A DNA stretch of 64,000 nt, from NCBI GenBank assembly GCA_029243485.1, contig JAQWRY010000075.1, positions 1 to 64,000 of the forward strand. Direction: 5' to 3'. The stretch is from Candidatus Binatia bacterium (GTDB taxonomy: Bacteria > Desulfobacterota > Binatia > UBA12015). Shown here piece by piece: positions 1-64,000 of this stretch. Position 1 is the stretch's first letter. Every line of letters starts with the position of its first letter. The position numbers and the translations under genes are program-made. Below the pieces are notes generated by a model, which saw nothing but the letters and a program-made list of their open reading frames with translations, did not search any database and was not told where the DNA came from.

Positions 1-94
1 GGACGATCCGGATTTTCTCTTCCGCCGAAAAACGACGCCGTGTCTTGCGCTGAATGTCGCGGACGACCTTCTCCGCGCTTTCTCCCTTTCCCAT
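1..94 (-). CDS. IS3-family transposase OrfA, N-terminal part (cut by window edge)
   Basis: The minus strand from an ATG at 94 encodes MGKGESAEKV, followed by a basic stretch and FSAEEKIRIV. This is the start of the helix-turn-helix OrfA protein of IS3-family elements, which binds the IS ends. Only 31 codons lie in the window and the rest runs off the left edge. A terminal-repeat-like sequence sits just outside at 115-129. The same first ten codons recur at 25832-25861, where the frame then diverges. It cannot be judged here whether this copy is intact. Confidence 0.8.
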   Translation of the reverse strand, partial: MGKGESAEKVVRDIQRKTRRRFSAEEKIRIV

Positions 95-114
95 CGGATT
101 CTCCTTCCGTTTGG

Positions 115-129
115 GCCGGGAGTGTCTCT
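115..129. repeat. IS3-type end (15-bp terminal-repeat-like copy 1)
   Basis: GCCGGGAGTGTCTCT. One mismatch from 2133-2147 and 25882-25896. Similarity to the 25.9 kb copy covers roughly 75-175 versus 25841-25942 and ends at a shared CTGAACCCGAACACG (161-175 and 25928-25942), so the true element edge may lie farther out than this core. Confidence 0.7.
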
Positions 130-187
130 TATTTCATCGACATATTTGGTCCAACCGTCTCTGAACCCGAACACGACGGAACCGGCC

Positions 188-1327
188 TCACTTCGCGAAG
201 AAGACCACGTCCGGTTCGTTCGCTTCCGCGTAGTCCGTCGTCAGGTAGTCCGCGTAGCGCTCGTCGCCACCGAGGTACCGCCCAAAGAACGCCGCCGCGT
301 AGAGGTTCTGGACTCGAAGCGCGATGTTGATGTCGAGGGCCGGCGGCTCGCAGGTTTCTTCGTAGGGGCCGGTCAGGGCCGATGCCCCGATCGACGCCCA
401 GGTGTCCTTGGTAATTCCGATCGAGATCAGCCAGTTCCCGATCTGGCAGATGTTTGCAAAGTGCGTGTGCGTCGCACCGACGGAATCCACTCGGAAGAGG
501 TTCGGGGAACTCTCTGCGAGATCGAAGCTTCGAATCTGTTGTTCGAGAAGCGAGTCGAGCGTTCCACAAAGGAAGAGCGCGGGGAGCGTGAGGCGGCGGA
601 GCTCGTCATCCGAAATCCGAGAGTTCGCGGCGGCAATCGGCATGATCGCGACCACGCGCGGGTCCGGCGCGAACACATCGTACCCGGTGGCGGCAGCGGT
701 TGCCGTGAAGCCACCGAAGGAATGTCCGGCAACGCCGACCCTGGCCGTGTCGACGCGGCCCTCGAACGGGTCGCCCGCCGAATCGTTGCGCCGGCTCATG
801 TAGTCGATGACCGCTGTGACGTCGGGGACGCGATCGGCGGCCGGGTCTGGCGAGCTGTTGTCGCCATTGATGTTCCCTGTGTGCTCGGGTGAGATCACCA
901 CGTACCCGTGGGTCGCGAGGTGCTCCATCAGTGGGACGGACTGGGTATTGATGCCCCCGAAGCCGTGCGAGAACACGATCAGCGGCCGCACACCCGACCC
1001 ACCGGGCGCCGCGTCGCGGTACGCAAGCTCCGACGTGATTCCGGCTTCGCCCTGCAGCGCGTAGAGCGTGAACTCCGAGTCTCCGGCGTCGTCGATCGGG
1101 TACCAGATGTCGACCGGCAGACTTCGGCCGCCTCGAGCATCATCGATCACCACGTCTTCCGCGTGGCCCGCCATGTAGGGACCGGACTCCGCCGGCAGAG
1201 CGAGAGGCCCCATCGGTTGCGCGGGGCCCGTATCGCTCGCGGTTTGAGCCGAGTCACCGCAGGCCGCTAGGGCGAGCGCGGCCAACGCGAGAAGGAAATG
1301 AGATCCTTTTGCAGTCGAGTTCTTCAC
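188..1327 (-). CDS. Exported alpha/beta-hydrolase lipoprotein (dienelactone hydrolase/PAF-acetylhydrolase-like)
   Basis: The predicted product has a lipoprotein signal peptide ending in LAAC, then an alpha/beta-hydrolase domain. The nucleophile elbow is GHSFGG, an oxyanion-type motif FSHGFGG precedes it, and a late His in GATHTHF could complete the triad. The overall plan resembles platelet-activating-factor acetylhydrolase or dienelactone hydrolase families, so an ester substrate outside the cytoplasm is likely but not identifiable. I place the start at GTG 1327 because GGAGGA lies seven bases upstream. A longer TTG-start reading adds 19 residues that do not look like a signal peptide. It stands alone between IS3 fragments. 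Confidence 0.8.
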   Translation of the reverse strand: MKNSTAKGSHFLLALAALALAACGDSAQTASDTGPAQPMGPLALPAESGPYMAGHAEDVVIDDARGGRSLPVDIWYPIDDAGDSEFTLYALQGEAGITSELAYRDAAPGGSGVRPLIVFSHGFGGINTQSVPLMEHLATHGYVVISPEHTGNINGDNSSPDPAADRVPDVTAVIDYMSRRNDSAGDPFEGRVDTARVGVAGHSFGGFTATAAATGYDVFAPDPRVVAIMPIAAANSRISDDELRRLTLPALFLCGTLDSLLEQQIRSFDLAESSPNLFRVDSVGATHTHFANICQIGNWLISIGITKDTWASIGASALTGPYEETCEPPALDINIALRVQNLYAAAFFGRYLGGDERYADYLTTDYAEANEPDVVFFAK

Positions 1328-1636
1328 AAGCGATTCCTCCAAAACGATAGTGGCCCGAGGGCGAGCCCAACGGTTGTTTCGCAAGCTCCCAGGCGTGATG
1401 CAATCGGGACGCGCGGGCCTACCCTGCCCGCCCTAGGATCGGCGTAGGATCCCCAACCGGGCAACCGACTTTCGTCGACCCTCCGGCCCGGTGAGGGCCG
1501 GCCGGGCTCGCTCACGGGCCCCACACCTCGCGATCGCGTGAGAAGTACGCTCAAGATCGCCAAAACACCCGTCGAACGGTCGGTTGCCGAGCCAGAATCG
1601 CTCGACGTGCGGTGGAACACTTGGTTGACTCCGTGA

Positions 1637-1849
1637 ATGCAGACACGAGAGTACGCCGACTTCGTCCTTCGGCAGCGCGACGATATTCCGGCGCTTTACG
1701 GCGAGGTCGATTTCTCGACGGTGCCCGAACGGCTCGACAGCGAGGCGGCGGTCGACGACGAGCGCTTCGCCAAGACGCGGTCGCAGGTTGCTCGTGTATT
1801 CGACAATCGGTCCATGAGGCAGAAAGAGGCGCACGCATACGTCCGATAA
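1637..1849 (+). CDS. Small hypothetical protein (70 aa)
   Basis: An ATG-started frame encoding a charged soluble peptide (MQTREYADFVLRQRDD...). I recognise no family. Its base and codon use is ordinary for the window and it lies in a gap between the hydrolase start and an IS3 remnant. It could be a genuine small gene, the tail of a gene displaced by the IS, or a chance frame. Confidence 0.25.
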   Translation: MQTREYADFVLRQRDDIPALYGEVDFSTVPERLDSEAAVDDERFAKTRSQVARVFDNRSMRQKEAHAYVR

Positions 1850-1904
1850 GGCGCCGTTAGGTCGCCTTGGAGCCAAAAAGGGGCTTCATGTCGGCTATCC
1901 GCTG

Positions 1905-2120
1905 GTGGAGCTGGACAAGTACTACGGTCCGTGGGGGCTTGAGCGGGCGCTTGGTCGCTTCGTGGAGCACTACAACCACCAGCTCTACCACGAGTCACTG
2001 GACAACGTGACGCCAGCCGATGCATATCATGGACGTCGCAAAGCGATCCTGTCGCGCGGCGAACAGATCAAGACGAAGACAATGGCTCCTCGTAAGCGGC
2101 AGAATCTACGCGCCGCGTAG
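1905..2120 (+). pseudogene. IS3-family transposase OrfB, C-terminal remnant
   Basis: About 70 codons match the end of the IS3 OrfB DDE integrase: KYYGPWGLERALGRFVEHYN, then YHESLDNVTPADAYHGRR and a basic tail. The first two catalytic Asp residues and most of the rve domain are missing, so this is a dead 3' fragment. The terminal-repeat-like sequence at 2133-2147 follows the stop, as expected for the right end of the element. Orientation is opposite to the OrfA start at the window's left edge, so the two belong to different copies or to a rearranged one. Confidence 0.85.
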
Positions 2121-2132
2121 GCAGGCAAACGT

Positions 2133-2147
2133 GCCGGAAGTGTCTCT
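2133..2147. repeat. IS3-type end (copy 2, OrfB side)
   Basis: GCCGGAAGTGTCTCT, 13 bp after the stop of the OrfB remnant. It is identical to 25882-25896 and one base from 115-129. Read outward, it matches the OrfA-side ends, as IS3 inverted repeats do. Confidence 0.7.
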
Positions 2148-2337
2148 AAAAAATCGACCCCGAAGATTCCGACTCAGCTGACGACGTACACCCCTTCCAC
2201 ACTCCCACCTCAACAGCCCTCCCTTCAACCCGCCCCCCATCCCGGCTGTCAGCCGCAAGGGACAAGCGACTCGAGCGAAATATCCTTCGTCGGCCCGGGG
2301 CCGGCGCGCCGCGGGGAGGACACCGCCGCCGGACGGC
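2148..2337. other. GC-rich intergenic stretch
   Basis: Between the IS3 end and the EF-hand gene. It contains short self-complementary GC runs (around 2291-2305 and 2324-2340) but I see no gene, promoter or longer repeat. Confidence 0.4.
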
Positions 2338-2371
2338 GGACTCCCGCGCAGGGGTAGGCTCCGGGGAGTCC
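2338..2371 (-). terminator. Candidate terminator hairpin after the EF-hand gene
   Basis: GGACTCCC at 2338-2345 pairs perfectly with GGGAGTCC at 2364-2371 across an 18-base loop. It lies three bases beyond the EF-hand stop codon. There is no clear T run, so Rho-independent function is only a suggestion. Confidence 0.4.
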
Positions 2372-2374
2372 GCT

Positions 2375-2668
2375 TCAGAGCTCCGGCTGGTGCTCTGAGG
2401 GGTGATGTCGCTCGAAGAGCGCTAGGTACTCAGCGAGTGTCGTTCGACCGTCATCGTTCGCGTCGAAGGTCTTGAAGCTGACCCCGTATAGGCCAAGGTT
2501 CGCCTCCTCGAACTCTTTGCTCGACAGAGCTCCGCTCCCGTCGGCGTCGGCCAGATTGAAAACTTGCTCCACCCGCGCACGCGCGTCGGGCCCCGCGTGC
2601 TCGAGGCCGATGGACGGCTCGGCCACGAGGACGATCGCCACGGCCAAAATCAGTTGGGCCTGTCTCAT
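2375..2668 (-). CDS. Secreted EF-hand protein (97 aa)
   Basis: An N-terminal hydrophobic signal peptide (about residues 1-22) is followed by two EF-hand calcium-binding loops, DADGSGALSSKEF and DANDDGRTTLAEY, with the expected acidic residues at loop positions 1, 3, 5 and 12. It probably binds Ca2+ in the periplasm or outside the cell. The start overlaps the stop of the small membrane-protein gene at 2665-2859 (ATGA), so the pair is co-translated. The partner protein is unknown. Confidence 0.8.
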   Translation of the reverse strand: MRQAQLILAVAIVLVAEPSIGLEHAGPDARARVEQVFNLADADGSGALSSKEFEEANLGLYGVSFKTFDANDDGRTTLAEYLALFERHHPSEHQPEL

Positions 2669-2859
2669 CGACGTGTATCCTCCGCGCTCCGAGCGCGCAC
2701 CGAGGCCGTTGTTGGCCGGGAGTAGACCAGCGCATCTCGCGCGAGAATTGCGATCGATACGCCCACGGCGGTCGCCGTGAGCGCCAGCAACGGCTCCAGT
2801 CCCGTGAGACCCAGATCCAGTCGAACAAGAGAACTACCCATGATGGCGAAAACATTCAT
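2665..2859 (-). CDS. Small membrane protein (64 aa)
   Basis: ATG at 2859 follows AGGAGG seven bases upstream, a strong ribosome-binding site that decides the start over a longer frame reaching 2910. The peptide has one central hydrophobic segment (LLALTATAVGVSIAILA) and a basic C-terminus, so it should be a single-pass inner-membrane protein. It is coupled by an ATGA overlap to the EF-hand protein gene. No family recognised. Confidence 0.6.
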   Translation of the reverse strand: MNVFAIMGSSLVRLDLGLTGLEPLLALTATAVGVSIAILARDALVYSRPTTASVRARSAEDTRR

Positions 2860-3225
2860 TTCGAACCTCCTTGCTGGTTGGAACGCTATGCCCGTTTTGC
2901 GCGAGGTCAATACACCTACTGCAAAATATCTCTTTTTATTAACTAATCTAATATCCCGAAGCGCATCGACACCTCTGGAGGTTCATCTCAAACTTGAAGA
3001 GAGGCACGACGGGCCGGCGCGCTCAGCGCGAGAAGCTCCACAAGCTCGCCAATCCTGTCCACCAGAGAGCTCGGCTCGGCTCGACCTCTGAGCGTCACGA
3101 GCCAGGCGACGAAGACAACCAATGCGAGCGCCATGTTCGGCGGCGGTGGAACGCCAGCTCCTGCCTTTCTCGATGCGGAACAGTTCGTCTATGGCGTCAA
3201 GCTCGAGAGCCCCTAGGATCGAGAT
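2860..3225. promoter_or_regulatory. Intergenic region with AT-rich promoter-like patch
   Basis: No gene seen. An AT-rich patch at about 2921-2955, unusual against the GC-rich background, lies upstream of the leftward gene pair and probably carries its promoter. I cannot assign -35/-10 boxes with confidence. The rest holds nothing recognisable. Confidence 0.35.
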
Positions 3226-3540
3226 ATGACGCGCCCGACGACGAAATGGTCGGCCCTCGAGACGGCACGAACGGAACTCCTACCGCGCATTGATTCGCTT
3301 CAGCGCCTGTCAGAGTTCCTCGACGGGCACGAACGCGCCCGCTTCTTTCGCGAGATTGCAGATCTGATTCGGAGCGCAAACGAAACCGACGAACGGATGG
3401 AGCCGTTCATGCGTCTTTCCACCAACGCCTTCCAAGGGTTCACGGTATCGCCCCCCGAAGCGATCGTACTCGACGAGGTTCTGGAAACGGCCAGTAACGT
3501 TTCTGAGGTTCTGGCTCGGGACGACGCAGCCATCCACTGA
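3226..3540 (+). CDS. Hypothetical helical protein (104 aa)
   Basis: A mostly alpha-helical, charged, soluble protein without signal peptide or membrane segment. I recognise no domain. It ends 45 bases before the DNA glycosylase gene and reads the same way, so the two could share a transcript. The ribosome-binding site is weak, and the coding call rests on amino-acid composition and codon use. Confidence 0.5.
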   Translation: MTRPTTKWSALETARTELLPRIDSLQRLSEFLDGHERARFFREIADLIRSANETDERMEPFMRLSTNAFQGFTVSPPEAIVLDEVLETASNVSEVLARDDAAIH

Positions 3541-3585
3541 AGAATCAGCTCCTCTCGCCCCGCAGCGAGAAGATCTTTCGACCCG

Positions 3586-4356
3586 ATGCCTGAAGGCCAC
3601 ACCCTGCATAAACTCGCCCGAGACCTGTCTCGTGATTTCGTCGGGAAAACTGTGTCCGCGAGCTCGCCGCAAGGCAGGTTCAAAGAAGGCGCGGCGCGCA
3701 TCGACGGGCGAAAACTGTCGGCCGCGGAGGCCTGGGGCAAGCATCTATTTCTTCGCTTCGGACGAACCCATGTGCACGTCCATCTGGGGCTCTTCGGAAG
3801 ATTCCGTCGCCGAAGAATGCCGCCTCCCACACGGTGTGGTGCCGTGAGGCTACGTCTCGAGGATTCTCGCTGGATATGGGACCTTTCCGGCCCGACTGCG
3901 TGCGAGATTCTCTCCCTTCGTGAGCGGACCGCGCTCATCGACCGTCTCGGGCCGGACCCTCTGCGGTCCAACGCCGATCCTGACGCGGCCCTCGCGCGCA
4001 TTGCTCAGAGTCGTCGCTCGATTGGCGCTCTGCTGCTGGACCAGTCGGTCATCGCCGGCATCGGCAATGTATACCGCGCAGAAGTTCTCTTCCTCGCCGG
4101 AATCCACCCGGAGCGAACCGGCCGCTCCCTTACCGACAGCGAGCGCGCAGATCTCTGGTCGCGCAGCGTCGCGCTACTCCGACGGGGCGCCGAACTCGGC
4201 CGGATCGTGACCGTGGACGAACCCGGTCGTACGAGCGGCGAACGGCTCTGGGTCTACAAGCGGCGCGTGTGCAAGCGCTGTTCTTCGCGCATTCGTTCGA
4301 GCACAATCGCGAGCCGTAAGATCTGGAATTGCCCACGATGTCAGCCAGCCGCGTGA
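3586..4356 (+). CDS. Fpg/Nei-family DNA glycosylase/AP lyase
   Basis: Base-excision-repair enzyme that removes oxidised bases and cuts at the abasic site. It starts with the hallmark PEGHT (Pro2 as catalytic nucleophile, Glu3). The helix-two-turn-helix region is visible around residues 140-165 (LLLDQSVIAGIGNVYRAEVL), and a C-terminal zinc finger is formed by CKRC and CPRC, 20 residues apart. The MPEGHT start and 256-residue length fit the Nei/endonuclease VIII side of the family better than MutM, which usually begins MPELPE. It stands as a single gene or follows the 104-aa gene. Confidence 0.9.
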   Translation: MPEGHTLHKLARDLSRDFVGKTVSASSPQGRFKEGAARIDGRKLSAAEAWGKHLFLRFGRTHVHVHLGLFGRFRRRRMPPPTRCGAVRLRLEDSRWIWDLSGPTACEILSLRERTALIDRLGPDPLRSNADPDAALARIAQSRRSIGALLLDQSVIAGIGNVYRAEVLFLAGIHPERTGRSLTDSERADLWSRSVALLRRGAELGRIVTVDEPGRTSGERLWVYKRRVCKRCSSRIRSSTIASRKIWNCPRCQPAA

Positions 4357-4525
4357 GGATTCCGCCAGGGAACCCGTCTACGTCTTCGCGAACGCAGTTT
4401 CGGCCCTCGCGTTGCGAGAGCCGCAGGCTGCCTCTCCTTTCGACCGGGAAGGTTGGACGGACGCAGTCGCGTCTCGCCGGATTTCCGCCGACAGGGGAGG
4501 CAACCTGAAAGACGTTCTCGCGACG

Positions 4526-4786
4526 CTACTCCGGAAGAAGTACGGCATCGATCACATGGATGACGCCGTTCGACGCGAGGACATCGGCCGCGACTACGTT
4601 CGCGTCGTTTACGCGCACGGCCCCACCCGACTCGGTAATCGCAACTGTCTGTCCATTCAGGCGCTCGGCCGATCCCGCCGCGATCGCGTCGGAAGCCCTC
4701 ACCTCCGCGCCAAGCACCTGGTAGGTCAGGATCGCGGTCCGCGTCTCGATGTTCTCTGGCAGGAGGAGTTTTTCCTCTCCTCAATC
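4526..4786 (-). pseudogene. Fasciclin-domain C-terminal fragment
   Basis: The minus strand encodes LTYQVLGAEVRASDAI, a middle section, then VVAADVLASNGVIHVIDAVL before a stop. This is the C-terminal half of a fasciclin (FAS1) adhesion domain with its conserved H2 box. An in-frame stop just upstream (about 4784) and the absence of the first half show it is truncated. The intact parent would be a secreted cell-surface protein. The neighbouring Trp-rich gene overlaps it antisense. Confidence 0.7.
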
Positions 4787-5036
4787 TTTTTTCTGTGCAG
4801 GCCTCCCTGCCGTCACGGGATCGAAGGCTACGTGCATTCTCGAGACCGACAACAGAAGTAAGTGGAGCGCGCGCCGCCCTCGCAACAAAGAGAAGCACTT
4901 CGTGGTGAAAAGGGTTCTCTACGAAGATCGGCGCGCCGACCAGGTGGTTCTCGAGGCGGTCCACTCCGGTCGCAGCTATCGGATGCCATGGCGGGACCTC
5001 GCCGACTCTGATCGCTGGCAGCCGGGTTGGGTGTGA
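4749..5036 (+). CDS. TIGR02450-like Trp-rich small protein
   Basis: From about 4851 the frame reads RSKWSARRPRNKEKHF, a strand-rich middle and MPWRDLADSDRWQPGW, the pattern of the short Trp-rich family whose members usually read SKWTA..NKEKHF..W..W. Function is unknown. The first ~34 codons overlap the antisense fasciclin fragment and do not look like the family, so the true start is uncertain: ATG 4749 is the only canonical start in frame, and the 5' end may be damaged. Confidence 0.55.
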   Translation: MFSGRRSFSSPQSFFCAGLPAVTGSKATCILETDNRSKWSARRPRNKEKHFVVKRVLYEDRRADQVVLEAVHSGRSYRMPWRDLADSDRWQPGWV

Positions 5037-5044
5037 AGCCGTCG

Positions 5045-5151
5045 GGGTAGCACCAGATTCTATTGATTCCATATTCTTATATTTAGATTCAGCTTTTTTT
5101 AAACAAACTTATCTTGCAGCTTCGCGGAAGCGGCCTACGGTCGAAAAAGCG
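5045..5151 (+). promoter_or_regulatory. AT-rich leader upstream of the act-cox operon
   Basis: Positions 5055-5120 are strongly AT-rich (TATTGATTCC, TTATATTTAG, CTTTTTTTAAAC) against a GC-rich background and sit immediately before actA. This is the obvious place for the promoter of the 12-kb respiratory operon. No single -35/-10 pair is convincing. Confidence 0.45.
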
Positions 5152-5799
5152 ATGCAAGTCTTTCACCGCAGCACGAACGTCCTGTCGCGAGTGACTCTCT
5201 TCGGCGGATTGTTCATCCTCGTTGCCGCCGTTTACCTCCTCGCGACGGTGAATCGCTCGCCTTGGGTCTCTCGCCAGGGGATCGCGCGAGAGCAGCCCAT
5301 CCAGTTCAGCCACAAGCATCACGCAGGCGAGCTCGGGATCGATTGCCGCTACTGCCACACCACGGTGGAAGAGCTCGCGTACGCCGGCATGCCGCCCACC
5401 CAAACCTGCATCAACTGTCACTCACAAATTTGGAGCGACAGCCCCTACCTCGAGCCCCTCCGTTCGAGCTGGCGCGACGCAACACCCATCGAGTGGACGA
5501 AGGTCTATGACCTTCCCGGCTACGTGTACTTCGACCACAGCGTGCACGTTGCGAAAGGCGTGGGCTGCACTTCCTGTCACGGCAATGTCGACGAACAGAA
5601 CGTCCTCTGGCAGGAGCCATCGCTGCACATGGAATGGTGCCTCGGCTGCCACCGTGAGCCGGAGAAATTCGTTCGGCCCAGAAGCGAAGTTTTCAACATG
5701 AACTGGGAGCCCCCGACCAACCAACTTTCCCTGGGGCTGAGCCTGATCGAGCTGAACGACATCGATCCACGGGAGGATTGCGGTGCCTGCCATCGTTGA
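5152..5799 (+). CDS. actA: Alternative complex III pentaheme cytochrome subunit ActA
   Basis: Membrane-anchored multiheme cytochrome c that receives electrons inside alternative complex III (quinol:electron acceptor oxidoreductase). An N-terminal transmembrane helix (residues 13-32, VTLFGGLFILVAAVYLLA) precedes five CxxCH haem c sites: CRYCH, CINCH, CTSCH, CLGCH and CGACH at the very end. His residues outside the motifs (SHKHH, FDHSVH) can serve as distal ligands. The length and five-haem pattern are typical of ActA. It overlaps actB by 17 bases and opens the operon. Confidence 0.95.
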   Translation: MQVFHRSTNVLSRVTLFGGLFILVAAVYLLATVNRSPWVSRQGIAREQPIQFSHKHHAGELGIDCRYCHTTVEELAYAGMPPTQTCINCHSQIWSDSPYLEPLRSSWRDATPIEWTKVYDLPGYVYFDHSVHVAKGVGCTSCHGNVDEQNVLWQEPSLHMEWCLGCHREPEKFVRPRSEVFNMNWEPPTNQLSLGLSLIELNDIDPREDCGACHR

Positions 5800-8700
5800 C
5801 AACGAATCGAAGACGCCCCGGCTCGACCTCGACCAGATCCGAGCCCGTCTCGAAGGAACCTCTGGCCCAACTTACTGGAGAAGTCTCGACGAGCTCGCGG
5901 GTAGCCCAGAGTTCGAGGACTTCCTTCATGCCGAGTTTCCTCGGCAGGCGGCCGCCCTGCCCGACGCCTCCTCAGGTGTGGCGCGAAGAGAGTTTCTGAA
6001 ACTCCTGGGAGCGTCGCTCGCGTTCGCTGGAGCCGCCGCGTGCACCCGCCAACCCGCGGAGAAGATCGTGCCCTCCGTGAAGGCCCCTGAAGACACGCCC
6101 GGTCGCCCACTGCAGTTCGCGACCGCGATGCCGGCAGCGGGATACGGTACCGGCCTACTCGTGCAGAGCCACGAGGGCCGACCGACGAAGATCGAAGGCA
6201 ACCCAGAGCACCCGGCCAGCCTCGGAGCAACCGACATCTTCGGCCAAGCCTCGATCCTCACCCTCTACGACCCCGATCGCTCGCAGGTCCTTCGCCAAAT
6301 CAACGAGGTCTCTTCCTGGAACGGCTTCATGTCCGAGATCGCCACCATTCTCGAGGCGCAGGAAAAGAGCGAAGGAGAGCGACTCCGGTTCCTCCTCGGA
6401 ACAGTGACCTCGCCAACTGTCGCCGCCCAGCTGGAGCGACTGCGCGAGCGCTATCCGCGGGCCGGCTTTCATTTTTGGGAACCAACGAATCGCGACAACA
6501 CGCACGCAGGCGCGGCTCTCGCTTTCGGAGATCCGGTCGACCAAGTCCTCCATCCGGAAAAGGCGGAGCTACTACTCTCCCTGGACGACGACTTCCTCGG
6601 CACCGGCCCAGAGCACCTTCGCCACATTCGAGAATGGTCGAAGCGCCGGCGACCGGCCGGAAAAGACTTTACAGGCACCCGGCTCTACATCGCGGAGAGC
6701 ACCTACACGGTCACCGGGTCCGTGGCAGACGAGCGTCTCGCGCTGCGCGCCACGGACGTCGGAGTCATCGCGCACGCGATCGCCTCCCGTCTCGGTCTCG
6801 GCGTCGACGCCCCTGATCTCTCGGAGAGAGAGAACGCATGGGTCGAGGCTGTCGCGCGAGACCTCCAAACGCACCGCGGGCGCGGTGCCGTCGTCGTCGG
6901 GGAGAACCAACCGCCAGCCGTGCACGCCCTTGCCTGGGCCATGAACGAGCGACTTGGAAACATCGGAGAGGCGATCGAAACGATCGAGCCCGTCGCCGCC
7001 TCCGCCCCAGCGCAATGGACGTCGATCTCAGAACTCGCCGGTGACATGCACGCCGGTCGGGTCGACGTCCTGTTCGTTCTGGAGTCGAATCCGGTTTACG
7101 ACGCACCCGCGGAGCTCGACTTCGCCGCAGCCCTCGAGCGCGTACCCCACGCCATCCACCTGGGGCTCTACGACGATGAGACCGCACACCTCTGCCGCTG
7201 GCACGTCCCGGCGGCACACTACCTGGAGGCTTGGGGCGACGTGCGAAGCGGCGACGGAACCGTCTCTCTGCAGCAGCCGCTGATCGCGCCCCTCTACCAG
7301 GGCAAGAGCACTCTCGAGATACTGGCCCTCGCGCTCGGCCTCTCCCAGCCCTCAGGATACGCCGTACTACGCGAGCATTGGAAGAACACGTGGAAGACGA
7401 GTGACTTCGAAGCTCGCTGGCAGCGGGCCCTGCGTGACGGGACGGTTGCAGGCTCTCGTTCTGTATCGCGTCGGTTCGCCTTGCGCAGCGACCTCGGCGG
7501 CGCGCTTCGCAATCTACCCAAACGAACCAAAGAGGGACTCGAGGTCGCCTACCGCATGCACCCGACGGTCGGCGATGGGCGCTTCGCGAACAACGGATGG
7601 CTCCAGGAGTGCCCCACGCCACTTGCCAAGCTGACCTGGGACAACGTCGTTCTTCTGGCACCCAGCACGGCGGAACAGCTCGACGTCCAGAACGGTGACC
7701 TCCTCGAGGTCACAACGCCCGGCGGGCGGGTGGAAGGGCCGGCCTGGATCCTGCCCGGCCAACCGGCGGGAAGTCTAGGCTTGCAGTTCGGGTACGGCCG
7801 GACGCGTGCGGGCAACGTCGGAACGAAGCGCGGCTTCAACGTGTACCCTCTCCGCACTTCGACGGCCCCCTGGTTCGCCGAGAGCACTGGTGTTCGAAAG
7901 GTCGGAAAGAGCCAAACCCTCGCGTGCACCCAGCATCACGGAACACTGGAAGGGCGACACATCGTCCGGTCGGGATCCGTCGCGGAGTACAATCGCGATC
8001 CCGCGTTCGCGCAACACCTGGTTCACGAGCCGGCGGTCGACGACACCCTGTATCCAAATCACAAATACGACGGACACGCTTGGGGCATGGCCATCGATCT
8101 AAACGCCTGCGTTGGCTGCAACGCCTGCCTCGTGGCCTGCCAGTCCGAGAACAACATCCCGGTAGTCGGGCCCGAACAAGTCGCGATGGGCCGCGAGATG
8201 CACTGGCTCCGTGTCGATCGGTACTGGACGGGAGACCTCGACGAACCGGAAGCGCACTACCAGCCAATGCTCTGCCAGCACTGCGAGCAAGCGCCCTGCG
8301 AGGTCGTGTGTCCGGTGAACGCGACCGTACACGACAGCGAAGGTCTGAACCTGATGGTGTACAACCGCTGCGTCGGCACGCGGTACTGTTCGAACAACTG
8401 CCCCTACAAGGTACGTCGCTTCAACTTCTACCTTTATTCGGATTGGGACACGGAGAGCCTCAAGCTCCAGCGAAATCCCGACGTGACGGTACGCAGTCGC
8501 GGCGTAATGGAGAAGTGCACGTACTGCATTCAGAGAATCAACCGCGGCCGAAATGAAGCTCGAAAGGACGGGCGACAGGTTGCCGACGGCGAGGTCGTGA
8601 CCGCCTGTCAGCAGGTCTGCCCGGCAGAGGCGATCGTCTTCGGAGACATCAACGATCCGGAAAGCCGCGTCGCGAAGCGAAAAGCCGACCCGCGAAACTA

Positions 8701-8805
8701 CTCGGTGCTCGCCGACCTGAACACGCGCCCCCGCACGACGTATCTCGCCTCCGTGAAGAACCCGAATCCCGCGCTCGAGGACAAAGACGAGGATCGAGGC
8801 CACTC

Positions 8806-8809
<4 letters not shown>
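5783..8809 (+). CDS. actB: Alternative complex III ActB (molybdopterin-like domain plus iron-sulfur domain)
   Basis: Large periplasmic subunit of ACIII. The GTG start overlaps actA. A Tat-like motif RREFLK at residues 68-73 precedes a hydrophobic stretch and Cys. The body is a molybdopterin-oxidoreductase-like fold, which in this family binds no cofactor. The last ~240 residues are a ferredoxin-like domain with four cysteine groups: CVGCNAC, CQHCEQAPC, CVGTRYCSNNC, and CTYC with CQQVC, enough for one 3Fe-4S and three 4Fe-4S clusters. The chain would carry electrons from the quinol site to ActA/ActE haems. 1008 residues is normal for the fused form. Confidence 0.95.
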
Positions 8810-10202
<1,393 letters not shown>

Positions 10203-10206
<4 letters not shown>

Positions 10207-10739
10207 ACGCGAAAAAGCACTACGGGATCATCGCCGAGTTCACGAACGTGACCTCTCTCGTTCGCGCCATCGAAGAGGCACGCGGCGCCGGCTACCGCGA
10301 CATGGACGCGTATACGCCGTATCCGGTCGAAGAGGTGTCCGAAGCCCTGGGCCACCACCGCTCCATCCTTCCTCTTCTCGTTCTGTGCGGGGGAATTCTC
10401 GGGGCCGCGGGCGGCTTCGCCCTCCAATACTGGACCTCTGTGATCGACTACCCACTGAACGTCGGAGGAAGGCCCTACAACAGTTTCATCTCGTTTATCC
10501 CGGTCGTATTCGAATGCACGATTCTGGTGGCGGCGCTCGTGACGGTTTTCGGAATGCTCGCCCTGAACGGGCTTCCGCGACCTCATCACCCGATCTTCAA
10601 CGCGAAGGACTTCGCGCTCGCGAGTCGCGACCGCTTCTTCCTCTGTCTCGAATCCACCGATCCGAAGTTCGATCTGACTGAAACGCGCGCCCTGCTCGAG
10701 GGCCTCGACGCGCACGCCGTGAGTGAAGTCGATGCGTAG
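10203..10739 (+). CDS. actD: Alternative complex III subunit ActD (DUF3341)
   Basis: Small ACIII subunit with an N-terminal soluble ferredoxin-like region (YGIIAEFTNVTSLVRAIEEA) and two transmembrane helices around residues 60-82 and 103-125. The family is DUF3341. The start overlaps actC by four bases. Its role is structural, bridging ActB and the membrane subunits. Confidence 0.93.
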
Positions 10740-11319
10740 ACTCTTTGCCTACTCCATTGTCACGTTGGCACCGCTCCTGCTGCTGGGCGGCTGTCGGCAA
10801 GACATGCACGATCAGCCGCGTTACGAGCCGAACAGCGCCAGCGCGTTCTTCCCGAACGGAACCTCCGTACGACCACTGGTCGAGGGAGTCGTGGCACGCG
10901 GAACCGTATTGGACGATCCCGCCCGTACGACCGGCAAGGTCGACGAAGAGCCGGTGATGCGAAACCCCATCCCGGTCGATGAAAAACTGCTCGAGCGGGG
11001 CCGGGAGCGGTACGGCATCTACTGCACGCCGTGCCATGGAGCCATCGGCGACGGGAACGGCATGATCGTTCAGCGCGGCTACCGCCGACCTCCGAGTCTT
11101 CACCAGGAACGGATCATCGCATCGCCCGACGGCTACCTCTTCGATGTGATCACGAACGGGTACGGCGTGATGCCGGCGTATCGAGCACAGGTACCAGTCG
11201 ATGACCGCTGGGCGATCGTCGCCTACATGCGCGCGCTCCAACTGAGCCAGACCGCCGAGCTCGAACGACTCCCCCCGGTCGACCGGCGCGCCCTCCTCGC
11301 TTCCGGAGGTGAGCCGTGA
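10732..11319 (+). CDS. actE: Alternative complex III monohaem cytochrome c lipoprotein ActE
   Basis: A lipoprotein signal peptide ending LLLGGC anchors a periplasmic domain with a single haem c motif CTPCH and a likely axial Met in GVMPAY. It is the mobile-type haem subunit of ACIII and hands electrons on, probably to the cytochrome c domain of CoxB. ATG 10732 overlaps actD by eight bases; an in-frame GTG at 10723 is an alternative start. Confidence 0.93.
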   Translation: MRRLFAYSIVTLAPLLLLGGCRQDMHDQPRYEPNSASAFFPNGTSVRPLVEGVVARGTVLDDPARTTGKVDEEPVMRNPIPVDEKLLERGRERYGIYCTPCHGAIGDGNGMIVQRGYRRPPSLHQERIIASPDGYLFDVITNGYGVMPAYRAQVPVDDRWAIVAYMRALQLSQTAELERLPPVDRRALLASGGEP

Positions 11320-12461
11320 CCGAACTCGCACCACTACGCCACCGCGCCCTTCGCATCGGGCTCCTCGCCACGATTGCGTGCATCGCCGGAGCCATCTACG
11401 ACCCGGAGCAGGCGGTCCGTTCGTACCTGATCGGTTACCTGTTCTGGCTCGGGATCGCGCTTGGAGCGCTCGCCATCCTCGCGATCCACTTCCTGGCAGG
11501 GGGTGCCTGGAGCGCGGTCCTTCGACGGCCCCTGGAGGCGGCGACACGCACCTTTCCGCTCCTCGCCCTTCTCTTCCTGCCGCTCGCGGCGGGGACAACG
11601 ACTCTCTACGAGTGGGCCCATCCGGGGGTGATGGAGCACGACCCCATCCTCGCGGCGAAGGCCTCGTATCTGAACGTTCCCTTCTTCTACCTACGCGCGG
11701 CGCTCTACTTCTCGGCCTGGATCCTACTCTCCTTTTTCCTCAACCGGCTGTCGATCGCGGAGGACGAGAACGCCGACCCGAAAGCCACGCAGCGCCTCGA
11801 GATGCTGGGACGCGGAACGCTCGTCGTCTACGGACTTACCACGACGTTCGCCTCAATCGATTGGGTGATGTCGCTGGAGCCCCATTGGTTCTCCATGATC
11901 TTCGGTCTCCTGATCATGGGGGAGCAGGTGCTGTCGGCCTTCACGTTCGCGATTCCTGTCCTCCTCTACCTTCGGTGGCGCGGATGGATCGGCGACGTCG
12001 TGAAGCCTCAGCAGATGCGGGACCTCGGGAGCTTCTTGCTCGCGTTCGTGATGATCTGGGCCTACCTCTCGCTCTCTCAGTTGTTGATCATCTGGTCGGC
12101 CAACTTGCCGGAGGAGATCAGCTGGTATCTGCGTCGGTCGACGGGCGGATGGAAGCTTCTCGCAACAGCTCTCGTCCTCTTCCACTTCGCCGTCCCCTTC
12201 TTCGTGCTGCTCTCTCGCAACGCAAAGACACACGCCGTCGTTCTCGGTGGCGTGGCGCTGTGGATCTTGTTCGGTCGCTGGATCGAACTCGTGTTGCTGA
12301 TTGTGCCCTCCTACGAGACCACCGGCTTCACCCTCCACCCGATGGACCTCGCCACCCCGGTTGCCGTTGGCGGCGTGTGGCTTTGGGCCTACCTCGGACA
12401 TCTCGGGCGCCACCCGCTCATCCCGCGCAACGACCCGTCGCTCTCGGAGAATAGTCCATGA
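11316..12461 (+). CDS. actF: Alternative complex III integral membrane subunit ActF
   Basis: Second NrfD-like polytopic subunit of ACIII, 381 residues with about ten hydrophobic helices (for example YLIGYLFWLGIALGALAIL and LVLFHFAVPFFVLLS). It is more diverged than ActC and has been proposed to take part in proton handling. GTG start with a GTGA overlap on actE. Confidence 0.92.
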   Translation: MTELAPLRHRALRIGLLATIACIAGAIYDPEQAVRSYLIGYLFWLGIALGALAILAIHFLAGGAWSAVLRRPLEAATRTFPLLALLFLPLAAGTTTLYEWAHPGVMEHDPILAAKASYLNVPFFYLRAALYFSAWILLSFFLNRLSIAEDENADPKATQRLEMLGRGTLVVYGLTTTFASIDWVMSLEPHWFSMIFGLLIMGEQVLSAFTFAIPVLLYLRWRGWIGDVVKPQQMRDLGSFLLAFVMIWAYLSLSQLLIIWSANLPEEISWYLRRSTGGWKLLATALVLFHFAVPFFVLLSRNAKTHAVVLGGVALWILFGRWIELVLLIVPSYETTGFTLHPMDLATPVAVGGVWLWAYLGHLGRHPLIPRNDPSLSENSP

Positions 12462-12868
12462 GCCACGAAAGAGACGCCATCGCGGCAAGGCCGATCTACA
12501 TCGGTCTGGGAGCTCTTCTGTTGCTCGTCGTTCTCGGCTGGGCCATCCCGACGTGGCTCGAAGTGCGGCTGGTCGACGAGCGAACCGCCAAGCTCCCGCC
12601 GGCGAACCCTTTGACAGAGGTCTACGGACGCAAGGTGCCGCCCGCGCCCCGTCTCCAGGTAAATCCCGACCGCGACATCGCAGCACTTCGGGCGGCCGAA
12701 AGAGAACGGCTGGATCACTACGGCTGGCTCGACCGAGCGACCGGGCGAGCCCACATTCCCATCGAGAGAGCCATGGAGCTCCTCGCCGAAGGCTACTCCG
12801 TACACCCGTCAAGAGATCCGAGACCGGCGGTATCGACCGCAGAATCCGAGCTGGGAGATACACCATGA
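12458..12868 (+). CDS. Membrane-anchored hypothetical protein of the act-cox operon
   Basis: 136 residues with one N-terminal transmembrane helix (IYIGLGALLLLVVLGWAIP) and a periplasmic, charged, Pro-rich tail. No haem, copper or FeS motif is visible. Unnamed genes of this shape commonly lie between actF and the SCO gene in ACIII operons, so it may be an accessory subunit or assembly factor. It overlaps both neighbours by four bases (ATGA), which argues strongly that it is translated. Confidence 0.75.
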   Translation: MSHERDAIAARPIYIGLGALLLLVVLGWAIPTWLEVRLVDERTAKLPPANPLTEVYGRKVPPAPRLQVNPDRDIAALRAAERERLDHYGWLDRATGRAHIPIERAMELLAEGYSVHPSRDPRPAVSTAESELGDTP

Positions 12869-13713
12869 ACCGCACTCTCTGTATCGCTCTCTTCTCCGCC
12901 TCCCTTCTCGCGCTGGCCACCGTCGCCGTCGCCCAGCCGACCGGTGCCAGGCGCAGCATCCTTTCTTTGCCGGAGATGGGTCGCCCCGCAATTCTGCGGG
13001 ACGTTGCCTTCGATCAACGACTCGGCGACTACGTTCCTCTTGATGTCGAACTGACCGACGAACAGGGGTTGCCCGTAACGCTCGGGGACTACCTCGGAAA
13101 ACGCCCGATCGTTCTCCTTCCGGCGTACTACAGCTGTCCGATGCTTTGCCCACTCACCATCGAGGGGGCCGCACGCGCACTGAAGACGCTCCCCTTCGAT
13201 GCCGGTACGGAGTTCGACGTTGTCGTCTTCAGCTTCGACCCCGAAGACACCACCAAGAGTGCCGCGAGACAGAAGACCACGGCCGTGGCTCGCTACGGGC
13301 GAGAAGATGGCACGGGCTGGCACTTTCTTACGGGAACGCCAGACTCGATCGAGAGACTCACCAAGGCGATTGGCTACCGCTACGCCTTGGACGAGAAGAG
13401 CGGAGAGTACGCCCACCCGGCCGGCCTCGTCGTCCTCACGCCGACCGGCCAGATCTCGCGCTACCTGTTCGGACTCGATCCGAGCCCCCGCGACTTGCGG
13501 CTCGCACTCGTCGAATCGTCTGAGGAGAAAATCGGGAGTCCGGTCGACCAAGTACTTCTCTTCTGCCTGCAGTACGACCCGAAACACGGGAAGTACAGCG
13601 CGGTCGCGCTCGACTCGATGCGGCTCCTCGCGGCGGCCACCGTGGCCGGCCTCGGGCTCTTCATCGGTGCCGCCCTCTGGCGGGAGCGCCGGAAGCCGAA
13701 GGGGGGAACGTGA
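12865..13713 (+). CDS. SCO1/SenC-type copper chaperone
   Basis: Periplasmic thioredoxin-fold protein that delivers copper to the CuA centre of cytochrome oxidase. It has a signal peptide (LLALATVAVA), the copper/thiol motif CPMLC, and the conserved downstream His in YAHPAGLVVL. A C-terminal transmembrane helix (LLAAATVAGLGLFIGAALW) is followed by a basic tail. Placement directly before coxB agrees with that job. ATGA overlap with the previous gene. Confidence 0.92.
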   Translation: MNRTLCIALFSASLLALATVAVAQPTGARRSILSLPEMGRPAILRDVAFDQRLGDYVPLDVELTDEQGLPVTLGDYLGKRPIVLLPAYYSCPMLCPLTIEGAARALKTLPFDAGTEFDVVVFSFDPEDTTKSAARQKTTAVARYGREDGTGWHFLTGTPDSIERLTKAIGYRYALDEKSGEYAHPAGLVVLTPTGQISRYLFGLDPSPRDLRLALVESSEEKIGSPVDQVLLFCLQYDPKHGKYSAVALDSMRLLAAATVAGLGLFIGAALWRERRKPKGGT

Positions 13714-14708
13714 TGCCCGAACTTCGGCTCTTTCCCGAGCAAGCGTCAACCATGGCAGGCCAGGTGGACCAGCTCTACTGGTTCATCACAGGCGTGAGTG
13801 GCTTCTTTGCGGTTCTCGTCGCCTCGCTGATTCTGTTCTTCGCAGTCCGCTACCGCAAGAAACCCGTTCGCACGGAACGGCCACAGACCAAGAGCGTTCT
13901 CGGCCTCGAACTCACATGGACGATCATCCCCTTCCTCATCTCGATGGTGATGTTCGTCTGGGGCGCGCAAATCTTCATCGCGATGAGGGAACCTCCGCCC
14001 GACGCGCTTCAGGTGTTCGCCGTAGGCAAGAGGTGGATGTGGAAGGTTCAACACCTCGAAGGCCGGCGGGAGATCAACGAACTGCATGTACCCGTCGGTC
14101 AAGCCGTGAAAGTGACCCTGACCTCGGAAGACGTGATCCACAGCTTCTACATCCCGGCATTTCGCGTGAAGCAGGACGCGGTACCGGGCCGTTACACGGA
14201 GTTCTGGTTCGAGGCGACGACCCCCGGCACATACCACCTCTTCTGCTCGGAATTCTGTGGCAGTCAGCACGCACGCATGATCGGACAGGTCGTCGCCATG
14301 GCGCCGGCCGATTACCAAGCCTGGCTTTCGGGCACGGAACGCGGCGCTCCCCAGCTCACGATGATGGAGGCCGGAGAGCGGTCTTTCGTCGAGTTGGGAT
14401 GCAAGTCATGTCACCAGAGCGGGGACAGTGGACGCGGCCCAACCCTGGCCGGACTCGCCGGCAGCGTCATTGAAATGTCGGATGGAACGCGACGCGTCGC
14501 CGACGCCGCCTACCTGCGAGAAGCCATCCTACGACCGCAGGCGAGCGTCCGCGCTGGCTACCAGCCGATCATGCCTACCTTCCAGGGGCTGATCAGCGAA
14601 GATCGGGTTCTCGAGCTGATCGCGTACATCGAATCTCTCGAGGAGCCGGCGCCAACCGTCGTCGCGGACGGAATACGCACCGAGGAGGACAACACATGGA
14701 CGCGATGA
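13713..14708 (+). CDS. coxB: caa3-type cytochrome c oxidase subunit II with fused cytochrome c
   Basis: Two N-terminal transmembrane hairpin helices (residues ~15-42 and ~67-90) are followed by the cupredoxin domain with the CuA site: a His in VIHSFYIP, then [12 protein letters not shown] around residues 178-190. A C-terminal cytochrome c domain carries CKSCH (about residue 230) and a candidate Met ligand in PIMPTF. The fusion makes this a caa3 oxidase that can accept electrons directly from ACIII. ATG 13713 shares one base with the SCO stop. Confidence 0.95.
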
Positions 14709-16330
14709 GCCCTGAGCAGTCGTCCGAGAACTACCTGAACGTCGACTACGGCGTTTGGTCGTGGCTCGCGACCAAAGATCACAAACGAATCGGCCTCCTC
14801 TACTTGGTCGGCATCACCGTCATGTTCGGACTCGGCGGCCTCGCCGCCCTCGCCATCCGCCTCGAGCTCCTCACGCCTGGCGGCGACCTCATGGGCGACG
14901 ACACCTACAACAAGATGTTCACCACACACGGTGTCATCATGATCTTCTTCTTTCTGGTACCCTCAATTCCGGCGGTACTGGGAAACTTCCTTCTGCCGCT
15001 GATGATCGGCGCCCGAGACCTCGCCTTCCCGCGCCTGAACCTCGCCAGCTGGTACATCTACATGCTCGGCGCCGGTGTCACTCTCGCAGCGATCCTGACG
15101 GGTGGAATCGATACCGGCTGGACGTTCTACACGCCGTACAGCACCGAAGGTTCGAATACGAACGTCACGATGGCCGCCCTGGGGATCTTCATCGCCGGCT
15201 TCTCGTCGATTCTGACCGGGCTCAACTTCCTCGTCACGATTCACCGAATGCGCTGCCCGGGGCTCACGTGGTTCCGCCTCCCCCTATTCGTCTGGGCGAT
15301 GTACGCAACCAGCATCATCTTCATCCTCGGGACCCCCGTGATCGCGATCACCATCCTGCTCGTGGCGGTCGAGCGAGCGTTGGACATCGGGATCTTCGAC
15401 CCAGCCCTCGGCGGAGACCCCATCCTCTTCCAGCATCTCTTTTGGTTCTACTCCCACCCGGCCGTGTACATCATGATCCTCCCGTCGATGGGTGTCGTAA
15501 GCGAGATCATCACTTGCTTCTCGCGTAACCGAATTTTCGGCTACACGTTCATTGCGGTCTCGAGCCTTGCAATCGCCCTTCTCGGATTTCTCGTCTGGGG
15601 TCATCACATGTTCGTTGCGGGGCAGTCCACGAATGCAGGGCTCATCTTCTCCTTCTTGAGTTTTGCCGTAGCGATTCCTTCGGGCGTGAAGGTGTTCAAC
15701 TGGACAGCGACGCTCTACAAGGGGTCCATCAGCTTCGAAGCACCGATGGTCTACGCACTGGGCTTCATCGGACTCTTCACGATCGGCGGGCTCACGGGAC
15801 TGTTCCTCGCATCCCTGGGCGTCGACGTTCACCTGACGGACACCTACTTCATCGTGGCGCACTTCCACTACATCATGGTGGGTGGGGCCGCGATGGCGTA
15901 CCTCGGCGCCTTGCACTTCTGGTGGCCGAAGATCAGCGGGCGGCTCTACTCCGAGGCTCTCGCTCGTATCTCCGCCGTGCTCGTCTTTCTCGGCTTCAAC
16001 CTGACCTTCTTTCCCCAGTTCCTCCTGGGCTATCTCGGAATGCCGCGGCGCTATCACGTCTACCCGCCCGAGTTTCAGGTACTGAACGTCTTCTCGACCG
16101 CCGGCGCGTCGATTCTGGGCATCGGGTACCTGCTGCCCCTGATCTATCTGGTCTGGTCGATGCGCTATGGACCTCGCGCGTCGAGCAACCCGTGGAATGC
16201 AGCCGGACTCGAGTGGACGACTTCGTCCCCGCCGCCGGCGCACAACTTCACAACGACCCCCGTCATCGACGGCGACGCGTACGACTACGTGCGGATTGAC
16301 TCGGACTCCAGTCATCGTGAGGTCGCCTGA
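14696..16330 (+). CDS. coxA: Cytochrome c oxidase subunit I (haem-copper, caa3)
   Basis: Catalytic oxygen-reducing, proton-pumping subunit with about twelve transmembrane helices. Landmark residues are visible: the haem a His in TTHGVIM, the CuB His-Tyr cross-link region [16 protein letters not shown], the His pair in WGHHMFVAG, and the haem ligands in [14 protein letters not shown]. The YSHP motif indicates the A-type family. It overlaps coxB by 13 bases; a second ATG at 14705 is possible. Confidence 0.96.
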
Positions 16331-16331
16331 C

Positions 16332-16979
16332 GTGTCCTCTCCGGAGACGCACCCCGTCGCGCATCAGTTCGATGACGCCGAACAGCAGTTCGAGGCTTCG
16401 ACCCTCGGCATGTGGATTTTCCTGCTTACCGAGGTCATGTTCTTCGGCGGAATCCTCGTGGCCTATGCCGTGTACTTCGTTTCTTTCACCGAGGCTTTCG
16501 AGGACGCGAGCAATCACCTCTCCCTCGGCCTTGGAGCGCTCAATACCCTCGTTCTGCTGACGAGCAGCCTCACGATGGCCCGGGCCGTCCACGCGGCCCA
16601 AGCCGAGACGCGTCAAGCGCAATTCAAATGGCTCGGGATGACAATTCTTCTCGGGCTCGCGTTTCTCACGGTCAAAGCGTTCGAATACAGCTCAAAGTTT
16701 GCGGAGGCACTGGTACCGGGCGACCACTTCGGTTTCTCGGGACCCCACGCCGCGCAGCACGAACTGTTCATGTCGTTCTACTTCGCGCTGACGGGCCTGC
16801 ACGCCGTACACATGATCATCGGCATCGCGATTCTAAGTGTACTCTTGCTGATGGCGCGACAAGATCGGTTTCGCCACGACTACTTCACGCCGGTCGAAAT
16901 GACGGGACTCTATTGGCACTTCGTAGATCTCGTATGGATCTTCCTCTTTCCCATGCTGTATTTGCTGGGACGCCACTAG
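16332..16979 (+). CDS. coxC: Cytochrome c oxidase subunit III
   Basis: 215-residue, five-helix form of subunit III, which stabilises subunit I. It contains TLGMWIFLLTEVMFFGGI and, near the end, GLYWHFVDLVWIFLFPMLYL, both signature segments. GTG start one base after the coxA stop. Confidence 0.94.
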   Translation: MSSPETHPVAHQFDDAEQQFEASTLGMWIFLLTEVMFFGGILVAYAVYFVSFTEAFEDASNHLSLGLGALNTLVLLTSSLTMARAVHAAQAETRQAQFKWLGMTILLGLAFLTVKAFEYSSKFAEALVPGDHFGFSGPHAAQHELFMSFYFALTGLHAVHMIIGIAILSVLLLMARQDRFRHDYFTPVEMTGLYWHFVDLVWIFLFPMLYLLGRH

Positions 16980-16988
16980 GAGAACGTC

Positions 16989-17390
16989 GTGTCACACTAC
17001 GTCATTCCCGTCTCCACCTACAGCCGCACCTTCGCTAAGCTCATCGCACTCACGGCGCTCACGATCGCTATGGCCCTGGTCGACCTCGGAGCATGGAACA
17101 CCATCGCGGCCCTCACGATCGCTGCCACGAAGGCCGGGCTCGTCTGCTTCTACTTCATGGGATTGAGGTGGGCGAACCGGCTGATACGCGTTTCGTTCGT
17201 CGTGTCCCTGGCTGGAGTCGTGATTTTGTTCGGAGGTGTTCTGAACGACGACCTGACTCGCAGAACGAAGACCTATCTGCCGGCAGAAACGCGCGGTCTC
17301 GTCCGAGACTTCCGGGTGCAGGGGCTGGACGGCCTGATCCCTCGAACGCCGGAAGCGCAGACCCAGGAGGACGAGTCTGCGGTGCATTGA
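16989..17390 (+). CDS. coxD: caa3 oxidase small subunit IV
   Basis: 133 residues with three hydrophobic helices (LIALTALTIAMALVDLG, TIAALTIAATKAGLVCFYFM, VSFVVSLAGVVILFGGVL) matching the prokaryotic COX4 family, including the KAxLVxxYFM motif. GTG start nine bases after coxC. It is the last respiratory gene before the photolyase block, which begins 25 bases downstream. Confidence 0.88.
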   Translation: MSHYVIPVSTYSRTFAKLIALTALTIAMALVDLGAWNTIAALTIAATKAGLVCFYFMGLRWANRLIRVSFVVSLAGVVILFGGVLNDDLTRRTKTYLPAETRGLVRDFRVQGLDGLIPRTPEAQTQEDESAVH

Positions 17391-17415
17391 GTCGCGCCCG
17401 CGACCAGGAACGATC

Positions 17416-19851
17416 ATGACAAAGCCCGAGCAACTCCCTCTTGCCACAGCCGGGCCGGACCCCCACGGCCCCGTTCGAGAGAGGATCCAAGTCCTTCGAG
17501 GAGGAACACGTCTCGAAGGCGAGTTCATTCTGTACTGGATGCGCACGGCCGTGCGTGCGCACGAGAATCCAGCGCTCGACGCCGCCCTCCTTGCTGCGGA
17601 AGCCTATGACCGGCCGGTGTTCGTCTATCACGCGCTATCGGAGAGATACCCCTTCGCATCCGACCGTCATCACCGTTTCATCTTGGAAGGAGCTCGTGAT
17701 GTGCAGCTCGAGTTCCAGCGACGATCCATCGGATACGCCTTCCATCTCGAGCGACCGGGGCACCGGTCTCATGCTCTGAAGCAGCTGGCCACACGCGCCG
17801 CTCTCGTCGTCACGGAGGACTTCCCGACGCCTCCAATGCGTCAATGGCTCGATGCGCTCGTCGCCTCCTGCGATGCGCCGGTATGGACGGTCGACACCGC
17901 GTGCGTCGTGCCGATGCGCCTCGTCCCGGGCAAGCCGGATCGAGCGTTCGCATATCGGAACCGAACCCGCTCCCTCCGAGAGGCTCGCGTCGGAAGACCA
18001 TGGGTCGATGCCCCCTCGCCGGGCTCGCCTTTCGTTCCCGACGAGCTGCCGTTCGAACCCGTGGATCTGGAGAGAGAGACGCTCGGAGCGCTCATCGGCG
18101 CATGTGAGATCGACCACGGCGTGGCTCCGGTCCCCGAGACGCCCGGGGGCAGCACGGCCGGCTACCGACGATGGCAGGCGTTTCTCGAACGAGATCTCGA
18201 CCGCTACAGCGCGAAGCGCAACGATCCGTGCGCCGGCGCCACGAGCCGGATGTCCGCCTACCTGCACTATGGACACGTTTCACCGATGCGCCTCGCCCGC
18301 GAAGCAGCTGCGCACAGATCTGCGGGTGCTCGGAAGTTCCTCGACGAACTTCTCGTCTGGCGAGAGCTTGCGTACACATGGTGTTGGCACGAACAGAAGA
18401 TGGAAGAACTTTCGGCCCTCCCCCACTGGGCGCAGAACACGCTCGTCGAGCATCACGACGTGCCCCGTAGCGGGCTGTCTTGGGAACGACTCGCACGCGG
18501 CCGGAGCGGCGACGCGCTCTGGGATGCCGCGCAAACGTCACTCCTCGTTCATGGCGAGCTGCACAACAACCTGCGGATGACCTGGGGCAAGGCGATTCCG
18601 CCCTGGCGTCCAGACCCGAAGTCAGCCCTGGAGATGCTCCTCGACCTCAATCACCGCTACGCTCTGGATGGTAGAGATCCGGCGTCGTACGGCGGTCTCC
18701 TGTGGTGTCTGGGGCTCTTCGATCGCCCCTTTCCCGAAGCGAAAACGGCACTCGGCACGATTCGAAGTCGCTCGACCCGCAGCCAGGAAAGACGGATCGA
18801 CACGGCGGCCTATCTGCGCAAGGTCGAGAGACCTCGCGCCAGCTTCAACCCGAAGATCGCCGTGATTGGAGGCGGCATCGCCGGACTCGCTTGTGCCCGA
18901 ACCCTTCAGGACCATGGGCTTTCTGTCGTCGTCGTCGACAAGGGCCGGGGGCCCGGCGGTCGCACCTCTTCGCGGCGCACCCCCCAAGGGCACGTCGATC
19001 ACGGCGCACAGTTCTTCCACGCACGCGGGGAGAGCCTGAGGCGGTATGTTCGGTCCTGGGCCGAGGATGGAATCGCAGCCGCCTGGGACGCGAGATTTCT
19101 CGGCCCCTCGGAGAAGGGGGCCTTCGTAGAGCGCCACGACGAGGAGGTGCGTTGGGTTGGCACCCCATCGATGAGCGCTATTGCGCGGCACCTCGCCAGC
19201 GAGCTCGACGTGCGCCGTGACCAGCGAGTTCTCCGCCTCGAGCGCCATTTGGACGGCTGGCGGCTGGAGACCTCCGACGATGTGCTCGGCCCCTTCGACC
19301 AGGTCGTCCTTTCGCTTCCCGCAAGGCAGACGGCCTCGTTGTTGACTGACGGCGCTCTACGCGAGCGGCTCGCCTCCGTCCGTTACGCCCCTTGCCTCGC
19401 CGTCGCGACGAAGTTTCCGGTCGGACTCGACCTCGGGTTCGATGCGGCCCGGTTTGGCCCCGAGGAGCCTCTATCCTGGGTCGCCCGCGACGCGAGCAAG
19501 CCCCGCCGGACCGACGAGGGATGGTGGATCCTGCACGCGGCGCCCGATTGGTCACGCGACCATCTTGAACGGGACCCCGACGAGAACACCCGAGATCTTC
19601 TGGCGTGCTTCGCGGAGCGATTTGATTCGCCGCCGCCGGACGAGACGTTCGCGCATCGTTGGCGCTATGCTCTCGTCGAGACCCCGCTGGGGGAACCTTG
19701 CCTGGCGGACCCCGAGGCCGGCTGGATCGTCTGCGGCGATGGGTGTCTCGGCGGGCGCCTGGAAGCCGCCTGGGACAGCGGGATCGCCGCCGCGGGACGT
19801 CTACTGGGCGAGCCGCCCGAAACCGCCGCCCAGGGTGTGCCCGGCCAATGA
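17416..19851 (+). CDS. Class II photolyase fused to a renalase-like FAD oxidoreductase
   Basis: Residues ~12-450 form a class II DNA photolyase: YWMRTAVRAHENPALDAAL at the N-terminus, the FAD/DNA-binding helices with LVWRELAYTWCW and LLVHGELHNNLRMTWGKAI. From residue ~475 a second flavoprotein begins with the Rossmann motif VIGGGIAGLACARTL and an RTSSRR site, and ends with VCGDGCLGGRLEAAWDSGIA. That pattern matches the bacterial renalase/amine-oxidase-like family. The first half would repair UV dimers using light; the second probably oxidises a nicotinamide or amine compound. ATG 17416 follows AGGA. The gene is 25 bases after coxD and overlaps the next photolyase by four bases. No frameshift joins the halves. 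Confidence 0.9.
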   Translation: MTKPEQLPLATAGPDPHGPVRERIQVLRGGTRLEGEFILYWMRTAVRAHENPALDAALLAAEAYDRPVFVYHALSERYPFASDRHHRFILEGARDVQLEFQRRSIGYAFHLERPGHRSHALKQLATRAALVVTEDFPTPPMRQWLDALVASCDAPVWTVDTACVVPMRLVPGKPDRAFAYRNRTRSLREARVGRPWVDAPSPGSPFVPDELPFEPVDLERETLGALIGACEIDHGVAPVPETPGGSTAGYRRWQAFLERDLDRYSAKRNDPCAGATSRMSAYLHYGHVSPMRLAREAAAHRSAGARKFLDELLVWRELAYTWCWHEQKMEELSALPHWAQNTLVEHHDVPRSGLSWERLARGRSGDALWDAAQTSLLVHGELHNNLRMTWGKAIPPWRPDPKSALEMLLDLNHRYALDGRDPASYGGLLWCLGLFDRPFPEAKTALGTIRSRSTRSQERRIDTAAYLRKVERPRASFNPKIAVIGGGIAGLACARTLQDHGLSVVVVDKGRGPGGRTSSRRTPQGHVDHGAQFFHARGESLRRYVRSWAEDGIAAAWDARFLGPSEKGAFVERHDEEVRWVGTPSMSAIARHLASELDVRRDQRVLRLERHLDGWRLETSDDVLGPFDQVVLSLPARQTASLLTDGALRERLASVRYAPCLAVATKFPVGLDLGFDAARFGPEEPLSWVARDASKPRRTDEGWWILHAAPDWSRDHLERDPDENTRDLLACFAERFDSPPPDETFAHRWRYALVETPLGEPCLADPEAGWIVCGDGCLGGRLEAAWDSGIAAAGRLLGEPPETAAQGVPGQ

Positions 19852-21461
19852 AGCGAACGCACAAACGAACGCAGACCGTCGCGAAACCGACGGGAACGCT
19901 GGCGATCGTGCTCGGCGATCAGCTGAACCGGGATGCCGAGATCCTTCGACGGCTCGATCGCGAACGCGACGTCGTCCTCATGATGGAGGTCCGAGCGGAG
20001 TCACTCGCACCCAGAAGCCATCGCCAGCGAACCGCTTTGTTCCTTTCGGCAATGCGCCACTTCGCCAAGGAGTTGCGCGCTCGAGGTTTCTGCGTGCGAT
20101 ACGTCGAACTCGATGACGAGGCCAACACACAAACGCTCGCCGGCGAGATCGACCGTGCGATCGAAGAGTTGAGCCCGCGCGCGCTCGCATGGACCGAACC
20201 AGGCGATATCCGCGTTCGCATCGACCTCAACGCCTGCGCAGAACGGGCGAACCTGAAGCCTACGGTGCTTCCGGACGGACATTTCCTTACCTCGATCGAG
20301 ACGTTTGCGGATTGGGCGAAGGGGCGTCGCCGGCTACGGATGGAGGACTTCTACCGCTGGCAAAGACGTCGCCTCGAAGTCCTCGTCGAAGAGAACGGCC
20401 AGCCACGGGGCGAGCAGTGGAACTTCGATGCGAACAATCGGCGTCCATTCGGTAAGCGCGGGCCGGAGGGGCTGCCTCCGAAGCGCCGCAGGCAACCGGA
20501 CGCGATCACGCAGTCGGTGCTCGCCCTCGTGGAACGAGAGCTTCCGGAACTACCGGGACAATCGGAGAACTTTGATTGGCCCGTCACGCGCCGACAGGCT
20601 CTCCTCGCTCTGCGCCAGTTCATTCGCAACCGTCTCTCGTCCTTTGGCCGCTACCAAGACGCGATGTGGTCCGGCGAACCCACACTGTTTCATTCTCTGC
20701 TCTCCACCTCTCTGAACCTGAAGCTCCTCGGCCCCAGCGAGTGCGTCGATGCCGCGGTGGACGCTCTCGATGCCGGAGAAGCACCCATCGAAAGCGTCGA
20801 GGGTTTCGTGCGGCAGATCATCGGGTGGCGCGAGTTCGTCCGAGGAATCTACTGGCTCGAGGGCCCAGGCTATCGGGATCGGAACGCCCTTGGCGCAGAC
20901 CGCCCGCTCCCCCACGCCTACTGGACCGGACAAAGCGACATGAACTGCCTGGCGACGGCCGTCGGAGAAGTGCTCGATCGAGGTTACGGACATCACATCC
21001 AGCGACTGATGGTGACGGGGAACTTCGCCCTCTTGGCCGGAGTCGAGCCACGGGCAGTGAACGACTGGTACCTGGGCATGTTCGTGGACGGAGTCGATTG
21101 GGTTACGGCACCGAACGTCGTTGGGATGGCGCTCCACGCCGATGCTCGGCCCGGCTCGACGGAGGGCGTCCTCGGCTCGAAGCCGTACGCGGCGAGCGGG
21201 CGATACATCGACCGGATGAGCAACTACTGCCGATCCTGTCGGTTCGATCCGAAGAAACGCATCGGGCCGGAGGCATGCCCCTTCAACGCCCTGTATTGGG
21301 ACTTTCTGTCCCGGAACCGAACGCCTTTCCGGGCAAACCCCCGCATGGCGCTCGCGATGAAGAATCTGGACAGAATCCCGGTCGAGGAACTAGACGAGAT
21401 TCGCCGCCTAGCGCGAACGATCCGCCAACGGCTGAGCGCCGACGACCTGCGGACCACGTAG
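19848..21461 (+). CDS. FeS-type (PhrB-like) photolyase/cryptochrome
   Basis: Family of bacterial (6-4) photolyases/cryptochromes that bind FAD and a 4Fe-4S cluster. The N-terminal nucleotide-binding domain begins LAIVLGDQLNRDAEILRRL (DUF523-like photolyase-related half). The FAD domain contains IIGWREFVRGIYW, HHIQRLMVTGNFALLAG and NDWYLGMFVDGVDWVTAPNV. Cys residues in NYCRSC (~460) and EACPF (~476), plus the upstream Cys in MNCLATA, fit the cluster ligands. It is coupled to the fusion photolyase by an ATGA overlap. Confidence 0.93.
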   Translation: MKRTHKRTQTVAKPTGTLAIVLGDQLNRDAEILRRLDRERDVVLMMEVRAESLAPRSHRQRTALFLSAMRHFAKELRARGFCVRYVELDDEANTQTLAGEIDRAIEELSPRALAWTEPGDIRVRIDLNACAERANLKPTVLPDGHFLTSIETFADWAKGRRRLRMEDFYRWQRRRLEVLVEENGQPRGEQWNFDANNRRPFGKRGPEGLPPKRRRQPDAITQSVLALVERELPELPGQSENFDWPVTRRQALLALRQFIRNRLSSFGRYQDAMWSGEPTLFHSLLSTSLNLKLLGPSECVDAAVDALDAGEAPIESVEGFVRQIIGWREFVRGIYWLEGPGYRDRNALGADRPLPHAYWTGQSDMNCLATAVGEVLDRGYGHHIQRLMVTGNFALLAGVEPRAVNDWYLGMFVDGVDWVTAPNVVGMALHADARPGSTEGVLGSKPYAASGRYIDRMSNYCRSCRFDPKKRIGPEACPFNALYWDFLSRNRTPFRANPRMALAMKNLDRIPVEELDEIRRLARTIRQRLSADDLRTT

Positions 21462-21653
21462 TGATCATCGAGTTGGTTCGTTCCGCTCAGGCTCGTCCAC
21501 TCGCGACCGCAGTGAACTCGATGGTCGTGGAGAACGCGTGAAGATCGAGGAGCTGCCGAGCCTGTTCGCCGACTGCTGGTTTTGGGGGCACGGACGTCGG
21601 GGACTCGGCGCCCACCGCCTCGATCATCTCGATTGACACGACACGGTCGAACG
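21462..21653 (+). other. Junction with two short overlapping frames, probably deletion scar
   Basis: A GTG-started 26-codon frame (21461-21541) is followed by a second starting at an overlapping GTG (MKIEELPSLFADCW..., stop at about 21636). Neither resembles a known protein. They lie where the missing N-terminal two-thirds of the downstream cyclopropane synthase should be, so they may be debris of a deleted neighbour. Confidence 0.3.
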
Positions 21654-22040
21654 TTCCAAGTCATCACCATTCAAGACCAGGCGTTCGAGCGTGCGAAGAA
21701 CACCGTGGACTTCATCAAGCGCTACATCTTTCCCGGAGGCTGCATGTCCTCGCTCTCCGCGCTGCTCCAGCCCTCCGTGCGGTCCAGCTCGATGAAGCTC
21801 GTACACCTGGAAGACTTCACACCGCGCTACGCCGAAACACGGCGTCGGTGGAGATCAGGGTTTCTCGGCAACCTGGGCCGCGTACGCCAGCTCGGATTCT
21901 CCGAGGAGTTCAGCCGCATGTGGGAATTCTATCTCTGCTCCTGTGAGACCGGCTTCGAGGAGCGCTACATCGGTGACATCCAGGTTCTGATGGCGAAGCC
22001 GGAAAACCGGAGTAGACCGATTCTTCCAGCCCTCTCCTGA
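21654..22040 (+). pseudogene. Cyclopropane-fatty-acyl-phospholipid synthase, C-terminal fragment
   Basis: The frame reads ITIQDQAFERAKNTVDFIKR, YIFPGGCMSSLS, LVHLEDFTPRYAETRRRW and FSRMWEFYLCSCETGF, the end of the CFA synthase family (methylates double bonds in membrane lipids). About 130 residues remain of the usual ~400; the SAM-binding region is absent, so the gene is dead. CFA synthase often accompanies photolyases and amine-oxidase-like flavoproteins in photo-oxidative-stress (ECF sigma/ChrR-type) gene sets, so this is a decayed member of that set. Confidence 0.85.
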
Positions 22041-22119
22041 CCGTGGAGGAACGACTCGGCTGCTCAAAGCCCTGCCGATTCCCGCTTGGCACGGCTCAAT
22101 GCCGGCGTAGGCTAGAACT

Positions 22120-22317
22120 GTGAACGGTTCTGACTACGAGCCAAATCAACTCGAAGTTCTCCTTCGCGCAACGCGCTTGCGCGCACAGTTCCCTCGCGCG
22201 CCTCTCGACTATTTCGCGCATTCACTCGCCTACGAGCTCGACATGAAAGCCGAGGACATCCTGAAAATCTTGAGATTCGCATGGGGCATCACGGGGCAGG
22301 GTTCTCATGCATCATGA
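22120..22317 (+). CDS. Small hypothetical protein (65 aa)
   Basis: GTG-started frame encoding a soluble helical peptide with YFAHSLAYELDMKAEDILKI near the end, perhaps a small helix-turn-helix-like fold. No family recognised. Same direction as the SDR gene that follows after 56 bases. Confidence 0.4.
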   Translation: MNGSDYEPNQLEVLLRATRLRAQFPRAPLDYFAHSLAYELDMKAEDILKILRFAWGITGQGSHAS

Positions 22318-22373
22318 GAATCTACGCGCGGTACAGTCCCACCGAGAGCAGGCGTGACTCGTGACGAGACGAA

Positions 22374-23120
22374 ATGCCTGAATGCTCTCTGATTCAGGGA
22401 GCGAACCGGGGCATCGGTCACGCGCTCGCTCGAGCCCTCCTGTCCAAACCAGAGGTCGGGACGGTGTATGCAACCTGCCGAGACCCGGAGAACGCAATCG
22501 AGCTTCGTGCTCTCTGCAATGATCCGCGTCTGGTCATCCTCCGGCTCGACGTCACCCGCGAGACCACGATCGAAGCAGCCGCCGCCCGCGTTCGAGCCGG
22601 GTCGGGCCGTCTCGACCGGCTCATCAATGTCTCGGGCGTTCTCCACGATGAGACGGGTATCGCTCCAGAGAAGCGTCTCGATGCGATCTCGGGCGATAGT
22701 CTCCAGAAAGTGTTCGCGGTAAATGCCTTTGGCCCGCTGCTCGTAATGAAACATTTCCATCCTCTGATTCGGCACGAAGGCCGCGCCGTGCTCGCGAATG
22801 TCTCGGCCCGCGTCGGAAGCATCACGGACAACCGACTCGGTGGGTGGTACGGGTACCGCGGCTCGAAGGCGGCACTGAACATGTTCACGCGAACCGCCGC
22901 GATCGAACTCGGACGACGTGCTCCCAACGCGATCGTCGTCGCCATACATCCGGGTACGGTCGACACCGGGATGTCACGCCCGTTTCAGCGGGGAGTTCCT
23001 CCTAAGAAGCTCTTCGCCCCCCCCCGAGCGGCAGAGCAAATCCTCGACGTGCTGGCCCGACTCCGGCCGGAGCAGTCCGGTAGCTTCCTGGCCTGGGACG
23101 GCTCGGAGATCCCGTGGTGA
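22374..23120 (+). CDS. Short-chain dehydrogenase/reductase (C-factor-like)
   Basis: NAD(P)-binding SDR with the GANRGIG coenzyme motif at the N-terminus, NVSG in place of NNAG, and the active-site Tyr-Lys in YGYRGSKAALNMF. Sequence style (IQGANRGIGHALARALL, HPGTVDTGMSRPFQ) matches the CsgA/C-factor SDR branch, often found beside photolyases. Substrate unknown. It appears intact, unlike several neighbours. Confidence 0.88.
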   Translation: MPECSLIQGANRGIGHALARALLSKPEVGTVYATCRDPENAIELRALCNDPRLVILRLDVTRETTIEAAAARVRAGSGRLDRLINVSGVLHDETGIAPEKRLDAISGDSLQKVFAVNAFGPLLVMKHFHPLIRHEGRAVLANVSARVGSITDNRLGGWYGYRGSKAALNMFTRTAAIELGRRAPNAIVVAIHPGTVDTGMSRPFQRGVPPKKLFAPPRAAEQILDVLARLRPEQSGSFLAWDGSEIPW

Positions 23121-23159
23121 CGCGCCAGGGCTGCGAGACCTCGACGCTGGGTTTGAGGT

Positions 23160-23723
23160 TCACTCGACTTCGGCCGCCCTCTGTTCGAGATCGAAGTCGG
23201 GTGTTCCCACGGTCACGATCCCCAGATACCCGTCGATCGTGACGTAGTCGTCCGTACGAAGGAGCCGCATCGCAAACGAGCACTTCACCCTGCTTGAACC
23301 GTCCGAGATCGTCGCGGCTCCGAACGAGGCGGACTGTCCCCGCAGCCAAACCTGTGGGCCGAGCCGAGCGGTCCCCCGGCCCGGAGCGCGGCCTCCAGCA
23401 GTCCCACGAACTCGTACGGGTCGCTCGGTCGCACAGCATTATTATAATAGGAAGCCAAGCGCCGAACGCCGTGAACGAAAGGGATGAAGTCCTCCCAATA
23501 GACGCCCTTCCATCGTTCGAGCGTCGCGGACCTCCGTTCGTCAAACGCACGGGAAAAGGAGGAGGCGGATTACATCGATTCGCAAGATGGCACAGGAGGG
23601 GGAGGCGACAAACGCTGCAAGATGGCGGTGTCGCTCGAGCAGGAGTTGAACCCACGGCTCGGCACCGTCCTCGTCGCCGGAGATTTCGTTCGACTCGAAG
23701 AGCGGTTCATCTTGGCTCGCCAT
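23160..23723 (-). pseudogene. PEP-utilising (pyruvate phosphate dikinase/PEP synthase-like) enzyme, heavily deleted
   Basis: A strong ribosome-binding site (GGGAGGG, seven bases) precedes ATG 23723 and MASQDEPLFESNEISG. Pieces of one protein then follow in different frames: YWEDFIPFVHGVRRLASYYN and PSDPYEFVGLLEAAL (~23400-23530), AAGTVRLVRSRDDLGRFKQ (~23300), and MRLLRTDDYVTIDGYLGIVT before the stop at 23160. The last two are the start and end of the swivelling PEP-utiliser mobile domain, with the catalytic His segment lost. About 560 bp remain of a gene normally well over 1.5 kb, so there are several internal deletions. Confidence 0.75.
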
Positions 23724-24005
23724 GTTCGCTCCCTCCCTGTGCCGTCGCAAACCTCTGTATACGCCTGAATCTAGTCGCGTACGCGCGCTTCGGGGATCCG
23801 GCCGCTTTGGCGAACTCGGGAAGCTTCTCAGGTGCTGCCCCCATCGCACAGGGATTGCATCCGCCCAATGCGCCGGCACCATCGCAAAACGGGGGAGCCG
23901 GCGGCGTACCGCCCCTGGCCTCGACGGCATGTTTTCGCTTGCGTCGGGCTGCATCCGGGATAGCCTCTCCCCGTTTTCGGAGAGAGATCGTTGGAAAATC
24001 TACGC

Positions 24006-24354
24006 ATGGTTCTGCAAGTGGTCGCGGCGCTCGGCCTGCTGAACGTCTGGATCACACGTTCGTCCAAGCCGACTCCCTACCGAGGGGCAGGAGCCGAGAG
24101 CATGTCCGCAGAGTTCGCGGCCTATGGATTGCCGGGTTGGTTCATGTGGGTCGTTGGAGCGATCAAAGTCGGCGTAGCCGTCGCCCTGCTCCGCGGGCTG
24201 TGGATCCCAGAACTGGTTCGGCCGTCCTCCCTCACCCCTGGTGGCGATGATGCTCGGCGCCTTGCTCATGCACGCCCGAGTCGAAGATCCGCCCATGAGA
24301 TCGGTTCCAACCGGTGCCATGCTCGTAATCGCCGCCACTATCGCCTTCGCGTGA
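24006..24354 (+). pseudogene. DoxX-like membrane protein with a frameshift
   Basis: The first ~75 codons read VLQVVAALGLLNVWITRSSK, PYRGAGAESMSAEFAAYGLP and WFMWVVGAIKVGVAVALL, a DoxX-like four-helix protein. At about 24235-24242 the reading shifts: the last helices continue in another frame as VAMMLGALLMHARVEDPP and VIAATIAFA before a stop at 24354. A one-step frameshift restores a normal-length protein. It may be a sequencing error, but the neighbours are also decayed. Confidence 0.75.
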
Positions 24355-24397
24355 GTGGTATGCCCGCCGGAAGGTGACGAGATTGTCTGTGGCAGGA

Positions 24398-25657
24398 ATG
24401 GCGGACGTGGACGTGTGCATCGTCGGAGGAGGGCTCGCGGGGCTCGCCTGCGCGCGCGAGCTTCACCGGGCAGGTCACTCGTCCATCGTCTTGGAAAGCG
24501 AAGCGACTCCCGGGGGGCGAGTCCAGACAGATGTCGTCGACGGCTTTCGACTCGATCGCGGATTCCAGATCCTGCTGACGGCCTACCCGGAGGCCCAGCG
24601 GGTTCTCGACTACGGAGCGCTCGACCTTCGCTCCTTCGAGCCCGGTGGACGGATCTTCCGGGACGGTCGCTTCTATGACGTGGGGGACCCCTTGCGGCGT
24701 CCCACGACGGCGCTCCAAACGCTCTTGGCGCCCATTGGCTCCGTCAGTGACAAGCTCCGAATTCTCCTGCTCGTTGCCCGGGTGCGGCGCGGACCCGCCG
24801 CGCGCCTTCTGCGAGGACCAGACGGCTCGACCATGCAAGCCCTCGTAGACGCGGGATTCTCACCCCGCATCATCGAGAGCTTCTTTCGCCCCTTCTTCGG
24901 TGGGATTCAGCTCGACCCCGAGCTCGAGGTCTCGAGCCGACGCTTCGCGATCATTCTGCGGATGATCGCGGAAGGCGACGCCGCCGTGCCGGCGAGAGGA
25001 ATGGGCGAGATCCCGAAGCAGCTCGCTCGCAGCCTTCCCGACGGTACGGTCCGAACGCGCTCCCGGGTTGAGCGACTCGAAGGAACAACGGTGCGCCTCG
25101 AGAGTGGAGAGCACGTCCGCGCGCGAGCCGTCGTCGTAGCAACCGACGCTCCGTCCGCCGCCACGCTCCTCGGGATTCCGCCCGTCGTGATGCGGGCCGC
25201 GAGCTGCGTGTACTTCTCCGCCCCCACCCCGCCGTTCGACGATCCGCTGATCGCCCTCGACGGCGCCCGGTCCGGCCCCGCAAAGAACGTTGCCGTCTTG
25301 ACGAATCTCTCTCGCCACTACGCGCCCGAAGGCCAGGCGCTCATCGTTGCCGCCGTGCCGGGAGCGCTTTGCCGGGGGCCCGACGGGACCCTTGATGACG
25401 GTAACTCTCTCGCTGACGACGTCCGGAAGCAGCTTCGCGGCTGGTTCGGAGACGAGGTCGAGAACTGGCGACATCTTCGCACGTATCGAATCGCAGCCGC
25501 GCACCCCGACCAACGTCCTCCCTTCGATCCAAAACAGCCTGTCCGCCTGAACTCCCACCATTACGTCTGCGGCGACCATCGCGACACCGCGTCCATTCAG
25601 GGAGCACTCTATTCCGGGCGCCGGACCGCCCGCGCGATCTCGCGCGATCTCGGCTAG
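24398..25657 (+). CDS. FAD-dependent amine-oxidase-like oxidoreductase
   Basis: About 419 residues with a classic dinucleotide-binding N-terminus, VCIVGGGLAGLACARELHRAG, followed by the second FAD motif GGRVQTDVVDGFRLDRGFQI, and a C-terminal FAD-binding segment HYVCGDHRDTASIQGALYSG. This is the NAD(P)/FAD protein family that includes phytoene desaturase and protoporphyrinogen oxidase relatives. It may act in photo-oxidative stress or carotenoid chemistry; the substrate is unknown. ATG 24398 is preferred over an upstream in-frame start because the FAD motif starts shortly after. Confidence 0.85.
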   Translation: MADVDVCIVGGGLAGLACARELHRAGHSSIVLESEATPGGRVQTDVVDGFRLDRGFQILLTAYPEAQRVLDYGALDLRSFEPGGRIFRDGRFYDVGDPLRRPTTALQTLLAPIGSVSDKLRILLLVARVRRGPAARLLRGPDGSTMQALVDAGFSPRIIESFFRPFFGGIQLDPELEVSSRRFAIILRMIAEGDAAVPARGMGEIPKQLARSLPDGTVRTRSRVERLEGTTVRLESGEHVRARAVVVATDAPSAATLLGIPPVVMRAASCVYFSAPTPPFDDPLIALDGARSGPAKNVAVLTNLSRHYAPEGQALIVAAVPGALCRGPDGTLDDGNSLADDVRKQLRGWFGDEVENWRHLRTYRIAAAHPDQRPPFDPKQPVRLNSHHYVCGDHRDTASIQGALYSGRRTARAISRDLG

Positions 25658-25831
25658 CCGAAACTCGCCGGCCGGGATCCCAGCACCCACAACAGGAGGG
25701 CACCGCGTGCGGACCAAGCGGCGGTGCGGAGCCGGCTGTTCGCGACGAGCTCGAGCAAGCGGTGCGCGACGTCGAGATGTACTTTCGCGAGGTCCATCGT
25801 CGATAGGCGTGTGCCGAGCCGCAGGAGCGGT

Positions 25832-25861
25832 CACCTTCTCCGCGCTCTCTCCCTTACCCAT
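25832..25861 (-). pseudogene. IS3 OrfA start, ten codons only
   Basis: ATG 25861 begins MGKGESAEKV exactly as in the copy at the left edge of the window, then the sequence diverges completely at about 25832. This is a truncated IS3 end without transposase function. Confidence 0.8.
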
Positions 25862-25881
25862 CAGGTGCGCCTTCCGGTTGG

Positions 25882-25896
25882 GCCGGAAGTGTCTCT
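25882..25896. repeat. IS3-type end (copy 3)
   Basis: GCCGGAAGTGTCTCT, identical to 2133-2147. Similarity with copy 1 continues outward to a shared CTGAACCCGAACACG at 25928-25942. It marks the left border of the accessory island. Confidence 0.7.
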
Positions 25897-25967
25897 TATT
25901 TCAAACCCCTAACTGGTCCAACTTCAGCTGAACCCGAACACGCCCTCACCCGCCGTACACGACCTTC

Positions 25968-26672
25968 GTGCACCTCCTCTTCTGGTCTGCGCTCCGACCC
26001 TCGGAAGCCGCTGCACTCACCTGGGGAACCGTGGATCTCCGTCGGGGCCGTGTTTCGGTGAAGGAGTCTCGCTACCTGAACGAGAACAACCCTCCAAAGG
26101 TCCCGATGGCCGAAAGGACGGTTCCTCTGCATCCGAGCACCGTCGAGCTTCTGCGGGAGATGCAGCCCCTCCACGTGCCCCCTGAGACGCCGGTCTTCCT
26201 CAACACCCGTGGCAGGCAGATCAACCAGGACTCGTTCTCGGAGCACTGGGACAATGCCCTTCGCGCCTTGGGCCTTCGGCACCGTGGCCTCTACCAGACC
26301 AAGCACACGTACGTCTCGCTGGCGCTCCTCGCGAGCGTTCCGATCAAGAGGCTGGAGGCGCAGACAGGCGTCGCTGCCCAGACGCTCCTGCGGCACTACA
26401 GCGCCTACGTCGCGCAGCCAGGCGACAGGCCGATCTGGGAGATGATGGAGGCCTCTCGCGAGGACGACGAACAAGACGAGACGGCCTCGGCTGCCCCCCG
26501 ACGAACAATCTCGGGGGCAGTACTCGACGAAAGCCGAGTAAGAACAAGCGACCCTCGCGACTCCGAGTTGGAACCAGCTTGTTCGCTGGCTCCACGAGCT
26601 GGACCTGGTCCGCAGGGAGGTCGCGGCATGATCCCGAACGCCCGAGAATCTCTTCATTCCGCTCCGGCGTGA
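25968..26672 (+). pseudogene. Tyrosine-recombinase (phage integrase) catalytic-domain remnant
   Basis: The frame starts inside the catalytic domain: LFWSALRPSEAAALTWGTVD holds the first catalytic Arg, GLYQTKHTYVSLALL is box II with Lys in the usual second Arg place (a variant found in some integrase branches), and LLRHYSAYV gives the nucleophile Tyr. The core-binding N-terminal half is missing; the sequence upstream is IS3 end. After about residue 180 the C-terminus reads, in the wrong frame, through a copy of a serine-recombinase tail (26544-26631). The missing N-terminus makes it inactive. Confidence 0.8.
26544..26631 (+). repeat. Serine-recombinase 3' tail, copy 1
   Basis: In one frame it encodes ATLATPSWNQLVRWLHELDL then VRREVAA and TGA. 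It matches the copies at 29989-30076 and, more distantly, the end of the recombinase gene at 29417-29500. The differences are largely synonymous or conservative, so the copies diverged under coding constraint. It has no recombinase body of its own. Confidence 0.75.
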
Positions 26673-26739
26673 CCCCGACCCGAGACTCCAGGAAGAGATT
26701 GGAACCCCGCTTCGCGAATCTGTACGGGTGATGAGCGGC

Positions 26740-28119
26740 CTATTCGACGTAGCCGAGGGCGCGGAGCTGCTCCCGTCGGTTCTTGCTGAGCTTCTTGCGG
26801 CGTGATCGCTGGAGCAGGTCTGCCTCCTCCGCAGTCAGCTCCTCCAGCTTTACGCCGAGCGACTCCACGATCTCGGGATACCCGGCGGCGACGTCGCGCA
26901 GCTCTCCCGGGTCGTCTTCGAGGTTGAAGAGCGTCAACGCGCCGTCGCGGCGGTAGAGCTTCCACGGCGGCTGGCGCAGGGCGGCCTGACTCCCCTCAGT
27001 GATGCTCACGGCAGGCCGTTCTCCGTCGTCCGTCCGAAGCGTCGGAAGAAGGCTCTCGCCGTCGATTTCTGCAGGGACATCGAGCCCGAGCGCGCCGACG
27101 ACGGTCGGGAACACGTCGATCAGGCGCACCTGCCGGTCGACCACGCGCCCAGCGAACTCCCCACCCGGGAACTTGACCAGCAACGGGATGCGGAGCGCCT
27201 CGTCGAAGAGGGTCTTTCCATGGAGTGAGAGCCCGGTTCGCTCGCCGAGTTCCTCACCGTGGTCCGAGACCACGACGATCAAGCTGTCATCGTAAAGCCC
27301 ACGTTCACGCAGCCCGCGCACTAGCGCTCCGAAGCCCGCATCCGCAGACCGGATAGCCGCATCGTAGAGGCGTATCCAGTGCTGGATGTCGGCCGGGGCC
27401 TTCGTGCTGTTCGCTCGCCCGAACCACTCCCGGGTCAGGATCGCGTCGCCGAGGGGACCGTCATATGACTCCTCGAAGATCGAGAGAGTCTCAACCGGGG
27501 GGGTCAGCGGGATGTGCACCTCGTAGGAGTGGACGAATAGGAGGAACTTCTTCGGCTCGACACTATCGAGCCAGGTGAGGGCACTCACCACGCGGTCGAT
27601 CAGCCGCGTCGACCGCTTTGCGCTGCGACCGACCGAGTTTCGAGCCTGCTCGAAATGCTCGAACCCCTGCCCGAGGCCAAAGGGCGCTCCGAGGTAGCCG
27701 CCGTCGTTCAGCGACGCCGTCGCGTAACCCCTCGCCGAGAGCACTTCGGCCATCATTACCAGCTCGGGGGGGGCCTTCCTCCCCTCGCTGATGACGACGC
27801 CGTGGGAGCTAGGCGAGAGCCCCGTGAAGAGCGAGGTGTGCGAAGGCAACGTGGTGGGTGAGGGCGCCACCGCGCTTCGGAAGAGGACTCCCTCGCGAGC
27901 GAACTCGTCGAGGTGGGGGCTCGTGGGCTCGTCGTATCCGTACGCTCCGAGGTGGTCGGGACGCAGCGTGTCGATCGAGACTACGATCACGTTGCTGTCG
28001 GGCCAGGACGACGGCACGTCCGAGGGGCCGTTCGATTCAGTTACGCAGGCGGCAGACACTCCAATCAGCAAGAGAAGCAGGACGCTGAGCTGGAGGAGCC
28101 GATGACGCGGCGAAGTCAT
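26740..28119 (-). CDS. Sulfatase-like alkaline-phosphatase-superfamily lipoprotein lacking the Cys/Ser nucleophile motif
   Basis: Lipoprotein signal peptide ending GVSAAC, then a sulfatase fold: IVVSIDTLRPDHLGAYGY (metal Asp), the nucleophile region SPTTLPSHTSLFTGL, VVSDHGEELGE (metal Asp-His) and HGKTLFDEALRIPLLVKFPG. Normal sulfatases have C/S-x-P-x-R here, converted to formylglycine; this protein has Thr and no Arg. A Thr nucleophile would fit phosphoglycerol/phosphoethanolamine-transfer-like or other phosphohydrolase chemistry. ATG 28119 gives the proper signal peptide. It sits as intact cargo inside the island. Confidence 0.85.
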   Translation of the reverse strand: MTSPRHRLLQLSVLLLLLIGVSAACVTESNGPSDVPSSWPDSNVIVVSIDTLRPDHLGAYGYDEPTSPHLDEFAREGVLFRSAVAPSPTTLPSHTSLFTGLSPSSHGVVISEGRKAPPELVMMAEVLSARGYATASLNDGGYLGAPFGLGQGFEHFEQARNSVGRSAKRSTRLIDRVVSALTWLDSVEPKKFLLFVHSYEVHIPLTPPVETLSIFEESYDGPLGDAILTREWFGRANSTKAPADIQHWIRLYDAAIRSADAGFGALVRGLRERGLYDDSLIVVVSDHGEELGERTGLSLHGKTLFDEALRIPLLVKFPGGEFAGRVVDRQVRLIDVFPTVVGALGLDVPAEIDGESLLPTLRTDDGERPAVSITEGSQAALRQPPWKLYRRDGALTLFNLEDDPGELRDVAAGYPEIVESLGVKLEELTAEEADLLQRSRRKKLSKNRREQLRALGYVE

Positions 28120-28402
28120 CCGCTCGTTTGTAACACGCGATTCGGATCGTAACTCCAAAACTAACGGCGGTTGTCTCGCGCCTCGTGCCGAGTTGACGAT
28201 CGGGGGCCCCCGGTTTGCGATAAGTCGATAGCAGCCGCCCCGCTCCCGTGGCGGCCTCCGTCGTTTACGTGCACCGGCGACGGGGGCTCACCGACCGGCG
28301 TCAGCCGTGCCATCCCCAGCGACGCCTTCCTCGGCCATACGGCGGGCGCGGTTCTCCTGAGCCGCTCGGACCATAGTCGGGATATCCAGCGCCTCCCGCT
28401 GC
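28120..28402. other. Intergenic region and presumed deletion edge
   Basis: No supported gene. This is where the N-terminal catalytic domain of the serine recombinase should be; I find no recognisable resolvase sequence on either strand. Confidence 0.4.
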
Positions 28403-29500
28403 GGCTACCGGCGGACCATCGACAGCGCGGGCCGCAAGAACATCGAGCCCGATCCGGCCTCCGCGTCGCTCATCCGCGAGGCGTTCGAGCGGTATGCCAA
28501 GGGCACCGAGACGAAGGCGGACGTTCTGCGCGAGGTGACGGCGCTCGGCCTCCGAACCCGGAAGGGCAAGCCGCTGTTGATGCAGACGTTCCAGAAGACG
28601 CTGCGCAAACCGATCTACGCGGCGGTCCTGCGGATGCCCGCGTGGGAGATCGACGCCGTGCCGGGAAACTTCGAGCCCATCGTTCCCGAGCATCTGTTCG
28701 AGCGGGTCCAGGACGTTCTCGACGGCAAGAGCATCTCGGTCACACCCCACACCCGGAACCACGCGGATTTCCCGCTGCGACGGTTCGCCCGGTGCGCGCA
28801 TTGCGACACCCCGCTCACGGGGAGCTGGTCGAAGGGCCGCAACCGGAAGTACGCCTACTACCGCTGCCGGACCGCCGGTTGCCAACGGGTGAAGATCGGC
28901 AAGGACGCCTTCGAGGGCCGGTTCCTGGACTTCCTGACCGGCCTTCGGCCCAAGCCCGAGTACGTCCGCCTCTTCCGCGAGATCGTGCTCGACGTCTGGA
29001 ACGCAAAACGGGCCGAGGCGAAGGCGGGCCGGTTACGGCTGTCCCGGTGCATCGAGGACCTGGAGGAGCGACGTCAGAAGCTCGTCGAGGCGTACCTCTA
29101 CCGGGGCGGCATCGACGACACGGTGTACCGGCGGCAGGACGACAAGCTGGCCGAGGAGATCGCCCTCGTCCGCACCGAGCTGCACGACGAGGAGCTGGCC
29201 GAGATCGACGTCGAGGGCGTCCTGAACTTCGCCGAGGTGCTTCTGCTCGACACGCGCCGCCTCTGGATCGAGGGCAACCTGGCGCAACGACAGCGGCTGC
29301 AAAAGGTACTCTTCCCGGCCGGTATCACCTTCGACCAGGAGAACGGATTTGGAACCGCCGAAACCGCCAGTTTCTTCAGGTGGTTAGCGGCGGTCCCAGG
29401 CTCCGAAAACCGTAAGGCGACCCTCGCAGTTTCCAGTTTGAACCAGATCTACGGATGGCTCCGGCGGGTTTCGAGGCTCCGAGATGCACTTGCGGCATGA
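28403..29500 (+). pseudogene. Large serine recombinase, catalytic domain missing
   Basis: Continuous frame beginning GYRRTIDSAGRKNIEPDPAS, then the recombinase domain (ALGLRTRKGKPLLMQTFQKT, KPIYAAVL), a zinc ribbon (CAHCDTPLTG ... YYRCRTAGC) and a long coiled-coil, ending LNQIYGWLRRVSRLRDALAA. The N-terminal resolvase domain with the catalytic Ser and Arg residues is absent. As drawn it can bind DNA but not cut it. A GTG at 28535 could start a shorter product. The stop codon overlaps an ATG (GCATGA). Confidence 0.85.
29417..29500 (+). repeat. Serine-recombinase 3' tail, copy 2 (in the gene)
   Basis: Encodes ATLAVSSLNQIYGWLRR... to the recombinase stop. It is the in-gene counterpart of the orphan tails at 26544-26631 and 29989-30076; all three end in GCATGA. 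Immediately after, 29497-29514 matches the start of the HTH gene at 30168-30185 in 17 of 18 bases. Confidence 0.7.
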
Positions 29501-29550
29501 CCCGACCGAACGGGCTGGCCCCGGGTTCACCCCCCGGCTATCATTTCTCT

Positions 29551-29760
29551 ATGAAGCTACCGGTGACGCTGGAGAGGGACGAAACGGGCGCGGTGGTCGC
29601 CGAGTGCCCGGCTATCCCAGGCTGCGTCAGCCAGGGCACGACCGAGGACGAGGCGCTCGCCAATATTCGTGAGGCGATCGTGGCCTGCCTCGAAGTACGC
29701 GCCGAGGAGGGCCTGCCTCTGACAGTCCGCACCGTCGAGATCGACGTCGCTGTTGCCTGA
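29551..29760 (+). CDS. hicB: HicB-family antitoxin
   Basis: 69-residue partially RNase-H-like HicB domain: MKLPVTLERDETGAVVAECP, then PGCVSQGTTEDEALANIREA. It lacks the C-terminal DNA-binding domain of long HicB proteins, so it is the short form. It should neutralise the downstream HicA mRNA interferase. It overlaps hicA by eight bases, and the antitoxin-first order is used by many hicBA pairs. Confidence 0.92.
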   Translation: MKLPVTLERDETGAVVAECPAIPGCVSQGTTEDEALANIREAIVACLEVRAEEGLPLTVRTVEIDVAVA

Positions 29761-29977
29761 CCTGCCGGTCGTCGCGGGCCGCGAGGCGAGACGCGCCTTC
29801 GAGCGGCTCGGGTGGATCTTCCGCCGTCAGTCGGGAAGCCACATGATCCTGACAAAGCCAGGGAGCATCGTTTCGCTGTCGATCCCTGACCACCGCGAGC
29901 TGGCTCCAGGGACGCTACGGAAGCTGATCCGGCTCGCCGGGATCACCGTCGAAGAGTTCCGCAGCGCCGCTCGGTGA
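29753..29977 (+). CDS. hicA: HicA-family mRNA interferase toxin
   Basis: 74-residue double-stranded-RNA-binding-like toxin that cleaves mRNA. FERLGWIFRRQSGSHMILTK carries the catalytic His in GSH, and IPDHRELAPGTLRKLIRLAG is the usual second half. TTG start within the hicB 3' end. The gene looks intact, so the pair may be functional and may stabilise the island. Confidence 0.92.
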   Translation: MPDLPVVAGREARRAFERLGWIFRRQSGSHMILTKPGSIVSLSIPDHRELAPGTLRKLIRLAGITVEEFRSAAR

Positions 29978-29988
29978 CCGGAACGGAT

Positions 29989-30076
29989 ACAAGCGACCCT
30001 CACGACTCCGAGTTGGAACCAGCTCGTCGAGTGGCTGCGGGCGCTCGATCTGGTCCGCGAGGACGTGGCCGCATGA
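29989..30076 (+). repeat. Serine-recombinase 3' tail, copy 3
   Basis: Encodes ATLTTPSWNQLVEWLRALDL then VREDVAA and TGA, close to copy 1 (26544-26631). No recombinase body precedes it, only hicA. It ends with GCATGA followed by CCGGGAGCGCGAGAG, faintly like the sequence after copy 1. Confidence 0.75.
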
Positions 30077-30167
30077 CCGGGAGCGCGAGAGAAGCCGCCC
30101 GGTCCGCCCGGACGTCGGGCCGAACGAAGACTCCCAGCGAGTATCGGAACCGTAGAAGGAGCGAGAG

Positions 30168-30611
30168 ATGACCCGACGGAACGGGACGGATGCCGACACG
30201 GCGAGCGCGTCTTCGCTCACGCCGCAGCAGGAGGCGGCCACCGATCTCCTCGCCGTGGGGAACACCGTCACCCAGGTCGCGGACGCGGTCGGTGTCGCCC
30301 GGCAAACGGTGAGCGAATGGCGAAACCAAAACGCGGCATTCCAGGTCGCCGTCAACTCTCGGCGTCTGGACCTTTGGGACGGGCTCCAGGACCGCCTGCG
30401 TGCCCTCCTCCCGAAGGCCGTGGACGTTCTCGAACGCTCCCTCGACGAGGACGGCAAGCCCGCCCGCGACGCGGCGGTGCAGGTGCTGAAGGCTTGCGGG
30501 CTCTACTCCCTGCCACCACCCACCGGGTTCACGATGGTCGAGGACATCGAGATCGCGGGGCGCGAAGCCGACGGCGAACGGTGTCGGCGGCTGATGTTCG
30601 CCGACCTGTGA
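30168..30611 (+). CDS. Phage-type helix-turn-helix protein (terminase small subunit-like)
   Basis: 147 residues. LTPQQEAATDLLAVGNTVTQ and VADAVGVARQTVSEWRN form a helix-turn-helix of the phBC6A51 type, followed by a helical region with RLRALLPKAVDVLERSLDE and KACGLYSLPPP. Such proteins are found in phage packaging regions and mobile islands as DNA-binding partners. ATG has GGAGCGAGAG upstream. No large terminase is nearby, so its current role is unclear. Confidence 0.75.
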   Translation: MTRRNGTDADTASASSLTPQQEAATDLLAVGNTVTQVADAVGVARQTVSEWRNQNAAFQVAVNSRRLDLWDGLQDRLRALLPKAVDVLERSLDEDGKPARDAAVQVLKACGLYSLPPPTGFTMVEDIEIAGREADGERCRRLMFADL

Positions 30612-30621
30612 AAGCGGCCGA

Positions 30622-30995
30622 TCACTTCCGAACCGGCAGGATGCGCACCCGTGACGCCACCTCGTCCACCGTCACGATGGCTCCGTCGGCAAGCATGTCG
30701 GAGTGCTCGCACAGGACCGAGACGATGTCCTCCCCGATCGCGTCCGGCAGGACGTTCTGCGCCCGGACCTGAACTGAACTACGCTTGGCCCGCTCGCACC
30801 CGTCGTGGCCACCAAGGCCGAGAAATCGAGGTCGTGCGTGAGGACGATCGCGCCCCGCTTTCTGGCCCACCTCATGAGCATCTCGTCTGCTGCCCTGGCG
30901 TCGCCGACATCCCCCCAGTGCACGGCCTCGATGCCCCGCGTGGTGAGGAACCCCACCCACATCGGGCTGAGGTTCATGTCCACCAGAACCTTCAC
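30622..30995 (-). pseudogene. DUF5615 (PIN-like) toxin-type gene broken by a 5-bp duplication
   Basis: GTG 30995 opens KVLVDMNLSPMWVGFLTTRG, the metal-binding Asp of a PIN-like DUF5615 protein, with VLTHDLDFSALVATTGASG next. After GPSVVQ the frame breaks and the family's end continues in another frame: AQNVLPDAIGEDIVSVL, then TVDEVASRVRILPVRK and stop. The cause is visible: CTGAA occurs twice in tandem at 30769-30778. Removing one copy restores a continuous 123-codon protein. No DUF433 antitoxin gene is seen upstream. Confidence 0.85.
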
Positions 30996-31342
30996 GAGGC
31001 TCTGAGCGGAAGTTCGATCTCCTTTTGAGCCGGGGGTCTGCGGGGGCCGTCCGACGATAACGCACGCCAATGGCGTACTTGCCGGGGGATCACGCCACGG
31101 GCCGACGAGCGAGCCGTTCCAAAATCCAAGTTTTGCGGGGCAGCGGCTTCTGCCCAGGCAGGGGCGCTGCTCGACCTGCACGTAAGGTCCGAAGCGGCTC
31201 CCTGGCCCTGGGATTCGATTCAGTCCCGCAGGGATGCGGGCTGCGACTGCTCCTGGCAAAGCTCGCCTTCGGCGAGCGGCGGGATCGAATCCCACCCCTC
31301 CGCTCCCACGCGGTGTCTCTGATACGATGGCGATCGCGCGTC
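30996..31342. other. Intergenic region with a perfect hairpin and T-arm-like sequence
   Basis: No gene supported. GCTCGCC at 31260-31266 pairs with GGCGAGC (TTC loop), followed by a motif around GGGATCGAATCCCACC that resembles a tRNA T arm. The hairpin could terminate the leftward metallophosphoesterase transcript, whose stop is about 65 bases away, though no T run follows. A full tRNA cannot be folded: no matching acceptor or anticodon arm is present. Confidence 0.35.
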
Positions 31343-34123
31343 CTAGGGCGAAATCGACTTCGCGAAGAACCGCTCGCTCGTGTTCGCCAACACATCGGAG
31401 CCATCGAACGTCGCGGTCTGGCAAGCCGGTGTCTCGCTGTTGAAGACCTCGACCACGACGGGGAGCGTCAAGCCCAGCGCCTCATCCGATAGCTCCGCGC
31501 CCTTGCTGTTCCACACGAGCTGTGGCCGTGGGCTCTCCCCGCTCTTCAGTTTCAAGACCCGCGTGCCGTCCGCGCTCGCCGTCTTGTCCTTATAGACGAA
31601 CCCCTTCGACCCGAGTTCCCTCCAGCAGGCCTTCCCAGCGCACGGGCCGCGCGCCGGAGCGCTGCCGGTTCGGACGAGGCCGCCCGCGTCGTAGACACAC
31701 AGCCGGTAGCCCGTCGAGAAGACCGGGAGCCCAAGCTCGGCCTGGGTGGTCGTCTGACCAAGGAGCCATTTGAACAGAAGAGCGTCCTTGGCTTCGCCGT
31801 CCTTGTCCGTGATCTTCAGACTGCTCTTGATGGCAGTCCGACAACCTCCCGTCGGCACCGCGGGGCAGTCCGCCAGAACCGGAACCGAGGCGTCGAGCAC
31901 GTAGGCGATGCCGCCAGTCGTCTTGTCGCCGGTTCCGATGTGGGTGTAGCTCGTATCCTGGGCGACGTCGCTGATCGTCGGGTACGAGAAGAACCGTCCA
32001 TCCGTGAGCTTCGTGACCCATACCTCGCCGTTCCACAGAAGGCCGACGGTCCGCTGATCGGCGGAACCGCCGACAAGGGTGTACTCACGATCCGTCGCCA
32101 GGTCGGCGAGCGTCGGGTGATGCCAGACGTTGAATCCATCGACGAAGTACCATCCGCCAGGACCGGCCGAGATCGCGCTCCCCGTGGCGTCGCCTTCTCC
32201 GAGGGGAGTGGCGTTCGTGCCGTTCACCAGGTCGGCAAGAGTGGAATAGGACGTGAACCGGCCTGTCCCGTCGCCTGCGTAGTGCACCCACCGGCCCCCC
32301 GCCTCGTCCCACGCGATTCCTCCGCCGTCCGGCTTCCCCGTGCCCATCTCTACGCCGTCTTCGTCGACCGCAAGGTCGGCAAGTGCACCGTAGCCGGTGT
32401 ACGACCCCTTCGACCCGCCATGCGACGCAAGGTAGAGCTCGCCCGGACCACCCGGAAGGCCCGTCGTAAACGTCGCCTCGGGCGACCACGCGCTCCAGGC
32501 GAACGCATCGTCCCGGTAGCGCACACGCCAGGCATACGTGGCACCGCTCTGGAGCACGCCACCGACAGTCACGCGGGTCACGTCGGTTCCCGCCGAGGTG
32601 TCCACCGAGAAGAAACCGTTGCTGCTGCCCGTCGCATCAGGCGGTGAGTAGAGGTTCTCGAATCGTTGCCAGGTATCGACGACCGGGCTCGAGTAGTCGC
32701 CGGGAAGGCTCGTGACCTGGAAGTGGCTCTCGAGGTGTGTGTCACCGTCCGCGTCGACGAAGGCGGAGCCGACGAGTTCCAGGGCGAGGAGGTCTACGGC
32801 CCCCGAAAGAGCGGTCGGGAACGTCGCCGTGGGCACGTCCGGCGGGATGTTGCCCAGTCGCAGGCTGATGTCGTCGACGACCTCGTTGTCCTCCGGGACG
32901 ACGTCGTTGCCCCGGCTCACGCGGCGGATCCGCAATGAAGGTGCTGGCCCGGCCGCGATTTCGGCAACCATGAATCCATAGTCAGGAAGCGAGAGCTGGA
33001 TCTCGTCGTAGTCGGCGTTGGGGTACGCTCCCCAGTAGTCGAGACTCCCCTCGGAGCTCGCGACGTTGATCCAGAGGTGTTGATGATCGCGGGATTGGCC
33101 CCGCGCGTACGCGTGCGTATGACCAAAGAAGTGGACCGACGGCTTCCCGCAGGTCGCAGAAAACTGCTCCAGCCTGCTCACGACATCGCCTGAGAAGCCC
33201 CTCTCTCCCGGCGTCCACGATTCGGACTTGTGCGGATGGTGGAGCTGCGCGAACACGAAGTCGATCGTCGACGTGACACAAGCGGTCGCGAGTACACCGT
33301 CGAGCCAGTCGAGCTGCTCCTGGATGCGATAGTCGTCGTTCGAATCGAGACCGATGACCCGGACGTTCGAGTAGTCCTTGTAGTACCAGTGCTCGAGGTA
33401 TCCGGGCGTCCCGTTCTCGGGCAGAACGAAGTACTGGAAGTAGTTGGGACTGTCGCCCTCGTGGTTCCCGGTCACCGGGTAGTAGGGAACGTGCTGCGCG
33501 AGATTCTGAGCCTCATCGAAGAACTGCGTCTCCCACTGGGCATACGAGCTGCCGGTCGCGACGAGATCGCCCGGGACCAGCACGAAGGCGATCTCGTCAG
33601 CCAGCGTCGGACCAAACGTCTGCGTCACGAAGTCGATGATGCCGTCATTGACGACCTCGGTGTGCTTCGCCGGATCGGACCCGGATTGGCTGTCGGAGTA
33701 GGCGACGAACCGGAAGGAAGCCTCGCTACTCGCGAGCGGGGCGGTACGCAGATCGAAGACGGCGCTCGTCTGGGTGTCGGTGCGGACCCGGTAGTAATGG
33801 ATGGTGTCTGGAGACAGGCTGGCGAGATCGACCCGGTGTAGCCGCGAGGCACCCGATCCGACCTGAGACGTCCCGGCCGTCGACTGGCCGAGCGTGACGG
33901 TCGGTCCGTAGTCGACGAAGGGGGCCCCGTCGTCTTGGTCCGTCTCCCACACGATCGTCAGGGAGGTCGGCTCTGCGTTCTGCAAGAATGGACCGACGAC
34001 GATCTCTACCGCGTGAGCCGCCTCGGGAGCCGCCAGCAACAGCACCGCCAAGGCGGCCGTACCGCATCCCCGGATGACCGAGAGCACGTTGGGTGAGTTC
34101 TGACCGGAGACCACGGAAGCCAT
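31343..34123 (-). CDS. Large secreted metallophosphoesterase with FN3-like and repeat domains
   Basis: 926 residues with a signal peptide (LLLAAPEAAHA). Domains: an N-terminal fibronectin-like domain as in purple acid phosphatases; a calcineurin-type phosphoesterase with DSQSG, PGDLVATG, GNHEGD, HHPH and FGHTHAYARG metal ligands; a second FN3-like region; then about four units of 45-50 residues, each with an SY.TLADL-like core followed by a GxG/TGGGI segment; and a C-terminal domain with spaced Cys. Probably hydrolyses extracellular phosphate esters. I choose ATG 34123 over an upstream TTG because it gives the best signal peptide. It lies next to the tRNA-Glu border. Confidence 0.85.
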   Translation of the reverse strand: MASVVSGQNSPNVLSVIRGCGTAALAVLLLAAPEAAHAVEIVVGPFLQNAEPTSLTIVWETDQDDGAPFVDYGPTVTLGQSTAGTSQVGSGASRLHRVDLASLSPDTIHYYRVRTDTQTSAVFDLRTAPLASSEASFRFVAYSDSQSGSDPAKHTEVVNDGIIDFVTQTFGPTLADEIAFVLVPGDLVATGSSYAQWETQFFDEAQNLAQHVPYYPVTGNHEGDSPNYFQYFVLPENGTPGYLEHWYYKDYSNVRVIGLDSNDDYRIQEQLDWLDGVLATACVTSTIDFVFAQLHHPHKSESWTPGERGFSGDVVSRLEQFSATCGKPSVHFFGHTHAYARGQSRDHQHLWINVASSEGSLDYWGAYPNADYDEIQLSLPDYGFMVAEIAAGPAPSLRIRRVSRGNDVVPEDNEVVDDISLRLGNIPPDVPTATFPTALSGAVDLLALELVGSAFVDADGDTHLESHFQVTSLPGDYSSPVVDTWQRFENLYSPPDATGSSNGFFSVDTSAGTDVTRVTVGGVLQSGATYAWRVRYRDDAFAWSAWSPEATFTTGLPGGPGELYLASHGGSKGSYTGYGALADLAVDEDGVEMGTGKPDGGGIAWDEAGGRWVHYAGDGTGRFTSYSTLADLVNGTNATPLGEGDATGSAISAGPGGWYFVDGFNVWHHPTLADLATDREYTLVGGSADQRTVGLLWNGEVWVTKLTDGRFFSYPTISDVAQDTSYTHIGTGDKTTGGIAYVLDASVPVLADCPAVPTGGCRTAIKSSLKITDKDGEAKDALLFKWLLGQTTTQAELGLPVFSTGYRLCVYDAGGLVRTGSAPARGPCAGKACWRELGSKGFVYKDKTASADGTRVLKLKSGESPRPQLVWNSKGAELSDEALGLTLPVVVEVFNSETPACQTATFDGSDVLANTSERFFAKSISP

Positions 34124-34149
34124 GGGTACCGCAAGAGGACTTGGCCGCG

Positions 34150-34365
34150 CAACGCGGAAAGCGGCGCGAGGCCACGTCCATCGCAATGATCGAACGCCAC
34201 TACGAAGAGTGGATTCCGAAGGACCTCGGATACGGCCGCCGCGTCGCCTCCAGCCTGTTCGGCGACCAGATGGGCAGATACGTGGGCAGAAACGACGACC
34301 TCGCCGGAATGGCGCAGGAGAAATGGACGACCCCGACGGGATTTGAACCCGTGTTACCAGCGTGA
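34150..34365 (+). pseudogene. Tyrosine-integrase C-terminal remnant ending inside tRNA-Glu(TTC)
   Basis: The frame holds TSIAMIERHYEEWIP (nucleophile Tyr context of phage integrases) and GYGRRVASSLFGDQM, and then terminates inside the tRNA-Glu gene, reading antisense to it. Integrases of tRNA-targeted elements typically end at or within the attachment tRNA. The rest of the gene is missing. The match is short, so the call is moderate. Confidence 0.55.
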
Positions 34366-34402
34366 AAGGCTGGTGTCCTTGGCCAAGCTAGACGACGGGG
34401 TC
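34328..34402 (-). tRNA. tRNA-Glu (anticodon TTC)
   Basis: Minus-strand cloverleaf with acceptor GACCCCG/CGGGGTC, anticodon arm CCAGC-CTTTCAC-GCTGG giving TTC, and T arm ACGGG-TTCAAAT-CCCGT. Discriminator G; CCA is not encoded. Its 3' end coincides with the end of an integrase remnant. Confidence 0.95.
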
Positions 34403-34469
34403 CTAAGGCGCTTCCGAGAATCTGTAGTGACCGCGGGCTCCAGTCGCAAGCCGCAGGGGTGAGAACGGG

Positions 34470-35870
34470 CTATTTGCCCATGCGGCTCACCCGATCGACC
34501 TCGAAAATCTTGTCGTCGATCTGGATGTGGTACTCCGTGGGCAGGACGGGCATGCCGGTGACCGTCGCCCTATCCTGCTTGTAGTTCACGGCGAAAGCCG
34601 CGTTCCCGCCGGCGCCCGTGCGCAGGTAGAAGGGCTTGCCGTCGAAGGTCTTCGTCTCTGTGATGGGCATCGCCGGAGAGGCCCAGTTCGCAAGTGCGTT
34701 GCCCTTCCAGTCGTACTTGTTCTTCCAGTATCCGCGGAACGTGTCCTTGTCGAAGTACATGACCTGCTTGCCGTAGAGGTAGTACGGGTTCTTCGGGGTC
34801 GCCTCGACGATCCACACGGGGCGCGGCACCAGGGTGTACGCGATCGGCGCCCAGGCGACGAGATTCTCGCCGTCCTTGCGCTGCCAGTCGTCGAGCTGCG
34901 GCGGGATGAGAGGCACGTCCGGCGTGATCAGGCGCCAGCCGGTTCCCGCCTCGGGGACGAGCTTTGATACCTCTTCCTCGGGATCGAGAGGCTTCACGGG
35001 CGAGCCGTTCTCGAGGGCCGGCCCATCGAAGTGCGCAAGCACCTTGCCTTCACCAACGAGCTTGAATTCGAAATCTTCCGGTTTGCCGTCGAAGTACGGG
35101 CCGTCGTCGAGTGAGATGTCGGAGCCCAGTAAGCCGTCGGAACGATTCGCCGGATTGATCGGACGCACACGGCGAAGCGCGGGAACATACGTCCACGCGT
35201 TGTCTTCCTTGTCGCCGTCGCGGAAGCGCCAGTTCAGGTTCACGATCCCGTTCACGTCGGCCGGCTTCACGACGACACCCATCGTCCGAGCCAGAATGTT
35301 GAGCGGGTTCTCCCCGATCTTCTCCTGGAACTGCGGCGGATTGCCGTCGTAGTACTTGAAGTGAACGTCGGTCGAGATCCGGCGAAGCGGACCGTCGCGA
35401 GAGATCCAGTTCACCGGCGAGCTCGTGTGGAACGATCCCTCCCAGTACAGCGTGTAGAACCAGTTCCAGACCGCCTTCGAGCCAGCCTTCGGATCGTCGG
35501 GAGCGATGTCGGGGAACGGTCGGCCGCTGATGGTCTCGGGACGCTCGCCCGTCGCCTTGTCGACGACGGTCCCATGCTCGTCGATGTCGTACTTTCCGGC
35601 GTTCGCCGTCGACGCCTCGACGAGGTTCGGGTCGACGAGCCAGTCGTTCCCGCGCTTCTGGATGATGACGTTCTCGTAGTCCCCACGCTTGTAGAACTCG
35701 AGAATCTCGTCGGGGAGCGCACCCTTCGCGATCTCCCAATTCGTCTTGTTGAGCTTCGTCCCCGACGGCACCTCGTCGATCGGGTCCGCGTGGGCAATCG
35801 ACGCTAGGGGCAACAGCGCGGCGAGAACAACGACGGCGATCCGAAGTTGCGTACTGCAGGAGAGAGTCAT
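34470..35870 (-). CDS. DUF1329 outer-membrane-associated protein
   Basis: 466 residues with a signal peptide (VVVLAALLPLASIAHA). Sequence blocks such as GTKLNKTNWEIAKGALPDEI, LRRISTDVHFKYYDG and WKNKYDWKGNALANW match DUF1329, a LolA/LppX-like periplasmic family that usually lies beside a DUF1302 barrel. The pair is thought to move hydrophobic compounds across the envelope. Here the DUF1302 gene is on the same strand upstream but separated from it by an IS630 remnant. Confidence 0.9.
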   Translation of the reverse strand: MTLSCSTQLRIAVVVLAALLPLASIAHADPIDEVPSGTKLNKTNWEIAKGALPDEILEFYKRGDYENVIIQKRGNDWLVDPNLVEASTANAGKYDIDEHGTVVDKATGERPETISGRPFPDIAPDDPKAGSKAVWNWFYTLYWEGSFHTSSPVNWISRDGPLRRISTDVHFKYYDGNPPQFQEKIGENPLNILARTMGVVVKPADVNGIVNLNWRFRDGDKEDNAWTYVPALRRVRPINPANRSDGLLGSDISLDDGPYFDGKPEDFEFKLVGEGKVLAHFDGPALENGSPVKPLDPEEEVSKLVPEAGTGWRLITPDVPLIPPQLDDWQRKDGENLVAWAPIAYTLVPRPVWIVEATPKNPYYLYGKQVMYFDKDTFRGYWKNKYDWKGNALANWASPAMPITETKTFDGKPFYLRTGAGGNAAFAVNYKQDRATVTGMPVLPTEYHIQIDDKIFEVDRVSRMGK

Positions 35871-36033
35871 CGTCTATCCTTCAAAGGGTCGGGTGACTCC
35901 ATCGCAAGGTTCGAGTCGCCCATTCATCTGGCTCGGCACCGCGGGAGTGGTCAAGCGACCAATGCGCCTGGGGCCCGAACGAGCCCTAGAGTAATGTAAC
36001 TGCAGTGCCTGCATATACGCCATCTAATCCTGC

Positions 36034-36498
36034 ATGGGATATGCAGCTGAGGCGGTGCGGCTAAAGAAGGTCGCTCGAATTACTCTGGACTCATGGCTCC
36101 GTGCGCCGACGACGCTGTTCGCCGCTCTGAAAGTTGCCAGCGGGAAGGTGCACGGACGTTGCTACCCGCGCCGCGAGCTACACCTCACCCTCGACAACTA
36201 CGGGACGCACAAACATCCGAAGGTGAGAGAGTGGTTGGAGGCGCACCCGCGTGTCCATTTCCATCTCACGCCGACGAACAGCTCGTGGCTCAACCTGGTC
36301 GACCGGTGGTTTGGGTTGATCACCGATCAAGCGATTCGATGTGGCAGCTTGGATGGTGTGCCGCGCTTGATCCGGACGATCATGAGCTACCTCGACGACT
36401 GGAACCCAGACGCAAAGCCCTTTCGTTGGCTGAAGACGCCCACAGAGATCCGGCGCAAGCTACGTCGCGTTACAGAGATTTCGGATACACGACACTAG
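36034..36498 (+). pseudogene. IS630-family transposase, C-terminal fragment
   Basis: About 155 codons: TTLFAALKVASGKVHGRCYP, HLTLDNYGTHKHPKVREWLE (second catalytic Asp), and TPTNSSWLNLVDRWFGLITD, where the usual Glu of NLVE is Asp. The DNA-binding N-terminus and first catalytic Asp are missing, so it cannot transpose. It lies antisense between the DUF1302 and DUF1329 genes, and its stop overlaps the DUF1302 stop. Confidence 0.88.
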
Positions 36499-38282
36499 TT
36501 GATCTGATAGGTCGCTCGGATCCACGCCTCGTCGCGGTCCCGCAGCAACCCGGGACCGATCGAGTAGCCGTTATTGAGCGAGCCGAACGTGTGGGTCGTG
36601 ACATACTTGAAGTCGAACAGGAGAGTGTCGCTGAAGCGGTAGACGACCGACGGGCTAAACGTCAGCGAACCACGGTGCGTGCCGATCGTCGTGAGCTGTG
36701 GGGTTAGGGTCCCGTGCATGAAGTCCGACCGCAACGTGACCTGTGCGAACCCGCCGACCGGGTCCTGGTTCACGAAGTCGCACTTACGCTGAGTCTCGGG
36801 GATGCTCGGATCGTTCGGGTTGTCGCAGAACTTCCCGTTATAAAACCCGGCAGAGTCGCCCCCCTCCTGCTCGCGACGAATCGCCGACGGCTTCAGGATG
36901 CCGAGGGCCCGGTAGTCCTTCGACGAAGTCTCGTCCGTGTTCCAGAACCACACGATCGAACCGACCAGAAGAATGCTCGACGTCGGATTCAGCGCCGGAA
37001 CGAAGAAGTTGTAGTCGAGCCCGAACTCACCGCGGAGGATGTTCAGCCGATCGTAGTGGCCACGCTTCTGAAAGCCGCTCGCCTGGGCTTGCCCGATGTT
37101 CTTGAACGCAAGGAAGCCCGGCTCTCCGTTGAACAGCTCGACTTCTGTCCGGACAATCGAGTTGAGCATGTCGCTATACCAACTCACCGCGCCACCGATC
37201 ACGTTCGTGAGCTTGTTCTTGAGGGCGGTCGTGATCTGCTTCTGCGAATCGAGGCCGTAGACGACGGGAACCGGCTGAATCGGAAACGTCGTGTAGAACC
37301 AGGCCTGCAGATTGTAGTCGCGGTCGATGACGGTTTGGAGCTTCACACCCCAGCGGGAGTTCGCGGTCGACGGTTGCGGGAGTTGTTGGAAAATGTGCAG
37401 CGCCGCGCCGCTCACGCCGGGAGACGCGTACCCCTTCGACGCCGGCGGCTGCTGCGCAAATGGGCTCCCGCTCTGGATGACGAGCGGCGAGATCGTCGTG
37501 TCGAGCCAACCCGGAACCCAATACGCCTCCAAGAACGCACTCGACAGCGGCCCCATCACATCAAACAACTCGTAGGTTCCGCGGATCGTCCACAGCGGAA
37601 TCCGGGCCTCATCGAGATCGATCATGAGACCGGGCTGGATCGTCACGTCGAACGGGTTGTTGGCGTCGAGCAATCCGATCGTGTCGGCTTCACCCCACGA
37701 GATCGCTTGCCGTCCGATCCGCAGGAACCAGGGACCGTTTGCAAGATCGACGTACGCCTCGTTCACGCGGATCCGGCGGCCGTAGGTTCGTCGCGCTTGC
37801 CGCTCGTAGACCCCACCGGGAAACTCGACGGTCCCGTCCGCGGCGCGGCTAATCTGGGTTCCCTTACTTACCTGCTGCAGCTCGTGGTCCCCATACTGCG
37901 AGAGGACGGTCCGCCAACGATCGGGCCCGTAGTCGTAGAGCCCGTCGTAAAAGCCCCACAAGGCGACGCGGCCCTCGAACTCGTCGATCCACTTCTTCAC
38001 GGGCTTCGCGAGCCGCCGGAAATCCACCTCGAACTCCGGATTCATGAAGTTCCGGTGCTGGATCATGTCTCCGCCGTTGCGCGACGGAACGGCACCCGCC
38101 TGATTCAGCGCGGTGCCGTTGCTCTCCTTCTTGGACTTCTCGGTGGCGATCGAGAACTGTGTGTAGAACCGACCGCGCAGGGTGAAGGCCTCGTTCGGCC
38201 CGAACTCGAGAGCGAAGGCCGTCCCGGATGCCCCAAGGAGTATCGTGAGAGCGAGCGCGCCGCGCCCGATAGGTGAAGCCAT
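36495..38282 (-). CDS. DUF1302 outer-membrane beta-barrel protein
   Basis: 595 residues with a signal peptide (LTILLGASGTAFA). Features typical of DUF1302: FTLRGRFYTQFSIAT at the start, DEFEGRVALWGFYDGLYDYG, WFLRIGRQAISWGEAD and AWFYTTFPIQP, with alternating strands through the C-terminus. A large porin-like channel, probably for hydrophobic substrates, working with DUF1329. The protein ends in RATYQIN, so the IS630 remnant touches the gene's last codons without obviously truncating it. Confidence 0.9.
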   Translation of the reverse strand: MASPIGRGALALTILLGASGTAFALEFGPNEAFTLRGRFYTQFSIATEKSKKESNGTALNQAGAVPSRNGGDMIQHRNFMNPEFEVDFRRLAKPVKKWIDEFEGRVALWGFYDGLYDYGPDRWRTVLSQYGDHELQQVSKGTQISRAADGTVEFPGGVYERQARRTYGRRIRVNEAYVDLANGPWFLRIGRQAISWGEADTIGLLDANNPFDVTIQPGLMIDLDEARIPLWTIRGTYELFDVMGPLSSAFLEAYWVPGWLDTTISPLVIQSGSPFAQQPPASKGYASPGVSGAALHIFQQLPQPSTANSRWGVKLQTVIDRDYNLQAWFYTTFPIQPVPVVYGLDSQKQITTALKNKLTNVIGGAVSWYSDMLNSIVRTEVELFNGEPGFLAFKNIGQAQASGFQKRGHYDRLNILRGEFGLDYNFFVPALNPTSSILLVGSIVWFWNTDETSSKDYRALGILKPSAIRREQEGGDSAGFYNGKFCDNPNDPSIPETQRKCDFVNQDPVGGFAQVTLRSDFMHGTLTPQLTTIGTHRGSLTFSPSVVYRFSDTLLFDFKYVTTHTFGSLNNGYSIGPGLLRDRDEAWIRATYQIN

Positions 38283-38448
38283 CTAACTCTCCCTCTTCGT
38301 CGGTGGAACACAGGAGCCGGCCGAGAGCCGCTGATTCGGCCGAACGGCGCAAAACCTATGAGCTCTGGTCTAGAGGTGTCAATCAGTCGGGCCCCCTGAG
38401 GCGACCGGTGTTCTTGCAGCTCTGCGCCGGGAATGATTGGAGCGTCCC

Positions 38449-39138
38449 ATGCGACGAATCGCCCTAACCATCGCTGCGTTTCTCGTCTGCGGACTCCTTT
38501 CCCCGGCCACGCTGCCGGCGGCGGACCCTTGGCACGCCGCGACCTCGACGCACTCTTTCGAGGACGTGGACCACTGGACCGCCGTCTTCGACGACCCGGG
38601 CCGGGACGAATGGCAGAAGCCGGCGGAGCTCGTCGCCGCCCTCGGACTGAAACCGGGGGCGCGAGTGGCCGACCTCGGCGCCGGAACAGGCTACCTGGAG
38701 GGCTATCTCTCTAAGACGGTAGGACCCGAGGGAACCGTGCTCGCGATCGACACCGAAACGGCCCTGGTCCAACACCTCCGAAACCGCGCCGAGAAGGAGA
38801 ACCTGCGCAACGTCACACCGATCCTCGCGTCGACCGACGACGCACGAATCCCGAGAGGTTCGGTCGACCTCGTGCTGATCCTGGACACGTTCCACCACAT
38901 CAGCGACCGACTGACCTACGCCCGAGACCTTGAAGCCGCACTAAGGCCGGGTGGACGCATCGCGATCATCGACTGGCAGAAGCGCGAGCTACCGGTCGGG
39001 CCCGAGGCTCCGCACAAGCTCCCGCGCGGGCACGTCCTGGAGGAGATGCAGCAGGCAGGCTACGAGCTCGTCGAAGAGCCGGACGTTCTGCCGTATCAGT
39101 ACTTTCTGATCTTCCAGCAGACCGCGGGTGCAATGTGA
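38449..39138 (+). CDS. Exported class I SAM-dependent methyltransferase
   Basis: Signal-peptide-like N-terminus (ALTIAAFLVCGLLSPATLPA) and a Rossmann methyltransferase fold: VADLGAGTGYLEGYLSKTVG binds SAM, VLAIDTE provides the ribose acid, and LVLILDTFHHI follows. An exported SAM enzyme is odd, but this family does carry signal sequences. ATG 38449 has GGAG at the right distance. The next gene starts on its stop codon (GTGA). Confidence 0.85.
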   Translation: MRRIALTIAAFLVCGLLSPATLPAADPWHAATSTHSFEDVDHWTAVFDDPGRDEWQKPAELVAALGLKPGARVADLGAGTGYLEGYLSKTVGPEGTVLAIDTETALVQHLRNRAEKENLRNVTPILASTDDARIPRGSVDLVLILDTFHHISDRLTYARDLEAALRPGGRIAIIDWQKRELPVGPEAPHKLPRGHVLEEMQQAGYELVEEPDVLPYQYFLIFQQTAGAM

Positions 39139-39942
39139 CGAGTCATGGGCGGAGCGCCGCCGCATGGCTCTTGGTTCTTTGGATGATGCCGCCACTTAGC
39201 GCGCTTTCCGAGGAAGCGGCCGAGCCGGCCGACATCGTTCTCCTCGGAGTATCGCGTCCTCAATCTGGGTATCCCTGGCAGCAACAGCGCGTAGCTTCGC
39301 AGCCGCTTTCGCGAGCACCTCGAGCGCTACCGGCCCGAACTCGTCGTTCTGTGGGTGGGCTTGAACAACTATTGGAACCGAGCGGCATCCGAGCCCTGGG
39401 CCGGGGCGAGTGTCCCGGCGCGCACTCTCCTCCAGCGCGCGATCGACAGCCTCCGGATCGTGCGCTTTCTTCACGTCTCCGAGCACCAGCGGGCCCTCCG
39501 TGAAGCGCAGCAAGTCCACCAGGCGGCTCGGGCAGTCCTTGCCGACTGGCCGACCTACGTAGCTCCCGAGGCGAAGAAGCCACTTCGGGCACTCGCCAAG
39601 GGAACCCAAGAGCACCATCTGCTCGGCCACCGGCACGTCCTGCGCGACGAGACTCGAACCGATGGAGACATGGCGGGCGATGAACTCACAGACGTAAACC
39701 GTCTCGATCTTCAATGGATGATGGAAGAGGCGCGCCAGGCGGACATGCCGGTAGTCGCCATCGCGTACCCGATCCCGGCCGACGCCACCGCGCGGCTACG
39801 ACACCGACTCGAGGCCTCCGGTGCGCCGGTACCGAAGATGATCTACGCCACCGCGCATCCGACTCAAGCCCTCTACCATGCAGTCGGAGACATGGTGTTC
39901 GAGACGATCGAGCAACACCGCCTTCTTCCGCCTCCCCGCTGA
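39135..39942 (+). pseudogene. SGNH/GDSL-type hydrolase with deletion, frameshift and amber stop
   Basis: GTG 39135, coupled to the methyltransferase, starts a signal peptide and reaches ADIVLLG, the beginning of the GDS nucleophile block, which is then lost. The protein continues in another frame as EYRVLNLGIPGSNSA, meets TAG at about 39285, and resumes as LRSRFREHLERYRPELVVLW, VGLNNYWNRA and onward to 39942. The TAG replaces the position where I expect CAG (Gln). At least three lesions make it nonfunctional. The fold is the SGNH family acting on esters or sugars of the envelope. Confidence 0.75.
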
Positions 39943-40020
39943 GCCATGTTCCGCGGACACCGAGGATGGAACCGACGAACGGGTCGGCAGGTTCGTGGAC
40001 TTCCTGGGGAGAAAGAAGAA

Positions 40021-40093
40021 TGAGGCGTGTGGGGATTGAACCCACGACCCACGGCTTAAAAGGCCGTTGCTCTACCAACTGAGCTAACGCCTC
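40021..40093 (-). tRNA. tRNA-Lys (anticodon TTT)
   Basis: Minus-strand cloverleaf: acceptor GAGGCGT/ACGCCTC, D arm with AGCTCAGTTGGTAGAGC, anticodon arm ACGGC-CTTTTAA-GCCGT giving TTT, T arm GTGGG-TTCAATC-CCCAC. Discriminator A; CCA not encoded. Confidence 0.95.
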
Positions 40094-40117
40094 AGGAGTC
40101 CGGAGGCTTACACATGG

Positions 40118-40138
40118 GCCCCCTGAGCGACAAGGGGC
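40118..40138 (-). terminator. Terminator-like hairpin after the response regulator
   Basis: GCCCCT/AGGGGC-type stem around an eight-base loop lies 14 bases past the response-regulator stop. No T run, so the call is weak. Confidence 0.3.
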
Positions 40139-40151
40139 TCGAGCGGGGCGC

Positions 40152-40529
40152 TCAGAGCTTGAGGAGCCTCTCGAGCTTCTCCTGCACGAGGGCCGGATCG
40201 ACGACCGGCTTCGCGAGGTAGTCGTTGCAGCCGTTCGCGAGTGCCTTCTGTTCGTCGCCCGCCATCGCCTGGGCCGTGAGCGCAATGATCGGAATGTCCT
40301 GGCCCTTGTCGAGATCGCGGATTCGCCGAGTCGCTTCCCAACCATCCATGACCGGCATCTTCAGGTCCATGAAGATGAGGTCCGGCGGGCTCTCTTCGAC
40401 GGCCGCCACAGCCTCTGCACCATTGGCGGTCTCGACAATGTCGAAATCGCCGATCTTCTTCAGCCGGTACAAGAGGATACGGCGATTGTCCTCATTGTCC
40501 TCGACGACCAGAATGCGCTTGCGTGACAT
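40152..40529 (-). CDS. Single-domain response regulator (CheY/DivK-like)
   Basis: 125-residue receiver domain without an output domain. Phospho-acceptor Asp55 lies in LIFMDLKMPVMDG; the acidic pair is in VVEDNEDN, the switch Thr in IIALTAQAM and the conserved Lys in DYLAKPV. It probably acts in a phosphorelay or by protein contact. No histidine kinase is nearby, so it is an orphan here. Confidence 0.93.
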   Translation of the reverse strand: MSRKRILVVEDNEDNRRILLYRLKKIGDFDIVETANGAEAVAAVEESPPDLIFMDLKMPVMDGWEATRRIRDLDKGQDIPIIALTAQAMAGDEQKALANGCNDYLAKPVVDPALVQEKLERLLKL

Positions 40530-40639
40530 GAACGGTTCCTAAAACGGCGGATCGATCTGCAGACTCTGGGAAATCTCCGAAGCCCTCTTCCCAGGTCTGA
40601 GCTTGGCACCCCTGCCGAGCCTTTGCTAGCCCGGCGCCA

Positions 40640-42064
40640 ATGCCCCCGATGCGAACGCGCTTCGCGCCGAGCCCCACCGGCGCCCTGCACGTGGGCGGCG
40701 TCCGGACGGCCCTCTTCTCCCAACTGATGGCTCGCCAGTCCGGCGGCGCCTTCGTCCTGCGGATCGAGGACACCGACCGGAAGCGGTCCGAAGAGCGTTT
40801 TACCGAGGGAATCCTCGAAGGCCTCAAGTGGCTCGCCCTCGATTGGGATGAGGGCCCGTTCCTCCAGAGTGAGCGGACGGCGCTGTACGCGACGGCGATC
40901 GAGAAGCTTACGACCGGCGGCGCCGCCTACCCCTGCACCTGCACGCCCGAGGAGCTCCAGCAGCATCGCGAAGAGGCCAAGGCCGCCGGGAAACGCGCCT
41001 CGTACAACCGCCATTGCCGCCCCGGTGTCGGCCCCGGACCGGTCGAGGGACGCCCAGCGTCCCTGCGCGTCGCCTCGCCCCTCGAAGGTGAGGTCGCGTT
41101 CGACGACGAGATCAAGGGACGCATCGCGTTCGCCGCGGAAGAGATCGAGGACTTCGTGATCGCGCGGTCCGACGGCTCACCGACGTATCAGCTCGTCGTC
41201 GCCGTCGACGATACGGACATGGGCATCACGCACGTCGTGCGCGGCGACGACCACGTGAACAACACGCCGAAGCAAATTCTGATCTACCGCGCGCTCGGTC
41301 TCGAGCCGCCGAAGTTCGCGCACCTTCCGCTGGTCCTCGGTGCCGACAAGGCCCGCCTATCGAAACGACACGGCGCCGCGGCGGTCCTCGAGTATCGCGA
41401 GCTCGGCTATTACCCCGATGCACTCGTGAACTTCCTAGCTCGGCTCGGCTGGTCCCACGGAGACCAGGAGATCTTCACACGCGAGGAGTTGGTAGAGAAG
41501 TTCGCGATCGACGACGTCGGCGCAGCCGCGGGCGTCTTCAACGCGGAGAAGCTCGACTGGTTGAACGCCCAGTACTTGCGCGCGCGAACGCCGGCGGAAC
41601 TCGCCGCAGACCTCCGTGAGTTCGCCTCCGCACAGGGACAGACCCTCCGCGGCGACGAGGCCTGGCAGGCACGCATGGTCGAGACGCTGCGCGAGCGCGT
41701 GCAGACACTGAAGGAGCTCCTCGAGTCGTCGCGATACTATCTCGAAGAGGCGCTGGTCTTCGACGACGCCGCGGTGGCCAAGCTGCTGGTCCCCGACGCG
41801 GCGCCGCTTCTCGAAGAACTGATCACCCGCCTCGAAGCCCTCTCCTCCTGGGACGTCCCGGGCCTCGAGGAGTCCTTCCGGACGGTCGCCGAGAAGCAAG
41901 GCCAGAAGCTTGGCAAGCTCGCCCAGCCGGTCCGCGTGGCCGTTACGGGCGGCAAAAAGAGCCCCGGAATCTTCGACGTCCTTGATGTCGTCGGCCGCGA
42001 TTGGACCCTCACCCGCCTCCGAAAAGGCGTGGACATGTGCCGGTCCGGAGCCCCGGAGGCTTGA
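40640..42064 (+). CDS. gltX: Glutamyl-tRNA synthetase
   Basis: 474 residues; class I synthetase charging tRNA-Glu. The HIGH motif is ALHVGGVRTALF near the N-terminus (FAPSPTG before it), and the KMSKS-equivalent is ARLSKRHG at about residue 240. The C-terminal anticodon-binding helical domain is complete. A second ATG at 40649 could also start it. It is followed by tRNA-Gln and tRNA-Glu genes, substrates of a non-discriminating enzyme; discrimination cannot be decided from sequence alone. Confidence 0.95.
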   Translation: MPPMRTRFAPSPTGALHVGGVRTALFSQLMARQSGGAFVLRIEDTDRKRSEERFTEGILEGLKWLALDWDEGPFLQSERTALYATAIEKLTTGGAAYPCTCTPEELQQHREEAKAAGKRASYNRHCRPGVGPGPVEGRPASLRVASPLEGEVAFDDEIKGRIAFAAEEIEDFVIARSDGSPTYQLVVAVDDTDMGITHVVRGDDHVNNTPKQILIYRALGLEPPKFAHLPLVLGADKARLSKRHGAAAVLEYRELGYYPDALVNFLARLGWSHGDQEIFTREELVEKFAIDDVGAAAGVFNAEKLDWLNAQYLRARTPAELAADLREFASAQGQTLRGDEAWQARMVETLRERVQTLKELLESSRYYLEEALVFDDAAVAKLLVPDAAPLLEELITRLEALSSWDVPGLEESFRTVAEKQGQKLGKLAQPVRVAVTGGKKSPGIFDVLDVVGRDWTLTRLRKGVDMCRSGAPEA

Positions 42065-42101
42065 CCGGAAACTGAGCATCCACTAGCCACATTCCCGTTA
42101 G

Positions 42102-42174
42102 TGGGGTGTGGCCAAATTGGTAAGGCACCTGATTCTGGTTCAGGGGATTGTAGGTTCGAGTCCTACCACCCCAG
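42102..42174 (+). tRNA. tRNA-Gln (anticodon CTG)
   Basis: Acceptor TGGGGTG/CACCCCA, anticodon arm CCTGA-TTCTGGT-TCAGG giving CTG, T arm with GTAGG-TTCGAGT-CCTAC. Discriminator G. It lies 37 bases after gltX. Confidence 0.95.
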
Positions 42175-42188
42175 CTAGCAGTATATAC

Positions 42189-42260
42189 GGTCCCATCGTC
42201 TAGCGGTTAGGACGCCGGCCTCTCACGTCGGTAACGGGGGTTCAATTCCCCCTGGGACCA
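42189..42260 (+). tRNA. tRNA-Glu (anticodon CTC)
   Basis: Acceptor GGTCCCA/TGGGACC, anticodon arm CCGGC-CTCTCAC-GTCGG giving CTC, T arm GGGGG-TTCAATT-CCCCC. It is 14 bases after tRNA-Gln. An integrase remnant on the opposite strand ends inside it, pointing to its use as an attachment site. Confidence 0.95.
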
Positions 42261-42443
42261 TTCAACTTCTTCATCGGTGACCGGGGTTGGTGCCAAATAG
42301 GTGCCAACCCCGGTGCCACTTTCGGCGCTCAAGCCATCGACGGCAGCCCGGAGGTAGGTGTCGATGAGATGGGTGTAGCGCATCGTCATGCGCGGATCGG
42401 AGTGGCCCAGAAGCTCTTGGAAGACCAGCTCTGTGTCAAGCAC
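42207..42443 (-). pseudogene. Tyrosine-integrase C-terminal remnant ending inside tRNA-Glu(CTC)
   Basis: The minus strand encodes FQELLGHSDPRMTMRYTHLI with box II LGH and the nucleophile Tyr, then LRAAVDGL and a tail that reads antisense through the tRNA-Glu gene. Only the last ~78 codons survive. This is the usual geometry of a phage or island integrase beside its tRNA attachment site, with the element lying to the right. Confidence 0.85.
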
Positions 42444-42503
42444 GTCGGCAGCGAACGTACCGGGTCAATCCGAGTAGCGCGTGTGCGCCAGGGCCGGTCC
42501 TGG

Positions 42504-42716
42504 TCAGTTCATCAACGCCAGCGCGCGACGGTACTTCTCGGCCGCCGCGACCGTCTCGGGGTCGTATTCCTGCGGCGCGCGCAGCACGTCGTCCGCCTTG
42601 CGGCGGAAGCGTTCGATCCAGATTTCGGCCCAGCGGCACGAGGCGTCGCCGGGCTCGGCACACTTCTCCGCTGCTTCGAAAACACCTGGCGCACGGTTGC
42701 GAAAATCGGCGAAGAC
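42504..42716 (-). CDS. Hypothetical protein fragment without a clear start
   Basis: A minus-strand frame that looks coding (FADFRNRAPGVFEAAEKCAE ... WIERFRRKADDVLRAP ... AEKYRRALALMN) and ends at TGA 42504. No ATG/GTG lies at its 5' end, which abuts the stop of the 30-codon frame upstream, so it may be frameshifted from that gene or truncated. No family recognised. Confidence 0.35.
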   Translation of the reverse strand, partial: VFADFRNRAPGVFEAAEKCAEPGDASCRWAEIWIERFRRKADDVLRAPQEYDPETVAAAEKYRRALALMN

Positions 42717-42717
42717 G

Positions 42718-42810
42718 CTAGACGACCGTCTCGATCTTGAGGGCGCCCATGATCGCGATCAGGCGCATGAGGAGCACGAGTTCCTTGGGGGCACGCAGAT
42801 TGAAGACCAT
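42718..42810 (-). CDS. Short hydrophobic peptide (30 aa)
   Basis: ATG 42810 encodes MVFNLRAPKELVLLMRLIAI then MGALKIETVV and stop. The hydrophobic helix suggests a membrane peptide. Coding status uncertain; it may be the start of the downstream fragment with a frameshift between them. Confidence 0.3.
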   Translation of the reverse strand: MVFNLRAPKELVLLMRLIAIMGALKIETVV

Positions 42811-42855
42811 CGAACCGAGTGGCGGAACTCTCCGACCGCCGCTCGAGACTCTACC

Positions 42856-43095
42856 TCAGGACCCGCGATCGTTCACGACGTCGCGGAACTCCCAGCCTTC
42901 GTCACGTCGAACCTGAACACCGATGCCGCGCGTCCGCAGACGGTCGAAGCGAGACCGAATCCAGGCGAGACCATCCTCGCTCGTTCGGGCCGGGACGGCG
43001 ACGTCGAGCTTGGCACCGTTGCCGGCCCACATCGCATCGGAAAACAGGGTCTCGACCTCGTACTGCGTGAGCCAGCCCGTACGCTCATTGCGCAT
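42856..43095 (-). CDS. Small hypothetical protein (79 aa) of the tRNA-Glu island
   Basis: ATG 43095 has GAGGAG eight bases upstream, deciding the start. The protein is soluble (YEVETLFSDAMWAGNGAKLD, then DGLAWIRSRFDRLRTRG). No family recognised. Location between an integrase remnant and the zinc-cluster gene suggests mobile-element cargo. Confidence 0.5.
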   Translation of the reverse strand: MRNERTGWLTQYEVETLFSDAMWAGNGAKLDVAVPARTSEDGLAWIRSRFDRLRTRGIGVQVRRDEGWEFRDVVNDRGS

Positions 43096-43379
43096 GGTGG
43101 CAACTCCTCGCTTGGCGAGGCTGGCACGAAACGGAAAGACCTTCTGTTCGTTCAACGGCGTTTCTCCGAACTGGTTCGTGATGCACGACGGTCCGACCCG
43201 CGGGCGCGCCAGGACGGCTGCCACGGGTGATCACCCTGGGGCGGAATGGATCGAGGAGAATGCGAAATCTGGTGGAACGTGTGTCGATCTGGGGATCGAA
43301 AAATAGCAGCCGCCCGGGAACGAATCCATGCTGTTGCGGCCGAAATCGGGCTGGCCGAAGCGATTTTTCGGGCGCCCCC
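43096..43379. other. Intergenic region in the tRNA-Glu island
   Basis: No supported gene; short frames on both strands lack start signals or recognisable sequence. Confidence 0.3.
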
Positions 43380-43772
43380 TCAGTCGGTCGAGCCCGACCC
43401 GAAACCACCGCCGCGGCCCCGCCCCGCATCAGCCCCACGGGCGCTCCCGAATTCCGGAGCGTTAGGCTGGGGCGTTGCCTCGGCCTGGGTCAGCTTGGCT
43501 GCCTTCTTCTTGCCAGCCCTGGTGCGCTTGTTCTTCTTGCGGTCCTGATCGCGGTCGGCAGCGGCCAGGAACTGAGCCGAACCGCCCACGTCGTACCGGC
43601 CGCGAACCTTCGGGATGTACCGCAGCCGCATCGTGATCTTGTGCTGCTCGTAGTGCCTCACACAGCGCCAGCCCTTGTACGCCGGCTCGCTGCACACGAC
43701 GCAGAGGCCCTGCTGCCGATGCTTGCGCTGCCATAGAGTCTGGCGGCTCACCTGGCCCTTCTTCTGCGGCAT
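43380..43772 (-). CDS. Hypothetical zinc-cluster protein with basic tail (130 aa)
   Basis: The N-terminal half has CVVCSEPAYKGWRCVRHYEQ, a Cys2 plus Cys-His arrangement likely to bind zinc, as in short HNH-like or nucleic-acid-binding phage proteins. The second half is Lys/Arg-rich and then Gly-rich and disordered. Many basic residues suggest nucleic-acid binding. It may be cargo of the small island. Confidence 0.55.
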   Translation of the reverse strand: MPQKKGQVSRQTLWQRKHRQQGLCVVCSEPAYKGWRCVRHYEQHKITMRLRYIPKVRGRYDVGGSAQFLAAADRDQDRKKNKRTRAGKKKAAKLTQAEATPQPNAPEFGSARGADAGRGRGGGFGSGSTD

Positions 43773-43930
43773 ACCGGTCGGGTTCCCCTGACTTGTAGTG
43801 AGAGGCCGGTGGAGAGCCCAACGGCCACGAAAGGCAGCACATGCTGCCCACGAAACGCCGAGGGTTCAAGCTTTTTCTGCGGCCCCGCCGATTTGACCGG
43901 GCTTCGCGACCGGTCTAGGTGTCAGGATGT

Positions 43931-44350
43931 ATGTCGTGCATCTTCTGCCGCATCATCAGCGGCGAGACCCCGGCCCAAGTCGTGGCGCGCGACGAAGGCT
44001 CTACTGCCTTCCTCGATGTCTCGCCGCTGGCAGACGGGCATGTCCTCGTGATTCCCCACGCCCATGTCGCGCGTCTGGAAGATCTCGAGCCGACGGATGC
44101 GGACACCCTATTGCGCGCCGTGCGCCAACTCTCCGGGCCCATCCGGACAGCCGTGGGGGCCGACGGCACGACCATCGGAATCAACGACGGCGAGGCAACC
44201 GGACAGACCGTTCCACACGTGCACGTCCACATCGTACCCCGCTGGACCGGGGACGGAGCCGGAAGTGTCCACTCCATCTTTCCCAATGGGGATCGACGCG
44301 ACGTCGCTGAAGTCGGCGAAGCGATTCGCGCCGAACTCGAACGACGGTGA
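43931..44350 (+). CDS. HIT-family nucleotide hydrolase/transferase
   Basis: Histidine-triad protein, here HVHVHIVPR near the C-terminus, preceded by CIFCRIISGE and LVIPHAHV. Members hydrolyse nucleoside phosphoramidates or related dinucleotides. ATG 43931 (SCIFCRI) is preferred over GTG 43919. It reads into the bufferin cluster, 71 bases before the precursor gene. Confidence 0.93.
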   Translation: MSCIFCRIISGETPAQVVARDEGSTAFLDVSPLADGHVLVIPHAHVARLEDLEPTDADTLLRAVRQLSGPIRTAVGADGTTIGINDGEATGQTVPHVHVHIVPRWTGDGAGSVHSIFPNGDRRDVAEVGEAIRAELERR

Positions 44351-44421
44351 GCCAGGCGGCTCACCCGAGGTGCAACCCGGTTGGGGACGATCCCCGCCAC
44401 ATCCGTAGGAGGAGAACGACT

Positions 44422-44691
44422 ATGAACAAGACGACCAAAGGTGCTGTAATCGCCCTTTCCGCTGCTGCCCTCTTTACCACTGGCAATGCCTTCGCCGGTT
44501 CGCACGGCGACGCACCCGCCGAGGGCGACGACGCCAAGGTTTCCTGCTCCGGCGTGAATGAGTGCGCGGGCAAGGGCCAGTGTTCTGCCAAGGGCAACGA
44601 ATGCGCAGGCAAGAACAAGTGCAAGGGAATGGGCGTCCAGAAGATGTCGGCCGAGGACTGTAAAGCCAAGGGCGGCAAAGCGGAGGGCTGA
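44422..44691 (+). CDS. bufA: Bufferin-type RiPP precursor (BufA2-like)
   Basis: 89 residues: a Sec-type signal peptide (VIALSAAALFTTGNAFA), a short acidic linker, and a Cys-rich core with six Cys arranged as SC, NEC, GQC, NEC, NKC and EDC, including the repeated NECAGK and KCKGMG units. This is the pattern of the BufA2 branch of periplasmic metal-buffering bufferins, in which an MNIO enzyme converts Cys residues of the core. GGAGG lies shortly upstream of the ATG. Confidence 0.88.
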   Translation: MNKTTKGAVIALSAAALFTTGNAFAGSHGDAPAEGDDAKVSCSGVNECAGKGQCSAKGNECAGKNKCKGMGVQKMSAEDCKAKGGKAEG

Positions 44692-44771
44692 GCCTCTCCT
44701 CCGGTTGGAGCGGAGCCCCGGGATGCTGCAAGGCGCCTCGGAGCTCCGTTTCGGACCGGGCCACGGCTCCC

Positions 44772-45659
44772 ATGCGAAACGAGTCCAACCTCGGCATCGG
44801 CATCGGTCTTCGGACGACGCACTTCGGCGAACTGCTGGAGCGCAAGGCCGACGTCAGCTGGTTCGAAGCCGTCTCCGAGAATTTCTTTATGGACGGCGGG
44901 CGGCCCCTTCACGTCTTGGAGCACGTTCGCCGCGACTACCCGGTCGTCTTCCACGGCGTCTCGATGTCGATCGGCACAACCGATCCGATTGACGATGCCT
45001 ACCTCGCGCAGATCCGCGAGCTCTCCCGGCGCTACGAGCCACCGTGGGTCTCCGACCACCTCTGCTGGACCGGCGCCAAGCGCCACAACCTCCACGACCT
45101 CCTCCCGTTGCCGTGGAATGAAGAAGTCCTCGCGCACGTGGTCGAGCGCGTAACGCGGGTACAGGACGCGCTCGGACGCCGGCTTGTCCTCGAGAACGTC
45201 TCCAGCTACCTCGCGTTTTCGAACTCGACGATGAGCGAGGCCGAGTTCCTGGTGGCCCTCGCCGAGACGGCCGACTGCCAGATTCTCCTCGACGTGAACA
45301 ACGTCTACGTGAGCGCCTTCAATCACAGATTCGATGCGGCTGCGTTCATCGATGCCATGCCAGCTGAACGCGTCGTGCAGCTCCACCTGGCCGGCCACAG
45401 CGACATGGGCACGCACCTTCTCGATACCCACGATGCACCCGTCTGTCCCGCCGTCTGGGAGTTATACCGACACACGATTCGCAGGCTAGGCCCCGTGCCG
45501 ACTTTGATCGAGTGGGATGGCAACGTTCCGCCGCTCGCGACGCTCGAAGCGGAAGTCGCGCTAGCCCGCGCGATCTGCAGCGAGGTCGCCGCCGAGGCCA
45601 AGGCGAGACCCGGAGCGAAGGGAGCGCCCGACCGTGCCGGACGAACCTTCGCTGCTTGA
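44772..45659 (+). CDS. bufB: BufB, DUF692 multinuclear non-haem iron oxidase (MNIO)
   Basis: 295-residue TIM-barrel enzyme of the DUF692/MNIO family that oxidatively rearranges Cys in RiPP precursors. Metal-ligand motifs are visible: WFEAVSENFF, VVFHGVSMSIG, WVSDHLCW, RLVLENVSSYL, ILLDVNNVYVSA and LHLAGHSD, supplying the His/Asp/Glu set. It lies 80 bases after the precursor and overlaps bufC by 26 bases. Confidence 0.93.
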   Translation: MRNESNLGIGIGLRTTHFGELLERKADVSWFEAVSENFFMDGGRPLHVLEHVRRDYPVVFHGVSMSIGTTDPIDDAYLAQIRELSRRYEPPWVSDHLCWTGAKRHNLHDLLPLPWNEEVLAHVVERVTRVQDALGRRLVLENVSSYLAFSNSTMSEAEFLVALAETADCQILLDVNNVYVSAFNHRFDAAAFIDAMPAERVVQLHLAGHSDMGTHLLDTHDAPVCPAVWELYRHTIRRLGPVPTLIEWDGNVPPLATLEAEVALARAICSEVAAEAKARPGAKGAPDRAGRTFAA

Positions 45660-46428
45660 TCTGCAGCACCAGCTCGAATCGCTGTTCTCCCTCGGAGGAA
45701 CACCGGACTACGAGGGGCGACTCGAAGCGGACGCGCCGGCCCTACCCATCCGCGGAGACGAGCGCCTGTCCGCAGCCGAGCGCATCGGCATCTACACCGC
45801 AATGATCTTCGCCCGCATACGCGATGCCATCGCCGAGGATTTCTGGTGCACCGCGCAGCTCCTCGGTGACGACTGGGAACCGCTCATCGCCCGCTATCTG
45901 GAGGCGCACCCCACTCGACACGCGGACCTACGACTCGCCGGTCGCAACCTCCCTGCGTTCGTGCGCGCGACGCAGCGAACCCCGCTCGCCGACCTGGCCG
46001 ATCTCGAATGGGCGTTGATCGATTCGTTCACTGCGGCCGACGCCCCCATCCTCCGCGCCGAAGCGCTCCAGGCGCTGGCGCCCGAGGCGTGGCCCGCCCT
46101 CGCACTGGAGGCGGTGCCTTCGTTGCGGCTTTGCAGGCCAACGTCCTCGTGCGACCGGACACGACGACGGATGCTCGAGGGTGAGGAGGCCGCGCTCGAA
46201 TCCGAAGAGGCCTTCCCCCTCCGGATCTGGCGCACGGAGTTCCGCGTGTTTCAGAAGCGCATCGACGAGTTCGAGTTCGGCGCGTTGAAGCTCGTCGCCG
46301 GCGGCACCACGTTCGCCGAACTGTGCACCTGGATCGCCGAGCAGGAAACCACCGAAGGCCCCTCCGAGGCGGCCGTGCGCCTACTCCAGCTCTGGCTCGC
46401 CGATGAGCTCCTCTCCTGCGGCCCATGA
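45634..46428 (+). CDS. bufC: BufC, DUF2063-type precursor-binding partner
   Basis: 264 residues. The N-terminal domain (LLDLQHQLESLFSLGG, then IGIYTAMIFARIRDAIAEDF) is the HvfC/BufC N-terminal fold; the rest has EWALIDSFTAADAP and LRIWRTEFRVFQKRIDEFE. BufC helps the MNIO enzyme bind its precursor. GTG start inside bufB. Its stop overlaps the next gene's ATG, so all three are coupled. Confidence 0.9.
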   Translation: MPDEPSLLDLQHQLESLFSLGGTPDYEGRLEADAPALPIRGDERLSAAERIGIYTAMIFARIRDAIAEDFWCTAQLLGDDWEPLIARYLEAHPTRHADLRLAGRNLPAFVRATQRTPLADLADLEWALIDSFTAADAPILRAEALQALAPEAWPALALEAVPSLRLCRPTSSCDRTRRRMLEGEEAALESEEAFPLRIWRTEFRVFQKRIDEFEFGALKLVAGGTTFAELCTWIAEQETTEGPSEAAVRLLQLWLADELLSCGP

Positions 46429-47432
46429 CTTTCTCGGCTCGCGGGATCCCGATCCACACCCGTTCTCTTTCGACCACGCTCCGCGAAGGCGCAGGCGGCG
46501 CAGTCGCCTTCGATGGGTACGTTCTCGACCTGAGGAAACGCGGCGCGGTCCCCGTCGGTGGGTACATCCAAGGGCCCGGTATCATCCACCACATGCAGCT
46601 GTCGGGCACAGTGGACCGAACGGTGCCCGCATATCGAGAGATCGAAGCTCAGATGCCCAGCGTCGCCTTCGAGGCCTCGCCGGGCACCGGAGGCGAAAGC
46701 TGCCGCGATCGGATCGGCAACGTGGCAGGGCTGATCGGTCTGCCGCTCGGCGACGGGTATCCGCGCGCGATCGGCCGCGAGATCGGCGGCGTCCTCGGCT
46801 GCTCCCACATTCTCACGCTCGCACAGCTGCTCGGCCCAACGATCGTGTGGGGATTGGAACGCGACGCCGAGCGCGCGGGCGGATCCGGGCGGCCCAGCGG
46901 AGAGCGCTTCTTTCGTCGAGATGTGACGGTGGACGGCTACGTGGACGGCGACGAGCTCCGCCTCCTCGCACAACTGAACGACCTCCACCTCCGCCCCGAG
47001 GCCGAGTGCGAGCAGACCACAGACCGCCTCGCCGAACAGGTCGAGGTTCGGGTCCAGGCGACGCTGTCTCTCGCCGGCATGGCAGTCTCCGGGGTCCTGG
47101 TCGAAGAGCGACGCCGAACCCTGGCGGACCTTGAGACCGCCCCCTGGCGCCCGCGCCCCGAGCGCGCGGCGCTCCTGGACGGCGGGAGCTTCGCCCGGGG
47201 GATCTCCGGCCACATCCTGCGCGGCTTCGGTCCCGGCGGAAACGACCGACCCGTGCTCGACACCTTCCTGATGCTCGCCCCGGCCACGATCCAGTGCCTC
47301 GCCTCATACCGCGACACCTGGACGAAGCTCGGCGGCTCGAAGCTCGCCGAATCCGGCGGTCACGCCGACTCCTGTTACATGTGGCGTGAACGCGGAGCGC
47401 TGCAGAAACGCCGCACGCCGTCGGCAGATTGA
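46425..47432 (+). CDS. DUF2889 domain protein coupled to bufC
   Basis: 335 residues with IHTRSLSTTLREG near the start, MQLSGTVDRTVPAYREIEAQ, and GCSHILTLAQLLGP, the signature of DUF2889. No biochemical function known. It starts four bases before the end of bufC (ATGA), so it is very probably expressed with the bufferin genes, although I do not know it as a standard member. Confidence 0.85.
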   Translation: MTFSARGIPIHTRSLSTTLREGAGGAVAFDGYVLDLRKRGAVPVGGYIQGPGIIHHMQLSGTVDRTVPAYREIEAQMPSVAFEASPGTGGESCRDRIGNVAGLIGLPLGDGYPRAIGREIGGVLGCSHILTLAQLLGPTIVWGLERDAERAGGSGRPSGERFFRRDVTVDGYVDGDELRLLAQLNDLHLRPEAECEQTTDRLAEQVEVRVQATLSLAGMAVSGVLVEERRRTLADLETAPWRPRPERAALLDGGSFARGISGHILRGFGPGGNDRPVLDTFLMLAPATIQCLASYRDTWTKLGGSKLAESGGHADSCYMWRERGALQKRRTPSAD

Positions 47433-47474
47433 GCACTCATCCCTCCCCTCGTCCGGACCGTACTCGTCCTCGTT

Positions 47475-47987
47475 GTGATGTTGGTCGCCGTCTTCATCGG
47501 CATCACAGTCATCGCGACAGAAGGTCAGGAAGTCGTCGTGCTCTCTACGCGGGCTCAGGACGGCTCGACCCGCCAGACGCGGGTCTGGGTAGCGGACGCC
47601 GACGGCGCGGCCTGGATCGAATCCGCGAACTCCGAGCGTGAGCTCTACGCCGACATTCGTCGGAGCCCGGCCGTCTCACTGTACCGTGACGGCAAATCCC
47701 GCCTCTACCTTGCGCGCTCGTTCGCCGACGCCGAGGGGAACCAGCGCATCCGATCTCTCCTGCGCGAAAAATACGGCTGGGCGGATAGGTGGCTACAGCA
47801 GCTGGTGGACACGTCGAAGTCGATTGCCGTTCGACTCGACCCGCCCCCGAACTTCATGGCGCCACGTCGGCAAGTCAGAGGTCCCGCGCCCGGAGCCGCT
47901 CCAACATCCCGCGGTTGGTCCACAACCAGGCAAGCGACAAGAGCAGCGGGAGCACCCGGCCGACCCATAGATCGTCCTGCATCGTGA
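47475..47987 (+). CDS. Hypothetical protein, pyridoxamine-oxidase/nitroreductase-like
   Basis: GTG/ATG start, a short hydrophobic N-terminus (VMLVAVFIGITVIA), then VVVLSTRAQDGSTRQTRVWV and YADIRRSPAVSLYRDGKSRL, which recall split-barrel flavin-binding oxidoreductases. From about 47865 the frame continues antisense over the flippase gene in low-complexity sequence, so the true end may be earlier or lost. Function unproven. Confidence 0.5.
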   Translation: MMLVAVFIGITVIATEGQEVVVLSTRAQDGSTRQTRVWVADADGAAWIESANSERELYADIRRSPAVSLYRDGKSRLYLARSFADAEGNQRIRSLLREKYGWADRWLQQLVDTSKSIAVRLDPPPNFMAPRRQVRGPAPGAAPTSRGWSTTRQATRAAGAPGRPIDRPAS

Positions 47988-49317
47988 GGCCCACACCCAA
48001 CGCGACGCCCGGAACCATCCAAAGAAGTAGGCGACGGTTCTCCCCCTGAACCCGGTAGTCCAGCGCGCGATGGTGGTACACGTACGTGACGACCAACGCG
48101 AGAAGGTTCGCCGCGAAGTACGAGGCCGCAGCAGCCGACGCGCCGAGGTACGGCATCGTGACGGTCGACAGGCCTGCCCACAGTCCCCAGTACAAAAGTG
48201 CCTGGAACACGAGGAACCGGAGTCGCTCCCTGGGCAAGAGCGAAATGTTCATCGATTGGCGCACCATCGCGACGAGCTCGCCGACGAGTTGCCAGGCAAC
48301 GATCGTGGACGCCGCGAGGAACGCCGGCGTGAAGAGAATCGGAATCCAGAGTTCCCGCGTCGCCAATAGGGCCAACACCCCGGGCGCGAGGACGGTCAGC
48401 ACGATGCGCAGGAAGTTGTTCTGGAGATGCAGGATCGCCGCCGGGTCCTCCAGGCGCGTCGCTACCTTCGGCATCCCGTAGCTCCAGAGCGCGGTCCCCA
48501 GAAGGCCAAGGTAGTTCTGCCCCACCTGCCAGGCGACCTGGTAATAGCCGTTCGCTTCCGTCCCGAGCTGGCGAAGAATCTCCGCGCGCACGAACACGCC
48601 TACGCCGGCGGCGGTGAGGCTCGTGATCGTCAGGGCGCCTGCCAGCCGCAGAAGCCGCCTCGCAACCTCGCTATCGGGTCGCCTTGGTCTGAGTGAGATC
48701 CCCAGCGGACGTGCGAGCCTCCGCCACACAAGCCAGGCCGCCAGAACCAGGACCACTGCTTCGATCACCGCGAACGAGGCCACCGCACCGGCGACGCCCC
48801 AGTACGTCGCGAGCGCGGCCATCGAAAAGACCGCCATCACCGACTCGACGACCGCGATCAGCAGAAACGTCCGATAGTCCAGGACTCCCGTGAATGTCCG
48901 GGCGAGCATCTTGCCGGGGATCGCCACCGCGACCGTGATCGCGACCAGAACGACGAGGATGCCCTGCGTCGGATCGCCGAACGCCCACGCCGCGATCTGC
49001 GATGACGCGAGAGATGCCGCCGCGGCGGTCGTCAGCGCGAGCACCGTCACGAGCGTGACCGTCGTGACAATCAGGCGCTCGAGCCCCTTCATGTCCTCTC
49101 GCCCGTGACACTCGGCGACGAGCTTCAGGTAGCCACTGCGCGTTCCAAGGGTGGACAGAGCCGAGAGCAGCTCTCGCAACGCCATCGCCTGCCCGAGGAT
49201 CCCCATCCCCGCCGGACCGAGCAGCGATGCGGCGATCTTCGTTCGAACCGCACCGAGGACCAGTAGGACCACTCGCTGCGTGCCCAGCAGCCCCACCGAT
49301 CGGACGAGTTCACTCAT
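47875..49317 (-). CDS. Oligosaccharide flippase-like membrane protein (MOP superfamily)
   Basis: 480 residues with about 12-14 transmembrane helices; the start SVGLLGTQRVVLLVLGAVRT and KIAASLLGPAGMGILGQAMA match Wzx-like O-antigen/polysaccharide flippases. It would move lipid-linked glycans across the inner membrane. No glycosyltransferase genes are adjacent. It converges with the previous gene and overlaps its 3' part. Confidence 0.88.
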   Translation of the reverse strand: MSELVRSVGLLGTQRVVLLVLGAVRTKIAASLLGPAGMGILGQAMALRELLSALSTLGTRSGYLKLVAECHGREDMKGLERLIVTTVTLVTVLALTTAAAASLASSQIAAWAFGDPTQGILVVLVAITVAVAIPGKMLARTFTGVLDYRTFLLIAVVESVMAVFSMAALATYWGVAGAVASFAVIEAVVLVLAAWLVWRRLARPLGISLRPRRPDSEVARRLLRLAGALTITSLTAAGVGVFVRAEILRQLGTEANGYYQVAWQVGQNYLGLLGTALWSYGMPKVATRLEDPAAILHLQNNFLRIVLTVLAPGVLALLATRELWIPILFTPAFLAASTIVAWQLVGELVAMVRQSMNISLLPRERLRFLVFQALLYWGLWAGLSTVTMPYLGASAAAASYFAANLLALVVTYVYHHRALDYRVQGENRRLLLWMVPGVALGVGLTMQDDLWVGRVLPLLLSLAWLWTNRGMLERLRARDL

Positions 49318-49386
49318 GATGGGCTCGCCGTCACGCTGGTGGGCGTATCACGTCGCAGGGGGATCGCCCGCGCGTGCAGCCACAGA

Positions 49387-49969
49387 TCAGCGGGACCGGG
49401 ACGAAGCGGGGCGAGAGACTCGAACCGCCGGCTCGACCGACAAGACCGGCACGAGCAGATCCACGGCGCGCCGGAATGCCGTCGGGAGGCCCCGGGGCGA
49501 GGACTCCCGACGCGCCAGCAGGAGTCCGACGATGCTCGCGAGGAAAATGGCCGCGAGGTCGCTCGGCGGAGCGTCGCGGCGCACCGTCCCCGCTTCCCGG
49601 GCGGCCCCAAGGAAGCGCGTGAGGCGCTCTGCCAGCTCGGGAACGCGGACCCCAACCTCGTCTCCGCTCCGTGCGATCAACGCAAGGACGTCCGGCACGA
49701 GTGCCGCGTGTTCTCCGACGACCTCCGTCACGATCGCATCGACGACACCCCGAAGAACGACGACCGGCTGGGCGGGATCGGCCCCGTCGAGCGCGCCGGA
49801 CACGCTGGCCGCGCGCCACGGACGCCGCACGCACGATGTCCCCGACCTGCGCCGCCTCGACCCCGACACGATGAAATTCCGCAAGCGCCGCTTCCCGCAC
49901 ACGGGCCCGCGTCTCGAGACGAGCCCGAGTTCGACCGGGATAATGATCGGCCTTTGCAGCTTGCGACAC
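49387..49969 (-). pseudogene. TetR-family regulator with internal deletion and frameshift
   Basis: GTG 49969 opens a normal TetR start, RVREAALAEFHRVGVEAAQV and GDIVRAASVARG, but the expected TFYxYF segment of the helix-turn-helix is missing. The ligand-binding domain follows in another frame: VVVLRGVVDAIVTEVVGEHA, LIARSGDEVGVRVPELAERL and LAAIFLASIVGLLLARRES. A deletion around 49815-49830 joins the parts. DNA binding should be lost. The gene is just downstream of the cytochrome P450 gene that it may once have controlled. Confidence 0.8.
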
Positions 49970-49983
49970 GCCAGCTTCTGCGG

Positions 49984-51171
49984 TCAGGCGGACACCCGTA
50001 CTGGCAGCTCCTCGATTCCAGTGATGAAGTTCGACACGCGGCGCTCCGGCGTCGCGTTCGAAGCGAGCCGTAGTTCGGGAAGGCGCTTTACGAGCTCCTC
50101 GAAGAAGATGCGGAGCTCGAGGCGCGCCAGGCTCGCGCCCAGGCAGAAGTGAGAACCGTAGCCGAACGCCACGTGATCGTTCGGGTCACGGGTGATGTCG
50201 AACTCCATCGGACGCTCGAACATCCGCTCATCTCGGTTCGCCGACGGGTACAGCAGAAGGAGCTTCTGCCCCTCTCGGATTGTTTCGCCGCGAAGCTCGA
50301 CGTCACGCACCGCGATGCGAGCCATGTTCTGGATCGGGGTGACCCAGCGGAGCATCTCCTCCACCGCGAGCGGAATCTTCTCCGGGTGCTTCCCCAGTTC
50401 AGCGTACATCTCGGGACGCCGAAGAAGTTCGTAGGCGCCGCCCGTGAGGACGTGCCGTGTCGTCTCGTCTCCTCCGATCAAGATGAGAAGGGACTCGGCG
50501 AGCAACTCATCGTCGGTGAGCTTGTCGCCGTCGATCTCCGAATGGACGAGCACGCTCACCAGATCGGACTGCGGCGGCCGGCCGCGTCGGTCCGCCAGGA
50601 CCTTCGCTTGGTGTTCGTTGTAGGCAACGAACGATTCCGCGGCGACGGCAGTCTTCGCCGGATCAGACGACCCGCTTCCGACGATCAGGTCATCCGACCA
50701 TTTCAGCAGGTCCGGATAGCGCTCCGGCTCGACGCCCAGCATGTCTCCGATGACGATCAACGGGAGCCACGCCGCAACATCATGAACGAGGTCGAACTCG
50801 CCTTGCGCGGCGACTTTCTCGATCAGGTCGCCACAGATCTCACGCACGCGCGGCTCCCGCTCCTCCACTCGCCCCTTCGTGAACCCGCGGTTCACGAGGT
50901 TCCGGCGCCGCTTGTGGGCCGGATCGTCCATGTCGATCATGTGCGGGAGCGGGCCCACCTCGGGCCGGATGCCCCCCGCATTGGAAAACGTCTCGGGCTG
51001 CTTGGAGATGCCCATGACGTCCTCGTAGAGCGTGATGCCCCAGATGTCGCCGGCTTCGTCCCAGTACACGGGCGCGTTGTCTCGCGCCCAGGCGAAGGCT
51101 TCGTGCGGACCATCCGCGTAGAACTGGCCGTCGGTGATGCGAAGATCTGGATTCGTCGGATGGTTCGGCAC
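49984..51171 (-). CDS. Cytochrome P450 (CYP)
   Basis: 395-residue soluble bacterial P450. The oxygen-activation helix has GGDETTRHVL, the ExxR motif is EEMLRW, and the haem loop is FGYGSHFCLGASLARLELR with the proximal Cys. Expected to hydroxylate a hydrophobic substrate, perhaps steroid- or terpene-like, with outside electron-transfer partners. It forms an operon with the upstream SDR (eight-base gap) and the broken TetR gene. Confidence 0.94.
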   Translation of the reverse strand: MPNHPTNPDLRITDGQFYADGPHEAFAWARDNAPVYWDEAGDIWGITLYEDVMGISKQPETFSNAGGIRPEVGPLPHMIDMDDPAHKRRRNLVNRGFTKGRVEEREPRVREICGDLIEKVAAQGEFDLVHDVAAWLPLIVIGDMLGVEPERYPDLLKWSDDLIVGSGSSDPAKTAVAAESFVAYNEHQAKVLADRRGRPPQSDLVSVLVHSEIDGDKLTDDELLAESLLILIGGDETTRHVLTGGAYELLRRPEMYAELGKHPEKIPLAVEEMLRWVTPIQNMARIAVRDVELRGETIREGQKLLLLYPSANRDERMFERPMEFDITRDPNDHVAFGYGSHFCLGASLARLELRIFFEELVKRLPELRLASNATPERRVSNFITGIEELPVRVSA

Positions 51172-51179
51172 GATGATTT

Positions 51180-51974
51180 CTACTCCAGGCCCATCAGTTT
51201 AGTCAGTCCGAATCGGTGCCCGGCCATGAAACCGCCGTCCACTGCGAGCTCTTGCCCGGTGACGAACGAAGCCTCATCAGAGGCGAAGAACAGGATGCCG
51301 TTCGCGACCTCCTCCGGACGACCGAAGCGCCCGAGCTGGTGCGCGTACTCAATTCGCGCCTTCACGTCGCGCATCGCCTCCATGTCCATCACGGACCGAA
51401 GCAGCGGCGTGTCGATGAAGCCGGGGCAGATCGTGTTCACGCGGATGCCCTTCTTCGCGTAGTCCATCGCTAGGTTCTTGCCGAGCAAGACTACGCCGCC
51501 CTTGGACGCGTTGTACGCGCTGCCGCCCTCGCTGCCCTGCAGCCCCTCGATGCTCGCGATGTTGATGATGCTGCCGCTCTCCTGCTCGAGCATTGCCGGC
51601 AGCACGTGCTTGCACATCAAGAAGGTACCCTTGAGGTTGATGTCGACGACCCGGTCCCACTCCTCTCCATCCACGAGATGGACCGGGCCTCCCCCGGCGA
51701 CACCGGCGGCGTTCACGGCGATATCGATACGGCCGAGCTTCTCGACCGCCTTGGCCGCGAAGGCACGAACCGCATCTTCGTCCCGAACGTCGCCCGCATC
51801 GAGAAAGCTCTCCGGTGCGCCCGCCACGGCCGCCTGCCAGTCGCCATCGCCTTCTGTGTTCATGTCGAACCCGGCGATCCGCGCGCCTTCACGCGCGAAG
51901 ACGCGTGCCGTCGCCGAACCGATTCCCGACGCCGCGCCGGTGACGATCGCAACTTTCCCTTCGAGCCGCCCCAT
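51180..51974 (-). CDS. Short-chain dehydrogenase (glucose/3-oxoacyl-type SDR)
   Basis: 264-residue classical SDR: TGAASGIGSATARVFAREGA binds NAD(P), NAAG, IINIASIEG (catalytic Ser), YNASKGGV (Tyr-Lys) and the C-terminal ELAVDGGFMAG. Likely oxidises the alcohol made by the downstream P450. Eight bases before the P450 start. Confidence 0.92.
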   Translation of the reverse strand: MGRLEGKVAIVTGAASGIGSATARVFAREGARIAGFDMNTEGDGDWQAAVAGAPESFLDAGDVRDEDAVRAFAAKAVEKLGRIDIAVNAAGVAGGGPVHLVDGEEWDRVVDINLKGTFLMCKHVLPAMLEQESGSIINIASIEGLQGSEGGSAYNASKGGVVLLGKNLAMDYAKKGIRVNTICPGFIDTPLLRSVMDMEAMRDVKARIEYAHQLGRFGRPEEVANGILFFASDEASFVTGQELAVDGGFMAGHRFGLTKLMGLE

Positions 51975-52051
51975 GGTCTTCCTCCTGGTGGTTGAGTCTC
52001 CGACTGACGAGCGTCAGCTGACGGCTGTCCTGCTATAGGACACCTGGACCG

Positions 52052-53455
52052 TCAAGCCGCTCGGGCCGGTGCCGCGGCTCCGACCCGGGTCCAGCGCCCG
52101 GTCGCAAGCCAGGCACCGGTTGCCAGCGTCGAGAATGCGGTGCCGAGGAGAGAGCCGGTCCAGATCCCCGTCGGGCCCATCGTCTCGGCGAGCCAGTACG
52201 CCGACGGGATGCCGACACCGAGGGTACCGACGACCGAGATCAGCATCGGAACGATGAAGTCCCCGGCGCCCTGAAGTGCGCGCATGGCGACCAGATTGAA
52301 ACCCATCAATCCGAAGGCCGCCGACGAGAAGACGAGGAACTCGCTTCCGACCTCGATGACTTCCGGATCAGCGGTTATCAGGCCGAGCAGCTCGCGACGG
52401 AACACCAAGATTACCGCGGCGAAGGTCCACATGACCGATCCGTGCACCAGTACCCCGGTGCCGATCGCGCGCCAGGCACGCGGAACGTTGCCGGCACCCA
52501 ACGCCTGCCCCACGAGCGTCGCGCACGCGGTCGCAAGCGGAAACGAGAACGCGGGGACGATCATACCAAGTCGCAGGCCGATCGAATACGCGGTCTGTAC
52601 GGTCGGACCGAAGTCGCCCGCGAGGCGTAGAAACGCGAACGTCGTGACGACCATGCCCATCATCTGCAGCGCCGGCGGCCAGGCGTTACGCAGGATCATC
52701 AGCAACGCCGACGGATCCGGCACGAGGTGCCGCGCCCGCAGGCGAACGCGGGCCGATCCGCGAAAGAGGACCGTCAAACCGACAGCCAGCGCCGCCCATT
52801 GGCCGATCGAGATCGCGAGCGCCACGCCCACGACACCGAGCGCCGGCGCGCCGAGATTCCCGAAGATCAGCACCCATTCCAGAAAGAGCGCCACGACGAC
52901 CTGCACGAGATTCGCGAAAAGCGGCGTCACCGTATCTCCGGCACCCACGAGAATCGCGCGGAACATGATGCTGCCGATGAACCCGAAGGACAGGATGGCG
53001 AGCACCTGGAAGTACGACACGCCGAGGTCCACGAAGCTGTCGTCGGGGCGCGCGAGCCCGAAGAGTTGTTCGGGAAAAAAGAACCCCGCACCGGCGACCA
53101 GGGCCGACACGATCGCAGCCATGACGAGGGCCTGGCCACCGAAGTGCTCGGCCCCGTCCTCCTGCTCCGCTCCGATGGCCCGCGCGATGAGGGACTGCGT
53201 CGCGAAATTCATCCCCATCATCGCCATCGTGACAACTTGCCAGACTGTCTGATTGACCATGATGACGGCGGCGAGCGGCCCCTCGCCCAACTGGCTCAGG
53301 AAGGCAAGATCGACGATCTGAAAGACCACCCCGATCGCCAGACTCCCGGCGACCATCGGCAGGGCCAAGGCGAGGAGGGACGAGAGCAATCGCCCGCGCG
53401 TGTAGTCGCGCGAGCGGAGCCCTGTGAAAAACCCGCGCACGGAGAGGGCTAACAT
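52052..53455 (-). CDS. MATE-family efflux transporter
   Basis: About 467 residues with twelve hydrophobic helices in two halves, LALPMVAGSLAIGVVFQIVD and NAWPPALQMMGMVVTTFAFL. Exports drugs or hydrophobic cations using H+ or Na+. I place the start at 53455 because longer readings run into the divergent citrate synthase promoter region. The 55-base gap to gltA should hold both promoters. Confidence 0.9.
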   Translation of the reverse strand: MLALSVRGFFTGLRSRDYTRGRLLSSLLALALPMVAGSLAIGVVFQIVDLAFLSQLGEGPLAAVIMVNQTVWQVVTMAMMGMNFATQSLIARAIGAEQEDGAEHFGGQALVMAAIVSALVAGAGFFFPEQLFGLARPDDSFVDLGVSYFQVLAILSFGFIGSIMFRAILVGAGDTVTPLFANLVQVVVALFLEWVLIFGNLGAPALGVVGVALAISIGQWAALAVGLTVLFRGSARVRLRARHLVPDPSALLMILRNAWPPALQMMGMVVTTFAFLRLAGDFGPTVQTAYSIGLRLGMIVPAFSFPLATACATLVGQALGAGNVPRAWRAIGTGVLVHGSVMWTFAAVILVFRRELLGLITADPEVIEVGSEFLVFSSAAFGLMGFNLVAMRALQGAGDFIVPMLISVVGTLGVGIPSAYWLAETMGPTGIWTGSLLGTAFSTLATGAWLATGRWTRVGAAAPARAA

Positions 53456-53510
53456 CCCCGAAAACGGCCAGCCACTGGCAACGGAGCCACGCGGCGGATA
53501 TGTGCCACGC

Positions 53511-54835
<1,325 letters not shown>

Positions 54836-54836
<1 letters not shown>

Positions 54837-55597
54837 TGGGCACCTACGTCGTCACAGGCAGCGCCTCCGGCCTCGGAGCCGCGACGGTCGTCCGGCTGCA
54901 GGGCCTTGGTCATCGCGTGATTGGCATCGATCAACACGAAGCCGAGATCGTGGCCGACCTGGCGACCGCCGACGGGCGCGAGCATGCGATCCGGGGCTCC
55001 CTTGCCGCGAGCGACGGAAAGCTCGAAGGCGTCGTGTCCTGCGCGGGCCTGGCGCCGTTTCACGAGACCACGGCCATCACCCGCGTCAACTACTTCGGAG
55101 CCATCGCCGTGCTCGACGGCCTGCGCGACGCGCTCACCGCAGGGGACCGCCCAGCCGCCGTCGGGATCGCAACCATCGGAATCGTCTTCGAAGGCATCAT
55201 GATCCCCGAGTACCTCGAAGCCTGCCACGCCGGCGACGAGGAGAAGGCTGTGGACATCATCGCCGCCAGCGACGGCACGACGTCCTATTCGAACGCCAAA
55301 TGCGCGCTCGCTCAGGCCGTGCGACGGCGTGCCGCGGAATGGGGACAGCTCGGCATTCGGCTGAACGCGGTCGCGCCCGGCAAGATGGAAACGCCGATGC
55401 TCGACGGCCTCCTCGAGCGCCCAGAGTTCGCGCCGACGATCGACGCCCTCCCCGTCGGCTTAGGGCGGTCGGCTCCGCCGGACGAGATGGCGGCCGTGGT
55501 CGTCTTCCTGCTCGGACCGGACGCAAGCTACGTCCACGGCCAGGTTCTCTTCGTCGACGGCGGATCCGACGCCGTCGTGCGACCCGACACCGTATAG
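54836..55597 (+). CDS. Short-chain dehydrogenase (hydroxysteroid/3-alpha-type SDR)
   Basis: 253 residues: TGSASGLGAATVVRLQGLG, AGLAPF in the place of NNAG, TSYSNAKCALAQAVRRRA with the Tyr-Lys pair, VAPGKMETPML and VHGQVLFVDGGSDAVV. The YSNAK motif and short central region resemble 3-alpha-hydroxysteroid dehydrogenase-type SDRs. Coupled to gltA by a one-base overlap. Confidence 0.88.
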
Positions 55598-55606
55598 GAG
55601 CGTTCG

Positions 55607-55987
55607 TTGCGCTATCTCATCATCGCAGCGGGCGGAGGACTCGGAGCCGTTCTACGATTCGCGGTCTCGGGCTTCGTCCAACGGCTCAGCGACGACGCAT
55701 TCCCAATCGGCACCCTTAGCGTCAACGTGCTCGGGTGCCTCGTCATCGGATTCCTCGGGGCGCTGTTCTCCGGCCCCGCATTCATCCGCGACGAGTGGAG
55801 GTTCTTCCTCCTCACCGGCTTGCTGGGTGGCTTCACCACGTTCTCGACCTTCGGGTACGAGACGCTGGCACTGATCGACGACGGCGAGTGGGCCCGCGCC
55901 GGCGCCAACGTCATTCTGAGCAACGGGCTCGGTCTCGTGGCCGTCTTTATCGGCTATCGGTTGGCCGGAAGCCTGCAAGGAGCGTGA
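55607..55987 (+). CDS. crcB: Fluoride channel CrcB/Fluc
   Basis: 126-residue small four-helix membrane protein exporting fluoride: GGGLGAVLRFAVSGFVQ at the start, GTLSVNVLGCLVIGFL and LLGGFTTFSTFGYETLAL, all conserved in Fluc. TTG start is supported by AGGAG eight bases upstream. No fluoride riboswitch was recognised; the gene lies in a tight operon after the SDR. Confidence 0.95.
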   Translation: MRYLIIAAGGGLGAVLRFAVSGFVQRLSDDAFPIGTLSVNVLGCLVIGFLGALFSGPAFIRDEWRFFLLTGLLGGFTTFSTFGYETLALIDDGEWARAGANVILSNGLGLVAVFIGYRLAGSLQGA

Positions 55988-55989
55988 CC

Positions 55990-56322
55990 ATGGTGAAGTC
56001 CGAAGAAGGATGCGCGTTGCGCATCTACATCGCCGACAGCGACCGCGAAGGCGGCAAGCCGGTGTACGAGGCAATCGTGCAGAAGGCCGAGGAGCTCGGC
56101 CTCGCCGGCGCCACCGTCCACCGCGCATCGATGGGGTTCGGCCCGAAGCACCATCTCGTGGCCGCCAAGGTCTTGCGGCTGAGCGCCGACCTTCCGGTCG
56201 TGGTCGAGGTGATCGACACGCGAGCGCAGATAGACACACTCCTGCCGCATCTCGAGAAGCTCATCGCGAACGGCATCTCGACCCTCGAGCCGGTCGAACT
56301 GATGCGCTACTCCGCCGACTGA
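55990..56322 (+). CDS. DUF190 protein paired with crcB
   Basis: 110-residue DUF190 (PII-like ferredoxin fold): [56 protein letters not shown]. Genes of this family often adjoin crcB, so a regulatory or accessory role in fluoride resistance is plausible but unproven. It starts two bases after crcB. Confidence 0.9.
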
Positions 56323-56392
56323 CGGCGATCCGGTCGGCACCTGCGCGCCAGCCGGTTCTCGCGCCGCGATTCTTCTGAGGTATACGGGACCA

Positions 56393-57307
56393 ATGTCGTC
56401 GCTCGAGATCTCCCCGCAACAAACCCGCATCGGCTGGATCGGCCTCGGCGTAATGGGCGCCAGCATGTGCGGTCACCTGCTCGAAGCCGGGTTCCGAACC
56501 ACGGTCTTTACCCGGACTCGATCCAAGGCCGAAGACCTCATATCTCGCGGCGCGGCCTGGGCGGACTCGCCCCGCGAGCTCGCAGCCGAAAGCGACGTGG
56601 TCTTCTCGATCGTCGGCTTCCCACACGATGTCCGCGAGGTCCTGCTGAGTGAAGACGGCGTCGTCCCAGCGCTTCGCAAGGGCGGCGTGGTCGTCGACAT
56701 GACGACGAGCGAGCCGAGCCTTGCCGTCGAGATCGATACCGCGGCCCGCGCACGCGGGCTTCATGCTGTCGACGCACCGGTGTCGGGCGGCGACACCGGC
56801 GCCCGGGAGGCACGACTCTCGATCATGATCGGCGGGGAGGCCCCCGTCGTCGAAGCGTTGCAGCCCTGCTTCGACGCCATGGGGAAAACCATCGTCCACC
56901 AGGGCCCCGCGGGGTCGGGCCAGCACACGAAGATGGTAAATCAGATATTGATCGCGAGCACGATGGTCGGGGTCTGCGAGGCGTTGCTCTATGGCCATCG
57001 CGCCGGGCTCGACCTTCCAACGGTCTTGCAATCGGTCTCGTCCGGCGCCGCGGGCAGCTTTGCGCTGTCGAACCTCGGACCCCGAATCCTGGCGCACGAC
57101 TTCGACGCCGGTTTCTTCGTAGAACACTTCGTGAAGGATCTCGGGATCGCGCTCGCCGAAGCCGCACGACTGAACCTTGCCCTACCCGGCCTCGCGCTCG
57201 CGCGGCAGCTGTACCTGTCCGTTCAAGCGCAGGGCCACGGACGAGACGGAACACAGGCCCTACAGCTCGCCCTCGCGTCGATGTCCGGCGTCACGTGGCC
57301 GAAGTAA
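56393..57307 (+). CDS. 3-hydroxyisobutyrate-dehydrogenase-family NAD(P) oxidoreductase
   Basis: 304 residues: [20 protein letters not shown] binds NAD(P), [20 protein letters not shown] is the substrate site, and the catalytic Lys lies in [15 protein letters not shown]. Acts on a short beta-hydroxy acid (tartronate semialdehyde, hydroxyisobutyrate or similar). Substrate uncertain. Confidence 0.92.
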
Positions 57308-57318
57308 AGGACGCCTCG

Positions 57319-57714
57319 ATGTCGCGCACCACCGCCCGCCGCGCGCTCTGGACCGCCGCGCTCTTCCTCGCACCCGTTCCCCTTCTGGCGTTCGCAGATG
57401 CGTTCGTTCCCACCATGCGCGTCGTCGAATTGGCTCTGGTCGTCGCGATCACGATCTTCGTCGAGGGCTCACACGGCGTCGCGCTGTTGCTGCTCGGGCT
57501 ACTGGCGGCACACATCGTCGTCTACGGGCTTCTCCTTTGGCTGGGCGCGCGCGTCCTTGCGGCCTCGATCGAGCGGGCGGCTCCGGCCGCGCTGGGTGGC
57601 ATCACCCTCGCACTGATCGGCGCAGGCCTCCTCGTGACGATCGCGTTTCCAGTCTACGACTCGCCGTTCCATGCCCGATTACCGCACACGAGCCTTCTCG
57701 AGGTGTATCAGTGA
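57319..57714 (+). CDS. Small polytopic membrane protein (131 aa)
   Basis: About four hydrophobic helices (ALFLAPVPLLAFADAFVP, VELALVVAITIFVEGSHGVA, LLLLGLLAAHIVVYGLLLWL, ALGGITLALIGAGLLVTIAF). No family recognised. ATG 57319. The DUF3604 gene starts on its stop (GTGA), so the two are likely partners. Confidence 0.6.
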   Translation: MSRTTARRALWTAALFLAPVPLLAFADAFVPTMRVVELALVVAITIFVEGSHGVALLLLGLLAAHIVVYGLLLWLGARVLAASIERAAPAALGGITLALIGAGLLVTIAFPVYDSPFHARLPHTSLLEVYQ

Positions 57715-59603
57715 GGTGCCTCGCTCTGATCTTCGCAGTGCTCGCAGCCGCGACGAGTGCAGCCGCATTCGAGCGTACCGAGGAGCGTGAGCCCTGCGCC
57801 GACTTCGACCCGATGAAGCGTCCCTTCTTCGGCGACACCCACGTCCATACCTCGCTCTCCTTCGACGCGGCCGGTCAGGGAACCCGGAATGACCCGCGGG
57901 ACGCGTACCGCTTCGCCCGCGGCGAGGCGATCGGAATCCAGCCGTACGACGAGAACGGCAAGCCGAAGGAGCTTGTCCAGCTCCGGCGGCCACTCGACTT
58001 CGCAATGGTCTCGGACCACTCGGACCTGCTCGGCGAAACGCAGATGTGCAAGAGCTCAGGGTTGCCCGGGTACGACTCGTGGATCTGCACCGTCTTCCGT
58101 CGCTGGCCCCTACTCGGCTACGCCCTCATCAACAGCCGGTACGCGATGGAGCGCCCTACCCGGATGAGCTTCTGCGGCCCCGACGCACGCGATTGCCTCG
58201 CCCAAGCACGCGGGCCCTGGAGGACCATCCAAGACGCCGCCGAAGAAGCGTACGATCGAACGTCACGCTGCGAGTTCACGACCTTCGTCGGGTACGAATG
58301 GACGGGAATGCCGGGGATGGCCAACATCCATCGAAACGTCGTCTTCCGGAACGAGCGCGTGCAAGAAGCTCCGACCACCTTCGTCGAGCACCCGACCGCC
58401 GAGCAGCTCTGGACCAAACTCGAGACGGAGTGCCTCGACGGCAGCGACGGTTGCGACGTCCTCGCGATCCCACACAACTCCAACGTGAGTAAGGGCCGCA
58501 TGTTCCTTGTCGAGACCGACGCGGGCGAGCCGATCGGCCGGGCCGATGCCGAGCGTCGTTCTCGAATCGAAACACTCGTCGAGGTCACACAACACAAAGG
58601 CGATTCCGAATGTCGCGTCGATGGTCTCTCGCGCGACGAGCTCTGCGGGTACGAGAAGCTCTCGTACGCCAGTCTCGGGGGCGAGGCGCTCCCGAACAGC
58701 TCTCCCGCCATCCCGCCGCGTGTCTATACCCGCGAAGCCCTCACCGAGGGACTTGTGCAGCACGCGAAGATCGGCGCGAACCCCTTCCGTCTCGGCCTGA
58801 TCGGCGCGACCGACACGCACTTCGGAACCCCCGGATTGGTCGCGGAAGATCAGTTCCCGGGACACGCCGCCGGAACGGTGACGCGGCGCATGGAGATCCC
58901 GGCGCTTCCGGATAGCCCCAACTACAATCCGGGCGGACTCGCGGTTCTCTGGGCCGAAGAGAACTCCCGAGACTCCCTGTTCTCGGCGATGCGAAGGAAG
59001 GAAGCGTACGGCACGACCGGCCCGCGGATCGTCACACGCTTCTTCGGCGGCTGGGATTTCCCAGACGACATCTGCAACGCGCCCGACCTCGTAGCCCGCG
59101 GATATGCGCAGGGCGTCCCCATGGGAGGCGATCTCCCAAGCCCGCCCCCGAACGGGGCACGACCGCGTTTCGTCGTCGCCGGCTGGCAGGATGCCGGTAC
59201 GGAAAAGCTCGCGGGTACGCCACTCGAGCGCCTACAGATCATCAAGGCGTGGGTCGACGGCGGCGTGCCGCACGAGGAGGTCTACGACGTCGCCCGTGCT
59301 CCCGGCGGGCCGGGTACGGTCGATCTCGCGACGTGCGAGCTCGACGGCGGCGGAGCCGACTCCCTCTGCACGGTCTGGGAGGACGCGGACTTCGATCCCG
59401 GGGAGCACGCGCTGTACTACGTGAGGGTCCTGGAGAGCCCTAGCTGTCGTTGGCTTCAGTTCGCATGCAACGCCAAGGGCGTCGACTGCACCGACGCCTC
59501 TACGGTGCGAAACGGGCTCGAGCCGTGCTGCGACCCGGATGCGGCCAAGGTCCTGCAGGAGCGCGCCTGGACTTCCCCGATCTGGTACACGCCGCCAGCG
59601 TGA
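57711..59603 (+). CDS. DUF3604 protein (PHP-like, secreted)
   Basis: 630 residues with signal peptide (ALIFAVLAAATSAAA). DUF3604 signatures: FFGDTHVHTSLSFDAAGQGT, FAMVSDHSDLLGE, VGYEWTGMPGMANIHRNVVF, LAIPHNSNVSKG and GLIGATDTHFGTPG. These His/Asp sets are like PHP metal centres, so a metal-dependent hydrolase is expected; substrate unknown. The GTG start overlaps the previous stop and gives a proper signal peptide, unlike longer readings. Confidence 0.92.
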   Translation: MRCLALIFAVLAAATSAAAFERTEEREPCADFDPMKRPFFGDTHVHTSLSFDAAGQGTRNDPRDAYRFARGEAIGIQPYDENGKPKELVQLRRPLDFAMVSDHSDLLGETQMCKSSGLPGYDSWICTVFRRWPLLGYALINSRYAMERPTRMSFCGPDARDCLAQARGPWRTIQDAAEEAYDRTSRCEFTTFVGYEWTGMPGMANIHRNVVFRNERVQEAPTTFVEHPTAEQLWTKLETECLDGSDGCDVLAIPHNSNVSKGRMFLVETDAGEPIGRADAERRSRIETLVEVTQHKGDSECRVDGLSRDELCGYEKLSYASLGGEALPNSSPAIPPRVYTREALTEGLVQHAKIGANPFRLGLIGATDTHFGTPGLVAEDQFPGHAAGTVTRRMEIPALPDSPNYNPGGLAVLWAEENSRDSLFSAMRRKEAYGTTGPRIVTRFFGGWDFPDDICNAPDLVARGYAQGVPMGGDLPSPPPNGARPRFVVAGWQDAGTEKLAGTPLERLQIIKAWVDGGVPHEEVYDVARAPGGPGTVDLATCELDGGGADSLCTVWEDADFDPGEHALYYVRVLESPSCRWLQFACNAKGVDCTDASTVRNGLEPCCDPDAAKVLQERAWTSPIWYTPPA

Positions 59604-59656
59604 CGGGCCGCACAGCGCTCGCGATGGCTCGGCGCTTCGGATAACCCTGCGGCGCC

Positions 59657-60215
59657 GTGGTCGTGCGCCTGATTCTCGTTCAGATCACGGCTCGCGGCGC
59701 GCTTCTCGCGCTCGCTGTAGTGACGCTCTTCCTTCCCCCGGCATTTGCCGCGCGGGCCGAAGAGCCCCATCACTCGGCCTGCGAGCACTCCTACGACCGC
59801 ATTCCGGAGATCCGAAGACTGCGTCGAGGAGCCTCAGAGCGCCTGCTCGGGACCTACGACACCCGATACCAGCAGCGGAGTCGACCAGACGCATGTGTTC
59901 TCCAAGTCGGTGTCCCTCCTGGGCGCCGATGGCGAGCCGATTCGCGTCGTAAAGGAAGTCATTCGCAGCCCGCGATACCGCGCTTCCATCGCCATGACCT
60001 GGCACAACGCGGGCGGCCCGGGAAACCTCGATCGCACTTGGCGCTTCGTGCGAGAAGACGCCGTCGAGGTCGACGGACGGTCGACCCACAAGCCCGCCGA
60101 CCGCTGCGGCTACCAGCTCTACTTAGAAGAACGCCTCATCACCCGCGACGACGTGATCATCGTCGTCGCGCCGACACCCGCCCCGACGCCCCGGCAGCAG
60201 AACCGCGGCTGGTAG
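59657..60215 (+). pseudogene. Secreted protein split by a frameshift
   Basis: GTG 59657 begins a signal peptide (LLALAVVTLFLPPAFAARA) and continues as SYDRIPEIRRLRRGASERLL, YDTRYQQ. At about 59870-59885 the frame changes and the protein continues as DQTHVFSKSVSLLGADGEPI, RVVKEVIRSPRYRASIAMTW and a C-terminus ending 60215. A single-base indel explains it. No family recognised. It follows DUF3604 after 53 bases. Confidence 0.55.
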
Positions 60216-60216
60216 A

Positions 60217-61167
60217 TCAGCGCCGAAGCTTTCGGATCTCCGGAAGCATCTTTGCCGACCGCTCCAGGAACTCGTCCGGAGCCATGAGCGGGGACAAGAC
60301 GAAGCGCCGTGCCCCGCTCGTGACGAACGTGTCGAGCTGCTCGAGGCAATCCTCCGGACGGCCGAGCAGGCAGTACTTCCGCGCCGCGTCCTCGAACGGC
60401 CGGTTGTAGATCATCTGTAGCGTGCTCGCGGCCCGCGAGAGAGCGGCATCGTAGTCGTCGTCGAGGATCGTGAAGAGGAACGCATCCGTGCGAAAGGGCA
60501 CCTTGTCCCGCCCAGCTTCGCTCGCATGGTCTCGCATCGTGGCGAGATTCGCCGCGTACATCTCGGCCGAGCACATGTGCGAGATGTAGCCATCACCGAG
60601 TCGACCGGCCCGCCTAAACGCAGGGGCCTTCCGACCGCCGACGATGATCGGCGGCCCGCCGGCCTGAAGGGGCTTGGGGGTGATCGCAACGGGCCCGAAC
60701 TCGAAGTTCTTCCCCGCGTGCTCCACCTTCTCACCCGACCACAACTTTCGCAGGACCTCGATCGCCTCGTTCGCTCGGCTGCCCCGCTGGTTCACCGGGA
60801 CCCCACACGCCTCGAACTCGGGCGCGAACTCGCCGCCGACGCCGACCCCCAAGTCGAGTCGTCCGCCCGAGAGCACATCCAGCGTCGAGGCCACCTTCGC
60901 CGTCGTCGTGGGGTGGCGCAGCGGGAGCAGGTACACCCCGGTCCCCAATCGCACCCGCTCGGTCGCCGCCGCGATAAACGACAGCGTGGTGAGAGACTCG
61001 AGGATCGGCACGTGGAACGACACGTGGTCGCCCACCCAGATGGAGTCGAAACCCATCGCTTCGATCCGGCGCGCGTGGTCGAGGACCTGCCCGCGGTCTT
61101 GCGACGTCATCACGACGCCGCATTCGATGTCGTCTCGAAGAACGAGCGGATCGCCGGCCACCGTCAA
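60217..61167 (-). CDS. Luciferase-like (LLM class) flavin-dependent oxidoreductase
   Basis: 316-residue TIM-barrel enzyme: IEAMGFDSIWVGDHVSF, ERVRLGTGVYLLPLRHPTTT, DLGVGVGGEFAPEFEACG and PIIVGGRKAPAFRRAGRLGD. These LLM enzymes use FMN or F420. Overlaps the upstream acyl-CoA dehydrogenase by four bases, so it belongs to the same leftward operon. Confidence 0.92.
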   Translation of the reverse strand: MTVAGDPLVLRDDIECGVVMTSQDRGQVLDHARRIEAMGFDSIWVGDHVSFHVPILESLTTLSFIAAATERVRLGTGVYLLPLRHPTTTAKVASTLDVLSGGRLDLGVGVGGEFAPEFEACGVPVNQRGSRANEAIEVLRKLWSGEKVEHAGKNFEFGPVAITPKPLQAGGPPIIVGGRKAPAFRRAGRLGDGYISHMCSAEMYAANLATMRDHASEAGRDKVPFRTDAFLFTILDDDYDAALSRAASTLQMIYNRPFEDAARKYCLLGRPEDCLEQLDTFVTSGARRFVLSPLMAPDEFLERSAKMLPEIRKLRR

Positions 61168-62321
61168 TCCTTCGGAAGGCCGAGGATACGTTCAGCGATG
61201 ATGTTGCGCTGAATGTTCGGCGTGCCGCCACCGATCACCACCTCGGGCCAACTGAGAGCGAAGTGCTGCCACTTGCCCCCGCCGGGCGTACCCGGCCCGC
61301 TCGCCACGTTGGCCGCGTTGCCGGTGATCTCCATCGCGATCTCGCCCATCTCGATTTCGAGATTTGCGCGATGCAGCTTGTTGATCGAGGTCTCGCTCCC
61401 GAGCTTCTCTCCCTTGAGCTGCTTGGTGAGGAAGCGCAGGCCGTTGAGGCGCATCGCCTCGATGCGGGTCTCGACGCGCACGAGGCGGCCGCGGAGATTC
61501 GGCGTCTCGCTCGCGGGGCGCCCGTTCTTCAGTGTCTCCTTGGCAAGCCGCTTCATGTCGGCAAGGCGGCGCTGCAACCCCTGTACTTCGGAGATGCTCG
61601 ACCGCTCACTCGCGAGAGCCGAAACCGTGACCTGCCAGCCCTGGCCTTCCGTCCCGAGGCGGTTCTCTACCGGCACGTGAACATTGTCGAAGAACACCTC
61701 GGCGAAGATCGAGGATCCGGCCATGTTCTGAATGGGTCGAACTTCGACACCCGGCGATTTCATGGGGACGAGGAGGCACGTAATGCCATCGTGCTTGGCG
61801 GGACCATCCGACGAGGTTCGAACGAGAAGGATGATCCACTCCGCGAACGGCGCCAGCGAGGTCCAGATCTTCTGACCGTTCACGACGTACTCGTCGCCCT
61901 CGCGCACCGCCTTACACTGAAGACTCGCGAGGTCACTTCCGGAGCCCGGCTCCGAGTAGCCCGTGCACCACTGATACTTGCCGTCGAGGATCTCCGGAAT
62001 GAAGCGCTGCTTCTGCTCTTCCGTTCCGTAGTGGATGATCGACGGACCGACCCACGCGAGGCCCATGAAACAAGTGCCGAGACTCGGCGCGCGACGCTGC
62101 GACATCTCTTCCTTCAGGATCACCTGCTCCATGATCCCGCCGCCGCCACCGCCGACTTCGCGGGGCCACGAAAAGCCGACCCAGCGCTTCTCGCGAACCT
62201 TCTGCTGCCACTGACCGTCGAACTCTGGGGCGCGCTCGCCCTCGGGCGGCAGGTTCTCGTCGAGAAACTGCCGAACTTCGGCGCGGAACGCCTCTTCTTC
62301 AGGACTCAGCTCGAAGTCCAT
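61164..62321 (-). CDS. Acyl-CoA dehydrogenase (FadE-like subunit 1)
   Basis: 385 residues: FELSPEEEAFRAEVRQFLDE, YSEPGSGSDLASLQCKAVRE (FAD region), GGGTPNIQRNIIAERILGLP at the end. In the position of the catalytic Glu it has no obvious Glu, as in the partner subunit of heterotetrameric FadE enzymes. Probably pairs with the next gene, one base away. Confidence 0.92.
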   Translation of the reverse strand: MDFELSPEEEAFRAEVRQFLDENLPPEGERAPEFDGQWQQKVREKRWVGFSWPREVGGGGGGIMEQVILKEEMSQRRAPSLGTCFMGLAWVGPSIIHYGTEEQKQRFIPEILDGKYQWCTGYSEPGSGSDLASLQCKAVREGDEYVVNGQKIWTSLAPFAEWIILLVRTSSDGPAKHDGITCLLVPMKSPGVEVRPIQNMAGSSIFAEVFFDNVHVPVENRLGTEGQGWQVTVSALASERSSISEVQGLQRRLADMKRLAKETLKNGRPASETPNLRGRLVRVETRIEAMRLNGLRFLTKQLKGEKLGSETSINKLHRANLEIEMGEIAMEITGNAANVASGPGTPGGGKWQHFALSWPEVVIGGGTPNIQRNIIAERILGLPKD

Positions 62322-62322
62322 C

Positions 62323-63456
62323 TCACCAACCTCCCAGCGTCGCGACGCGTTCGTAGTGATGCTCGGCGTCGCCGAACATGGGCCGCATCCACCGTGCCCG
62401 TTTCAAGTAGAGTTGGATGTCGTATTCCCAGGTGTACCCAATGCCGCCGTGGAGCTCGACGCCTTGAAGTCCGAAGCTCGGCATCACCTCGCTCGCGTAG
62501 GCTTTGGCTCGACTCACGGCGAGCGATGCGTCCGGGGCGTTTTGATCTAGACCCCAGGCCGCGTAGTACACGAGCGACTTGAAGGACTCGATGTCGACGT
62601 ACATCTCGGCGAGCGGGTGCTTCACGCCCTGAAACCGACCGATCGCCGAACCGAACTGCTGGCGCTCGCGCGCGAAGTCCGTCGTGAGCCGCAGGCCACC
62701 CTCGCCCGCTCCGACCGCCTCGGCGGCCACCAGTGTCGCGCCCACTTCGATCAGATGATCGATCGTCGACCAGGCAACGCCCCGTGCTCCGAGCCGCGCG
62801 CCGTCGTCGACCCGAACGCCATCGAGTGTGAGGGTCGCCACTCTCTTTGTGAGGTCGACGGACGGAAGCTCTTCGACCGAAACGCCGGCCGCGCCCTTCT
62901 CAACTACGGCGAGGGAGATTCCCTCGGCTCCGGTTCCGGCGCTCGAACGGTAGGCGACCACGAGGAGATCGGCCACACCACCGTCGGCGACAAAGCACTT
63001 CTTACCGCGCAGCACCTCGGCCTCTCCATCGGCCTCCGCGAGTAACGCCGTGCCTTCGGGATCGTAACGGTCGCTCTCCTCGAGGATTGCGAGCGCGGCG
63101 AGCCGTGAACCGTCAGCCAGCGATGGCAGCAGTCGTTGCTTCTGCTCGTCGCTGCCGAGACGCTCGATCGCCCGCGCGGCGAGGACCTGCGACGTGAGCG
63201 GCGAGGGGAACAGGCCTCGGCCCATCTCCTCCAGCAGCACGACCAGCGTCACGAGGCCCATGTCGGCGCCGCCGTACGCTTCCGGAATCGTGAGACCGAC
63301 CCAGCCGAGACCGGCCATTCGGTTCCACAGGTCCCGCGAGAAGCCCTCGGCCGTCTCGGCGTGCCGTCGCACCTGCTCGAGAGGCGCATGTTCATCGAGG
63401 AGCTTCCGCACCTCGCCGCGAAGGATCTCCTGCTCTTCTGTGAATCCAAAATTCAT
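62323..63456 (-). CDS. Acyl-CoA dehydrogenase (FadE-like subunit 2, with catalytic Glu)
   Basis: 377 residues: FGFTEEQEILRGEVRKLLDE, GWVGLTIPEAYGGADMGLV, and HGGIGYTWEYDIQLYLKRAR, in which the Glu of YTWEY matches the catalytic base. ATG 63456 has AGGAG close upstream. Together with the downstream subunit it likely forms an alpha2beta2 dehydrogenase as known for steroid side-chain degradation, though the acyl substrate here is not known. Confidence 0.93.
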   Translation of the reverse strand: MNFGFTEEQEILRGEVRKLLDEHAPLEQVRRHAETAEGFSRDLWNRMAGLGWVGLTIPEAYGGADMGLVTLVVLLEEMGRGLFPSPLTSQVLAARAIERLGSDEQKQRLLPSLADGSRLAALAILEESDRYDPEGTALLAEADGEAEVLRGKKCFVADGGVADLLVVAYRSSAGTGAEGISLAVVEKGAAGVSVEELPSVDLTKRVATLTLDGVRVDDGARLGARGVAWSTIDHLIEVGATLVAAEAVGAGEGGLRLTTDFARERQQFGSAIGRFQGVKHPLAEMYVDIESFKSLVYYAAWGLDQNAPDASLAVSRAKAYASEVMPSFGLQGVELHGGIGYTWEYDIQLYLKRARWMRPMFGDAEHHYERVATLGGW

Positions 63457-63543
63457 AGTGTTCTCCTGATCCTTTGGGGGTAGAGAACGGAGTGACGGAT
63501 GTCCATTTGCATCCCGTAGGCCCAGCGCGGACAACTCGAAGCG

Positions 63544-64000
63544 ATGAAATTCTCCGTGAGCCTGGCAACCGACCGCATCCAGTTCGGCGACGAGTTCGTT
63601 TCGGCCGGGGCGATCTCTGAAATCGCGGGGGCGGCGGAGGCCGCGGGCTATCACGCCTGCTTCGTGACGGATCATCCCTACCCGGTCCAGCGCTGGCTGG
63701 AGGGCGGCGGCCATCACGCGCTCGATCCGTTCGTTGCGCTGACCGTCGCGGGTGCGGCGACAAAAACGATCAAGCTGCACACGCACATCGTCGTGCTGCC
63801 GTACCGCAACCCGTTCCTCACCGCGAAGGCCGGGCTCACACTCGACCTCATGTCCGGCGGTCGACTCATCCTCGGCGCTGCCGCCGGATACTTGAAGGGG
63901 GAGTTCCAGGCACTCGGTGCCGACTTCGAAGGCCGCAACGATCTCTCCGATGAAGCCATCATTGCGATCAAGCGCGCGTGGACCGAAGACGACGTGAAGA
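63544..64000 (+). CDS. Luciferase-like oxidoreductase, N-terminal part (cut by window edge)
   Basis: ATG 63544 opens KFSVSLATDRIQFGDEFVS, then HACFVTDHPYPVQRWLEGGG, IKLHTHIVVLPYRNPFLTAK and LILGAAAGYLKGEFQALGAD, an F420/FMN LLM-class enzyme. The frame is open to the window end (152 codons seen). It diverges from the acyl-CoA dehydrogenase operon. Confidence 0.9.
   Translation, partial: MKFSVSLATDRIQFGDEFVSAGAISEIAGAAEAAGYHACFVTDHPYPVQRWLEGGGHHALDPFVALTVAGAATKTIKLHTHIVVLPYRNPFLTAKAGLTLDLMSGGRLILGAAAGYLKGEFQALGADFEGRNDLSDEAIIAIKRAWTEDDVK

Follow-up and report, generated by a model that had tools for sequence, protein, structure and literature searches.

Among the described bufferin systems, the closest to the operon considered here is the Buf2 type (BufA2-BufB2-BufC2, captophorin; Cys-Lys precursor group), in which a six-cysteine precursor with a signal-like N-terminus, an MNIO and a DUF2063 partner are encoded in the order A-B-C. 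In a passage of Antoine et al. (2025, PMC12452194), the share of Buf2 precursors with six conserved cysteines is given as 90%, and a passage of Gadgil et al. (2026, PMC13097082) places BufA2 in the Cys-Lys group and assigns 5-thiooxazoles to the class. Formation of 5-thiooxazoles and copper binding are described for bufferin relatives in sections of the same two papers. The three Buf2 components and their order are shared by the window, as the whole 64,000-nucleotide stretch of Candidatus Binatia DNA analysed here is called. The window differs from the Buf2 cluster in two respects: its lineage adds a DUF2889 gene 3' of bufC, and bufC is not directly followed by a DoxX gene. Extra genes of unknown role in MNIO operons have precedents in adjamnio-V and adjamnio-VI, which, as part of PMC12452194 describes them, lie directly 3' of the MNIO gene, whereas the DUF2889 gene lies 3' of the partner gene.

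The Buf2 cluster itself is of an already known kind, and what is new is the lineage-limited fourth gene. No published report of a DUF2889 gene in a bufferin operon was found, and neither PMC12452194 nor PMC13097082 mentions DUF2889 in its main text. Among the papers searched, two do name DUF2889, in passages that make no link to bufferins: a De-DUFing paper of 2015 connects it with a SCOP superfamily that the passage leaves unnamed (PMC4520260), and a Burkholderia study includes, in the part concerned, a DUF2889 gene in its list of genes under positive selection (PMC7253759).

The operon and its precursor

The four genes occupy positions 44422-47432, just as the initial annotation had placed them (Table 1), and its description of a bufferin cluster was borne out. 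The precursor and the MNIO scored above the NCBIfam cut-offs for BufA2 (60 bits) and BufB (310 bits), the MNIO also matched PF05114 (366.6 bits), and the DUF2063 partner was present, with a score above the PF09836 cut-off of 27.2 bits. The HvfC model matched BufC weakly (25.7 bits, below its cut-off of 142). The hydrophobic, signal-like N-terminus of BufA was recognized by a hydropathy script. Its six cysteines (residues 42, 48, 54, 61, 67 and 80) were counted in the repeated NEC/KC units that had been claimed for it, namely VNECAG, GNECAG and NKCKG, the last of which would fit the Cys-Lys group of PMC13097082. By its gene content, the operon is an ordinary Buf2-type bufferin cluster.

Table 1. 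Features of the bufferin operon and its immediate surroundings in the window.
Feature	Position	Strand	Description	Score
HIT-domain gene	43919-44350	+	upstream neighbour; context, probably outside the system	PF01230, 86.8 bits
bufA (bufA2)	44422-44691	+	89 aa; six-Cys precursor, signal-like N-terminus	NF050166, 65.8 bits
RNA hairpin	44689-44775	+	bufA-bufB gap	-49.4 kcal/mol, z -2.95
bufB	44772-45659	+	295 aa; MNIO (DUF692) bufferin maturase	NF050167, 375.9 bits
bufC	45634-46428	+	264 aa, GTG start; DUF2063 partner of MNIO (PME-type 1)	PF09836, 45.9 bits
DUF2889 gene	46425-47432	+	335 aa; two repeats of a four-strand-plus-helices unit	PF11136, 52 bits
PPOX/F420-type flavin-reductase-like gene	47475-47987	+	3' of operon; context	all family matches below cut-off

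By comparison with characterized relatives, BufB and BufC would act in the cytosol and convert cysteines of BufA2 by oxidation to 5-thiooxazoles, after which the modified peptide would be exported by Sec and would bind excess copper in the periplasm. The gap between bufA and bufB holds a strong stem without a U-run, and a stem at z ≤ -2.5 was found in this gap in nine of the 12 loci folded, while none was seen in the remaining three (L089, L096 and L097). The stem sequences were, by eye, unlike between most loci. The hairpin is probably a transcript-processing or attenuation element favouring the precursor over the enzymes, and would in this way raise the ratio of precursor to enzyme.

Elsewhere in the window, the gene set at positions 5783-16330 points to a locus for alternative complex III and an oxidase: it encodes ActD of this complex together with a COX1 subunit, an iron-sulphur protein and a protein of the NrfD type.

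Recurrence, loss and synteny

A match to the window DUF2889 protein was found in nine of the order's 14 genomes. The five relatives nearest to it, with 52-57% identity along almost the entire length, are, like itself, encoded directly 3' of bufB-bufC. A seventh, in G002, has its upstream side cut off by a contig end and is followed by the same peroxiredoxin gene as is found at most of the other loci. Adjacency was read from tblastn, because the gene caller had missed bufA and some of the DUF2889 frames. In all six complete cases, spread over four genera, the DUF2889 gene is contiguous and co-directional with bufC, at distances of -4, -4, 47, 67, 75 and 92 nt. The translational coupling proposed in the initial annotation is therefore not a general feature: an ATGA does serve as both bufC stop and DUF2889 start in the window, where bufC also overlaps bufB by 26 nt, but such an overlap occurs in only two of the six loci (the window and G009). 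Since the order A-B-C-DUF2889 recurs in five other genomes at the level of divergence given above, it is not a product of chance.

The six bufferin-linked DUF2889 proteins form one clade (support 91/83) in a tree built from 26 of the 43 matches, some of them without their first residues; the matches not used were fragments, rows with a single domain and a number of paralogues. A single origin of the adjacency is therefore sufficient. At the bufferin loci, the DUF2889 tree is compatible with that of BufB, a pattern that fits joint vertical descent of the two genes. There are 15 bufB copies in the order, distributed over 11 of the 14 genomes, of which six have DUF2889 beside them, eight do not, and one is cut. 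One of the eight is the second bufB of the window's own genome (L101, G000:C72:152394-153119), with TAG and TAA inside its frame; this second bufferin locus looks decayed.

An intact syntenic cluster does not always hold DUF2889. Two genomes of the window's genus, G010 and G011, retain the order HIT-bufA-bufB-bufC-PPOX and a six-cysteine BufA, and tblastn gave no DUF2889 match between their bufC and PPOX genes. In each, the only near-full-length two-domain DUF2889 is a distant paralogue located elsewhere (32-34% identity), as far as assemblies of 450 contigs that are 92 and 87% complete reveal, in which a relocated copy could be hidden. As both genomes group with the window in the BufB tree (98/98), with the DUF2889-bearing G009 outside, the absence is best read as a loss, which would make DUF2889 dispensable for keeping the cluster. 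The PPOX/F420-like gene, which follows DUF2889 in the window, adjoins bufC in these two genomes.

The surroundings of the operon are conserved as well. A convergent peroxiredoxin gene lies on the opposite strand 3' of DUF2889 in five of the six loci, the HIT gene precedes bufA in five of the six (the window and four of the other five) as well as in G010 and G011, and gene families c5 and c7 are found upstream of the operon in many loci. Because this flanking block is itself conserved, the persistence of the bufC-DUF2889 pair argues only weakly for joint function. Six cysteines are present in BufA of the window and of seven other syntenic copies, and within the family the pattern is the same with or without a DUF2889 neighbour.

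Among 148 genomes of the class, bufB (E ≤1e-40) was detected in 94, PF11136 (E ≤1e-5) in 55, and a two-domain DUF2889 (at least 150 bits, a threshold set after the list had been viewed, with one partial match counted) in 23. All 23 of the latter carry bufB, against 71 of the 125 others (Fisher p 1e-5, kinship ignored), and the result is similar for all 30 DUF2889 genomes of the search that gave these 23 (28/30 against 66/118; p 8e-5, kinship again ignored). The initial annotation had linked DUF2889 with DUF692 genes, and a survey of such neighbourhoods brought to light the five further cases and the contig-cut one, but all of these belong to a single family-level lineage. Beyond the six known pairs no adjacency was found in the 148 class genomes, many of them fragmented assemblies, when the lists of places were compared by eye; in this survey, recurrence beside bufBC is confined to the one family. 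The nearest DUF2889 outside it, in G372, does not share a contig with bufB. Of 297 sampled genomes of the phylum, 89 have DUF2889, 10 an MNIO match, and six both, so that 83 of the 89 DUF2889 genomes had no MNIO match; the two genes stood together only in the window, in lists compared by eye and with contig ends that may hide cases. For DUF2889, a single-sequence search of the genome contig collection gave no relative; with a profile, the same collection yielded four members of the family along with two relatives that have a single domain, and the viral contig collection none.

The DUF2889 protein and its other settings

The PF11136 match covers residues 11-139 of the window protein, well above the cut-off of 25 bits. 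Single-domain DUF2889 proteins consist of one unit, whereas the window protein consists of two copies of it; the H, C and GC(S/T)H motifs and a C-terminal SC.MW are common to both. An AlphaFold model computed from seven sequences showed the two repeats (pLDDT 76.9, pTM 0.79). A simple hydropathy script saw no signal-like N-terminus, and the highest 19-residue hydropathy, 1.55 at residues 123-141, falls on a helix of the model and is slightly below 1.6, the usual threshold for a membrane span. On these two grounds the protein is probably cytosolic.

Six residues (H11, H55, C93, C126, H128 and C317) are invariant in seven aligned rows, two single-domain relatives among them, and could constitute a metal site. 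The best Foldseek match had an E-value of 5.1e-3 (none ≤0.001), and the best VIA-align matches were MHC class I-like platforms (Z 9.0, rmsd 4.1 Å, 165 residues) for the whole model and chain G of an RNF complex (Z 7.0, 114 residues, 3.2 Å) for the N-domain alone, both values being near the level that the alignment tool calls common. A platform of the MHC class I kind is an eight-stranded sheet built from two repeats, with helices lying on it. Neither method gave a confident enzyme match for this model, and the comparisons are at most a hint that the fold is a binding platform. An IscU/SufE-like fold, prompted by the order of the motifs, was considered and set aside: in a test of similarity to NifU_N, hhalign of a DUF2889 profile (46 unique sequences longer than 90 aa, from 85 found) against 19 NifU sequences returned a probability of 1% and P 0.05 over 22 columns. 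Four further comparisons gave P 0.12-0.68, and even the lowest of the five values is not significant. The SufE family was not detected in 21 relatives, and NifU-type chains were absent among the fold matches listed for the whole model and the N-domain, an absence that carries little weight.

Outside the bufferin loci, two-domain DUF2889 genes keep varied company. By tblastn, the 20 other loci fetched comprised six in which the gene lies before clpS-clpA, one before aat, four beside phzF, and nine with none of these. The clpS-clpA cases (L071, L073, L075, L076, L077 and L078) come from six genomes, all of family f4, from which eight loci were fetched; a further f4 genome, G363, yielded just a fragment that is outside the count. 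The link concerns the best-scoring copy of each of the six genomes; in G362 and G105 a second copy is present as well (L072 and L079), and this one is not before clpS-clpA. The aat case (L074, G380) lies outside f4, and the phzF cases account for four of the six loci fetched from family f98. Gaps to clpS or aat are about 57-157 nt, several with promoter-like letters before clpS, as judged by eye. In eight loci of the window's own family, no DUF2889 match was found in the stretch fetched around clpS-clpA. Single-domain relatives on four annotated plasmids (4 of 22 records) are located in CoA-transferase or acyl-CoA gene sets, and no annotated MNIO was present in the 5-7 kb shown around them. 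One of these genes, on an Azoarcus plasmid, is near a DUF1329-DUF1302 pair; adjoining DUF1329 and DUF1302 genes also occur in the window, at 34470-38282 on the minus strand.

Possible roles of the fourth gene

The reading tentatively preferred here, with a probability just short of even, is that DUF2889 is a co-transcribed, lineage-restricted and probably cytosolic accessory of the Buf2 operon. Its co-transcription, its location in the cytosol and any action on the bufferin are what we infer. The reading is favoured by the curated-model matches of BufA2 and BufB, the co-directional contiguity in all six loci, the absence of conflict between the trees, the invariant Cys/His set and the co-occurrence with bufB across the class, and is weakened by the missing gene in G010 and G011, the presence of DUF2889 at only six of 15 bufB copies, the G372 locus, the 83 of 89 phylum-sample genomes without MNIO match, and the conserved synteny. 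In its most likely mode, the two-domain platform would work alongside BufBC ahead of export, binding either the precursor or else a metal or cofactor, and would be of use in some conditions but not essential. A role in bufferin maturation is possible, and one in periplasmic metal release or export seems less likely, given that the simple hydropathy script shows no signal-like N-terminus.

Only slightly less likely than an accessory is a gene of unrelated function, metabolic or in proteostasis, that arrived 3' of bufC in the ancestor of the family and was kept there by block synteny; this too has a substantial chance of being correct. One origin of the adjacency would be enough for it, and it accommodates the two same-genus genomes without the gene, the peroxiredoxin adjoining DUF2889 in most of the loci, the clpS-clpA, aat and phzF settings of other two-domain copies, the plasmid-borne relatives in CoA-transferase and acyl-CoA sets, and the rarity of MNIO matches in DUF2889 genomes of the phylum sample. 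It is less at ease with the short gaps or overlap in the same direction at every complete locus, with persistence over four genera, and with bufB in all 23 class genomes that have a two-domain DUF2889.

A dedicated second tailoring enzyme, adding a further modification to the peptide, is unlikely. The invariant Cys/His set and the place of the gene 3' of the core maturation genes would suit such an enzyme, and part of PMC12452194 suggests that other bufferin-operon genes of unknown role may encode modifying enzymes, but the BufA cysteine pattern within the family is indifferent to a DUF2889 neighbour and no enzyme fold was matched with confidence, a result that excludes nothing. Least probable is that two-domain DUF2889 is a bacterial platform for binding peptides whose structure recalls the MHC class I groove. 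It would then have been recruited to N-degron proteolysis (clpS-clpA in one family, aat in another) as well as to RiPP maturation (bufBC), where it would present or protect the precursor for BufBC.

For the accessory reading, as for its main rival, the window and either G010 or G011 form a natural pair with and without the gene in one genus. If DUF2889 acts on bufferins, a function would be gained for a family that Pfam lists as unknown, and a new accessory for a large class of copper peptides. If it does not, the locus would serve as a warning that an overlap with a RiPP gene, kept over genera, may reflect a syntenic block and not function.
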